43,546 nucleotides of DNA from Bacteroidia bacterium (GTDB lineage: Bacteria > Bacteroidota > Bacteroidia > Bacteroidales > Prolixibacteraceae). Numbering within the stretch: the first letter of the stretch is position 1; every line of letters begins with the position of its first letter. The notes under the pieces are model-generated. The model was not told where the DNA came from, did not search any database, and saw nothing but the letters and a program-made list of their open reading frames with translations. Location: contig JAPLDR010000054.1 of NCBI GenBank assembly GCA_026391655.1, positions 1 to 43,546 on the forward strand, written 5' to 3'. Of this stretch, positions 1 to 43,546 are shown one piece after another. The position numbers and the translations under genes were made by a program.

Positions 1-948
1 CTTAACCATTATTGCAGCATCCTGCTCAACAAGCGACATTGCATTTCGGGTCTGATGGTCTTCAGAAACATTGGGTGACGGAACGAGTATAGATGCTGCT
101 CCAACCATGCAAAGTTCCGATATTGTTCCGGCGCCTGCCCTCGAAATCACCAAATCGGCCACCGAGTAAGCCAGATCCATTCTTGGAATAAACTCCATCA
201 ACCGGATATTGGAAACAGGATTGGCATTCAGTTGTTCCTGAATGGCTGAAAAATAATATTTACCTGTTTGCCAGATAATTACGACATCCGATTTTCGGAT
301 CAGTTCCAGACTTGCCAACATGCTTTGATTAAGTGTCCGGGCACCAAGGCTTCCTCCAACAACGAGAATAATCGGTTGATCAGTGCTGACGCTAAAAAAT
401 TCTTTCGCTTCCGCCATTCCGGGAACAATCGATTCTAATCCCTGACGGATCGGATTTCCAGTGAAAACTATTTTTTCAGCCGGAAAGAATCGTTCCATTT
501 TATCGTAAGCAACACAAATTTTATTGGCTTTATTACCCAGAATTTTATTGGTAACCCCTGCAAATGAGTTTTGTTCCTGCAAAACGGTTGGAATGCCAAG
601 ACTTGCTGCAACGCGCAGAATAGGACCACTGGCATACCCTCCAACTCCAATCACAACATCGGGCTGAAAATCTTTTACCACTTTCTTTGCTTTGAGCATC
701 GACTTCATCAATTTGGGAATAAAAGCAAAATTCCGCCAGATTTCGCCACGGTGAAATCCCGCAACAGGTAATCCTATAATGTGATAACCGGCAGCCGGAA
801 CCTTCTCCATTTCCATTTTCCCTTCTGCTCCCACAAATAGTATTTCGCATTCGGGAAAACGTTTGCGAAGTCCGTCGGCAATAGACAAGGCCGGGAAAAT
901 ATGTCCCCCGGTTCCTCCGCCACTTACTATGAATTTATAGTTTCCCAT
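1..948 (-). CDS. murG: MurG, UDP-GlcNAc:lipid I GlcNAc transferase (3' end cut by window)
   Basis: This enzyme transfers GlcNAc from UDP-GlcNAc to lipid I to give lipid II, on the inner face of the cytoplasmic membrane. The frame is open from the ATG at 948 down to base 1, giving 316 visible codons with no stop; the family is usually about 360 residues, so roughly 50 C-terminal residues lie outside. The N-terminal glycine-rich motif GGGTGGHIFPA (residues 10-20), the segment VIGVGGYASGP, and the C-domain segment ISRAGAGTISEL all match the GT28 family MurG. The start lies 2 bp after the ftsW stop, so the two are translationally close in the dcw operon. Identification is firm; only the missing end is unseen. 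Confidence 0.95.
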   Translation of the reverse strand, partial: MGNYKFIVSGGGTGGHIFPALSIADGLRKRFPECEILFVGAEGKMEMEKVPAAGYHIIGLPVAGFHRGEIWRNFAFIPKLMKSMLKAKKVVKDFQPDVVIGVGGYASGPILRVAASLGIPTVLQEQNSFAGVTNKILGNKANKICVAYDKMERFFPAEKIVFTGNPIRQGLESIVPGMAEAKEFFSVSTDQPIILVVGGSLGARTLNQSMLASLELIRKSDVVIIWQTGKYYFSAIQEQLNANPVSNIRLMEFIPRMDLAYSVADLVISRAGAGTISELCMVGAASILVPSPNVSEDHQTRNAMSLVEQDAAIMVK

Positions 949-950
949 TT

Positions 951-2171
951 TCAAGCTTTTGTCAATAGAATGTCTTCATCAGGAAGCACCCCTTCGGGAT
1001 CAAAATTATTCTCTACCTCCAATTGTGTTTCCTGATCGGTTTCGGAGCTTACGCTAAGCAATAAGCCAAATGTAAGTGCTGTAAATACCTGCGAGGTTCC
1101 GCCCCAGCTAACCCAGGGGAGCGGCTGCCCTGTGACAGGAATTGCCCCTGATGAAACCGCCATGTTGATAACGGCCTGCAATATAATAATTGTGACCGCT
1201 CCTGTTGCCAGGAATGTCGGAAAGGTTCGGTTGCACCGTCGGATAATGATCCCTCCGCGCGTCAGAAAAATAAGGTAAAGCAGCGGAACGACAATTCCTC
1301 CGATTAAACCGTATTCTTCTATGATAATTGAATAAATAAAGTCGTTGTAAGCGGCAGGCATGAAATTGCTGATCTTACTTTTACCTGCACCAACACCAGT
1401 GATGCCACCCATATGAATGGCGATCTTTGCAAAATCGTCCTGGGTAAGTCCTATTACAGATGATTTATCGCCATGAATATGCCGGTCAATCCGGCTTCTT
1501 ACCGTTTGAATTCGTCCGAAATTTCCCTTTTCAGGAAGTAGCGGCGCTGCAAAATAGATTAACATCACGAATCCGATGCCTGCCAACATTGTCAATCCCA
1601 GGTACTTCAAAGGAATTCTTCCCACAAACATCATAATCAGTGCTGTTGAAAACAGCAAAACTGCCGATGAGAAATTGGCCATCGAAATCAGTAAGCATAT
1701 AATTCCGATACCTATGATAATTTTAACAAAAGCGATGCGTAAAAGTCGCGGATCTTTCTGGTTATTAGCTAAAAGGCGTGCCACCCAAAGTATAATGGCT
1801 ACTTTTGCAATCTCAGCCGGCTGAAAGCTGATAAAGCCCAAAGGAAGGGTTCGCCCTGTACTTTCACCACCACGTCCGAAAACCAATCCCAATAAGACGA
1901 ATGCGATGGCGATGACATATGCAGCGTTCGCAAACTTGTTATATAATTTTACGGGAATATAATTCAGCATGAGGATAATAGCACCATATCCAACACACTG
2001 AAAGATCAACTGACGTAAAATATAGTGGGTTGTATTTCCTTCGGCCTGCCGGTAGGCAAGTGCACCCGTAGAACTATACACGATCAGCAGTGAAATGCAC
2101 GTCAGCGCGACGAGCACAGCCCAGATGATCCGGTCACCTTTAATGTATTTTTTTAATTCTCCGGTATCCAT
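951..2171 (-). CDS. ftsW: FtsW, SEDS-family division glycosyltransferase
   Basis: A 406-residue polytopic membrane protein of the SEDS family, the peptidoglycan polymerase that works with the class B PBP FtsI at the division septum. Many hydrophobic segments run from residue 14 to about 380. Family signatures include FQPAEIAKVA (116-125) and NDFIYSIIIEEYG (276-288). An acidic, non-membrane tail of about 30 residues follows the last helix. It is in the canonical place between murD and murG. The 116-bp gap upstream to murD is the only sizeable break in the cluster, and I see no convincing promoter in it. RodA is the alternative name for this fold, but the dcw context favours FtsW. Confidence 0.95.
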   Translation of the reverse strand: MDTGELKKYIKGDRIIWAVLVALTCISLLIVYSSTGALAYRQAEGNTTHYILRQLIFQCVGYGAIILMLNYIPVKLYNKFANAAYVIAIAFVLLGLVFGRGGESTGRTLPLGFISFQPAEIAKVAIILWVARLLANNQKDPRLLRIAFVKIIIGIGIICLLISMANFSSAVLLFSTALIMMFVGRIPLKYLGLTMLAGIGFVMLIYFAAPLLPEKGNFGRIQTVRSRIDRHIHGDKSSVIGLTQDDFAKIAIHMGGITGVGAGKSKISNFMPAAYNDFIYSIIIEEYGLIGGIVVPLLYLIFLTRGGIIIRRCNRTFPTFLATGAVTIIILQAVINMAVSSGAIPVTGQPLPWVSWGGTSQVFTALTFGLLLSVSSETDQETQLEVENNFDPEGVLPDEDILLTKA

Positions 2172-2287
2172 TTTTTTATTGATTCAGATTAAGGGTGTGT
2201 AATAAAATTACCCTCTACTTTTAAAATATACAATACTAAAATACAGACTACTAGAAGTGAGAAACAGGTACTATACTATTAAACACC

Positions 2288-3628
2288 CTAAAGATTTCGT
2301 ACAGCTTCTTTAAATTGCCGGCCGCGTTCTTCGTAGTTTTTGAACAGGTCAAAACTTGCACATGCCGGCGATAACAGCACTGTGTCACCTTTCTCTGCAA
2401 GAAAATAGGCGCTTCTGACCGCTTCATCAATGCTTTTTGTATCAACGATTTCCTTCACCATGCCGTCGAAGGCAGCGATGATTTTTTGGTTGTCTATTCC
2501 CAGACAAACAATCGCTTTTACTTTCTCTTTTACGAGATCGAACAACATCGAATAGTCGTTTCCTTTGTCAACTCCGCCCACAATCCATATAACCGGCGTG
2601 GTCATACTTTCGAGCGCATACCAAACCGAGTTGATATTCGTTGCCTTTGAATCATTAATAAATTCGATGTTATGCACACGCAAGAATCTTTCCAGCCGAT
2701 GTTCAACACCCTGGAAGTCGCTGAGACATTCGCGGATACCTTCTTTTCGCAAATTCAAAATGCTTCCGGATATTCCGGCGGCCATCGAGTTGTTCAAGTT
2801 GTGTTTCCCCTGTAGTGCCAATTCGTAGATTGTCATATCGAAAGTATTATTGTTAACATTTAATTTCATCGTTTCATTTATAACCCAACCACCCTCTTTC
2901 AAAATCTGCATGATGGAAAAAGGGGCTTTTCCGGCTTTAATATCCCGTTTTGTCAGTTCATCCTGAATAATCGGGTCGTCGGCACAGTAAACAAACCAGT
3001 CTTCGGGACGCAAATTCTGCGTGATTTTCATTTTAGAATCGATATAGTTCTGCATTTTGTAATCATACCGGTCGAGATGATCGGGTGTGATGTTCAACAG
3101 TACGGCAATATCGGCTCTGAAATCAAACATTCCATCTAACTGAAAGCTTGATAGTTCTATAACGTAATAATCGAAGTTTTCTTCAGCTACCTGTTGTGCA
3201 AAGCTTTTCCCTACGTTTCCGGCTAATCCGACATTTAACCCGGCTCTTTTAAGAATCTCATAAGTGAGCAGCGTGGTAGTGGTTTTGCCGTTACTTCCTG
3301 TAATACAAATCGTTTTAGCAGTTGTGTAACGTCCTGCAAATTCGATTTCGGAGATTACCGGAATGTTATTCTCCCGAAGCTTTACCACGATCGGTGCTTT
3401 ATCGGGTATTCCCGGACTTTTCACTACAAGAGAAGCCTCCAGGATCAAAGCCTCAGTATGCCGGGTTTCCTCGTATTTCAGTCCGTGTTGCCCGAGCAGC
3501 GATTTGTATTCGTCTTTGATCGTACCAAAGTCAGAAACGAAAACCTCGAAGCCTTTTTGGGCTCCAAGAATTGCAGCACCAACACCACTCTCGCCTCCTC
3601 CCAGTATGACCAGTTTTTTTTGTGTCAT
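2288..3628 (-). CDS. murD: MurD, UDP-MurNAc-L-Ala:D-Glu ligase
   Basis: This cytoplasmic ATP-dependent ligase adds D-glutamate to UDP-MurNAc-L-alanine. The 446-residue length is normal for MurD. It begins with a Rossmann-like motif (VILGGGESGVGAA, residues 7-19) that replaces the uracil-binding loop of other Mur ligases, followed by the ATP-binding loop GSNGKTTTT (111-119), the central NITPDHLDRY motif, and the C-terminal Mur ligase domain (GVDKGNDY). The ATG start is 2 bp downstream of the mraY stop, indicating coupled expression. No missing key residue was noticed. Confidence 0.96.
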   Translation of the reverse strand: MTQKKLVILGGGESGVGAAILGAQKGFEVFVSDFGTIKDEYKSLLGQHGLKYEETRHTEALILEASLVVKSPGIPDKAPIVVKLRENNIPVISEIEFAGRYTTAKTICITGSNGKTTTTLLTYEILKRAGLNVGLAGNVGKSFAQQVAEENFDYYVIELSSFQLDGMFDFRADIAVLLNITPDHLDRYDYKMQNYIDSKMKITQNLRPEDWFVYCADDPIIQDELTKRDIKAGKAPFSIMQILKEGGWVINETMKLNVNNNTFDMTIYELALQGKHNLNNSMAAGISGSILNLRKEGIRECLSDFQGVEHRLERFLRVHNIEFINDSKATNINSVWYALESMTTPVIWIVGGVDKGNDYSMLFDLVKEKVKAIVCLGIDNQKIIAAFDGMVKEIVDTKSIDEAVRSAYFLAEKGDTVLLSPACASFDLFKNYEERGRQFKEAVRNL

Positions 3629-3630
3629 GA

Positions 3631-4881
3631 TTAACGCATTTTGAGGGTGGCAATCGTTAAAACTGCAAGAATGATTCCCACAATCCAGAACCGCGTCACA
3701 ATCTTTGGCTCAGGAAATCCTTTTTTCTGAAAATGGTGATGCAACGGCGCCATAAGGAATATCCGCCGGCCTTCTCCGTATTTCCGCCTCGTATATTTAA
3801 ACCACGCCACCTGAATCACAACGGACATATTTTCAATCAGAAATATTCCGCAAAGCAGTGGAATAAGAATCTCTTTACGGATGATAATGGCAAACACCGC
3901 CAGGATACCGCCTAATGCGAGACTTCCCGTGTCACCCATAAAGACCTGCGCAGGATATGAGTTGTACCAAAGAAAGCCGATAGATGCCCCGATAAATGCG
4001 GACATAAATACAGTAAGCTCCCCGCTATAAGGAATATACATGATATTCAAGTAGCCCGAATAGATGATGTTACCCCCGAGATATGCGAAGACTCCGAGCG
4101 TTGCTCCGCTAATTGCCGAGGCTCCTGTCGCCAGTCCGTCGAGCCCATCCGTTAGGTTGGCACCATTCGAAACAGCAGTGATGATGAATATTGCAATGAT
4201 TGCATATAGCAGCCAAACCCATTTATCTGCTCCTTTGCCTAAAAACCAGAGCAACCATTTATAATCGAATTCATGATTTTTAATGAACGGGAGTGTGGTT
4301 TTGGTCGTTTTCATCTCTTTTGTCATCGGGCGAGTCTCCCTTTTCCCTGTTTCATAGTTGAGTCCCATTTCGGTTTTTGCCCTGCCTTTGGAATCATACA
4401 TCTTTTCCCTCACTGATACCTCATCACTCAGGTACAATGTTGCGGCAACAATCACCCCCAATGAAATTTGCCCCAGAATTTTGAACTTCCCGGCAAGACC
4501 CTTTTTATCTTTCAGAAAAACCTTGATATAATCATCTGTAAATCCAATCATTCCCAGCCAAACGGTCGTAATGATCATCAGCAGAATATAAACGTTATCC
4601 AACTTGGAAAAAAGCAGTGTAGGCAAAAGGATGGAGGCAAGAATAATTATACCACCCATTGTAGGTGTCCCTTTTTTCTGCATCTGACCTTCAAGTCCAA
4701 GATCCCGAATCTCTTCACCAATTTGCTGACGTTGAAGCGTATAAATTACTTTTTTACCAATAATTGTTGAGAATAATAAGGCTGTGATTACTGCCATTGC
4801 CGATCGGAACATGATGTAATTGAACATCTGTGCTCCGGGAAAGTCCAGTGATTCAAGGTATTTGAAAAGTGGGATCAGCAT
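3631..4881 (-). CDS. mraY: MraY, phospho-MurNAc-pentapeptide transferase
   Basis: An integral membrane enzyme that transfers phospho-MurNAc-pentapeptide from UDP to undecaprenyl phosphate, giving lipid I. At 416 residues it is longer than the roughly 360 of Proteobacteria because of a cytoplasmic insertion at about residues 155-210, rich in Lys and Thr, as is common in Bacteroidota. Catalytic and family motifs are intact: [32 protein letters not shown] and the histidine loop [11 protein letters not shown]. It lies 5 bp after murE and 2 bp before murD. The assignment is secure. Confidence 0.96.
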
Positions 4882-4886
4882 ATCAG

Positions 4887-6353
4887 TTAGTTTTGGTTGG
4901 TAACGTTAAATATTTCGCGGACAATTTCCCGATCATCAAAATGGTGCTTTACACCTTTAATCTCCTGATAATCTTCGTGTCCCTTTCCGGCAATCAGAAT
5001 AATGTCGCCCGGTTTAGCCATCATACATGCGGTTCTGATCGCCTCTTTCCGGTTCGTGATGGCCACAACATGTGATGATTTATTCGCGGGTACGCCAATC
5101 AACATTTCCGAGATAATCACTTCAGGATCTTCTGATCGGGGATTGTCGGAGGTAAGGATTACTTTGTCGCTGGCTATGGCCGCTTCAAATGCCATCTCTG
5201 GTCGTTTCGTCTTGTCGCGGTCACCTCCGGCTCCTACAACGGTAAACAATGTTTCGTTGCCGGTTCGCACTTCGTTAATCGCAGAGAGAACATTTTTAAT
5301 GGCATCCGGTGAATGGGCATAATCGACAACCGCATATATTCCGGTCGGAGAAATAAAAGTCTCAAACCTTCCGTCAACCGGTTTGAGCATACTTATGATC
5401 CGTAATACTTCGTCCTTGTCAGCACCCAGCGAAACTGCTCCGCCATAGACAGCAAGCAGGTTATAGGCATTGAAATTTCCGACAAAATGAGTCCAGACCT
5501 CTGTGCCATCAATGTTGATCAGCATTCCGTCGAAATGACTTTCAATCACTTTTACCTTAAAGTCGGCCATCGTTTTCCCGGCATAGGTGAGCTTCAGGGC
5601 TGATGTATTCTGAAGCATGAACAGGCCATTCTTATCATCGATATTTGTGATGGCAAATGCTTTAGGACTTAGCTGGTCGAAGAATTTTTTCTTGGCATTG
5701 CGGTATTCTGCAAATGTTTTATGATAGTCAAGATGATCGTGGGTAAGATTGGTAAAGATTCCGCCATCGAAATCAATTCCGGCTATCCGGTCCTGATCAA
5801 TTGCATGGGAACTCACTTCCATAAAACAGTAAGTACAACCGGCTGCCACCATTTCTGCCATGAGTTCCTGAATCTGTAAAGGATCAGGAGTAGTATGTGT
5901 TGCATGTGTTTTCTGATCGTCAATATAGTTACAAACAGTTGATAATAAGCCCACCTTATGTCCAAGTTCTTTAAATAACCGATAGAGCAAGGTGGCTGTT
6001 GTTGTTTTTCCGTTCGTGCCGGTTATTCCGACTATTTTCATTGATGATGAAGGTTTACTATAGAAATTTGATGCGATCCGGCCCAATGTCAAAGAAGAGT
6101 TTATCGTTTTGATCCAGGTAATTGTCTCGTCTGGATTCTCCGGAAGTTGTTCGCAGAGAACGGCCTTTGCGCCATTTGCTATAGCCGAGGAAATGAAGCG
6201 ATGGCCATCAACTGTTGTACCCGGGAGTGCACCAAACAGAAATCCTCTGCCTACCTTTCTGGAATCAAAGGCAATTCCTTCAATAGCACAATTCCTGTCA
6301 CCAATTACAGTGATATCGCTTATCCCGTTTAATAATTCAGATAAAATCTTCAT
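4887..6353 (-). CDS. murE: MurE, UDP-MurNAc-tripeptide synthetase (meso-DAP type)
   Basis: This cytoplasmic ligase adds the third residue of the peptidoglycan stem peptide. The 488-residue protein has an N-terminal uridine-binding domain ([15 protein letters not shown] near residue 29), the ATP loop GTNGKTTT (112-119), the LTHDHLDYH motif, and [11 protein letters not shown] in the C-terminal domain. In this family the DNPR sequence goes with meso-diaminopimelate as the amino acid, so I infer a DAP-type wall. It lies 11 bp after ftsI and 5 bp before mraY. No lesion was seen. Confidence 0.96.
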
Positions 6354-6364
6354 TTCCTATAATT

Positions 6365-7141
6365 TTAACCTAGTTTAAGCACAATACTTTGCCCACGTTG
6401 TATTTTTGATCCTGCTCTGAATGATTGCGATTTAACCTTTCCACGACCACGAACCGATACTTTCATTCCGTTATTTTCAAGCAGATAAACCGCATCAGTT
6501 GCACCCATCCCTTTTACATTGGGTACCATTCCCTTTTGAACCTCACGATTAGAGAGTTCGAGACCATCTTCATCGGGTTTAGCTTCCACCCATTCGGATT
6601 TTGTGAATGCAAATCCATTCAGTATATCCAACTCATCCAGTACATTGGCAATATCTTTCTTCCGTCCGGCTGTAATCCCGGGAATGTCGTTTTCAATTTT
6701 GGCAACCGGCAAGTCAATGTCTTCGTCAAGTCCTAATTCATAAGCGTATACATAATCTGAGATTTGCCTGAATACGGGGCCGGCCACTGAACTTCCGTAG
6801 AAGTTTGCACCTTTGGGAGCGTTGATCACTACGATACACGAGTATTTTGGATCATCGGCAGGAAAATAACCAACGAATGAGGATTGGTAAATTTTCTGTC
6901 CGCCATGGCTATAACCTTCCTTGTTATTGGCGACAAGTGCTGTTCCGGTTTTTCCTGCAATTTTGTAAAACTTTGTCTGCAAAGCTTTTGCTGTTCCATT
7001 AGTAAGTACTCCCTCAAGCATGGCACGCGCCATACGCAACGTTTTTGCCGAGCAGATCGACCAAATAAGCCTTTCGGTGCCGATTTTCTCCCTTACATTC
7101 CCGTTCTCGGTAATCCCTTTTACGAGGCGCGGTTTCATCAT
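6365..7141 (-). CDS. ftsI: FtsI/PBP3, C-terminal part (frame-shifted from the N-terminal part)
   Basis: This is the C-terminal half of the septal class B penicillin-binding protein. It contains the KTG triad motif (AGKTGTALV) of the transpeptidase domain and a single C-terminal PASTA domain (VPNVKGMGATDAVYLLENNG to the end, ending in IVLKLG). The listed start is the first ATG in this frame, but homologous sequence begins earlier, at about 7165, with codons reading NAVANGGTMMKPR. It should be fused to the reading frame at 7156-8478; together they give about 700 residues, the normal length for Bacteroidota FtsI. murE follows 11 bp later. Whether the break is real or a sequence error cannot be told from here. 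Confidence 0.85.
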   Translation of the reverse strand: MMKPRLVKGITENGNVREKIGTERLIWSICSAKTLRMARAMLEGVLTNGTAKALQTKFYKIAGKTGTALVANNKEGYSHGGQKIYQSSFVGYFPADDPKYSCIVVINAPKGANFYGSSVAGPVFRQISDYVYAYELGLDEDIDLPVAKIENDIPGITAGRKKDIANVLDELDILNGFAFTKSEWVEAKPDEDGLELSNREVQKGMVPNVKGMGATDAVYLLENNGMKVSVRGRGKVKSQSFRAGSKIQRGQSIVLKLG

Positions 7142-7155
7142 CGTACCGCCGTTAG

Positions 7156-8478
7156 CTACTGCATTATCACCTTCAATTCATAACCAAATGAAAGCCAGGC
7201 CAATGATAGTCCAGACCATAATTTGTCTCCCGGTTTCCGGATGTAAGGTTTAGCCTCACCCTGAATTCCAAGGTTGAGTTCTTCAAGCATTCCAAGTTTT
7301 TCGATCCGATTAACAAAGTCTTTCTCTTCTCCGGTATAACTTTGGGTAATCAATTTGGCAAGCCCCACATTCGAAGATAATTCAAAGGCATGTTTTGCCG
7401 TAATCTTGCCTGCTCCCGGACCTCCCTTTTTATAATCGCTGTCTTTGATCTCTTCACCCTTGTATTTCCATATCCCTTTCCCTGTATCAACGATGGTTGA
7501 GGTGTCAATTTTACCATCTTCGAAAGCAGCCATCAGGGAGGCCAGTTTAAATGTCGATCCTGGTTCGGAACAACCGGCATTCCCAATAGCGTAATTCTGA
7601 TATCCGCCTATTAATTGACCACCATGGTTTCGTCCGAAATTTGCAATAGCCTTAATATCACCAGTATTTACCTCCATTAGAATAGCTGATCCATATTCTG
7701 CCCGCGTCTTCTCCATCTGAAGTTTGAGTGAATAGGTGACCTGATCCTGCATTTTGACATCCAGGGTAGTGATGACATTCTTACCATCTTCCGGATCATC
7801 CTTGCTGATAATGAACCAACGTCCCGACATATTTTGCTTGACCGCTACTCCGTCCACACCCTTCAGCTCTTCTTCGAATGATTTTTCAAGTCCAAATGCT
7901 CCGGCGTTTCCTGTTGAACCTTCAGTTTCACTTTTAGTCAGCTTACCCAATGTTCGCATCGCAAGGTTTCCCGACGGATAAACCCTTTCGTCTTCCTGTT
8001 CAGGCATTAATCCTCCCTTGTTTCTCCCTCTTCGGAGAATAGGAAATTTTTTAATCTCCTGTAATTCAGCATAGGAAACTTTGTGCGGGGTGATCAGAAA
8101 ATAATGTTTTTGTTGTGCAAAGGCTCTTTTTAGTTCAGCTTTGTAAGTTCCGGCCGATCTGTCTCTAAAAAACCTTGAAAGGCAAATCGCGAGCGAGTCT
8201 ACATCGTTATAAAAAAATTTGGACAGCCCGGGAGCTCCAAGATCCATTCGTAGTTCATAAAATGGAACAGAGGTTGCCATTGGACTGCCATCTGCGGCAC
8301 AGATATCGCCACGCCTTGCAGCCAGCGCAAATTCCTTTATATCTAATTTTTGGGCTTCTTTGTCCCATCTGGGCATGTGCTGAATAATGAAAACACGCAC
8401 AATAATGTAGAGGCAGAACAACACAATGGCGGCATACACCAGTCCAAAACGTGTCAATATTGCTTTTCTGATCTCCAT
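7156..8478 (-). CDS. ftsI: FtsI/PBP3, N-terminal part (frame broken near 7165)
   Basis: N-terminal part of the division transpeptidase that cross-links septal peptidoglycan together with FtsW. It has a membrane anchor at about residues 11-31, the PBP dimerisation domain, the catalytic serine motif GSTFKLAS, and the second motif SSNVGLAK. The frame then runs through LAWLSFGYELKV and ends abruptly in IMQ-stop. Homologues continue at this point with roughly nine residues (a PLQ-LTFY-like stretch) before NAVANGG, which is found here in another frame. About 25 bases therefore appear to be missing at 7163-7170. It starts 1 bp after ftsL. An unrepaired break would remove the KTG motif and inactivate an essential protein. 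Confidence 0.88.
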   Translation of the reverse strand: MEIRKAILTRFGLVYAAIVLFCLYIIVRVFIIQHMPRWDKEAQKLDIKEFALAARRGDICAADGSPMATSVPFYELRMDLGAPGLSKFFYNDVDSLAICLSRFFRDRSAGTYKAELKRAFAQQKHYFLITPHKVSYAELQEIKKFPILRRGRNKGGLMPEQEDERVYPSGNLAMRTLGKLTKSETEGSTGNAGAFGLEKSFEEELKGVDGVAVKQNMSGRWFIISKDDPEDGKNVITTLDVKMQDQVTYSLKLQMEKTRAEYGSAILMEVNTGDIKAIANFGRNHGGQLIGGYQNYAIGNAGCSEPGSTFKLASLMAAFEDGKIDTSTIVDTGKGIWKYKGEEIKDSDYKKGGPGAGKITAKHAFELSSNVGLAKLITQSYTGEEKDFVNRIEKLGMLEELNLGIQGEAKPYIRKPGDKLWSGLSLAWLSFGYELKVIMQ

Positions 8479-8479
8479 G

Positions 8480-8821
8480 CTACTCTTTATCTACATATAT
8501 TTTCCGCGGAGGCTCTTTCGAGGTCTGCAGGTCTAAACCACTTTTTTTAACCCGATCTATAATTACCGACTGGCGGCTAAGCTTCACTACATCGGCAGCG
8601 ATAGATATTGATTTCGAACGTAATTCGATCAGGCTATCTTCCAGCGCTGTCATTTCGCGAATGACTTTCTCTGACTTGTATCTTACTGAAATATTAGTCA
8701 ATAGCATCAGGAAGATCATGAACATTAAAATCCTGTTCCGGCGAAACCATTCGCTTTCGAAGAATCTGCCGTTGAGCACTTCCTTAACTGTGACCTTTTT
8801 TTTCCTTTTCGCTGCAATCAT
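8480..8821 (-). CDS. ftsL: FtsL-like divisome protein
   Basis: A 113-residue bitopic membrane protein with a basic N-terminus (AAKRKKKVTVKEV), one transmembrane helix at about residues 30-47 (ILMFMIFLMLLTNISV), and a predicted periplasmic coiled-coil (about 50-90). Sequence conservation in FtsL is weak. The call rests on this topology, on the size, and on the position between rsmH and ftsI, where ftsL always sits in dcw clusters. The family forms the FtsQLB scaffold that activates FtsWI. Its ATG overlaps the rsmH stop by one base and ftsI begins 1 bp after its stop, so translation is probably coupled. In Bacteroidota it is often annotated as FtsL-like or hypothetical. Confidence 0.85.
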   Translation of the reverse strand: MIAAKRKKKVTVKEVLNGRFFESEWFRRNRILMFMIFLMLLTNISVRYKSEKVIREMTALEDSLIELRSKSISIAADVVKLSRQSVIIDRVKKSGLDLQTSKEPPRKIYVDKE

Positions 8822-9741
8822 TACCGTTTTTCTGCAATTCGTAACTTACCACTTCTGGCCCTTGGATTCAGGGCAATCTCCTTTTCACCCGGAGTGATAA
8901 TTTTCCGGTTGATCAATTCGAATGGCGAAGTGCGGTTGCCAAAAAAATCGTTCTCCTGCACACCATCAATTCTGCCCGAGCGCATAAAGTTTTTCACAAT
9001 CCGGTCTTCGAGCGAATGGTATGATATCACAACCAATCGACCTCCCGGTTTTAACAGATCGGTTGTACTTTCGAGAAAATCGCGGAGTACACCTATTTCG
9101 TTGTTCACTTCAATCCGCAATGCCTGAAAAACCATCGCGAGATATTTTTTCTCAATTTTAGCCGGGACACAAGGCGCTATTATTTCTAAAAACTGATTTG
9201 TCGTACTGATCGGCTTATTCGATCTGGCAACAGTAATGAGTGAAACCAGGTGTCTCCAGTTTTTGATCTCTCCGTATTCCTGAAATATTGTCCAAAGTTG
9301 AGCCTCATCATATTCATTGATAACCTTTGCTGCATCAAGATCGGCCGACTGATTCATGCGCATATCGAGATTTCCTTCGAAACGGAATGAAAATCCGCGG
9401 TCGGGAACGTTAAAATCGTGCGACGACACCCCAAGATCTGCCAGTATTCCATCCACTTTATCGATTTGGTAATAGCGCAGAAAATGACGGATGTATTTAA
9501 AATTGTGACGGATGAAGATCAGACGATCGTCATCGGCAAGATTTTCTTTGGCATCAATATCCTGATCGAAGGCAATCAGTTTTCCATCTCCAATTTTTTC
9601 AAGGATCTTTTCAGAATGTCCGCCTCCGCCATAAGTCACATCAACATAGATACCGTCGGGTTTAATGTTCAACCCTTCAATACTCTCTTCAAGCAATACT
9701 GGCATATGATATTCGTCCATGTGATCAATGTTTTCAGACAT
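8821..9741 (-). CDS. rsmH: RsmH (MraW), 16S rRNA m4C1402 methyltransferase
   Basis: This enzyme methylates N4 of C1402 in 16S rRNA using S-adenosylmethionine. The protein from the chosen ATG is 306 residues. The frame stays open further upstream inside mraZ, but homologues begin close to MPVLLEESIEGL, so the ATG at 9741 (protein MSENIDHMDEYH...) is preferred; it overlaps the mraZ stop by 8 bp. Family motifs are VDVTYGGGGHSEKIL (SAM-binding), ILADLGVSSHDFN, and VISYHSLEDRIVKNF. The stop overlaps the ftsL start in a TAATG arrangement. Confidence 0.95.
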   Translation of the reverse strand: MSENIDHMDEYHMPVLLEESIEGLNIKPDGIYVDVTYGGGGHSEKILEKIGDGKLIAFDQDIDAKENLADDDRLIFIRHNFKYIRHFLRYYQIDKVDGILADLGVSSHDFNVPDRGFSFRFEGNLDMRMNQSADLDAAKVINEYDEAQLWTIFQEYGEIKNWRHLVSLITVARSNKPISTTNQFLEIIAPCVPAKIEKKYLAMVFQALRIEVNNEIGVLRDFLESTTDLLKPGGRLVVISYHSLEDRIVKNFMRSGRIDGVQENDFFGNRTSPFELINRKIITPGEKEIALNPRARSGKLRIAEKR

Positions 9742-10201
9742 TAAAAGTATCCATCGGACCGCCAAGCAACTCCTTGTATAATCTGGCATAGTCTTCATCG
9801 CTAAGCCGTGAGGCCTGATGACGTGAAGGTTCCCACAATCTCATCCGCGAACCCTGACCTGTAAATACCGCCTCTTTGGTGATTCCTGCGTATTTAAGCA
9901 TCTCATCGGGAATATTTAATCGCCCGTTTTCAGCCATGCTTACTTTGACGATCTCCTCGTAATAGCGCGAGAGCATTTTGCTTTGAATAGGATCATCGGG
10001 GTTCAACCTGCGGCGTAATTTGTCAACTTTTGCCAGCCATGTAGAATGGGGATAAATATTCAGACACTTGTCATAAACATCTTTTTCGACCACAAACGAT
10101 AGCTCCAGCGCATCTCCCATTTCCTTTTTAAAGGGAGAGGGCAAAACCACGCGGCCTTTACCATCCAGCGTTACCGGATATATGTTCGAAAATGAAACCA
10201 T
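9734..10201 (-). CDS. mraZ: MraZ, SpoVT/AbrB-fold transcriptional regulator of the dcw operon
   Basis: MraZ is a ring-forming DNA-binding protein with two tandem SpoVT/AbrB-like domains that represses or modulates its own division/cell-wall cluster in the species studied. From the ATG at 10201 it has 155 residues. The two repeats are visible as YPVTLDGKGRVVLPSPF (residues 8-24) and VSMAENGRLNIPDEM in the second half. A TTG six codons upstream is in frame, but ATG fits the family start better. It is the first gene of the cluster, and its promoter and a likely binding array lie 25-80 bp upstream (10228-10278). Confidence 0.95.
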   Translation of the reverse strand: MVSFSNIYPVTLDGKGRVVLPSPFKKEMGDALELSFVVEKDVYDKCLNIYPHSTWLAKVDKLRRRLNPDDPIQSKMLSRYYEEIVKVSMAENGRLNIPDEMLKYAGITKEAVFTGQGSRMRLWEPSRHQASRLSDEDYARLYKELLGGPMDTFNV

Positions 10202-10227
10202 CTGAATATAGCTTACCAATTAGCTTG

Positions 10228-10258
10228 TAAAAATAATAATTTTACACATCATGACAAA
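10228..10258 (-). promoter_or_regulatory. Likely housekeeping promoter of the mraZ/dcw operon
   Basis: Read on the minus strand there is a TTTG at the -33 position (plus-strand CAAA, 10255-10258), a 19-bp spacer, and TATTTTTA at the -7 position (10228-10235), which matches 7 of 8 positions of the Bacteroidota consensus TAnnTTTG. Transcription would begin near 10221, giving a leader of about 20 bases before the mraZ ATG. Spacing and placement are good; the last base of the -7 element is off consensus. Confidence 0.6.
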
Positions 10259-10278
10259 TTGTGACACTTTATTACACT
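10244..10278 (-). promoter_or_regulatory. Four 10-bp-phased 5-mers, candidate MraZ-binding array
   Basis: On the minus strand the 5-mers AGTGT, AGTGT, TTTGT and TGTGT occur at exact 10-bp intervals (plus-strand starts 10274, 10264, 10254 and 10244), each separated by 5 bp. Known MraZ sites have this architecture: short direct repeats with 5-bp spacers upstream of mraZ (TGGG-type in E. coli, AAAGTG-type in mycoplasmas). The second-nearest unit contains the -33 TTTG, so binding would block RNA polymerase. The assignment to MraZ is inferred. Confidence 0.55.
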
Positions 10279-10722
10279 AAGAATTTCTCAACATTTTGTT
10301 GATAAAATCAGAAAAGGCTGTTTGTAACCTCCCTAATTGTGTTAATAAGTCAGCGTGGGACACTGTTTTCCAATTACAATAAGTCAATAAATAAAAGGAA
10401 TTTGCAAAAAAAGAGAAATAGTTTGGTTTCATAATACTAATTTAAACAATAATTTAGGAATCAACGGTTTTAGGGATAATTTGCTACTTGCGGCCGGCAG
10501 CCGGCTTCTTGTTGACCTCTGTCATGAGAACGTAACTAGCTAATAACCAGGTAAAGACAACATATAACTGGGTAAAGGCTTTAACAACAGCCACTGGTAG
10601 CGAGAAGCTTCCCGAAACTTCCGGAGCAGATTCTAAAGATTGTGCAAATTTCACCCTGGCATTAGGAAATAGAACCAAAAATATATTTTACTTTGGGGTA
10701 AGAATAAAAACAGCATACAGAT
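10279..10722. other. Divergent intergenic region between mraZ and the acyltransferase gene
   Basis: About 440 bp without a convincing gene, AT-rich throughout. A minus-strand open frame of 64 codons (10484-10678) starts with TTG, has no recognisable family and is probably not real, although it contains a hydrophobic stretch. A sequence TTACTTTG (about 10688-10695) matches the -7 consensus at 7 of 8 positions and could serve the plus-strand acyltransferase, but no -33 TTTG is at the right distance. I see no RNA gene. Confidence 0.4.
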
Positions 10723-11565
10723 ATGGAAAATGAAAAGGGCGCATCTCAACTGAAGCCAATAGTTTTAAATGAACTTGTTGCCGAAAAAAATTCCAGACTG
10801 GCTGCAAGAATACCAGGATTTGTTTACGGTCTGATTAATAGGTTGCTCCACATAAGAGAGATCAACGAGATTATCAGAAGATACGGCCATCTGAAAGGTA
10901 TTCCGTTCATTGACGCAGTACTTGAATATTTTGATGTGAAGGTTGAACTTCAGGGCCAGGAGAATCTTCCTGCTTCAGGACAATATATTTTTGCATCGAA
11001 CCATCCCTTGGGAGGTTTCGACGGTTTGATGCTGATAAAAGCAGTGAATGACCGTATGGGAAAATCGTTGTTCCTGGTCAGGGACGAACTAACCAAAATA
11101 CCACCGCTTAAGGATCTTTTTATCCCGATCAATAAGTTTGGAGATCAGCGACGATCAGCCAGTCTTATTAACGAGGCCTATGATTCAGATAGTCAAATTC
11201 TTATTTTTCCGGCAGGACTAGCTTCACGTAAAATAAAAGGCAAAATCATCGATTTAACATGGCAAAAACATTTTATACAAAAATCAGTTGAGCACCATCG
11301 CGATGTTGTTCCGGTTTATATTAGTGGAAAAAACTCCTGGTTTTTCTATTGGCTTGCCAATTTCCGCAAATGGATTGGGATCCGCATTAATATCGAAATG
11401 TTCCTGTTATCCGATGAGTTATTCAAAAACAGAGGCAAAACGTTTGTAATCAGTTTCGGGAAACCTATTCACTGGAGCCGTTTCGATCGTACAAAATCGC
11501 ATGCAGAGTGGGCATGTACAGTGAAAGACATTGTATATGAGCTGACTAATAAATCTAATAAATAA
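10723..11565 (+). CDS. GlsA-like O-acyltransferase (PlsC-type fold), amino-acid lipid synthesis
   Basis: A 280-residue member of the lysophospholipid/glycerol-phosphate acyltransferase superfamily. The HX4D catalytic box is NHPLGGFDG (residues 93-101) and a later FPAGLASRKIKGK segment matches the acyl-acceptor binding region. The next gene, 54 bp downstream on the same strand, is a GNAT-type N-acyltransferase. The pair matches the two-gene system in Bacteroides (glsA/glsB) that makes glycine lipids, equivalent to olsA/olsB for ornithine lipids. The O-acyltransferase would esterify the 3-hydroxy group of the N-acylated amino acid at the membrane. The amino acid head group cannot be read from sequence. 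A general 1-acylglycerol-3-phosphate acyltransferase role is the alternative. Confidence 0.8.
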   Translation: MENEKGASQLKPIVLNELVAEKNSRLAARIPGFVYGLINRLLHIREINEIIRRYGHLKGIPFIDAVLEYFDVKVELQGQENLPASGQYIFASNHPLGGFDGLMLIKAVNDRMGKSLFLVRDELTKIPPLKDLFIPINKFGDQRRSASLINEAYDSDSQILIFPAGLASRKIKGKIIDLTWQKHFIQKSVEHHRDVVPVYISGKNSWFFYWLANFRKWIGIRINIEMFLLSDELFKNRGKTFVISFGKPIHWSRFDRTKSHAEWACTVKDIVYELTNKSNK

Positions 11566-11619
11566 CTTTGGGGAGAATAATCACAGCCAATTATTGTTAT
11601 TTTTGAAGAATCAATTCAA

Positions 11620-12603
11620 GTGTTTGAAAAAATGAAGGAAATAATTCCTCCCGTGCCGAGGGAGCTGATTGAAGCAGAGCTTACAGTAGGTAAATTTCAC
11701 CGGAAAACTAACAAGGCCGAAAACGAAATATATATTCTTACTTATCACGATTCACCAAATATTATGCGTGAAATCGGGCGATTAAGAGAGTTGACTTTCC
11801 GGTCTGCCGGTGGTGGAGTTGGCGAAGAGGTAGATATTGATCATTACGACACAAGAGAAAAACATCCTTATAAACAGTTGATTGTATGGGATCCAAGTCG
11901 ACGCGAGATACTGGGCGGTTACAGATATCTCCATTGTGCAGGTCTTCCGCGCGACAAAAATGGTGAAGTTCCATTGGCAACCTCACATCTTTTCCGTTTT
12001 TCGGATGAATTTATCGACGATTACCTACCCTATGTAATTGAACTGGGACGCTCATTTGTACAGCCAGATTATCAGTCGAGTAAGGCTGGTGCTAAAGCGC
12101 TTTTTGCACTTGATAATCTTTGGGATGGCCTTGGTGCTCTGATGATTGATTATCCGGATATCAAGTATTATTTTGGAAAAGTAACGATGTATACACAATA
12201 TAATCAGAATGCCCGGAATCTGATCCTCCACTTTTTTGAAAAGTATTTCCCCGATCCCGACGAGTTGGTTCTTCCCAAGAAACCAATGCCTTATAATGCT
12301 GATTCAATCCGACTCGCTGAATTATTCTCCGATAAAAGTTATGACGAGGCTTATAAAATTCTTTCGGCTGAGGTTCGAAAACACGGAGAGAACATCCCAC
12401 CATTAATTAATGCATATATGAGTCTTACCCCATCGATGCGGACATTTGGTACTGTGATCAGTGATGAATTCGGGGATGTTGAGGAGACAGGGATTTTACT
12501 CGATATCGACGATATGTACGATACAAAGATCGACCGGCATGTATCAACCTATCTCGAAGAACTCGCTGATAAACAGGGAAATCCCAAAGTAAGATTTCAA
12601 TAA
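11620..12603 (+). CDS. GlsB/OlsB-like N-acyltransferase (GNAT fold)
   Basis: A protein of about 327 residues in the hemolysin-related GNAT acyltransferase family (Acetyltransf_5 type) to which OlsB and GlsB belong. Typical features are the N-terminal REIGRLRELTFRSAGGG segment, the acidic DIDHYD run, LGGYRYLHC, and the central ELGRSFVQPDYQ motif. The family transfers a 3-hydroxy-fatty acyl group from acyl carrier protein to the amino group of glycine or ornithine, the first step of aminolipid synthesis. The start is GTG at 11620 or, equally possible, the in-frame ATG at 11632 (MKEIIPPVP). It follows the O-acyltransferase and ends convergently, overlapping the 3' end of purF by 7 bp. Confidence 0.8.
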   Translation: MFEKMKEIIPPVPRELIEAELTVGKFHRKTNKAENEIYILTYHDSPNIMREIGRLRELTFRSAGGGVGEEVDIDHYDTREKHPYKQLIVWDPSRREILGGYRYLHCAGLPRDKNGEVPLATSHLFRFSDEFIDDYLPYVIELGRSFVQPDYQSSKAGAKALFALDNLWDGLGALMIDYPDIKYYFGKVTMYTQYNQNARNLILHFFEKYFPDPDELVLPKKPMPYNADSIRLAELFSDKSYDEAYKILSAEVRKHGENIPPLINAYMSLTPSMRTFGTVISDEFGDVEETGILLDIDDMYDTKIDRHVSTYLEELADKQGNPKVRFQ

Positions 12604-13910
12604 GCCCGACCCTTGATTCCTTCTATAAAATTTATGAATGAGGTGTTCACTACTTTATTCCCGCCGGGAGTCGGATAATCCCCCGTGAAATACCAGTCAC
12701 CCAAATCATTGGGACATGCGATGTGAAGATTATCAACGGTCTGGTACACTATTTCAACTTCTGCTTTGCAATCGTCGGGCTTGAGTAATTCAGCGATTTT
12801 TGCAGAAATTTGTTCGTCGGTAAATGGTTTGTAAATCTCCTTCACAAAATTGACCATCTCTTCTTTGGGCAAATGTTGTTGCTCCTTGCATTTCCGGTAA
12901 ACCTCGTCAATAATTTTTGATCGTTTACTCTCTTTGAGCAGAACTATTGCTGCTTCGAAAGCAACAAACTTTCCAAGAATGGCCATATCAATACCGTAAC
13001 AATCGGGGTAGCGAATTTGTGGTGCTGAGGAAATGATAATTATCTTCTTTGGCTTCAGACGGTCGAGTATCTTCAGAATGCTCTGTTTCAGCGTAGTCCC
13101 GCGTACAATTGAATCGTCAATCACAACCAGCGTGTCGGTGTAATTTTTAACAATTCCATAAGTTACATCATAAACATGACCAACAAGGTCGTCGCGGCTC
13201 CCATCGTCTGCAATAAAGGTTCGCATCTTAACATCTTTTACAGCAATCTTCTCCATTCGGGGTTGCAGGGAGATGATTTCTTCAATATCGCTGTCACTTA
13301 TTGCGGTACCCAATGCACGGATTCGTTCTTTTTTCCAACTGATCAACTGAGCCCTTATACCCTCCATCATTCCATAGAAAGCGGTCTCAGCAGTGTTAGG
13401 GATATATGAAAAAACAGTTTTTTTAAGATCGTGATTGACTTTTTCAAGAATAATCGGAGCAAGCAGGAATCCCAGTTTTTTACGTTCGAGATAAATATCA
13501 CGGTCGGATCCACGCGAAAAATAAATCCGTTCGAAAGAGCACGACTTACGGGTTTGAGGAATCCGTACAGGTTCATGTTTTACTGTGCCGTCAGCTTTGA
13601 TGACCAGCGCATTGCCGGGTTTAATTTCGTTGACCTGTTTCAATCCCACATTCATAACAGTTTGAATGACTGGCCTTTCCGAAGCAACAACAACAATTTC
13701 ATCGTCAGTATAATAGAACGCAGGCCGAATGCCCCACGGGTCACGGACGACAAATGCATCACCATGTCCGATAATTCCACCTATCGTATACCCGCCATCC
13801 CAGTCACGGCTCGCCCGGGATTTTACGGATATCCAGTTTCTCTTCAATAAGTCTTGAAATCTCTTTATTTTTGAATCCTTCGTTTTTGTATTGTCTGAAA
13901 AGTAACTCAT
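12597..13910 (-). CDS. purF: PurF, amidophosphoribosyltransferase, C-terminal part (frame-shifted)
   Basis: C-terminal two-thirds of the first committed enzyme of purine synthesis, in the long (about 630-residue) form found in Bacteroidota. Homologous sequence begins at about 13817 with RASRDWDGGYTIGGIIGHGD. The codons between there and the listed ATG are only a shadow of the N-terminal part. It contains DPWGIRPAFYY and VVASERPVIQT of the glutaminase domain, and the PRPP-binding loop VVIDDSIVRGTTLK of the phosphoribosyltransferase domain. The stop overlaps the convergent gene by 7 bp. It should be joined to 13804-14493. Confidence 0.85.
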   Translation of the reverse strand: MSYFSDNTKTKDSKIKRFQDLLKRNWISVKSRASRDWDGGYTIGGIIGHGDAFVVRDPWGIRPAFYYTDDEIVVVASERPVIQTVMNVGLKQVNEIKPGNALVIKADGTVKHEPVRIPQTRKSCSFERIYFSRGSDRDIYLERKKLGFLLAPIILEKVNHDLKKTVFSYIPNTAETAFYGMMEGIRAQLISWKKERIRALGTAISDSDIEEIISLQPRMEKIAVKDVKMRTFIADDGSRDDLVGHVYDVTYGIVKNYTDTLVVIDDSIVRGTTLKQSILKILDRLKPKKIIIISSAPQIRYPDCYGIDMAILGKFVAFEAAIVLLKESKRSKIIDEVYRKCKEQQHLPKEEMVNFVKEIYKPFTDEQISAKIAELLKPDDCKAEVEIVYQTVDNLHIACPNDLGDWYFTGDYPTPGGNKVVNTSFINFIEGIKGRAY

Positions 13911-14493
13911 TTTCTTCATCAATAAAATGACCAACTTTTTCAAGAATCGTTACCGTATCCGTAAAACCTTTGGGGTGTTGTCCCAATCCAACAAGAAGGT
14001 CAAATAATTCGTCAACATTGGTCAGATTGAAATTTCCGGCAAGGACCAGACTTCGCGAGCGCCAGTTATTTTGTCGCATCACTGGGTGTGTATATTCAAC
14101 GCTGTTTCGACCAAAAGTTCCGTACCTCAGATGCCCAAGGTAAACCTCTCCGGCAAACGGGAGATTCTCTTTTGCCCAAACGGGATCGTGGAAACTTTGC
14201 GGATAATTAATAGCCGCGTGATTAAACTCTTTGTAGATTTTCCCGAAAACATCTTTGATAGGGTTAGGATCGACAGAGCGGTGGCGAAAAATATACTCCT
14301 GTCCGGGAGAAACATTGATTTTTACACCTACCACTCCTGCCCCATCCTGACCCCGGTTGTGCTGCTTCTCCATTAAAAGGTAAAGCTTGTTCACACCATA
14401 TTGCCAGGTGCCATATTTTAAGCGGTAGTATTCCAGCGGTTTAAGTAATCTGATCAGGGCAATTCCACATTCATGTTTAATTTGTTCGCTCAT
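13804..14493 (-). CDS. purF: PurF, amidophosphoribosyltransferase, N-terminal part (frame broken near 13818)
   Basis: N-terminal part of PurF, carrying the glutamine amidotransferase (Ntn-hydrolase) domain. It begins with a short propeptide and the nucleophilic cysteine in KHECGIAL (Cys9), then QHNRGQDGAGVVG and the LGHLRYGTFG motif. The frame ends as KLDIRKIPGEP-stop, whereas the family continues into RASRDWDGGYT, present here one frame away. The net shift is +1 or -2 at about 13818. It lies 17 bp downstream of the SPOR-protein gene. If the shift is real, de novo purine synthesis would depend on another copy or salvage; a sequence error is at least as likely. Confidence 0.85.
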   Translation of the reverse strand: MSEQIKHECGIALIRLLKPLEYYRLKYGTWQYGVNKLYLLMEKQHNRGQDGAGVVGVKINVSPGQEYIFRHRSVDPNPIKDVFGKIYKEFNHAAINYPQSFHDPVWAKENLPFAGEVYLGHLRYGTFGRNSVEYTHPVMRQNNWRSRSLVLAGNFNLTNVDELFDLLVGLGQHPKGFTDTVTILEKVGHFIDEENELLFRQYKNEGFKNKEISRLIEEKLDIRKIPGEP

Positions 14494-14510
14494 CCTTAAA
14501 TTATCCTGAT

Positions 14511-14998
14511 TTAATTGATTGTCGTAATATTTATCAATTCCGGAAAGGCAATCTCGTCAGCCACAATAAAAGCATTGGGATATTGAAATATAAGTGTTTT
14601 CTTCAATTTTAATGCCTCGCTTTTGGTTCTGAAATTTCCAACTCTCACAATGAAATCGGGTGATTTGAAAAGGAGATATGTTTTAACGTCGGAATTAGAA
14701 GAGAGAAATTCGGTTTTAATCTTTATTGCCTGGGCGTGCGCATTTTCGCCTGAACCGAAATAAATCTGTAGTCTGAAGCCACCCATTGTTCCGCTTTTTT
14801 TACTCAGTGCGGCCTCTTGCTTAAGCAAATCGTTAATTTTGGGATCGCTCTGGATATTTAACTTTTCCCAAATCATCAATGAATCTTCAGCATTTGGCTG
14901 ATCGATTAGCGCTGATCGATTAGCGTTGTCGTTTCGCGAGCTTTAGAAACCCCTGGGATAAGTGCCAACGCAAAAAGCAGGATGATCAATATTTTCAT
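14511..14998 (-). pseudogene. Secreted SPOR-domain protein, reading frame broken by a 14-bp tandem duplication
   Basis: The N-terminal segment from the ATG at 14998 encodes a signal peptide (MKILIILLFALALIPGVSKA). After about 30 codons the frame stops inside a 14-bp tandem duplication (14898-14925). Removing one copy restores a single frame of about 157 residues: the signal peptide, a linker (PNAEDSLMIWEKLN), and a C-terminal SPOR domain (FRLQIYFGSGENAHAQAI through RVGNFRTKSEALKLK). SPOR domains bind denuded peptidoglycan glycans, typically at septa. The downstream part can still be read alone from an ATG at 14876, but without export signal. A good TAnnTTTG element lies upstream at 15021-15028. 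Confidence 0.75.
14898..14925. repeat. 14-bp perfect tandem duplication
   Basis: The 14-mer CTGATCGATTAGCG occurs twice in direct succession (14898-14911 and 14912-14925). It lies within the SPOR-protein gene just after the signal peptide and shifts the frame by +14 (mod 3 = 2). It looks like a recent slippage duplication, or an assembly artefact. Confidence 0.9.
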
Positions 14999-15020
14999 TT
15001 TCCTGTATTTTTTTGATCTG

Positions 15021-15028
15021 CAAATATA
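15021..15028 (-). promoter_or_regulatory. -7 promoter element for the SPOR-protein/purF genes
   Basis: Minus-strand TATATTTG (plus CAAATATA) matches TAnnTTTG perfectly, 23 bp upstream of the signal-peptide ATG. No TTTG is found at 19-21 bp spacing, so only the -7 element supports it. Confidence 0.4.
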
Positions 15029-15193
15029 CGCAAATTCAAATGGACTGAAAACAATGTCGCGGTAGCTATGTTAATTGTTTATTAACTTTAGTATTATGCT
15101 GTCTTAAAACAATTTACCATTTTTATTACAGTTGATATTTCTTAAGTTCAGACTAAATTAATTGTCTTTTCTTCCTTATTCCTGAAATGGTGA

Positions 15194-15201
15194 TAACTTT
15201 G
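15194..15201 (+). promoter_or_regulatory. -7 promoter element upstream of miaB
   Basis: TAACTTTG is a perfect match to TAnnTTTG, 36 bp upstream of the miaB ATG. The -33 region is T-rich (TTTT at 15167-15170) but is a few bases too far for a clear TTTG. Confidence 0.45.
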
Positions 15202-15237
15202 CCGGAATAATTTTAAAGATCAAAATTCAAATAATTA

Positions 15238-16590
15238 ATGCACGACAAAAAACTCTATATAGAAACCTATGGCTGCCAGATGAATGTGGCAGACAGTGAG
15301 GTTGTTGCAGCGGTGATGGGTGAGCGAGGATACACGATGACAGATCATTACAACGATGCAGACACCATCTTAATTAATACCTGCTCCATCCGTGATAATG
15401 CCGAACAACGGATCTGGGGAAGGCTCGATTTGTTCAAAAGCATTAAAAAGAAGCGTCCTGGACTACTTATAGGCCTGATTGGTTGTATGGCTGAGCGACT
15501 CGGTGACGAACTTCTCACGAAAAAATCGGTCGATTTGGTGGCTGGTCCCGATGCTTATCGCGATCTCCCTTTTCTGATTGATAAAGCCCAGGCAGGCGAA
15601 GCAGCAATCAATACCGAATTGACTGTTGATGAGACGTATGATTCAATTATTCCTAAACGAATAGGATCGGGAAAAATATCAGGATTCGTCTCTATCACGC
15701 GCGGTTGCAATAATTTTTGCACCTATTGCATTGTTCCATATACGCGTGGTCGCGAACGAAGCCGCGATCCGAAAGATCTGATCAACGAAGTAAATGACCT
15801 GCTGAAATCGGGGTATAAAGAGGTGACACTACTGGGACAAAATGTCAACTCCTATAAATGGCACCCCGAAGGTGCGCGAAAGCCCGTGCGTTTTCCCGAC
15901 TTGCTCGAAATGGTTGCTGTTATTTCACCCGAGTTACGTGTGAGGTTTATCACATCACATCCTAAAGATTTATCCGACAAATTATTGCGAACGATTGCAA
16001 AATATCCCAATATTTGCCGTCATATCCATTTACCGGTTCAATCGGGAAGCAGTATCATCCTTAAGAAGATGAATCGCAAGTACGATCGTGAATGGTACCT
16101 CGACCGTATCAGGGCAATCCGGGAAATAGTTCCCGGATGCGGTATCACAAGTGATGTTTTTTGCGGTTTTTGTACCGAAACAGAAGAAGATCATCTACAG
16201 ACTCTTTCGCTGATGGAACAGGTGCAGTTTGATACTTCATTCATGTTTAAGTTCTCGATGCGACCCGGAACTTATGCGCACACTCATTTCGAAGACGATG
16301 TACCTGAGGAGATTAAATCTCGGAGGCTTGAAGAGATTATCACGCTCCAAAGTCGGCTTTCGGTCGAAAGTAACCGGCGCGATATCGGAAAGACTTTTGA
16401 GGTGCTGGCTGAAGGGGTCTCAAAAAAGAAGAAAAGCGAATTTTTCGGCAGAAGCTCTCAAAACAAACTTGTTGTATTTCCGAATAAGGATCTTAAATTT
16501 GGTGATTATGTGAAAGTTGTGATTAAAGACTGCACTCAGACAACGCTAATTGGGGAGGTTGTTGAAAGGATTGATTGTCCACAAGAGTGA
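15238..16590 (+). CDS. miaB: MiaB, tRNA-2-methylthio-N6-dimethylallyladenosine synthase
   Basis: This radical-SAM methylthiotransferase converts i6A37 to ms2i6A37 in tRNAs that read U-starting codons. The protein is 450 residues. The N-terminal UPF0004 domain carries three cysteines for the auxiliary cluster (ETYGCQMN, NTCSIRDNAE, LIGCMAERLG). The radical-SAM triad CxxxCxxC is in RGCNNFCTYCIVPYTRGRE, and a C-terminal TRAM domain ends the protein. QMN after the first cysteine favours MiaB over MtaB or RimO. It is preceded by a perfect -7 promoter element and appears monocistronic or weakly linked to the next gene. Confidence 0.95.
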   Translation: MHDKKLYIETYGCQMNVADSEVVAAVMGERGYTMTDHYNDADTILINTCSIRDNAEQRIWGRLDLFKSIKKKRPGLLIGLIGCMAERLGDELLTKKSVDLVAGPDAYRDLPFLIDKAQAGEAAINTELTVDETYDSIIPKRIGSGKISGFVSITRGCNNFCTYCIVPYTRGRERSRDPKDLINEVNDLLKSGYKEVTLLGQNVNSYKWHPEGARKPVRFPDLLEMVAVISPELRVRFITSHPKDLSDKLLRTIAKYPNICRHIHLPVQSGSSIILKKMNRKYDREWYLDRIRAIREIVPGCGITSDVFCGFCTETEEDHLQTLSLMEQVQFDTSFMFKFSMRPGTYAHTHFEDDVPEEIKSRRLEEIITLQSRLSVESNRRDIGKTFEVLAEGVSKKKKSEFFGRSSQNKLVVFPNKDLKFGDYVKVVIKDCTQTTLIGEVVERIDCPQE

Positions 16591-16631
16591 ATATTAAATC
16601 CACTTCTAAATGTAATTAAAAAACAATATTT

Positions 16632-16720
16632 GGCTAAAGCCCTTGATATCTGTATTTTTGAATTACCACGGCCTTAAGGCCGTGGTAATTGATAATCAAA
16701 ATTTACTGGACTTTAGTCCA
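16632..16720. repeat. REP-like palindrome cluster
   Basis: Three palindromes with TTAA/TAAA/TTTA centres lie in a row: GGCTAAAGCC (16632-16641), a perfect 30-bp palindrome at 16661-16690 (arms AATTACCACGGCC around TTAA), and TGGACTTTAGTCCA (16707-16720). This resembles the repetitive extragenic palindromes spread by REP-associated tyrosine (IS200-like) transposases. No transposase is nearby. It sits between miaB and the AhpD-like gene. Confidence 0.65.
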
Positions 16721-16759
16721 AATGATTTGATAAAATATGAACACTATATAAATCTAAAT

Positions 16760-17107
16760 ATGAGCAATTTAGTAAATGATTTCCGCGCTTATCGCGAGAA
16801 GATGAACAAGAAGATTCTGGCGTCCGATAATAAGGTAATGAAGCGGATTTACAATATTGATACGAATACCTACATGGATGGGGCGCTTACATCCAAAACA
16901 AAGGAAATGCTCGGATTGGTCAGTTCGATGGTTCTACGGTGCGACGACTGTGTCAAATATCACCTTGAAAAGTGCCATGAACTTAGTGTGACGACCGAAG
17001 AACTTTTCGAGATTTTTTCAGTTGCCAATCTTGTAGGCGGGACAATTGTGATTCCACACACGCGTCGTGCGCTAGAATATTGGGAAGCACTTCAGAAGGA
17101 GAAGTGA
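16760..17107 (+). CDS. AhpD-like / carboxymuconolactone decarboxylase family protein
   Basis: A 115-residue all-alpha protein of the AhpD-like superfamily. It has the redox CxxC followed by histidine, RCDDCVKYHLEKC (Cys61, Cys64, His68), as in AhpD-type disulfide reductases and gamma-carboxymuconolactone decarboxylases. The frame is open further upstream, but that part runs through the REP-like palindromes, so the ATG at 16760 (MSNLVNDFRAYREKM) is preferred. Substrate and partner are unknown; a role in peroxide or thiol stress is the usual guess. It lies 30 bp before the U32 gene on the same strand. Confidence 0.75.
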   Translation: MSNLVNDFRAYREKMNKKILASDNKVMKRIYNIDTNTYMDGALTSKTKEMLGLVSSMVLRCDDCVKYHLEKCHELSVTTEELFEIFSVANLVGGTIVIPHTRRALEYWEALQKEK

Positions 17108-17137
17108 AGAGTGAAAAACGGAAAGTGAAAAAATACA

Positions 17138-18964
17138 ATGGTATCCATAAGAACCCTTGAACTTCTGGCACCGGCAAAAAATCTGATCTGTGGTCGTGCT
17201 GCGATTGCTCACGGAGCAGATGCCATTTACATAGGTGGTCCAAAATTTGGTGCCCGCGAAGATGCCGGTAACTCTTTACAGGATATTGAAAAACTGGTGT
17301 CAGAGGCTCAGATTTTTGGGGTAAATGTGTATGTCGCATTGAATACAATTTTGTACGACAGCGAATTGGAAGATGCAAGGCAACAAATCAAAAACTTGTA
17401 TGAAATTGGTGTTGATGCCTTGATCATTCAGGATATGGGTATCCTCGAAATGGACCTGCCGCCTATCCCGCTTCACGCAAGTACCCAGCTTCACAACTAC
17501 CTTCCCGAACAAATAAAGTTTCTGGAAGCAGTTCATTTTAAACGTGCCGTGCTGGCCCGTGAACTTAATCTTGAACAGATCCGGGATATCCGAAGCCAAA
17601 CCTCCATCGAATTGGAAGCTTTTATTCACGGATCACTTTGTGTAAGTTTTAGCGGACGTTGTTACCTGAGCCATGCAATTGGCGGACGTAGCGCAAACCG
17701 CGGAGCATGTGCCCAACCTTGCCGGAAACGATATACTCTTTATGATGCAGAAAGAAAGGTAATTACGGCCGATCAGCATCTTCTGTCGCTGAAAGATCTC
17801 AATCATTCGAACTCAATCAAGGAACTTGCCGAAGCCGGTATACAGTCTTTTAAGATTGAAGGACGACTAAAAGAGGTCGATTATGTGAAAAACATCACCG
17901 CTTTTTACCGAAAGAAGATTGATGCTTTTCTTGAAGACCAGCCTGAATTTAAGGCGGCATCAGCAGGGAAAATTTCACTCAATTTTGAGGCCAACCCTAC
18001 GAAGTCTTTCAATCGCGGTGCAACAGACTATTTCTTACATGGCAGATCAAAGGAGATAGTTTCTTTCGAATCGCCAAAATTTTTGGGTGAAGCGGTCGGC
18101 GAAGTGACAAAAGTATCCACGAAATATTTTGAACTCGAAACAGCGCTTGAAATCGCGAACAACGACGGGCTCGTGTTTATTGCTCATTCAGGCGAAAGTA
18201 TTGGCATTAAGGTGAATGTAGCAGAAAGAGACCGTATCTTTCCCGATAAAATGAACGGAATCTTTCCCGGAGCCAGGGTCTATCGAAATTACGATCATCT
18301 TTTTCATCAGCAGCTCAAAGCTGATCTTACAGTAAGAAAGATTACCCTGAATATTGAAATTGCTGAGTCTGACGATGGATTTGAACTTACTGCCCTGGAT
18401 GAATCGGGGATTGTAGTCTCTACTGAGTACTTTATTCCGAAAAATCCATCGCGTGATCCTCAAAAATCCAAAGAGACAATCATTCATCAACTGACAAAAT
18501 CAGGAGACACTCCGTTTTTTGTCGCAGGAATCAAAACCAACGGAACTGAAAAATTCTTTTTCCAGGCTTCGGTACTGAATGCAATGCGACGCGATCTGCT
18601 TGATCGGATCATGGAAGCCCGAAAGAAAAAATCCGGAAATCAGATTATTCATGAACCCAATAATTTTCCATACCCATCAAAGGAAATTGGCTACGAAGGA
18701 AATATCAGTAACCGGCTTGCCCTGCAGTTTTATAAGCGCCACGGTGTCGATAACCCGGAGATGGCTTTTGAAAAGCAGTCAGAACCACATGGAAAAACAG
18801 TGATGACAACAAAGCACTGCCTGAAGTTTCAAATGGGATTCTGTCCAAAATACGGCGGGAAGAAACCATTGAATTTCAATGAACCGTTTTATCTGAACGA
18901 TGGAGTAAATGAACTCCGGCTTGATTTTGATTGTCTTCAGTGTGTGATGAAAGTGGTTTATTGA
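17138..18964 (+). CDS. Peptidase U32 family protein, RlhA/TrhP-like RNA hydroxylation factor
   Basis: A 608-residue protein of the U32 family. The N-terminal TIM-barrel part reads LELLAPAKNLICGRAAIAHG, ADAIYIGGPKFGARE and LHASTQLHN. A cysteine cluster at about residues 168-197 (SLCVSFSGRCYLS, RGACAQPCRKRY) probably binds an iron-sulfur cluster, and further cysteines lie near the C-terminus (TTKHCLKFQMGFCP, DFDCLQC). Studied members hydroxylate RNA: RlhA acts on 23S rRNA C2501 and TrhP on tRNA U34. Older names are collagenase or protease PrtC. The length suits the long Bacteroidota members. Which RNA is modified cannot be decided from sequence. Confidence 0.85.
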   Translation: MVSIRTLELLAPAKNLICGRAAIAHGADAIYIGGPKFGAREDAGNSLQDIEKLVSEAQIFGVNVYVALNTILYDSELEDARQQIKNLYEIGVDALIIQDMGILEMDLPPIPLHASTQLHNYLPEQIKFLEAVHFKRAVLARELNLEQIRDIRSQTSIELEAFIHGSLCVSFSGRCYLSHAIGGRSANRGACAQPCRKRYTLYDAERKVITADQHLLSLKDLNHSNSIKELAEAGIQSFKIEGRLKEVDYVKNITAFYRKKIDAFLEDQPEFKAASAGKISLNFEANPTKSFNRGATDYFLHGRSKEIVSFESPKFLGEAVGEVTKVSTKYFELETALEIANNDGLVFIAHSGESIGIKVNVAERDRIFPDKMNGIFPGARVYRNYDHLFHQQLKADLTVRKITLNIEIAESDDGFELTALDESGIVVSTEYFIPKNPSRDPQKSKETIIHQLTKSGDTPFFVAGIKTNGTEKFFFQASVLNAMRRDLLDRIMEARKKKSGNQIIHEPNNFPYPSKEIGYEGNISNRLALQFYKRHGVDNPEMAFEKQSEPHGKTVMTTKHCLKFQMGFCPKYGGKKPLNFNEPFYLNDGVNELRLDFDCLQCVMKVVY

Positions 18965-18989
18965 TAATTCGGCGATTTGATAATTCGGC
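18962..18989. repeat. Short direct repeat at the 3' end of the U32 gene
   Basis: TGATAATTCGGC occurs at 18962-18973 and 18978-18989 (period 16). The first copy overlaps the stop codon of the U32 gene. Probably a small slippage repeat or the edge of the repeat-rich gap that follows. Confidence 0.5.
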
Positions 18990-19059
18990 AATGAGAAAAT
19001 GGTGTGTTGTGTAAATAAGTTAATAGGCTAAGTTGGAATCGAATAGTTATTCTGAGCAT

Positions 19060-19136
19060 GCCCTGTCAGGGCAGAATATGAATAACCCCGGGTGAGCGAT
19101 CCCGTGAGGAACGAATCGGGAGAGCATAACCCGGGG
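19060..19136. repeat. GC-rich hairpin element, probable interspersed repeat
   Basis: In an AT-rich gap, two dyads stand out: GCCCTGTCAGGGC (19060-19072), and the pair CCCCGGGT (19086-19093) / ACCCGGGG (19129-19136), enclosing a smaller TCCCG (19100-19104) / CGGGA (19117-19121). It would fold into a small hairpin and a larger branched hairpin. The base composition differs from both flanking genes. Only one copy is in the window, so its repeat nature is inferred. Confidence 0.5.
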
Positions 19137-19221
19137 AAAGAAATAGAAAACAGATAAAGGCGCAACCACAAAAGCAAATTAAAACAGATTGCTGTATGCG
19201 CCGCAAATTGAAATTTCTGAA

Positions 19222-19878
19222 ATGAACCTAAAATTGTTCAGAATGATTGCCGAGGGGGAGCACCAGCGGCAGGATTTTAAATATTGTATCAACGATTCGC
19301 GAAAAATCGCGCGGTCCATGGTATCATTTGCTAACACTGATGGCGGTCGTTTGTTGCTGGGAATCAGAGATAACGGTTCAGTGGCTGGTGTACAATCCGA
19401 CGAGGAGTATTATATGGCCGAAGCAGCAGCTAAACTCTATAGTAAACCTCCGATCAATTTTCAAACGCATCAATGGTTGATCGAAGGCAAGAGTGTGCTC
19501 GAAATCAATATTCAAAAAAGTGATGAAACTCCCCATTTAGCTCAGAATGAAGAGGGTAAATGGCTTGTTTATATCCGAAAAGATGACCAGAATATCGTTG
19601 CTCCCGGAATTCTGCTTAAAGTCTGGGAGCAGCAAAAGAGTCCCCAGGGCGTTCATATCCGGTTTTCAGACGAGGAAAAACGATTGTTTTCACTTCTTGA
19701 ATCGAATCAATATCTCTCCCTTAATCAGTTTTCGCGTCAGGCAAAACTTCCGCGCCAGAAGGGAGAAAAGTTACTGGTTAAGCTGATTGTTGTTGGTGTT
19801 GTAGGGATGGAAATAAACGGTACCGGAACCCGCTTTTTTCTTCGGGATGATTTTGAACTTCTCAATGTAACCATTTAA
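19222..19878 (+). CDS. AlbA_2 (Schlafen-type) domain protein
   Basis: A 218-residue protein whose first half is an AlbA_2 / Schlafen-like putative nucleic-acid-binding domain, with the typical EGEHQRQDFKYCIND, MVSFANTDGGRLLLGI and VYIRKDDQN segments. The second half (about 140-218) looks like a small winged-helix region (RLFSLLESNQYLSLNQFSRQ). The frame is open back to a TTG at 19189, but the ATG at 19222 (MNLKLFRMIAEG) fits the family better. Members are found in transcriptional regulators, defence islands and stand-alone proteins; the exact function is unknown. It follows a GC-rich repeat and precedes a HigBA module, which suggests an accessory patch. Confidence 0.75.
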   Translation: MNLKLFRMIAEGEHQRQDFKYCINDSRKIARSMVSFANTDGGRLLLGIRDNGSVAGVQSDEEYYMAEAAAKLYSKPPINFQTHQWLIEGKSVLEINIQKSDETPHLAQNEEGKWLVYIRKDDQNIVAPGILLKVWEQQKSPQGVHIRFSDEEKRLFSLLESNQYLSLNQFSRQAKLPRQKGEKLLVKLIVVGVVGMEINGTGTRFFLRDDFELLNVTI

Positions 19879-19894
19879 TTATTTCTGAGTAATA

Positions 19895-19925
19895 TTACCA
19901 ATCTGGTAACTATTTACTATCTTTG
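19895..19925 (+). promoter_or_regulatory. Promoter and operator of the higBA module
   Basis: A perfect -7 element TATCTTTG lies at 19918-19925, 20 bp before the higB ATG. Just upstream is an inverted repeat TTACCA-atc-TGGTAA (19895-19909), placed where the -33 region should be. This is the expected layout for autorepression by the HigA antitoxin. Confidence 0.6.
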
Positions 19926-19945
19926 TATAATTTATTTTCTACTTT

Positions 19946-20239
19946 ATGAGGGTAGTTGCAAAGAAGGTACTTAGAGAATTTTGGGAGAATCAATCTGATT
20001 CTAAGGAGCAATTAAAGACGTGGTATAAAGAAGCTTCAAAAGCTATTTGGACCTCTCCTTTTGATATCAAATCCGAATTTCCAAAGGCGAGTATTTTAAA
20101 AAGTGGAAGAGTAATTTTTAATATATGCGGAAATAAATATAGATTAATCGTCCAAATAAACTACCAAAGAAGTTGGGTTTTTATTAGATTCATTGGAACA
20201 CATGGAGAATATGATAAAATTGATGCAGATAAAATTTAA
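19946..20239 (+). CDS. higB: HigB-type mRNA interferase toxin
   Basis: A 97-residue basic protein of the HigB_toxin family (RelE-like fold). Recognisable segments are WENQSDSKEQLKTWYKEA, VFNICGNKYRLIVQINY-like strands (read here as FNICGNKYRLIV), and the C-terminal FIGTHGEYDKI with the catalytic-region histidine. HigB cleaves mRNA on the ribosome. Three bases after its stop is the helix-turn-helix antitoxin gene, giving the toxin-first order typical of hig. A perfect -7 promoter and an operator-like dyad precede it. Confidence 0.88.
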   Translation: MRVVAKKVLREFWENQSDSKEQLKTWYKEASKAIWTSPFDIKSEFPKASILKSGRVIFNICGNKYRLIVQINYQRSWVFIRFIGTHGEYDKIDADKI

Positions 20240-20242
20240 AAC

Positions 20243-20599
20243 ATGGACATAAAAGTAATAAAAACGGAAGAAGAATATTGTCAAGCTCTGAAAAGACTGG
20301 AAGCCGTATTTGATTCGCCTGCAGATTCACCTGAAGGTGATGAAGCAGAGATACTTGCGATTCTGATTGAAAAATATGAAGATGAATACTATCCAATTGA
20401 AGCACCAGATCCTATCGAAGCAATTAAATTTAGGATGGAGCAAATGAATTTGGATAATCAGGATTTGGCGGAAATAATTGGATACAAAAGTCGGGTTTCA
20501 GAAATATTCAATCGAAAAAGGAAATTGAATCTTAAAATGATCAGAAACCTTCATGAAAAATTGAAGATTCCTTACGAATCCTTAATTAAAGACTATTAA
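20243..20599 (+). CDS. higA: HigA-type antitoxin, HTH protein
   Basis: A 118-residue antitoxin: an acidic N-terminal half (PEGDEAEILAILIEKYEDEY) likely to wrap the toxin, and a C-terminal helix-turn-helix domain (FRMEQMNLDNQDLAEIIGYK to LHEKLKIPYESLI). It neutralises HigB and represses the higBA promoter, probably through the TTACCA/TGGTAA dyad upstream of higB. It starts 3 bp after higB and is followed 19 bp later by terC, which may share the transcript. Confidence 0.88.
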   Translation: MDIKVIKTEEEYCQALKRLEAVFDSPADSPEGDEAEILAILIEKYEDEYYPIEAPDPIEAIKFRMEQMNLDNQDLAEIIGYKSRVSEIFNRKRKLNLKMIRNLHEKLKIPYESLIKDY

Positions 20600-20618
20600 T
20601 TGTTTCTTTTATAAGATT

Positions 20619-21425
20619 ATGGAGATTTTCTTTACAGCCGAAGCATGGATTGCATTACTCACGCTGACATTTCTCGAAATTGTTCTAGGAGTTGACAATG
20701 TCATCTTTATTTCAATTGTCACCAATAAACTTCCTAAAGAAAAACGTCAGTATGCAAGGCGGTTAGGGTTAAGTATTGCACTTATATTCAGGATACTTCT
20801 TTTAACAATTATCTCCTGGATGACCAAAAGCATGATTGAACCCCTTTTTACGGTGTTCAATCTGGGGTTCAGTATTCGCGAACTGATTCTGATGGCTGGT
20901 GGTCTGTTTTTACTGGCAAAGAGTACTTCGGAGATTCATGCAAAAATGGAGAATATGCACGAAGCGGGTAAGTCGGGTGGCGGTGCAGTATTGTCGAAAG
21001 TGATCATTCAGGTTGTCATGCTCGATATTGTCTTTTCTTTCGATTCTATCTTAACAGCAGTGGGACTGACGCGTCAGCTTTCCATTATGATTCTCGCCGT
21101 GGTTATCTCCTTGTTTATCATGATTTTCTTCGCAGACAAAATCAGTAAGTTCATTGCTCATCATCCTACGCTTGAGATTCTGGCACTCTCGTTTTTGATT
21201 CTGATTGGATTTATGCTTGTGCTCGAAGGTTTTCATGTTGAGGTGCCCAAAGGGTATATTTACTTCGCCGTATTTTTCTCACTGCTCGTCGAAATGGTCA
21301 ATATGCGCATTCAAAAGAAGCATAATCCTGTTGTTCTTAACCAAAGTCTGGAGGCGGGCCTTATTGATCAGAAAGATAAGAAGAAAAGGATCGTATTGAA
21401 AAAACCGACCTTGCCAAAAAAATGA
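20619..21425 (+). CDS. TerC-family integral membrane protein
   Basis: A 268-residue polytopic inner-membrane protein of the TerC/Alx family, with about seven hydrophobic segments. Signature segments are LTFLEIVLGVDNVIFISIV (residues about 15-33) and MLDIVFSFDSILTAVGL, each with the buried aspartates conserved in the family. Members export manganese or other metals, or protect newly exported metalloproteins; the old name is tellurite resistance. The C-terminal tail is strongly basic (KDKKKRIVLKKPTLPKK). A strong terminator follows at 21469-21513. Confidence 0.85.
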   Translation: MEIFFTAEAWIALLTLTFLEIVLGVDNVIFISIVTNKLPKEKRQYARRLGLSIALIFRILLLTIISWMTKSMIEPLFTVFNLGFSIRELILMAGGLFLLAKSTSEIHAKMENMHEAGKSGGGAVLSKVIIQVVMLDIVFSFDSILTAVGLTRQLSIMILAVVISLFIMIFFADKISKFIAHHPTLEILALSFLILIGFMLVLEGFHVEVPKGYIYFAVFFSLLVEMVNMRIQKKHNPVVLNQSLEAGLIDQKDKKKRIVLKKPTLPKK

Positions 21426-21468
21426 TGAAACTTTTGAATTTGCACCAATAAATATTGATTATCTGACA

Positions 21469-21513
21469 GATAAATATAAAAGGCCGGATTAAATCCGACC
21501 TTTTATATTTATC
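21469..21513. terminator. Bidirectional terminator between terC and the isomerase gene
   Basis: A long, nearly perfect hairpin: the 22-nt arm 21469-21490 (GATAAATATAAAAGGCCGGA, then TT) pairs with 21492-21513 with a single mismatch. A-tract and T-tract flanks make it usable on both strands between two convergent genes. Confidence 0.85.
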
Positions 21514-21527
21514 TATTCAGAGGAATT

Positions 21528-22523
21528 TTACTCTTTACTAAACGCAGCATCGAACGCTAATGTGCTTGGAGAGAAGTCTTTCTTTTTCACATATTCGCAC
21601 GATTCGGCTGCACCCATTTCGCGGTCCATGCCGCTGTCTTCCCATTCAACTGAAAGTGGTCCTGTGTATTGAATGTCGTTCAAAGCACGGATGATTTTTT
21701 CAAAATCAATCTTTCCGCGTCCCACACTTCTGAAATTCCAGAATCGACGGTTATCTCCAAAATCGGTATGACCACCAAATACGCCGATTGTTCCGGGATG
21801 GTCGTTCCACGTGACATCTTTCATATGAACATGGAATATCCGGTCGCTGAATTCGTATATAAATCTCACATAATCGACACCCTGATAGCCAAAATGACTC
21901 GGATCGAAGTTGAATCCAAAAGCAGGATGGTTATTTACTGCTTTAAGCGCCCTTTTTGCGGTTTCAATATCAAAAGCAATCTCGGTTGGATGTACCTCAA
22001 GCGCATATTTTATCCCCATTTCCTGGTAAGCATCAAGAATCGGAATCCATCGTTTGGCGAAATCCTTATATCCCTCTTCGATTGTCTCCTGTGATACTGA
22101 AGGGAAAGAATAAAGATACGGCCAGATTGAACTTCCCGTGAATCCGTTAACGACTTTTAATCCAAGACGCTTTGCTACTCTGCCTGTTTCGATAATATCC
22201 AATGCAGCTCGTTGACGTATTCCTTCAGGTTCTCCGTCGCCCCAGATTGCCGCAGACAGCATTCCTTTGTGACGCGAATCGGGATTGTCGCAAACAGCTT
22301 GTCCGACAAGGTGTGTTGAAATAGAAAATAGCTGAAGATCATATTTTTTCAGCAATGCAAGTTTCGCATCGCAATAAGCCTGATCGGCTCTATCAACTTC
22401 GATATGGTCGCCCCAGCAGGCTAATTCCAAACCGTCGTATCCGAATGATTTGGCTTTTTGCGCAACTGTTTCAAGTGTCAGATCGGCCCATTGGCCTGTA
22501 AAAAGTGTTACTGGTCTTTTCAT
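21528..22523 (-). CDS. Sugar phosphate isomerase/epimerase (xylose-isomerase-like TIM barrel)
   Basis: A 331-residue TIM-barrel protein of the AP endonuclease 2 / xylose isomerase superfamily. Putative metal and substrate ligands occur in order: [32 protein letters not shown] and [11 protein letters not shown]. No signal peptide is seen, so it is cytoplasmic. Together with the Gfo/Idh/MocA gene upstream in the same direction (164 bp gap), it forms the typical pair for interconverting keto-sugars or inositols. The exact substrate is not evident. Confidence 0.82.
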
Positions 22524-22588
22524 CTTATTATATGTTTTAAATTATTTTCAAATTCTATAAGGCAGTATCGCTATGTAAGTAAATTTCT

Positions 22589-22664
22589 TGGTGAACCTTA
22601 GTGTCCTGGTGACTTTGTGGCAGGAAAAATAGCCACTAAGACACAAAAACACAAAGGATTCACT
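22589..22664. repeat. Imperfect inverted repeat, probable interspersed element
   Basis: The arms 22589-22621 (TGGTGAACCTTAGTGTCCTG...) and 22632-22664 (GCCACTAAGACACAAAAACA...) are reverse complements at most positions over 33 bp, separated by 10 bp. Sequences of the CACTAAGACACAAAG type are, from general experience, common between genes in Bacteroidota, where they form hairpins. It lies between two genes on the same strand. Confidence 0.55.
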
Positions 22665-22686
22665 TAGTTTTTTAAAAATATATAAA

Positions 22687-23847
22687 CTACTCAGCAAATT
22701 TCACCCATTTCTGTTGGTCATTGTACCCTGCTTCTACTACAGCATCAATAAATTGCATTCCCCTGATCCCATCTTCAACAGTGGGGAAGTCGAGCCATTC
22801 GGCTTTTGGTGTTTCACCGTTCATTTTTGCGCGGACCGTTAATGAAAAATTGCGGTAAATATTGGCAAAAGCTTCCAAATAACCTTCGGGATGACCTCCC
22901 GGTGTTCGCGTGTTGTGTTTGGCAATATCGCTCATATAACCATTTCCTACGCGAACAATTTCAGTAGGTTTATCACTCCATTTGACCAATAGGGTATTCG
23001 GTTCATGTTGTAACCACTCCAAGCCTCCCTTGTCGCCATAAACTCTTAATTTTATAGCATTCTCTTCGCCTGCTGCAATTTGTGATGCCATTAATACCCC
23101 TTTGGCGCCATTGTTGAACCGGAGAAAAGCAGCACCGTCATCGTCGAGCAAACGACCTGGAACAAATACGTTGAGTTCAGCGCAAATTTCAACCGTTTTA
23201 AGTCCCGTGACATATTCGGCCAGATGGTGTGCATGAGTTCCAATATCGCCCATACAACCGGCCTTACCGGAACGTTTCGGGTCCGTACGCCACGATGCCT
23301 GCGCATTTCCTGTATCTTCGAGTTTTGAAGAGAGCCATCCTTGCGGATATTCGACAAAGACTTTTCTTATTTTACCAAAATCACCGCGTCGTACACGTTC
23401 GCGAGCCTCTTTGACAGCAGGATATCCAGAGTAAGTATGTGTGAGTGCAAGTGTAAGTCCGGTCTCCAGAATTTTTGCTTTTAATTTTTTGGCTTCATCA
23501 AGTGTAAAGGTGATTGGTTTATCGATCACAACATTAAATCCGTTTTCGAGTGCCATGATGGCTGGTTCGAAGTGTGCAAAATTTGGCGTTACGATGGTCA
23601 CGAAATCCATTCTGACACCTTCCGGCAATTTTACTTCATTTTCAAACATCTCTTTATAGGTCTGATAAACACGGTTGTCGGGTAGAAAATAGGATTTTCC
23701 TGATGAAATAGAAATCTCAGGATTGACACTAAAACAACCGCAAACCAGTTCGATCTGGTTATCCATAAAAGCTGCAAGACGGTGGATTGCACCAATGAAG
23801 GCATCGCTTCCTCCACCTACCATTCCCATACGTAATTTTCTATTCAT
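22687..23847 (-). CDS. Gfo/Idh/MocA family oxidoreductase (cytoplasmic)
   Basis: A 386-residue NAD(P)-dependent dehydrogenase of the glucose-fructose oxidoreductase family. The Rossmann motif is [18 protein letters not shown] (from residue 8). The catalytic-lysine motif appears as [14 protein letters not shown] (usually EKP), followed by [14 protein letters not shown] with the active-site histidine region. There is no signal peptide, unlike the paralogue at 24716-26131. It is probably co-transcribed with the downstream isomerase/epimerase and would oxidise or reduce a sugar or cyclitol. Substrate unknown. Confidence 0.85.
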
Positions 23848-24026
23848 GATTTTTTATTTGGTAATGTTAAGCTTTATTAATTGGCATTAAAGTTACAAAC
23901 AAAACTTTAATGAAGCAGCTTCACAAACAATAATTATATGGTGAAAAAATCATTTAAATTATTGCGCAGTTGCTGAGAAGTTGATTGAATGATGTTATTT
24001 TCGCAGACTAAATACAGACAATAATA

Positions 24027-24530
24027 ATGGGCTCTAAAAAGCGAAAACCTTTGATACGACATTTGATCAATACCCTTATGGCTATTATAATTCTATCTGT
24101 TGGATATGTTTGTTATACAATTGTTTATGATCTCAGGGTGCGTTTCATTAACCGTTCCGAGCTTAATGATCTTGCCAGCAAAAATAAAGAATATGAAGCG
24201 CGATTTGAGCACTTTGTAAATGATATTGAAAAAGAATCAGGTTGGAAAGTAAGGATTATTAGTGGATTACGGTCAAGAGATGAACAAATTCAATTGAAAC
24301 GGGATAATCCGCAAAATGCTCCCGTAAACAAAAGCCGCCATGTACTGGGTCGCGCCATTGATATTAATCTTTATAAGCGCGAAGGAATTTTCACGATATG
24401 GTTGAAAAAGTTTAGTTCAAAAGCTTCCTGGCAAAAAACAGGTGTTCCGACTATTGCATTACGATATCACCTTTTATGGGGCGGAACATATAAGTATTAC
24501 CATGATCCGGTTCATTTTGAGATAAACTAA
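24027..24530 (+). CDS. Membrane-anchored M15-family peptidase (LD/DD-carboxypeptidase-like)
   Basis: A 167-residue protein with an N-terminal basic region and one transmembrane helix (about 15-35, LMAIIILSVGYVCYTIVYDL). A compact periplasmic domain of the peptidase M15 (M15_4 / VanY-endolysin) type follows. The zinc-site motifs are present: SRHVLGRAIDINL (SxHxxGxAxD, about residues 104-116) and the C-terminal VHFEIN. The segment ISGLRSRDEQIQL is also typical. It probably trims peptidoglycan stem peptides. It stands alone, opposite in direction to its neighbours, with a terminator 130 bp downstream. Confidence 0.82.
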   Translation: MGSKKRKPLIRHLINTLMAIIILSVGYVCYTIVYDLRVRFINRSELNDLASKNKEYEARFEHFVNDIEKESGWKVRIISGLRSRDEQIQLKRDNPQNAPVNKSRHVLGRAIDINLYKREGIFTIWLKKFSSKASWQKTGVPTIALRYHLLWGGTYKYYHDPVHFEIN

Positions 24531-24560
24531 ATCATTTTGATCCCTTAATTCGAAGAAGCG

Positions 24561-24656
24561 CTACTGGCTATTGGCTGCTGGCATCGTTTCCGGTAATTGA
24601 TTGTTTGTTTAATCCTGAAAAAGCAAGTTGCGAGTCGCCAATAGCCAGCAGCCAAT
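24561..24656. repeat. Dispersed repeat with inverted arms, copy 1
   Basis: It contains the inverted arms ATTGGCTGCTGGC (24570-24582) / GCCAGCAGCCAAT (24644-24656) and GGCTATTGGC (24566-24575) / GCCAATAGCC (24637-24646). The internal AATCCTGAAAAAGCAAG (24611-24627) is 15/17 identical to 38848-38864 in the second copy. Likely a Bacteroidota interspersed hairpin element. Confidence 0.5.
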
Positions 24657-24694
24657 AAAAAAACCCCGCTACTTTTCGGTAACGGGGTTTTCGG
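24657..24694. terminator. Bidirectional terminator between the M15 peptidase and exported oxidoreductase genes
   Basis: The stem AAACCCCG (24661-24668) / CGGGGTTT (24683-24690) extends inward by CTAC/GTAA with one mismatch. It has a TTTTCG-type loop, an A-run before it and a T-run after it, between convergent genes. Confidence 0.85.
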
Positions 24695-24715
24695 TTTTCG
24701 TATAACTTATAAAGC

Positions 24716-26131
24716 TTACGCTTTTTTCGCTTTTGGCTCTTCTTTCTTTTGTTCTTTTTTTGCCTCTTTCGCTTTACCAGGAACCGGAACGACATAACCG
24801 CTCATGTCGACTTTACCAATTTCAAGTTTTGCTGGAAGGTAGCTCAGGCCTGAGTTACTGACTTCATCCCAGGTTACTGCAGCACCCGAGTAAGCTGATT
24901 CGCGTCCCATAACTGCTGTCAGACATGATATTGCGGTTTCCTCAGCCTGATTAATGGGACTATTTGCCCTGATATGGTTCACAAAATCGACATGTTCAAG
25001 TACATATGGATTTGTTTGTTTAAAATCGGCCTTTTCTTTTTCTTTATCGTATTTCCAAAGAACATTCCCCTGCAGATCTACAATTTCCATATCATTGCCC
25101 GCGCTTCCGCTCCATGATCCTTTGGTTCCCTGGATGTGCTCTGATACATTGTTTGCGCATCCGTCAATCTGACGGCACATGCTGTGAACATGAACACCAC
25201 CTTCGTATTCGAAATCAACACTGAACATATCGTACTGGTCACCCGATAACCTGCGTTGTTTTGCACCAAATCCTACAGCTTTTACCGGTTTTTTGCCTAA
25301 GAACCAGGTTACTACGTCGAGGTTATGCACATGTTGCTCTACAATATGATCTCCTGAAAGCCATTTCCAGTTCACCCAGTCGCGAACCATGAATTCCATA
25401 TCGGTCCATTCGGGTTTACGTTCCCTGTACCATAACATGGATTGATTCCAGTACACATTTGCTGACACAATATCTCCGATCAAACCGCTTTGGATTAGTT
25501 TAAAACTTTCAACATAGCTTCTTTGGTGGCGCCGTTGTGTGCCTGTAACAACGCAAAGTCCTTGTGATGCCGCTTTTTTCGCGGTAGCCATAATCGAACG
25601 CGCACCTACCGGATCAACACAAATCGGTTTTTCCATAAATACATGTTTACCTGCTTCTACAGCTGCTTCGAAATGGATTGGACGAAATACAGGCGGAGTA
25701 GCGATAATCACGAGATCAACACCGGCTGCGATTACATTTTTATAATTATCGAATCCAGTAAAGCACATGTTATCGGGAACTTCAACTTTATATTTCTCCT
25801 TAAGACCTTTTCGGCAATCGTCTATACGATCCTGAAACAAATCTCCCAGGGCTACTATCTGAAGATTGGAGGCTGCATCTAAAAAATTCTGAACTGCTCC
25901 CGAGCCGCGGCCACCACAACCGATAACACCTGCTTTCAAAAGTTTCCCATCATTCGCTTTATCAACAAGGTTTGGAATATAAGCGCCTGAAAGCGACTGT
26001 ATAGGAACTAATTTCGGAGTTCCGGCAGCACACGATGCAAATACGGCACCTGCACCCATAGTACCAACAGCACCAACTACTGCTGTTGTCGTAAAAAAAT
26101 CTCTCCTGCTTAACAAATTTTTTTTAGTCAT
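24716..26131 (-). CDS. Tat-exported Gfo/Idh/MocA family oxidoreductase
   Basis: A 471-residue oxidoreductase with a twin-arginine signal (LSRRDFFTTTAVVGAVG, RR at 9-10) and a possible lipobox cysteine (VFASC, Cys34), so it is probably exported folded with its cofactor. The dehydrogenase domain shows LKAGVIGCGGRGSGAVQNF, the catalytic MEKPICVDP motif and SGDHIVEQHVHNLDVV with histidines. The C-terminal 15 residues are almost only Lys, Ala and Glu. It lies 40 bp after the cytochrome/FGE-fold gene and is probably co-transcribed with it. Exported members can act on sugars with tightly bound NAD(P); some related proteins are GH109 glycosidases. Substrate unknown. Confidence 0.85.
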   Translation of the reverse strand: MTKKNLLSRRDFFTTTAVVGAVGTMGAGAVFASCAAGTPKLVPIQSLSGAYIPNLVDKANDGKLLKAGVIGCGGRGSGAVQNFLDAASNLQIVALGDLFQDRIDDCRKGLKEKYKVEVPDNMCFTGFDNYKNVIAAGVDLVIIATPPVFRPIHFEAAVEAGKHVFMEKPICVDPVGARSIMATAKKAASQGLCVVTGTQRRHQRSYVESFKLIQSGLIGDIVSANVYWNQSMLWYRERKPEWTDMEFMVRDWVNWKWLSGDHIVEQHVHNLDVVTWFLGKKPVKAVGFGAKQRRLSGDQYDMFSVDFEYEGGVHVHSMCRQIDGCANNVSEHIQGTKGSWSGSAGNDMEIVDLQGNVLWKYDKEKEKADFKQTNPYVLEHVDFVNHIRANSPINQAEETAISCLTAVMGRESAYSGAAVTWDEVSNSGLSYLPAKLEIGKVDMSGYVVPVPGKAKEAKKEQKKEEPKAKKA

Positions 26132-26171
26132 GACTTTTGTGTTTAAATGGATTATTATCTATCTAAAAAGT

Positions 26172-27710
26172 TTATTTAATAACTATTGAACTATCTGGTT
26201 CACAGACAACCCTGAATCCAATCCCTTTAATATCTGAATACCACCAGATACTTTTAGGTTGTTGCGGGTCGGTTTTCAGCCACTCGGTTGTCTGCGTAAA
26301 ACCTCTGGACGCTGACCGGAGGTCTTTTGCATCAAAGGCGTAATTCCCTCCACGAATGACGTATTCCTCGCCCGATTCCGGTCCTTTTGGATTGCTGACA
26401 GTTGTCCCCGTTTTGGAATAGGCGTTTTCGGCATAAAAATCTGAGCAATACTCAAGTACATTGCCTTGCATATTTTTCAGTCCAAACGGATTCGCTTTTA
26501 CAAATCCGGGTTCCTGTGTTTTACCCGTCGAATTAAGTGTGTAAACCACATATCGGCTGATCAATGAAGTGTCGGCTCCAAATATTTCACTACGGAATCC
26601 CCTTTGTGATAAACGTTTAGGATCGCCAGGGAAGAAATATGGAGTTTCGCTGCCTGCCCTGCAAGCATATTCCCATTCTGCTTCAGTAGGTAGCCTGTAA
26701 TGTTTCCCGGTTACTTTTGACAGCCACTGGCAATAGGTGCTTGCGGAATAGTGTGTCATAGTAATGGCCGGACGTTTTCCACTTCCCCATCCCTGATCCG
26801 GAATACCGAAAGGCGGAGTAGGTCCTGTTACCGCATCCGGAGAATTGGCATTGTGCGCTATCACTTCATTGGGATCAACGCGTCCTTCCGACATTGTTGA
26901 CGCAAAGAAGGTCCAAAATTCGTCCCAGCTAACTTCAACTTCACCCATAAAGAATGGTGAAACTGTCACATTACGAACAGGTCCCTCATTGCTTTGGTGG
27001 AAAGGCTCTTTTTCGGGACTTCCCATTTTAAACGTTCCCCCTTTTATAGCAACCATATTAAACGCGACTGCACTATTCGGGATGAATTCCTTATAGTTTT
27101 CAAAGGTAGTAACCGTTGCAGGAGTGGTGTATATATTTTGTGATGAAACGCTGGTGACTGGTACACCGGTCATTTTTCCGTGCTTGTAATTGGGATTGTA
27201 ATGACCTACATCAAGGTGACAATTAATACATTGAATATTCAGTTTTTCGGCATTTTTTTCATAGTAGAGATGGGCTGTGCCTCCTTCGGCAGAAAGTCCT
27301 TTAGAGAACAAATTCTGATGACACTTTAAACACGATTCGTTATAAACAATTTTTACGGCATGTTCAAGAAGTCGCTTGTTTTCCCAGTTAAATGAGGCGC
27401 TGTCCTTAAAATAATAACCATAGATATCCTTCAACCCGGTTCCTGCTTTTGTAAATATATAGCGGTAATTCTCGTTTGGTGGCAAATGGCATTCTATGCA
27501 ATGAATTTTGACACCACTTGGATTGTAAAAGTGAGTTGATTTTTTCCACGCAGCATCAGCATCGGGGTGAATATGACACGATTGACAATATTCGTCGGTG
27601 GAAGTAATATGTAATGCTTTATAACTGACAAATAACAGAATTGCACAAACAAACAATCCGGTAAAAAAAACGTACCAGGACCATTTGGAAAATCTAAACT
27701 TTTTGATCAT
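26172..27710 (-). CDS. Four-heme NapC/NrfH-type cytochrome c fused to an FGE-fold (SUMF1) domain
   Basis: A 512-residue membrane-anchored protein. It has an N-terminal transmembrane helix at about 12-32. Four CxxCH heme sites follow at residues 42-46 (CQSCH), 71-75 (CIECH), 127-131 (CLKCH) and 161-165 (CINCH), in the NapC/NirT/NrfH pattern of quinol-oxidising cytochromes. From about residue 215 to the end is a formylglycine-generating-enzyme-fold domain (MVAIKGGTFKMGSP, RLPTEAEWEYACRAG, GNVLEYCSDFY, YVIRGGNYAFDAKDLRSASR). The two active-site cysteines of true FGE, near the RGG motif, are absent, so sulfatase activation is unlikely; a NirV-like or binding role is possible. The oxidoreductase gene follows 40 bp later. 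Confidence 0.85.
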   Translation of the reverse strand: MIKKFRFSKWSWYVFFTGLFVCAILLFVSYKALHITSTDEYCQSCHIHPDADAAWKKSTHFYNPSGVKIHCIECHLPPNENYRYIFTKAGTGLKDIYGYYFKDSASFNWENKRLLEHAVKIVYNESCLKCHQNLFSKGLSAEGGTAHLYYEKNAEKLNIQCINCHLDVGHYNPNYKHGKMTGVPVTSVSSQNIYTTPATVTTFENYKEFIPNSAVAFNMVAIKGGTFKMGSPEKEPFHQSNEGPVRNVTVSPFFMGEVEVSWDEFWTFFASTMSEGRVDPNEVIAHNANSPDAVTGPTPPFGIPDQGWGSGKRPAITMTHYSASTYCQWLSKVTGKHYRLPTEAEWEYACRAGSETPYFFPGDPKRLSQRGFRSEIFGADTSLISRYVVYTLNSTGKTQEPGFVKANPFGLKNMQGNVLEYCSDFYAENAYSKTGTTVSNPKGPESGEEYVIRGGNYAFDAKDLRSASRGFTQTTEWLKTDPQQPKSIWWYSDIKGIGFRVVCEPDSSIVIK

Positions 27711-27755
27711 AAAATAAAGAAAGAGGTTATCCGTAAATTAGTTGCTCTATGGCGC

Positions 27756-27763
27756 CAAATATA
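27756..27763 (-). promoter_or_regulatory. -7 promoter element upstream of the cytochrome/FGE-fold gene
   Basis: Minus-strand TATATTTG (plus CAAATATA) is a perfect TAnnTTTG match, 45 bp upstream of the ATG. No clear TTTG at the -33 position. Confidence 0.4.
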
Positions 27764-27826
27764 ACGAAATAATGCCGGAACAGACGGAAACATAAATCTG
27801 GATTGATTCTTAATTGCAAGAAATAA

Positions 27827-28195
27827 TCACTTTGAAAAAAACATTTTTACTGCAATTATGACAAGAAATACACTGAAGATTTTTCTCATTGCATTTTCCG
27901 GAATTTCGAGTGCAATTTTTGAAGTAAAGTAGCTGCCGACCATAAAAGCAACTGCAAGTATTAAAGCGTATTTCAGGTTCACCTGACCTGCCTTATAATA
28001 ATTATATGCCGCAAACAATCCTATTGGGGGTAACATAACCGCCAAACTTGTTCCTATTGCTTCATGCTGGTTAAGGCCAACAAAATAAACTAATGATGGG
28101 ATAAGTATCAAACCACCGCCAATTCCTAACATTCCTCCTAATGCCCCGGTTATCAAACCAATTATAACTAATGCCAATAATGTATTAATGCTCAT
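27827..28195 (-). CDS. Short TauE/SafE-family membrane permease
   Basis: A 122-residue protein with about four transmembrane helices and the N-terminal family motif GALGGMLGIGGGLILIPSLV (about 18-37). Full TauE/SafE transporters are about 250 residues and have two such halves. This is a single half and presumably dimerises. Single-half members are common in Bacteroidota, and the frame ends naturally in KMFFSK, so it need not be a truncation. The family exports sulfite or other organosulfur and sulfur anions. It is monocistronic, with a perfect -7 element at 28243-28250. Confidence 0.78.
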   Translation of the reverse strand: MSINTLLALVIIGLITGALGGMLGIGGGLILIPSLVYFVGLNQHEAIGTSLAVMLPPIGLFAAYNYYKAGQVNLKYALILAVAFMVGSYFTSKIALEIPENAMRKIFSVFLVIIAVKMFFSK

Positions 28196-28242
28196 GGGAT
28201 TGAAATTAGTAAAAGTTAAAAATTAAAAGATTAATTCTCTTG

Positions 28243-28250
28243 CAAAGATA
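28243..28250 (-). promoter_or_regulatory. -7 promoter element upstream of the TauE/SafE gene
   Basis: Minus-strand TATCTTTG (plus CAAAGATA) matches TAnnTTTG perfectly, 47 bp before the ATG. No TTTG at the right -33 spacing. Confidence 0.4.
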
Positions 28251-28358
28251 TTTCTAAACATTGATTATCTTTTATTTGGGATGAAAAAACCTACAAATTA
28301 ACATGCAGGTTAAGCAAACTTATTGCATCCAGTTTATTTGTCTGAATATAATTGGGTT

Positions 28359-29078
28359 TTAATCCTTGTAAGCCAGTATCCCGATTTGCGGTGGTTTTTG
28401 AAATCCATTTATTTCAATCATTGCCTTGATATTTTGGGCACGCTGTTCAAACTCCAGTCCTTTGGGAAGATAGGTCGCATTACTGACAAAATCATCAAGT
28501 TTGCGGAAAAACTGCCAGATCTTTTCGTGTGAATAGATGATGGGCAGATCCTCTGAGATGACAACAACAGCTGGCTCGAGCGAACTCTCACTGATGATCT
28601 CCATGAGTTCATCCTTTGTATAGATCTTCCGGTGATATCCACCCGCCGATGTGTCAATTTCTGCTTTCAACGAATGATATTCGAAATGAGCCTGTTGTGC
28701 AGGATTCAAGTTTTCATTAATCATTTCGTTGATAACCAATAGCCCACCTGGAACAAGAATGCGCAGCATACTTTGAATTGCCTTTACCGGATTATCGAAG
28801 TGGTGAAGTGAATTGGATACCGCGATCGTATCGAAATAGTTATCTTCAAACGGGAGCTTCCTGACATTTCCCTGCATGAGGTCAACATTCTGCATCCCCA
28901 TTTTTCGTCTGGCTATCTTCAGATTTTCCGAGTTAATATCGAGCCCCGTAGCAGAGTCGAACGAACTAAACGAATCGAGCAGGTATAACAGAAAATCCCC
29001 CTCGCCTGTCGCCACATCGAGTAAATGTCCGGCATTGATCCGTTTCAGATATTTCTGCAATTCGCTGAGCTGATACAT
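28359..29078 (-). CDS. Class I SAM-dependent methyltransferase
   Basis: A 239-residue methyltransferase with the SAM-binding motif I HLLDVATGEGDFLLYLL (about 18-34), GLDINSENLKIARRKM, PFEDNYFDTIAVSNSLHHF and the post-motif LVPGGLLVINEM. The closest general type is the UbiE/Coq5-like Methyltransf_11 group. The C-terminal region (DLPIIYSHEKIWQFFRKLDD) is not diagnostic. The substrate cannot be told. The coiled-coil protein gene lies upstream on the same strand with a 32-bp gap, so the two are probably co-transcribed. Confidence 0.8.
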   Translation of the reverse strand: MYQLSELQKYLKRINAGHLLDVATGEGDFLLYLLDSFSSFDSATGLDINSENLKIARRKMGMQNVDLMQGNVRKLPFEDNYFDTIAVSNSLHHFDNPVKAIQSMLRILVPGGLLVINEMINENLNPAQQAHFEYHSLKAEIDTSAGGYHRKIYTKDELMEIISESSLEPAVVVISEDLPIIYSHEKIWQFFRKLDDFVSNATYLPKGLEFEQRAQNIKAMIEINGFQKPPQIGILAYKD

Positions 29079-29110
29079 CCTGAAAAGATGAAAAAATTTG
29101 ATGATTGAGT

Positions 29111-30004
29111 TTATTTTACCTCAAAAGCCGTGGTTCCAATATTTCTTTCATCGGCAAATACATCAACCGTATATTTTCCTGGAATCAGCGGAGATTCGGC
29201 TGTGTTGTCCCAATATATGCTAACCGGAAGATCGTTTCCTTCATATTCCACTTCACGCATGACCGAAAACGGAATTTTAGTGTCTTCAAACTTGAAAATG
29301 TCTTTTTCAGACTTCATGAGTAAAATCTGGTCCGGCCGTTGAATTCTAACATAGACGTTTTTAGCCCCACGTTTAGCAGTTTGGTTTCTGCTTAAGATGA
29401 AATCAATTTTTACTTTCTCTATTTTACTGGCTTTGACCTGCTCTTTCCCTTTGGCGGTGATACCGACTGCGCTGAGGTCACTTGCCTCCAGCTGTGCAGC
29501 CAACGTAACCGTCTGCTCCAGTTTTTTCTTTTCCTCCTCCAATTGCTGATTGACTGATCTGACTTCAGTTACTTCCTGTTTAACGTTCACATTTTCAGTC
29601 ATTAAACGTTGGTTTTTCTGGTTGAGACTGTCGATCTGGACGATATAATCGCGCATAATGTCACGCAAAGTGGTAACTTCCTGCCGGTATTTTGCAATCT
29701 GCTGATAGCTTACATTTTTTACCTGCTCAACTTCCGATAGCAGTTCTTTTACTTTTGTCTGGGCAGAACTGATGGTCTGATTTAATGAATCATTTTCAGA
29801 ACGCATTGAATTATATCCGGTTACCATCTTTGATAGTTCTGAAGCTATAGAATCTTTTTCAGCCCTGATTAAGGCTGCATCAGTCTGATACGAACTTCTT
29901 TGCCAGAAATAGAGGACGGCAAGAACAATGATTATAAAAGATAAAATAATGACAATCAGATTATTCCTTTTGTCTTTCGATGTATTCATTTCCCGGTTTT
30001 CCAT
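29111..30004 (-). CDS. Membrane-anchored coiled-coil protein of unknown function
   Basis: A 297-residue protein I cannot assign to a named family. It has a short basic cytoplasmic N-terminus, one transmembrane helix (about 15-34, LIVIILSFIIIVLAVLYFW) and a long extracytoplasmic coiled-coil (about 40-170, rich in Glu, Gln, Lys and Ser heptads). It ends in a beta-rich domain (about 195-297, with NVYVRIQRPDQILL and PLIPGKYTVDVFADE). This layout is seen repeatedly in Bacteroidota envelope proteins. The ATG at 30004 is used; a second ATG five codons in is also possible. It has the best promoter in the window (30041-30071). Confidence 0.7.
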   Translation of the reverse strand: MENREMNTSKDKRNNLIVIILSFIIIVLAVLYFWQRSSYQTDAALIRAEKDSIASELSKMVTGYNSMRSENDSLNQTISSAQTKVKELLSEVEQVKNVSYQQIAKYRQEVTTLRDIMRDYIVQIDSLNQKNQRLMTENVNVKQEVTEVRSVNQQLEEEKKKLEQTVTLAAQLEASDLSAVGITAKGKEQVKASKIEKVKIDFILSRNQTAKRGAKNVYVRIQRPDQILLMKSEKDIFKFEDTKIPFSVMREVEYEGNDLPVSIYWDNTAESPLIPGKYTVDVFADERNIGTTAFEVK

Positions 30005-30040
30005 AACAAATTTGCCTTATCAATACACGTTTTAGTAGGG

Positions 30041-30071
30041 CAAATGTAGAGATAATTTGTAGCTTATCAAA
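30041..30071 (-). promoter_or_regulatory. Consensus housekeeping promoter of the coiled-coil protein gene
   Basis: Read on the minus strand: TTTG (plus CAAA, 30068-30071), a 19-bp spacer, then TACATTTG (plus 30041-30048), a perfect match to the Bacteroidota consensus TTTG-N19-TAnnTTTG. The predicted transcript starts near 30034, about 30 bases before the ATG. Confidence 0.75.
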
Positions 30072-30172
30072 AGAGAAAGAACTCCGGTTGGCCGCTAGAG
30101 TGATACGAAATAGTGTATTGCTAATTATAAACAATTTGGAGTCACAGAGCGTTTAACGTAAAAACTAGCAGA

Positions 30173-30808
30173 ATGGACCTGGCAGATATTAGAAATTACT
30201 ACCGACTCAAAATGTTGGACGAGAATAAGATCAATCGCTTTCCCCTGCAACAGTTCGAAATGTGGCTCAATGAAGCAATTGAATCAAAGGTAAATGAACC
30301 CACTGCCATGGCGCTTGCAACGGCAACTCCCAATGGCATCCCTTCATCAAGGATTGTGCTATTAAAAGCTTTTTCGGATCAGGGATTTGGTTTCTTTACA
30401 AATTACTTAAGTCGGAAAGGTGAAGAAATAGCCTTAAATCAACAGGTTGCATTGCTATTTCATTGGCCTGAACTTGAAAGACAGGTCAGAATAGAAGGTT
30501 TAGCGATAAAAACTTCGGATAGCACATCGGATAATTATTTTAACAGCCGACCCTATGATAGCCGGTTGAGTGCCGTTATTTCCAATCAAAGTAAGGAAGT
30601 TCCCGACCGGGCATATCTTGAAAAACTTTGGGAAGTACAACAGCACCAATCAATTGAAAATATGGTGACCCGACCATCCTACTGGGGAGGTTATCTTGTG
30701 GAACCTCAACGGATTGAATTTTGGCAAGGTCGTCCCAACCGGCTTCACGACCGGATTTTATTTTGCCGTAAAGGGGCTGGTTGGGTAATTTCGAGGCTGG
30801 CTCCCTGA
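30173..30808 (+). CDS. pdxH: PdxH, pyridoxamine/pyridoxine 5'-phosphate oxidase
   Basis: This FMN-dependent oxidase makes pyridoxal 5'-phosphate in the vitamin B6 salvage and biosynthesis routes. The 211-residue length is normal. Family segments include the N-terminal RNYYRLKML, the FMN-binding SSRIVLLKAFSDQGFGFFTN and SRKGEEIALN, RQVRIEG, and the C-terminal FWQGRPNRLHDRILF with the conserved Trp, Arg and His; it ends in RLAP as many homologues do. It is a single-gene unit followed at once by a hairpin terminator shared with the opposing tRNA gene. Confidence 0.95.
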   Translation: MDLADIRNYYRLKMLDENKINRFPLQQFEMWLNEAIESKVNEPTAMALATATPNGIPSSRIVLLKAFSDQGFGFFTNYLSRKGEEIALNQQVALLFHWPELERQVRIEGLAIKTSDSTSDNYFNSRPYDSRLSAVISNQSKEVPDRAYLEKLWEVQQHQSIENMVTRPSYWGGYLVEPQRIEFWQGRPNRLHDRILFCRKGAGWVISRLAP

Positions 30809-30812
30809 AAAT

Positions 30813-30845
30813 CAAAGTGCCAGAGCTTCAAACCCTGGCACTTTG
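30813..30845. terminator. Bidirectional terminator between pdxH and tRNA-Arg
   Basis: Perfect 11-bp stem CAAAGTGCCAG (30813-30823) / CTGGCACTTTG (30835-30845) with an 11-nt loop. It begins 5 bp after the pdxH stop and abuts the 3' end of the tRNA gene on the other strand. Confidence 0.75.
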
Positions 30846-30917
30846 TAGCCTCACCGCGACTCGAACGCGAATCTAAAGTTTAGGAAACTTCCATTCTATC
30901 CCTTGAACTATGAGGCC
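30846..30917 (-). tRNA. tRNA-Arg (anticodon CCT)
   Basis: The minus-strand sequence folds as a 72-nt cloverleaf: acceptor GGCCTCA / TGAGGCT (one G-U pair) with discriminator A, D-stem GTTC/GAAT with loop AAGGGATA, anticodon stem GAAGT/ACTTT with loop TTCCTAA (anticodon CCT, reading AGG), a 4-base variable loop, and T-arm TCGCG-TTCGAGT-CGCGG. The CCA end is not encoded. Confidence 0.93.
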
Positions 30918-30990
30918 GGAAATATTTTGCAGTGCAAAAGTAATCTTTTTCCTAATCTGGCCAAAAGGCATTTGGAGTGGAAGCTAACTG

Positions 30991-32148
30991 TTAATGATTA
31001 TTTCCGACTGGTACACTTTTCAGTTTTTTGGCAGCCGCCTTCAGTACTTCATCGGGTTTGGCAAAGCATATTCTAATAAGTTGATTTTTAGTTTTTTCGT
31101 GTTGAAAAGCAGAGAATGGCACAGTAGCGACACCGTACTCACGAATGAGTCTTGTCGCAAATTCAATATCCGATTCGTCAGATATCTTACTAAAATCTAA
31201 AATCTGATAAAAGGTCGATTGGATTGGAACCAGTACAAAATTGCTCCCTTCCAATAATTTAATAAACAGATCGCGTTTGCTATGGTACGTTTCACAAATA
31301 GCTTCGAAATCGGGGCCATCCTGTAAAAACTCAGCCAGTGCAAACTGCGCAGGAGTATTTACGCTAAATCCCTGAAACTGCTGGATTTTTCTGAATTCAG
31401 ACATTAATTTTTCTGGACCATAGATATATCCAATACCCCACCCGGTGATATTGAAAACCGGACCAAAACTTGACACGATTAAGCTTTTGGATGCAAGTTC
31501 CGGAATAGAAGCGAGACTATGGAATTTCAGGTCGTCAAAAACAATATGATCAAAAACTTCATTGCTCAGAATAACCAGTTTAGTCCCGTTTGTCAACCTT
31601 TTAAGCTGGACGATATCTTCTTCACTGAAAATCCTTCCAATAGGATTTTGCGGATTATTGATGATGATCATTTTGGTCTTCGAAGTAACCAATTTTTTCA
31701 CCTCTTCCCAGTCGATCCGGAAATCCGGCATTTTCAGGTTGACAAAAATAGGACGACCGCCATTCAATTCTATAAAAGGGGCATACGACTCCTGAATCGG
31801 TTCGAAAATAAGCGCCTCGTCACCCTCTTTTACGAAAGTACTGATGGCGGTTGTCATTGCCTGTGCCGGTCCGGCAGTGATCGTAATATCTGTTTCCGGG
31901 TTGAATAAAGTGTTGTTCTGCTGGTTTACAAGATTGATAATTTGCTCTCTCAATTGTTCTACTCCTTCGGCAGGAGAATAATCATTATTGCCGAGTCTCA
32001 TATTTTTACTCACCAAATCAATTAACTTTTCCGGACAGACAAGATTGGACATGGGAATTGCTAAATCGATTGCATGAACCTCTTCGGCCATTCCGAGAAT
32101 CGTCGTAAAGGCATTTTTCTTCGAAGTTGGGATTTTTGATGAAACCAT
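30991..32148 (-). CDS. Class I/II aminotransferase-fold protein lacking the PLP lysine
   Basis: A 385-residue protein with the full fold-type I aminotransferase layout of the methionine/kynurenine aminotransferase-like group (NNDYSPAEGVEQLRE, ITAGPAQAM, NNPQNPIGRIFSEED, and the C-terminal IRICFAKPDEVLK with the carboxylate-binding arginine). The PLP site is degenerate. The Schiff-base lysine of the SFGK motif is proline (SSFGPVFNITGW, Pro230). The aspartate that pairs with the pyridine nitrogen is asparagine and the phosphate-contacting tyrosine is phenylalanine (LSNEVFDH, Asn196, Phe199). The basic residue after GW is glycine (Gly238). The frame is otherwise intact, so it may be a pseudo-enzyme with a new role. 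It has its own promoter. Confidence 0.85.
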   Translation of the reverse strand: MVSSKIPTSKKNAFTTILGMAEEVHAIDLAIPMSNLVCPEKLIDLVSKNMRLGNNDYSPAEGVEQLREQIINLVNQQNNTLFNPETDITITAGPAQAMTTAISTFVKEGDEALIFEPIQESYAPFIELNGGRPIFVNLKMPDFRIDWEEVKKLVTSKTKMIIINNPQNPIGRIFSEEDIVQLKRLTNGTKLVILSNEVFDHIVFDDLKFHSLASIPELASKSLIVSSFGPVFNITGWGIGYIYGPEKLMSEFRKIQQFQGFSVNTPAQFALAEFLQDGPDFEAICETYHSKRDLFIKLLEGSNFVLVPIQSTFYQILDFSKISDESDIEFATRLIREYGVATVPFSAFQHEKTKNQLIRICFAKPDEVLKAAAKKLKSVPVGNNH

Positions 32149-32171
32149 TTTATTTAATCAGTTGCTATCTG

Positions 32172-32200
32172 CAAAAGTAACAATATTTTTTATCGTACAA
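32172..32200 (-). promoter_or_regulatory. Promoter of the aminotransferase-fold gene
   Basis: Minus-strand TACTTTTG (plus 32172-32179) is a perfect TAnnTTTG. A TTG lies 18 bp upstream of it (plus CAA, 32198-32200), matching the core of the -33 element. The -7 element is 23 bp before the ATG. Confidence 0.55.
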
Positions 32201-32265
32201 TTCAGATTTTAATATTCAGAATCATCAACCTGCCTAATTATTATTTGAAAATTAATATGCTACTG

Positions 32266-32991
32266 TTAATGAAGCATTTCCCTTAATATTTCCAGTGATT
32301 TTAAATTAAGTTTATTTCCAAGGTGGAGACCGTAATATTCGAGAATGAAATCAAGCCAGGTGTTCCGTAATCCCTTATCTGGCTTGAATTCAGATAGATT
32401 TTGATAGTTCATTTTAATTAATTGGGCGAGTATCTCACTTTCCCGATTTTTTAAAAACCATGGGTGAGTGGGCGGCGATAAAACAAAATTTCCGGCGACC
32501 ATATCGAAAAACTGATTCGACGAAGTAAAGTTGTTTGCCGGAGCAAATCCAAGAAACCGGGTGAGCTGAATTAAAAATAGAAGATGATAGTTGTTCACAC
32601 CATCCTCCAGTAAATCAAGCACCTGAATAGATTGAAAAAGAAATTCAAATAAATCGGGTCGCGATTCCTCTTCACGCAGAACCTTTTCTAAAAGTTCGGC
32701 CAAAAAGAGCGCCAGTGATGATTTGACTATCCCAAAAGGTATTGATCCGAATGGCGATATATTTTTGACCTCCTTCACTCTTTGCAATTCTCTTCCCGGT
32801 TTATAGTCGACTTCCATCTCCAGAAGGAATAGTTGTTTAAGCAGATTACCTTTAACCGACGATTTTTTCCCGTGAGTCCCCTGCATAATAAACGACATCC
32901 TGCCAAACGCCTCGGTGTAAATGGTTGTAATCATTGCCGTATCACCATATTTAAGGCTGCGTAGTACTATTCCGCGGGTTTTTTGTTGCAT
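32266..32991 (-). CDS. recO: RecO, recombination mediator
   Basis: A 241-residue DNA repair protein that anneals DNA strands and loads RecA with RecR. The N-terminal OB-fold carries the family hallmark GIVLRSLKYGDTAMITTIYT and GRMSFIMQG. The helical C-terminal domain (SSLALFLAELLEKVLREEES, HLLFLIQLTRFLGFAP) is typical, and the usual zinc-finger cysteines are absent, as in many Bacteroidota RecO proteins. Its ATG lies 3 bp after the porZ stop, so it is expressed as the last gene of rdgB-porZ-recO. Confidence 0.92.
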   Translation of the reverse strand: MQQKTRGIVLRSLKYGDTAMITTIYTEAFGRMSFIMQGTHGKKSSVKGNLLKQLFLLEMEVDYKPGRELQRVKEVKNISPFGSIPFGIVKSSLALFLAELLEKVLREEESRPDLFEFLFQSIQVLDLLEDGVNNYHLLFLIQLTRFLGFAPANNFTSSNQFFDMVAGNFVLSPPTHPWFLKNRESEILAQLIKMNYQNLSEFKPDKGLRNTWLDFILEYYGLHLGNKLNLKSLEILREMLH

Positions 32992-32994
32992 GGT

Positions 32995-35304
32995 TCAATG
33001 GATGAAAAGAAGTTTTATAACGCGCGACTCGTTTCCTTCACTATCGGCGCAAAAAATCAAATAGACTCCAGTATTGACCCGTTCGCCATTTCGGTTTTTT
33101 CCGTCCCAGATAGCACGCCCTCCGTATGAGATGGTTTTGTAAACCAAATTTCCGGCAACATCGGTTATTTTCAAAGTCGATTCGTTGGTAAGGCCATCAA
33201 TTGTAATATTGCCATGAAAGGTTTCTCTTACCGGATTTGGCCAGGCATAAAGACGCTGAAACGAATTGTTACCCTGAGTAGCATCACCCATCCACGAGAT
33301 CAGACCACGTTCGGTAGCAAAGAAAACCTCGCCATTCTGACCGTTAATTGCAATGCTGCTAACATTGTTCGAAAACAGTGGTGAATTATCCGTATTGAAA
33401 TGGCGAATCAGTTTCGATCCGTCTGCAGAAAAGAGAAAAACACCTGAATTTACTGTTCCGAACCATTTGCGATTGCCTCCATCAACAGCAATGGAGTTAA
33501 CTATTTCATTTTCAAGAAGTGGGTGGAATAATCCATCGTCAAGATCAACTGAAGGCTGAACTCCGTAAAACTCGCTATCTCCGAACAAAGATTCAGGATT
33601 AGTGTAAAGTACAATGCCGTTCTCCGTTCCCACCCAAAGATAACCGTCATGGTCTTCTGATAGAATATTAATCTGGTTAAACCCTTTTAAAATTGTAGTT
33701 TCATTATTCGAAAACCGGCTTCGAACTGAAGTTTTCCTGAATAAATCATCGCCTGAGTTGTCTAATGTTTTTTGGGTTCGGAGTGCAAAAAGATCTGAAT
33801 GATTGACTATTATCCATTTGGTATCTGTTTTTGTAATTATCACATCACCAGCCGAAGTAAATTGATTATCGATTCCCGGATAACTAAACGATTTCCAGGT
33901 ACCATCCTCTTTTATAACATGTAACTGATTTTTCCCCAAAGGGTTGGTTATCCACAAATTTCCGTTAGCATCAAAATTCAATCCGCCTGTTTTACATATC
34001 CCATTGGAAGATTCCAGTGGCGAATTACTTGAATTGTACTGTTTCAAAGTTTTTTGTTCTTCAAATTCAAGTAATCCGTCTTCCCGGCTTGATGCCCAAT
34101 AATGTTCCGGGTTTGAAGGTGATGGAATTACTCTCGTAATATTTTTTAAACCTGACAACTTGCTGTCGGAATACTCGTTAACAGAAATCCAATTTTGATC
34201 CTTCAACCGGTGAATTTCAGCCGGAACTGCTGCTGATGCAGCATTATCGTTCCCGGTTGCAATGTATAAATTGCTTCCGGAGGTCGTCAGCCAGCGTGAA
34301 TTATTATTGGCCGGACTTGAAGGAACAATTGACTGAAAAGAACCATCTCCCGTTTTTCGGATCAGTCCGAATATATGATCGCCAATCCACAAATCACCTG
34401 AAATGTCAATCATTGCATCCAATGGGGCGATTTTTGAAGTAGTTTGAATAAGGTTACTATAGGTCGAAACTGTAATTCGGCTGTTTGCACCAATTACTTC
34501 AATACTTTTGTCGCATACAAGCGCTAAAACCGACGGGAATGCCTTGGTTTTTCTTATTCCGACGATTTCAGGATAGACAGATTGCCAGGTTATTCCGTCA
34601 AATAAATAGATTTTGCCAGCGTTATCGCAGGTGTAAACTTTGTTGTTGAAAACAGTGATTGAATTGAACTGATTTTGCGGAAACGGAAGCCGGTCCTGAA
34701 GAATCCAGTTATGATAATCCTGAAGATTCGGATTGGTTTTTTCAGCCCTGAATACTCCTGATTCGGTTGCAGCCCAGAAATAGCGTTCATCAACCGCAAG
34801 CTCTTTAACCGCAATTGCCGAAGCATCAGGCCCAATAACCCATGTTTCGGCCACTTCCCATTTTTTCAAATTGATTTTTACGATACCAAAATCACAGCTT
34901 AACCACGCAAAATCTCCTTCACAAAAGATATTATTAATTGATTTATCAGGGATTGATGTTTTGAGTTTAAGGTCAGGCAGGTTAAGTATTGTATTTCCCA
35001 AAAGCAGGTTGAGGTTTCCGTTCGAATAACCAATGATTAAGGCGCCTTTTGACATTGACCAGCAAATGGCTGAAATCCCGGAATCGGATAACCCTTCAAC
35101 GCGCGACCTTGTTTCGAAACTATTGTCAGAACGATTGTAGGAAAAAATACCATCTTCGGTAGCCGCGAAAATTTTTTGATCACCCTGCGCAACTGCAATT
35201 ATTTGATAATATGACAAATACGAATGCCAGTTATTTGCCGGAATCTCACAGAAAACGGAGACTCCAATTACCAAAAAAAACTTTGTTAGCAGTTTCGCCT
35301 TCAT
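32995..35304 (-). CDS. porZ: PorZ-like type IX secretion protein with beta-propellers and sorting domain
   Basis: A protein of about 769 residues. It has a signal peptide (KLLTKFFLVIGVSVFCEIPA), followed by many propeller-blade repeats of the two-component-regulator type (IFAATEDGIFSYNR, WAATESGVFRAE, LWVGTENGIVLYTN, KWFGTVNSGVFLF, VFFATERGLISWM). A C-terminal domain of about 85 residues (LYAWPNPVRETFHGNITIDG to IKLLFIH) matches T9SS type A sorting signals. Size and architecture fit PorZ, a surface component of the T9SS attachment complex that helps the PorU sortase. ATG at 35304 is used; TTG one codon earlier is also open. It sits between rdgB and recO in one transcription unit. Confidence 0.85.
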   Translation of the reverse strand: MKAKLLTKFFLVIGVSVFCEIPANNWHSYLSYYQIIAVAQGDQKIFAATEDGIFSYNRSDNSFETRSRVEGLSDSGISAICWSMSKGALIIGYSNGNLNLLLGNTILNLPDLKLKTSIPDKSINNIFCEGDFAWLSCDFGIVKINLKKWEVAETWVIGPDASAIAVKELAVDERYFWAATESGVFRAEKTNPNLQDYHNWILQDRLPFPQNQFNSITVFNNKVYTCDNAGKIYLFDGITWQSVYPEIVGIRKTKAFPSVLALVCDKSIEVIGANSRITVSTYSNLIQTTSKIAPLDAMIDISGDLWIGDHIFGLIRKTGDGSFQSIVPSSPANNNSRWLTTSGSNLYIATGNDNAASAAVPAEIHRLKDQNWISVNEYSDSKLSGLKNITRVIPSPSNPEHYWASSREDGLLEFEEQKTLKQYNSSNSPLESSNGICKTGGLNFDANGNLWITNPLGKNQLHVIKEDGTWKSFSYPGIDNQFTSAGDVIITKTDTKWIIVNHSDLFALRTQKTLDNSGDDLFRKTSVRSRFSNNETTILKGFNQINILSEDHDGYLWVGTENGIVLYTNPESLFGDSEFYGVQPSVDLDDGLFHPLLENEIVNSIAVDGGNRKWFGTVNSGVFLFSADGSKLIRHFNTDNSPLFSNNVSSIAINGQNGEVFFATERGLISWMGDATQGNNSFQRLYAWPNPVRETFHGNITIDGLTNESTLKITDVAGNLVYKTISYGGRAIWDGKNRNGERVNTGVYLIFCADSEGNESRVIKLLFIH

Positions 35305-35355
35305 CAATGACTCTATATTTAGTTAATGATAGACTATCCGATTCAGGGGATATAT

Positions 35356-35937
35356 TTAATGTATATTTTTCAGATAATCAACCAATTTCATTACGGCCCG
35401 CCCCCTGTGGCTAATCTGGTTTTTATCATCTGCCGGCATTTCGGCAAACGAAAGGTTATAGCCGTCGGGCATAAAGATAGGGTCGTATCCGAAACCGGCC
35501 TCACCGTGTTTTTTGGTAAGAATTTTTCCATTGACAATCCCTTCAAATTGTTTTTCTTCACCATCAATGACCAGCGAAATAACACATCTGAAACGTGCAT
35601 TCCGGTTTGATTCGCCTTCCATTTTTTCCAAAACCTTCATCATGTTGGCAGCAGCGCTCCTTTCCTCTCCCGCATAACGGGCGGAATAAACGCCCGGCTC
35701 ATTTCCAAGGGATTCGATTTCAAGTCCTGTGTCGTCAGCAAAGCAATTAATCCCGTATTTATTCCAGATATAGAATGATTTTTGTGCTGCATTGACTTCA
35801 AGTGTTGTTCCCGTTTCAGGGATTTCGTCGGTGCAACCGATGTCATTTAGATTTAATAAATCGAATTCTGAAGGAAGAATCTGCCTCAACTCCCTTAGTT
35901 TATGATCGTTATTTGTTGCAAATACCAGTTTCTTCAT
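35356..35937 (-). CDS. rdgB: RdgB/HAM1, non-canonical purine NTP pyrophosphatase
   Basis: This house-cleaning enzyme hydrolyses ITP, dITP and XTP to the monophosphates, keeping them out of nucleic acids. The 193-residue protein opens with the family motif [18 protein letters not shown]. It then has [20 protein letters not shown] with the metal-binding aspartates, [21 protein letters not shown] and the C-terminal [10 protein letters not shown]. It is the first gene of rdgB-porZ-recO (48-52 bp to porZ), with a perfect -7 element just upstream. Confidence 0.95.
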
Positions 35938-35958
35938 CTTAATTTAAGTGATTTGCTG

Positions 35959-35966
35959 CAAATTTA
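35959..35966 (-). promoter_or_regulatory. -7 promoter element of the rdgB-porZ-recO unit
   Basis: Minus-strand TAAATTTG (plus CAAATTTA) matches TAnnTTTG perfectly, 21 bp before the rdgB ATG. No TTTG at 19-21 bp spacing. Confidence 0.45.
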
Positions 35967-36192
35967 ACCTAATTCGGATTTAAAGATTTAGGCCACTCCA
36001 TTTTATAGCTCCTGTTTTTAGAAAATTCCTTTGATGCGACTAGTTCGTCTGAGAATTGATTAATTTTGAAACTGTCCAAATACCGGCAAAAACTTCATTT
36101 CAGGTGTAATTATTCACGACATCCGATGACCAATACTATTTTCCTTGTTGTCAGAAAATCTTTGGATGACAGATATTTTTTTGGTTGTATAA

Positions 36193-37683
36193 ATGAGAAA
36201 AAAGACAGTTGTAATAGTTGGTGCCGGAATAGCAGGAATGGCCACTGCCATTTCTTTGGCGCAGCATGGTTTTGATGTGACAGTTTTTGAGAAAAATTCT
36301 CAATCAGGTGGACGGTGCAGTCAGATTGCCCGCGACGGTCACCGGTTTGATATTGGAGCTACCATTCTTTTGATGCCTTCCATCTACCGAACGGTATTCG
36401 ATTCGTTAGGACTAAATTTTGATGAATGTTTTGATTTAAAGGATCTTTCCATCATCTATAAGCTGTACTTCGCGAATGGTGAACAATTGATTTTTTCGAA
36501 AGATGACACGGTGATGAAACCTCAGCTCGAAGCAATGGAGCCTGGCAGTTTTATTCGCTATAAGGCTTATATTGAATCTGGCTATAAATTTTTTAGCGAC
36601 TCGTACAAAAATCTGCTGTCACGTAACTTCTTTAGTCTTTTTGAATTTACCACACCGGGAAATGTAATGATGCTCATTCGGTTAAAAACTTACCTAAAAC
36701 AACAGACTTTTATTCGTAAGTTCTTTAAAAACATGTATTTACAGCAAGCATTTACCTTTCAGAACATTTACGTCGGGCAAAGTCCTTTAAAAGCACCGGC
36801 ACTTTTTTCAATGTTGCCAGCTACAGAACTGATTGAAGGTGCTCTCTTCCCTGTTGGTGGCATGCACAGTATAGCAGCCAAACTCGAATCAGTAGCGAAA
36901 GAGTCTGGCGTTAAATTCGTTTTTAACAAGGTGGTCGAGAAGATCGAAACGGATAGAAATAGTGCAAAACAGCTTATCTGCAGCGACGGAACTTCGAGCA
37001 AAAGTGACCTTATCGTAGTAAATGCCGATCTTCCATACGCTTATCGCAATTTATTGCCTGATAAGAGGCTATCGGCAAGGCTGGATAACAAAACTTATGC
37101 CTGCTCAGCCATTGTTTTTCATTGGGGGCTCCGCAAGGCTTATCCTGAGTTCGCGCACCACAGTATTTTCCTGTCCGAAGAGTACCGAAAGAGTCTGGAT
37201 GCTATTTTTAATCATCATTCGTTATCCGTAAATCCATGTTTTTATATTCATTCACCGGTTCGGACTGATCCAACTGCTGCCCCGGCGAACGAGGATTCGG
37301 TATCCGTAATTGTTCCCGTGGGTCATGTGGACGAAAAAAACCCGCAGGATTGGGAAGAACTTAAAAAACTGGCCCGGTCGGAAGTGTTGAAACGGCTCAG
37401 GGATGAAGGATTTAACGATCTGGAGGAGCATATAAAATTTGAAATCTGTTACACCCCGATGGCCTGGAAATCTATATTTAATGTTGCTCGCGGATCAGTA
37501 TTCGGAAGTATAGGACACAGTATTATGCAGATGGGTTATTTCAGACCTCACAACCGACATAATCGTTACCGTAATCTCTATTTTGTTGGTGGTAGCACTC
37601 ATCCCGGAAATGGTGTGCCGCTCGTACTTTTATCGGCAAAGCTAACTTCTGAACGAATTCTGAAGGAATACAATTCATTTTAA
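36193..37683 (+). CDS. crtI: CrtI-type phytoene desaturase
   Basis: A 496-residue FAD-dependent carotenoid desaturase. The N-terminal dinucleotide-binding motif is VVIVGAGIAGMATAISLAQH (residues 6-25), followed by the GGR motif (SGGRCSQI) and DIGATILLMPSIY. The C-terminal carotenoid-desaturase signature is LYFVGGSTHPGNGVPLVLLS. The family inserts double bonds into phytoene (C40) or diapophytoene (C30) to give coloured polyenes at the membrane. The phytoene-synthase gene follows 148 bp later on the same strand. The number of desaturation steps and the chain length cannot be read from sequence. Confidence 0.9.
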   Translation: MRKKTVVIVGAGIAGMATAISLAQHGFDVTVFEKNSQSGGRCSQIARDGHRFDIGATILLMPSIYRTVFDSLGLNFDECFDLKDLSIIYKLYFANGEQLIFSKDDTVMKPQLEAMEPGSFIRYKAYIESGYKFFSDSYKNLLSRNFFSLFEFTTPGNVMMLIRLKTYLKQQTFIRKFFKNMYLQQAFTFQNIYVGQSPLKAPALFSMLPATELIEGALFPVGGMHSIAAKLESVAKESGVKFVFNKVVEKIETDRNSAKQLICSDGTSSKSDLIVVNADLPYAYRNLLPDKRLSARLDNKTYACSAIVFHWGLRKAYPEFAHHSIFLSEEYRKSLDAIFNHHSLSVNPCFYIHSPVRTDPTAAPANEDSVSVIVPVGHVDEKNPQDWEELKKLARSEVLKRLRDEGFNDLEEHIKFEICYTPMAWKSIFNVARGSVFGSIGHSIMQMGYFRPHNRHNRYRNLYFVGGSTHPGNGVPLVLLSAKLTSERILKEYNSF

Positions 37684-37811
37684 TAACAATTTATTTTAAA
37701 TATCTGAAAAATAGCAATATAAAAAAAACAACAGGAAGATTGGATCTGAATTATTTTTGATTTTAGAATAAAATTTAGCAGTTAAAATCTGATAAATCCA
37801 TTCGAATCTTT

Positions 37812-37819
37812 TATTTTTG
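37812..37819 (+). promoter_or_regulatory. -7 promoter element upstream of crtB
   Basis: TATTTTTG is a perfect TAnnTTTG match, 12 bp before the crtB ATG, so a transcript from here would have a very short leader. A second TATTTTTG lies at 37752-37759. Neither has a clear TTTG at -33. Confidence 0.35.
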
Positions 37820-37831
37820 ACAAAACTTACG

Positions 37832-38809
37832 ATGAACAGAAAGCTCGAAACATATCTGACCATTTTAAATAAACTGGATTTCGAAAAGATTATCGATCAT
37901 CCAAATATCCTTATTGCGGCCAATTTCTGGGACGAAGATCGTTTTTTAGCTGCTAAAACATGCTATCAGTTTATGCGCGCAATCGATGATATGATTGATA
38001 ATTATAAATCGGAAAATCAGAGAATTGCTGAAGACGAAAGGGAGTTGTTCGAGGCAGCGGTTAAACTATGGATCAATTCTGTACACGAAAACGATGACGC
38101 TGATCCCTGGAAAAAGAAGCTGATAGTGACGTTGAACCGGTTTAAGATTCCGCTATGGACCATGGAAACCTTTGCCACGTCAATGATTTATGATATTTAT
38201 CACGATGGGTTTTCAACGTTGGAGACTTTCCTTGATTACTGTAGCGGAGCCTCAATTGCCCCGGCTTCGGTTTTTGTTCATCTTTGCGGAATCACCTCGG
38301 TTAACTCAGCTTATAAGGTTCCGGTTTTTGATGTCAGAAGAGCTGCAACACCTTGTGCAGTATTTAGTTATATCGTTCATATTATCAGAGATTTTCAAAA
38401 GGATCAGCACAATAACCTGAACTATTTTGCCGACGATCTGATTATCAAATATGGTTTGGATCGTCAGCAACTGAAGGCGATCAGTAACGGAGGCGAAATT
38501 CCTCATGGATTCAGGGAACTAATCAGGGAATATTATCATCTGGCAGACAAGTATCGGCTAAAAACCGATCAAATGATTCAGGAAATCAAACCGTTGGTCG
38601 AACCTCGATATCAGTTAAGCCTTGAGATTATTTTTGATCTGTACCTCATGGTTTTTGAACGGATCAATCCCGATTCAGGTGTTTTTACCGCTGCTGAGCT
38701 TAATCCGACACCAAAGGAAATCAGGGAGAGAGTTTATAAGGTCATCCTTGCTTTTCAGGAAGTTGAACAGGCAGAGCTGGTGAATAATTATGATTCTTGT
38801 GAAAAGTAA
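37832..38809 (+). CDS. crtB: CrtB-type phytoene/squalene synthase family protein
   Basis: A 325-residue all-alpha head-to-head prenyl synthase. The first aspartate-rich motif is RAIDDMIDN, just after ANFWDEDRFLAAKTCYQFM; the second is RDFQKDQHNNLNYF (DxxxD). The family joins two geranylgeranyl or farnesyl diphosphates. Next to crtI, phytoene or diapophytoene synthesis is the natural reading rather than squalene for sterols. The ATG at 37832 (MNRKLETYL) is chosen over an upstream in-frame TTG. The protein is somewhat divergent from typical CrtB, so C30 versus C40 product is open. Confidence 0.83.
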   Translation: MNRKLETYLTILNKLDFEKIIDHPNILIAANFWDEDRFLAAKTCYQFMRAIDDMIDNYKSENQRIAEDERELFEAAVKLWINSVHENDDADPWKKKLIVTLNRFKIPLWTMETFATSMIYDIYHDGFSTLETFLDYCSGASIAPASVFVHLCGITSVNSAYKVPVFDVRRAATPCAVFSYIVHIIRDFQKDQHNNLNYFADDLIIKYGLDRQQLKAISNGGEIPHGFRELIREYYHLADKYRLKTDQMIQEIKPLVEPRYQLSLEIIFDLYLMVFERINPDSGVFTAAELNPTPKEIRERVYKVILAFQEVEQAELVNNYDSCEK

Positions 38810-38824
38810 ATAATTGAGCTCTTG

Positions 38825-38931
38825 ACTGCTGGCAACATGCAACTTGCAATCCTGCTAAAGCAAGAAGTTAAGACACTGGTTGAAGTTGGAGCCGGATGCC
38901 AGTTGTCAATAGCAAGATGCAATTATAAAAC
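38825..38931. repeat. Dispersed repeat, copy 2
   Basis: The region has imperfect inverted arms of the GACTGCTGGCAAC / GCCAGTTGTC type near its ends, and the core AATCCTGCTAAAGCAAG (38848-38864), which is 15/17 identical to 24611-24627 in the other copy. It fills most of the gap between crtB and the kinase gene. Confidence 0.45.
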
Positions 38932-39025
38932 CATTTATAAGCCAACATTTTTTTGCTCATACATTTCACTATAGAACTCAAAAAAAGCTATCTTGTGGTT
39001 TCTTTTGATTAATCATTTATATGGC

Positions 39026-40693
39026 ATGGCAAAGAATATTGAAATTAGATTTGAAAATTCGGATAAAGCTTATGAATTTCCACTTGGAACAACATTAGGA
39101 GAGATTGCTCATTTACTCTCGGTTAAAACGACACAGCCTATTATGGGAGCCTTTGTAAACCATCGTGCAAAACCCTTGGATTATGAGATGGTTAAGCCAC
39201 GCACTGTTCAGTTTATTGATTATTCGTGGCGCGAGGGACAACGTATGTACCTTCGTACACTTTCATTTATACTGTATGCTGCGGTTCGGAATCTTTGGCC
39301 CGATGCACAGCTTAAAATCGATCACGCCATTTCAAAAGGTTATTATTGTGAGATTGAAGGGCTGGAAAGGGTTTTTACAGAGGAAGATGTATGGTCGATC
39401 AATGATGAGATGAGGTCGATTATCAATCAGGATATGCACATTGACAGGAAAATGATTCTCGCAGAAAAGGCGATTGAATTACTCGAAAAGAATGGTCTGC
39501 TGCGAAAAGCCGAACTTTATCGTAACTATGGACGGCTTTATGCCCCGATATTTTTTCTGGGCGATCATGTCAATTTTTTCTATGGACATATGCTTACTTC
39601 AACTGGATTCGTTCAACATTTTGGTGTCGAAAAATATTACGATGGTTTTTTACTCCGTTTCCCGATCCCCACCAACCTCGAAGTGCTTGAACCTGCCTTA
39701 AAACAGGATAAGCTTTTTGCAATTTTCAGAGAGCATAAAAAATGGGCTGATATTCTGGAAGTTGAAGATATTCCGCGGCTAAACGCTGTGACTAAGGCCG
39801 GTCGCTACAGCGAACTGATTAAAATTTCAGAGGCATTGCACGAGAAAAAGATTGTCGAAATTTCTACTGCCATCACCGATCGAAAAGATAAAGTGAATAT
39901 TGTGCTTATTGCCGGTCCATCAAGTTCAGGAAAAACAACATTTAGCCGAAGATTGGGTATTCAGCTGGCCGTAAATGGATTGCACACTATTGAGGTTTCG
40001 ATTGACGATTTCTTTGTCAGTCGCGATTTAACACCGAAGGATGATGCGGGGAATTACGATTTTGAAGCGCTGGAGGCAATTGATATCCCTTATTTTAATG
40101 ACTTTCTTTTACGCCTGACTGCCGGAGAGGAAGTTGAAGTCCCACGGTTCGATTTTCATCAGGGCGAGCGAACCTTTAGCGGGAAGACGATGAAAATGGA
40201 GAAGGATAATATATTGATTATAGAAGGAATACACGGACTAAATCCTGGATTGACACCTAAAATAGATCCTGAAAAAACGTTTCGCATCTTTGTTTCGGCT
40301 TTGACGCAGATTTCGATTGATGAACACACTTATATCCCTACTACCGATAACCGTCTGCTTCGAAGAATCACACGCGACAGCAAATATCGCGGTTACGATG
40401 CCCTCACAACAATTCAACGATGGCCAAGTGTACGCCGTGGCGAGGATAAGCATATTTTCCCTTACCAGGAAAATGCCGATATCATGTTTAATTCGGCGCT
40501 GATTTACGAACTCGCAGTAATTAAAAAACATGCAGCACCCTTATTGAAACAGGTAAAGGAGAATACGCCTGAATACTCCGAAGCGGTTCGTTTATTAATT
40601 TTTATCTCCTATTTCGAAACCATTCCCGAAGAAGAAATTCCACCAACATCGGTACTGAGAGAGTTTTTAGGTGGAAGTAGTTTCCTTTATTAG
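39026..40693 (+). CDS. Uridine-kinase-like nucleoside kinase with TGS and ThrRS-type second domain
   Basis: A 555-residue protein in three parts: an N-terminal ubiquitin-like TGS domain (about 1-60), a threonyl/alanyl-tRNA-synthetase second additional domain (about 60-215, with KIDHAISKGYYCEI and a YYDGFLLRFP segment), and a P-loop uridine/phosphoribulokinase domain (about 290-555). The Walker A motif is AGPSSSGKTTFSR (Gly297 region from this start), and the acceptor-site segment is EVSIDDFFVSRD. Fused kinases of this kind are known in Bacteroidota and Firmicutes and are annotated as nucleoside kinase; the role of the tRNA-synthetase-like half is unclear. ATG at 39026 (MAKNIEIRF) is preferred over an earlier in-frame start. 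Confidence 0.85.
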   Translation: MAKNIEIRFENSDKAYEFPLGTTLGEIAHLLSVKTTQPIMGAFVNHRAKPLDYEMVKPRTVQFIDYSWREGQRMYLRTLSFILYAAVRNLWPDAQLKIDHAISKGYYCEIEGLERVFTEEDVWSINDEMRSIINQDMHIDRKMILAEKAIELLEKNGLLRKAELYRNYGRLYAPIFFLGDHVNFFYGHMLTSTGFVQHFGVEKYYDGFLLRFPIPTNLEVLEPALKQDKLFAIFREHKKWADILEVEDIPRLNAVTKAGRYSELIKISEALHEKKIVEISTAITDRKDKVNIVLIAGPSSSGKTTFSRRLGIQLAVNGLHTIEVSIDDFFVSRDLTPKDDAGNYDFEALEAIDIPYFNDFLLRLTAGEEVEVPRFDFHQGERTFSGKTMKMEKDNILIIEGIHGLNPGLTPKIDPEKTFRIFVSALTQISIDEHTYIPTTDNRLLRRITRDSKYRGYDALTTIQRWPSVRRGEDKHIFPYQENADIMFNSALIYELAVIKKHAAPLLKQVKENTPEYSEAVRLLIFISYFETIPEEEIPPTSVLREFLGGSSFLY

Positions 40694-40858
40694 TAATTGA
40701 CTGAAATGCAGCTCAAATGAAGTAGAAACACATTGAAATATTTAGAAATTAATACCGGTATAATCTGTGCGCTATATAAAATATACCAATTTTTAATCCC
40801 TGTGCTGTAACTTTTCGGGATGTACTTCGTCCTACTGACAAATTCAAAATCTAAAGAA

Positions 40859-41779
40859 ATGAAAAAGTCAATTTTAGCTTTTATTATAATTTGTGTTTGC
40901 ACTGCTGCCGTTTTAAAAGCCCAGGATACTGTCCGGGTAAAAGTGCTTGGGAAAAATGTAGTTACCGTTGTCGAAGGTGGTGATCGCACTGATGTAAAAA
41001 TCGGTAACAACGCGATCGACATTAAAGACGGGCATGGTGATACTGTGAAAGTCAGGGTCGGGCGCAAGGCATTGGTTATTGCAGATGGGAGACACGGTTC
41101 AGATATCAAATTTGAAAATCTTGATGATAATGAGTACAAATCCTGGACTGGTCATAGTGCTCGTTTTAAAGGTCACTGGGCTGCTGTTGAGATGGGAATC
41201 AATTCGTTTGCGAATGTCAATTATAAAGGATTCATACCCAATTTTATGGATTTGAATCAAAATAAATCTTTCGAGATAAGCGTTAATTTCCTGAGGTATA
41301 GTATTGGTTTGCAAAAAGAGAAGCGGAATATCGGATTGGTGACAGGTCTCGGGCTAACTTATAACGATTACCGTTTTTCGAATGCATATACGATTGAGAA
41401 TGATAATGGCCTGGTTAAGCCTGTCTCGTTGAATATGACCGGACTTTCAAAATCAAAACTCTCCACAACTTATCTGACAGTACCCTTTATGCTTGAATTT
41501 CAGATTCCTGTTGATGGTCACAACAAACGGCTCTATTTTTCGGGCGGTGTGATCGGCGGTCTGAAGGTAGGGTCACATACTAAAGTTAAAATGGACGGCA
41601 ACAAATCTAAAAGTCGTGACGATTTCAATATCAATCCTTTCCGTTATGGAGCAACGACACGTATCGGGTACAAAGGAATCAATCTGTTCGGAACCTATTA
41701 TTTTTCAACCTTTTTCAAGAACGGTCGCGGCCCGGAGATGTTCCCCTTCACAATTGGGATTGGCTTAATGAACTGGTAG
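40859..41779 (+). CDS. Outer-membrane beta-barrel protein (PorT/OMP_b-brl family)
   Basis: A 306-residue protein with a signal peptide (KKSILAFIIICVCTAAVLKA, cleavage before QDTVRVK). A short region of about 75 residues with Val/Asp-rich strands follows (VKVLGKNVVTVVEGG, KVRVGRKALVIADG). The rest forms a predicted small beta-barrel (WAAVEMGINSFANVNY onward, ending in FTIGIGLMNW with the terminal aromatic residue of outer-membrane proteins). This is the PorT-like OMP_b-brl_2 type found widely in Bacteroidota. Ligand or partner unknown. ATG at 40859 is chosen because the signal peptide begins there. A strong hairpin terminator follows. Confidence 0.78.
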   Translation: MKKSILAFIIICVCTAAVLKAQDTVRVKVLGKNVVTVVEGGDRTDVKIGNNAIDIKDGHGDTVKVRVGRKALVIADGRHGSDIKFENLDDNEYKSWTGHSARFKGHWAAVEMGINSFANVNYKGFIPNFMDLNQNKSFEISVNFLRYSIGLQKEKRNIGLVTGLGLTYNDYRFSNAYTIENDNGLVKPVSLNMTGLSKSKLSTTYLTVPFMLEFQIPVDGHNKRLYFSGGVIGGLKVGSHTKVKMDGNKSKSRDDFNINPFRYGATTRIGYKGINLFGTYYFSTFFKNGRGPEMFPFTIGIGLMNW

Positions 41780-41813
41780 TTATGGATGTTATGAATTGAT
41801 CTGACAGGTTCAG

Positions 41814-41856
41814 ATAAGAAATAGCAATTGATTATTAGTCAGTTGCTATTTCTTAT
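41814..41856. terminator. Bidirectional terminator between the barrel gene and the HEPN gene
   Basis: Perfect 14-bp stem ATAAGAAATAGCAA (41814-41827) / TTGCTATTTCTTAT (41843-41856) with a 15-nt loop. The right arm overlaps the stop codon of the opposing HEPN gene. Confidence 0.8.
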
Positions 41857-42248
41857 TCAATTCCAATAATATTTACTGCGAAACTTCTGAATTCCTCAGA
41901 AATTTCAATGGCTAATTCCAGTTCCTGCTTGGTCAATTTCACAATTTTATTGGGGTATCGTATCTGAACACCAAAACTATTCAATGAAAACGCCCTTTTA
42001 AATCTGGAATCATCTACCTCAATCTTTTTTGAAAGTAATTCCAGTAAATATACTAAATCATGTGAACGCGAGAATTCGATACGATAAAAAATCAAAGCAG
42101 CTTTCAAATATTTCTCCGCAGCCTGCTGACAATGAAACGCAATTGTATCAAAATAATCAGGAAGATGCAGAAATATAACCTTTGCTGAACCTAAATCATG
42201 ATCTGCCTTTTCAATCCATTCGCTTATATCCTCAATCTGCTCGCTCAT
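41853..42248 (-). CDS. HEPN-domain protein (HepT-like toxin of an MNT/HEPN pair)
   Basis: A 131-residue helical HEPN-domain protein. The typical segments are ISEWIEKADHDLGSAKV (residues 8-24), FHCQQAAEKYLKAALIF, and RIEFSRSHDLVYLLELL, in which an R-X6-H arrangement fits the HEPN ribonuclease motif. It overlaps the upstream nucleotidyltransferase gene by 17 bp, the standard arrangement of MNT/HEPN toxin-antitoxin modules in which the MNT protein modifies and silences the HEPN RNase. The HXY motif of the best-studied HepT is not present, so this belongs to another HEPN branch. Confidence 0.85.
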   Translation of the reverse strand: MSEQIEDISEWIEKADHDLGSAKVIFLHLPDYFDTIAFHCQQAAEKYLKAALIFYRIEFSRSHDLVYLLELLSKKIEVDDSRFKRAFSLNSFGVQIRYPNKIVKLTKQELELAIEISEEFRSFAVNIIGIE

Positions 42249-42552
42249 ACAATAATTTTGAATTTTTAATAGCAGAATTTAAAAAAGAAAAGCGTTTATC
42301 TTTTTCCTGGTCAAACTCAGATTTTGTATATATTAAAATATCAATTGGAATCATGGCTCCAATTAAGGATAAGCGAATATCACGTCCTCTTTTATGCATC
42401 GGAAGATCCGAATCTTGAACAATCAGAAGGTCCAGATCACTATCCTCATTTGGTGTCCCATTTGCATACGAGCCAAACAGAATAATTTTATCCGGATTGA
42501 ATCTGGTTGCAATCTTCTTAACAACTTCATTTATTTTATCAGAGTCAATCAT
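42232..42552 (-). CDS. Minimal nucleotidyltransferase (MNT antitoxin of the HEPN pair)
   Basis: A 106-residue minimal nucleotidyltransferase. The active-site pattern is intact: GSYANGTPNEDSDLDLLIV (GSx...DxD), followed by the third-acid region IPIDILIYTKSEF. In studied MNT/HEPN systems the MNT protein AMPylates the HEPN toxin. The frame is open back to a TTG at 42573, but the ATG at 42552 (MIDSDKINEVVKK) fits family starts. It is followed with a 17-bp overlap by the HEPN gene. Confidence 0.87.
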   Translation of the reverse strand: MIDSDKINEVVKKIATRFNPDKIILFGSYANGTPNEDSDLDLLIVQDSDLPMHKRGRDIRLSLIGAMIPIDILIYTKSEFDQEKDKRFSFLNSAIKNSKLLYERAD

Positions 42553-42678
42553 ATTCTTAAAAATATTGTGCAAGATAATAAAAGTATCTGATTATTCAGG
42601 TGCAAAGTGTCATTGGCTTGTTAAACAATTCGTCGACAGATATGCTATAAGTTATTTCTTAGACCTATATTTAACGAT

Positions 42679-43546
42679 TTAATAAGTCTTTCTCTTCCTG
42701 GTTATAGCTGTTTTTTTCTGATACAAATCCTTCCATTCTGAAAGGATAAATTTTTTATCCCGTAATTGCATAAACCTCGAATTATAGATGGCCGAATTCA
42801 AAGAGTGAGTTCGTATAAATGGTCGTGTTTTGAGTATGTATGAAAAAATATCTTCTTTAATTAATGGCTTGTTAAAATGGAGTAAGGTATTTGTAATTAG
42901 CTCATATATAATCAGATTTTCTTCTCCCCATTCTGTTAGTGTCCATACACCTGATTTAGCTAAAGGAAGTAAATGCTTATCATTTTTTATTGCCGCGTAT
43001 AAATTTTTCCAATCAGTTACTTTTTTGTTTTTCAAACTCAACCGATGCTTAATTTCATGATTAATGTCTGAAAGTTTCATCCAATTCTCATTTTCAAAAA
43101 GAATCCGGTAGACCATGTCGCCTGCAGATCTTAAACGGTGAAATGCAACCTGGTAGAATTTTGTATCATTCCTGATAACCACCTCAAAATCATTAATGAC
43201 ATTTAATGCTTTATCAATTAAACTATCATCGGTTGGGAATTGATTTAAATTACTTTTCACACTTGTAATCAGATCTTCCGGTTTGGTTGGAAAATCGTTT
43301 TTCTCCAGCGTGATAAATGATTCGTGGCATATTCTGAAAAATAAATCCCGGTCAATCGTATCATCAAAAAAGACTAAATCATTGTCTTTGAGAAGAGAAA
43401 AGTGATTTTTTAAGATCTTATACCCAAGTACATCAACCAGTAAGTTAATTAATGGTTTTTCCTGCTCAGTATCAACTTCGCATTTTTCGTTGAAATACGC
43501 ATAAAATTTAGTTTTAGGCCATACTCTTTCTTCTCTTAAAAAGGAA
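42679..43546 (-). CDS. C-terminal part of an unrecognised protein with tandem winged-helix-like repeats (5' end outside window)
   Basis: The minus-strand frame is open from the window edge to the stop at 42679, giving 289 visible codons. A GTG at 43260 is an internal in-frame codon, not a convincing start. I do not recognise a named family. The last 140 residues hold two similar segments: WMKLSDINHEI ... LYAAIKNDKHLL ... GVWTLTEWG, and LIKEDIFSYIL ... LNSAIYNSRFMQL ... KFILSEW. They look like tandem winged helices of the HARE-HTH kind. The upstream part has PLINLLVDVLGY and acidic helices. The C-terminus is basic (ITRKRKTY). A DNA- or RNA-binding role is a guess only. Confidence 0.6.
   Translation of the reverse strand, partial: SFLREERVWPKTKFYAYFNEKCEVDTEQEKPLINLLVDVLGYKILKNHFSLLKDNDLVFFDDTIDRDLFFRICHESFITLEKNDFPTKPEDLITSVKSNLNQFPTDDSLIDKALNVINDFEVVIRNDTKFYQVAFHRLRSAGDMVYRILFENENWMKLSDINHEIKHRLSLKNKKVTDWKNLYAAIKNDKHLLPLAKSGVWTLTEWGEENLIIYELITNTLLHFNKPLIKEDIFSYILKTRPFIRTHSLNSAIYNSRFMQLRDKKFILSEWKDLYQKKTAITRKRKTY

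Follow-up and report, generated by a model that had tools for sequence, protein, structure and literature searches.

A protein with the predicted fold of a methionine aminotransferase is retained in the family Prolixibacteraceae by a clade whose 73 distinct members all lack the lysine that would form the Schiff base with PLP. The most probable explanation is that these proteins are maintained, PLP-free pseudoenzymes, likely dimeric, that act by binding or regulation. The member that led to the clade is encoded in the window, by which is meant the whole stretch of 43,546 nucleotides that was analysed; this gene and its neighbours are listed in Table 1. The first-pass annotation of the window had preferred a pseudoenzyme or a changed chemistry over random decay. 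This reading is supported by the common loss in 73 proteins and by dN/dS medians of 0.042-0.044 in the clade, against 0.028 in Lys-containing relatives.

Table 1. Positions in the window of the Lys-less gene, its altered and retained codons, and the neighbouring features
Feature	Position	Strand	Basis or remark
Aminotransferase-fold protein without Schiff-base Lys	30991..32148	-	385-aa ORF; PF00155 E 5.8e-51; YbdL is best solved relative
Arg359 codon, retained alpha-carboxylate Arg (YbdL Arg366)	31072..31074	-	YbdL alignment
Gly238 codon, phosphate-binding Lys/Arg position after GW	31435..31437	-	ORF and YbdL alignment
Pro230 codon, Schiff-base Lys position (YbdL Lys236)	31459..31461	-	ORF and YbdL alignment
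Phe199 codon, O3' Tyr position	31552..31554	-	ORF and YbdL alignment
Asn196 codon, pyridine-nitrogen Asp position	31561..31563	-	ORF and YbdL alignment
Gln119 codon, ring-stacking Tyr position	31792..31794	-	YbdL alignment
Pro94-Ala95 codons, in place of phosphate-loop Ala-Thr (GATEA to GPAQA)	31864..31869	-	YbdL alignment
TAnnTTTG promoter-like element TACTTTTG	32172..32179	-	31 nt ahead of start codon
recO, upstream, same strand	32266..32991	-	Pfam RecO_N and RecO_C; upstream of gene in 58/59 named loci
porZ-like gene	32995..35307	-	Pfam PorZ_N_b_propeller; in block in 49/59 named loci
Ham1 family gene	35356..35937	-	Pfam Ham1p_like; in block in 53/59 named loci
tRNA-Arg (CCT), between gene and pdxH	30845-30917	-	
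pdxH, adjoining gene	30173-30808		tRNA-Arg between

Fold and cofactor site of the window protein

The window protein is homologous to Aminotran_1_2 (PF00155) over the domain, at 174.2 bits against a cut-off of 19.7. The top NCBIfam model is that of methionine aminotransferase (NF006569, PRK09082), where the score of 408.2 bits lies below the cut-off of 420. The nearest solved relative in both sequence and fold is E. coli YbdL (1u08; phmmer E 1.6e-80, 35% identity). An AF2 model of the 385-residue chain (pLDDT 90.9), made from an alignment in which 12/53 rows are Lys-containing and thus biased toward the canonical fold, places the protein in fold type I with a TM of 0.94 to YbdL. The Lys-less protein accordingly has, as modelled, the methionine-aminotransferase fold, which the first-pass annotation had also taken to be retained.

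The phmmer alignment sets Pro230, Asn196, Phe199 and Gly238 opposite Lys236, Asp202, Tyr205 and Lys244 of YbdL. We take these YbdL residues to be those that form the Schiff base and contact the pyridine nitrogen, the O3' and the phosphate, and Arg366 to bind the carboxylate, with all roles as in the aspartate aminotransferase literature. The first-pass annotation had put the same four residues at cofactor positions; the alignment confirms this, and its coordinates are exact by codon count from 32148. All four losses that it counted are present, but the count was too low. In the phosphate loop Ala100 and Thr101 of YbdL have become Pro94 and Ala95, the ring-stacking Tyr125 is Gln119, and the substrate loop QGFPD is replaced by IPMSN at residues 31-35. 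Its statement that substrate-side motifs are kept holds for Arg359 and Asn168 but not for the substrate loop. There is no lysine among residues 226-240 of the window protein. Of the 22 other class I/II aminotransferases in this genome, seven were aligned, and in all seven a lysine occupies the Schiff-base column.

The protein thus resembles YbdL-type methionine aminotransferases (1u08, NF006569) in its full-length homology, its fold, the NTPxQ and RxCFAK motifs and the carboxylate Arg. It differs from them in having neither Schiff-base Lys, phosphate Lys nor O3' Tyr, and in its altered phosphate and substrate loops. Two sets of residues that go with membership in PF00155 are therefore missing: the Schiff-base Lys (Pro230 here, Lys in 0/73 clade proteins), and the pyridine Asp, O3' Tyr and phosphate Lys/Arg, replaced by Asn196, Phe199 and Gly238. 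Family models would nevertheless label these Lys-less proteins aminotransferases.

Conservation and constraint in the Lys-less clade

The 73 distinct Lys-less proteins form one clade, starred in the 131-row tree, and its 17 representatives in the careful 58-row tree are joined with support of 98/99. The clade belongs to the Prolixibacteraceae (Prolixibacter, Sunxiuqinia, Puteibacter, Mangrovibacterium, Gaoshiqia and many MAGs), and its members come from many assemblies, isolates included; some of the MAGs bear other or vaguer record names. A search of 61 genomes found orthologues in the window genome and in 16 of 17 others of the same genus, at 80-94% identity and without stops. The remaining genome of the genus, G017, lacks the gene; it is 78% complete and likewise has no recO match, and the absence may be a gap in the assembly. 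Family-wide, matches at E 1e-60 or better, part of which were read residue by residue, occur in 81/140 genomes and 16/23 genera. Stop codons are absent from the matches listed in both searches. Lys-containing relatives also occur within the family, separate from the clade (L043 from genome G012, L046 and L047), and the claim of Lys loss is made for the 73-protein clade. One Lys-containing relative, L135, lies inside a 1411-aa open frame and is perhaps part of a fusion.

Some genera can do without the gene: of 14 genomes lacking it that were searched (14 of 59 in the family), 13 have recO, and the one that does not is 78% complete. By eye, no aminotransferase lies beside these 13 recO genes in the downstream frames inspected.

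Within the clade, residue 230 is Pro in 58 rows, Ala in seven, Thr in three, Ser in two, and Asp, His and Arg in one each. Residue 238 is Gly in 67/73 and Lys in none, and residue 199 is Phe in 68/73 with Tyr kept in 3/73. Residue 196 is still Asp in 35/73, and Asn in 33 rows that all belong to the window's subclade, in which N196, F199 and G238 are fixed (33/33). It follows, by parsimony applied by eye, that the lysines were probably lost first and the aspartate later. Of the other cofactor positions, Thr95 is kept in 4/73 and Tyr119 in 25/73. The first-pass annotation had proposed as a test that a clade should share the four changes at low dN/dS. Such a clade exists, and the loss of both lysines runs through all of it; the change at residue 196 does not. 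A second lysine aligned with the Schiff-base column, named as evidence against the reading, is found in 0/73. A caution is Lys233, present in 4/73 rows, all of the Prolixibacter group (L027, L078, L147, L153; the Prolixibacter bellariivorans orthologue, at 60% identity, carries it), which lies three residues past the lost Schiff-base position and could in principle reach a ligand; beyond these four, no clade row has a lysine within 226-240.

Mean site entropy is 1.41 bits in the clade, no higher than the 1.58 bits of the Lys-containing relatives. Median dN/dS (Nei-Gojobori, pairs with dS under 2, the remaining pairs being saturated synonymously) is 0.043 in the window's genus (23/136 pairs usable), 0.044 (54/171) and 0.042 (21/28) in two other Lys-less groups, and 0.028 in Lys-containing relatives (9/45). 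Root-to-tip branches are longer in the clade (median 1.19 vs 0.93). The median variability percentile of eight cofactor sites rises from 19 in Lys-containing to 58 in Lys-less proteins, and that of seven substrate or dimer sites goes from 9 to 11; among the latter are Tyr57 (15 to 53) and Asn264 (9 to 30). The relaxation thus seems to be mostly local to the cofactor sites. Judged by these rates, related bacteria appear to keep the Lys-less protein almost as strictly as working enzymes. Catalytic residues that are gone throughout a clade under purifying selection are the pattern of a conserved pseudoenzyme.

The recO locus and relatives in the order

In 58/59 named loci (L056-L114, all Lys-less) the gene comes after a recO of the same orientation, and the exception begins 39 bases from a contig end. 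In 7/59 loci ham1 and recO occur without porZ, and the gene is still with recO there. The two genes are separated by 72-219 nt, with a median of 117 over 96 loci that include duplicates. Within the flanking DNA examined, some of it short, recO is beside 0/19 Lys-containing named relatives. The first-pass annotation had credited the gene with its own promoter, and a TAnnTTTG sequence, which we take to be the Bacteroidota promoter element, indeed occurs in the 120 nt ahead of the start in 69/72 clade genes, at a distance of 25-35 nt in 61 of these. The same sequence occurs in 10% of shuffles and ahead of 23/46 Lys-containing genes.

Downstream of the Lys-less gene there is no conserved gene, the largest group being present in 17/58 loci. 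The neighbouring pdxH was considered as a PLP-related link and rejected. The window pdxH has no match in 88 loci (L048-L135; in the subset L056-L114, downstream sequence of 1 kb or more is available for 50 of 59), and so the adjacency looks like a local arrangement. Elsewhere in the window, a NapC/NirT cytochrome c domain is fused to an FGE-sulfatase domain (26172-27710, minus strand; Pfam), and genes like this fusion lie near the Lys-less gene locus in L083, L092 (Sunxiuqinia dokdonensis) and L095. The window also holds an ftsI-like penicillin-binding protein gene that is split in the transpeptidase domain (6365-7141 and 7156-8478, minus strand), either by a genuine frameshift or through misassembly.

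Relatives were sought at the level of the order in 393 genomes, drawn from a larger group, with a Lys-less profile at an E 1e-100 cut-off, a biased sample. All 145 matches were aligned; 131 have Lys230, and the other 14 have Glu (five), Pro (four), Ile (two), Arg (two) or Val (one). A single origin for the 27 Lys-less rows of the 58-row tree is rejected (p-AU 7e-36), which rules out one loss for all of them; on this tree, the Schiff-base Lys has been lost more than once. Other families of the order contain a Glu230 clade (L133, L134, L161, L162, L164, L167), which shares the loss of the same Lys and has recO beside 5/6 members, but differs from the Prolixibacteraceae clade in having Glu rather than Pro at 230 and Asp or Glu at 196. 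Its placement as sister of the Prolixibacteraceae clade has support of 83/60, and the two clades may or may not share one loss. A simpler-model tree, in which the direction of change is less clear, puts the Glu230 rows at the base, and this placement may be long-branch attraction.

Among the order-level members, 9/18 that are linked to recO lack the Lys, compared with 5/127 of the others (Fisher p 1.2e-6), and recO is beside 9/131 Lys-containing members. The recO link as a cause of Lys loss was nevertheless set aside; a tree-corrected pairing test shows nothing (3 pairs on supported branches). In genus g119, the Lys is present in two members and replaced by Ile or Val in two more; all four lie behind recO and have Gly at 359 (L264, L265, L270, L279), which argues against a universal role of Arg359. 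That residue is kept in 82/85 Lys-less proteins, namely 72/73 of the clade and 10/12 other relatives (10/10 and 0/2). Its retention may be structural only, as 26 of the 33 positions that are near-invariant in Lys-containing relatives persist in 68/73 or more of the clade proteins.

What the protein may do

Ordinary PLP chemistry appears very unlikely, because there is neither a Schiff-base Lys nor a phosphate Lys and residue 230 is varied. Recent decay of one copy, or an artefact of assembly, is a rival explanation; in its favour, the assembly is fragmented (149 contigs) and another window gene appears split (6365-8478). An isolated decaying copy was also what the first-pass annotation had said would count against it. 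With 73 distinct Lys-less proteins from many assemblies, isolates among them, dN/dS of about 0.04 and no stops among the matches listed, this explanation is highly improbable. A changed chemistry, in which the former pocket would serve a PLP-free enzyme through different catalytic residues, would agree with the strong constraint seen in dN/dS, with the fixation of N196, F199 and G238 in the nearest subclade, and with a rebuilt substrate loop in which P34 is kept in 0/73. Against it, residue 230 itself varies, and only eight positions are conserved in the clade yet in the minority among Lys-containing relatives (M1, C38, P39, F143, K157, I234, L271 and K352), none of them known to be a PLP first-shell position. 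Comparison of sites with those relatives revealed no new constellation of conserved polar residues in place of the active site. For this reason a pseudoenzyme is favoured, new chemistry seems less likely than binding, and the changed enzyme is quite unlikely.

Another rival is a catalytically dead partner subunit, which would pair with and tune a Lys-containing aminotransferase of the cell, on the model of LCB1 and LCB2 in serine palmitoyltransferase. LCB1 (SPTLC1) is a PLP-enzyme homologue that evolution has maintained without the cofactor Lys (PMC3794620), and in this it is like the window protein. It is unlike it in being eukaryotic, from another subfamily, and the partner of a homologous active subunit. 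P266 and Q268 are kept in 73/73, the genome has 22 other class I/II aminotransferases, and a nearer Lys-containing relative exists in some other genomes of the genus (41% in G012, about 30% in others). The window genome, however, has no close Lys-containing paralogue, its next matches being at about 29% identity. Moreover, the Tyr70-type Y57, which we take to act in trans, is relaxed (48/73 Tyr, 20 Phe), whereas Arg359, presumably acting in cis, is kept in 72/73; this is the reverse of what a helper should show. A partner role is conceivable but unlikely. The shared locus has also raised the idea of a function in DNA repair, alongside RecO, or in type IX secretion, alongside PorZ. The place behind recO speaks for it, but position alone is no proof of function, and the gene has its own promoter-like element. 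With ham1 and recO present without porZ in some loci, and recO retained by all but one, incomplete, of the 14 genomes without the gene that were searched, such a role is distinctly doubtful.

The maintained pseudoenzyme is the likeliest of these readings. A methionine-aminotransferase-like gene behind recO would have lost its PLP-holding residues no later than in the ancestor of the Lys-less clade of Prolixibacteraceae. Since then the protein would have been kept folded and probably dimeric, with neither an internal aldimine nor a normal cofactor site possible. Its most likely role would be that of a sensor or regulator which binds either a protein partner or, by way of the retained Arg359, a small carboxylate (an amino or keto acid). 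The failure to bind PLP, the dimerisation and the binding role are all inferred.

In the literature, as covered by titles and opening abstracts and mostly outside subscription papers, Lys-less methionine aminotransferases of this kind are not described. The intermediates, with Asp196 kept and Lys230 and Lys238 gone, occur in one order together with Lys-containing forms, so that the succession of losses that dismantles a PLP site can be followed in living species. If the proteins do bind without catalysing, they would be a family-wide bacterial counterpart of LCB1. More tentatively, the recO-linked aminotransferase of the order might already have had a second, non-catalytic job before the loss, for example as a carboxylate sensor. 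That job would have allowed separate erosion of the PLP site in several families, and the outcome would be a family of binding proteins, free of PLP and so far unrecognised, among environmental Bacteroidota.
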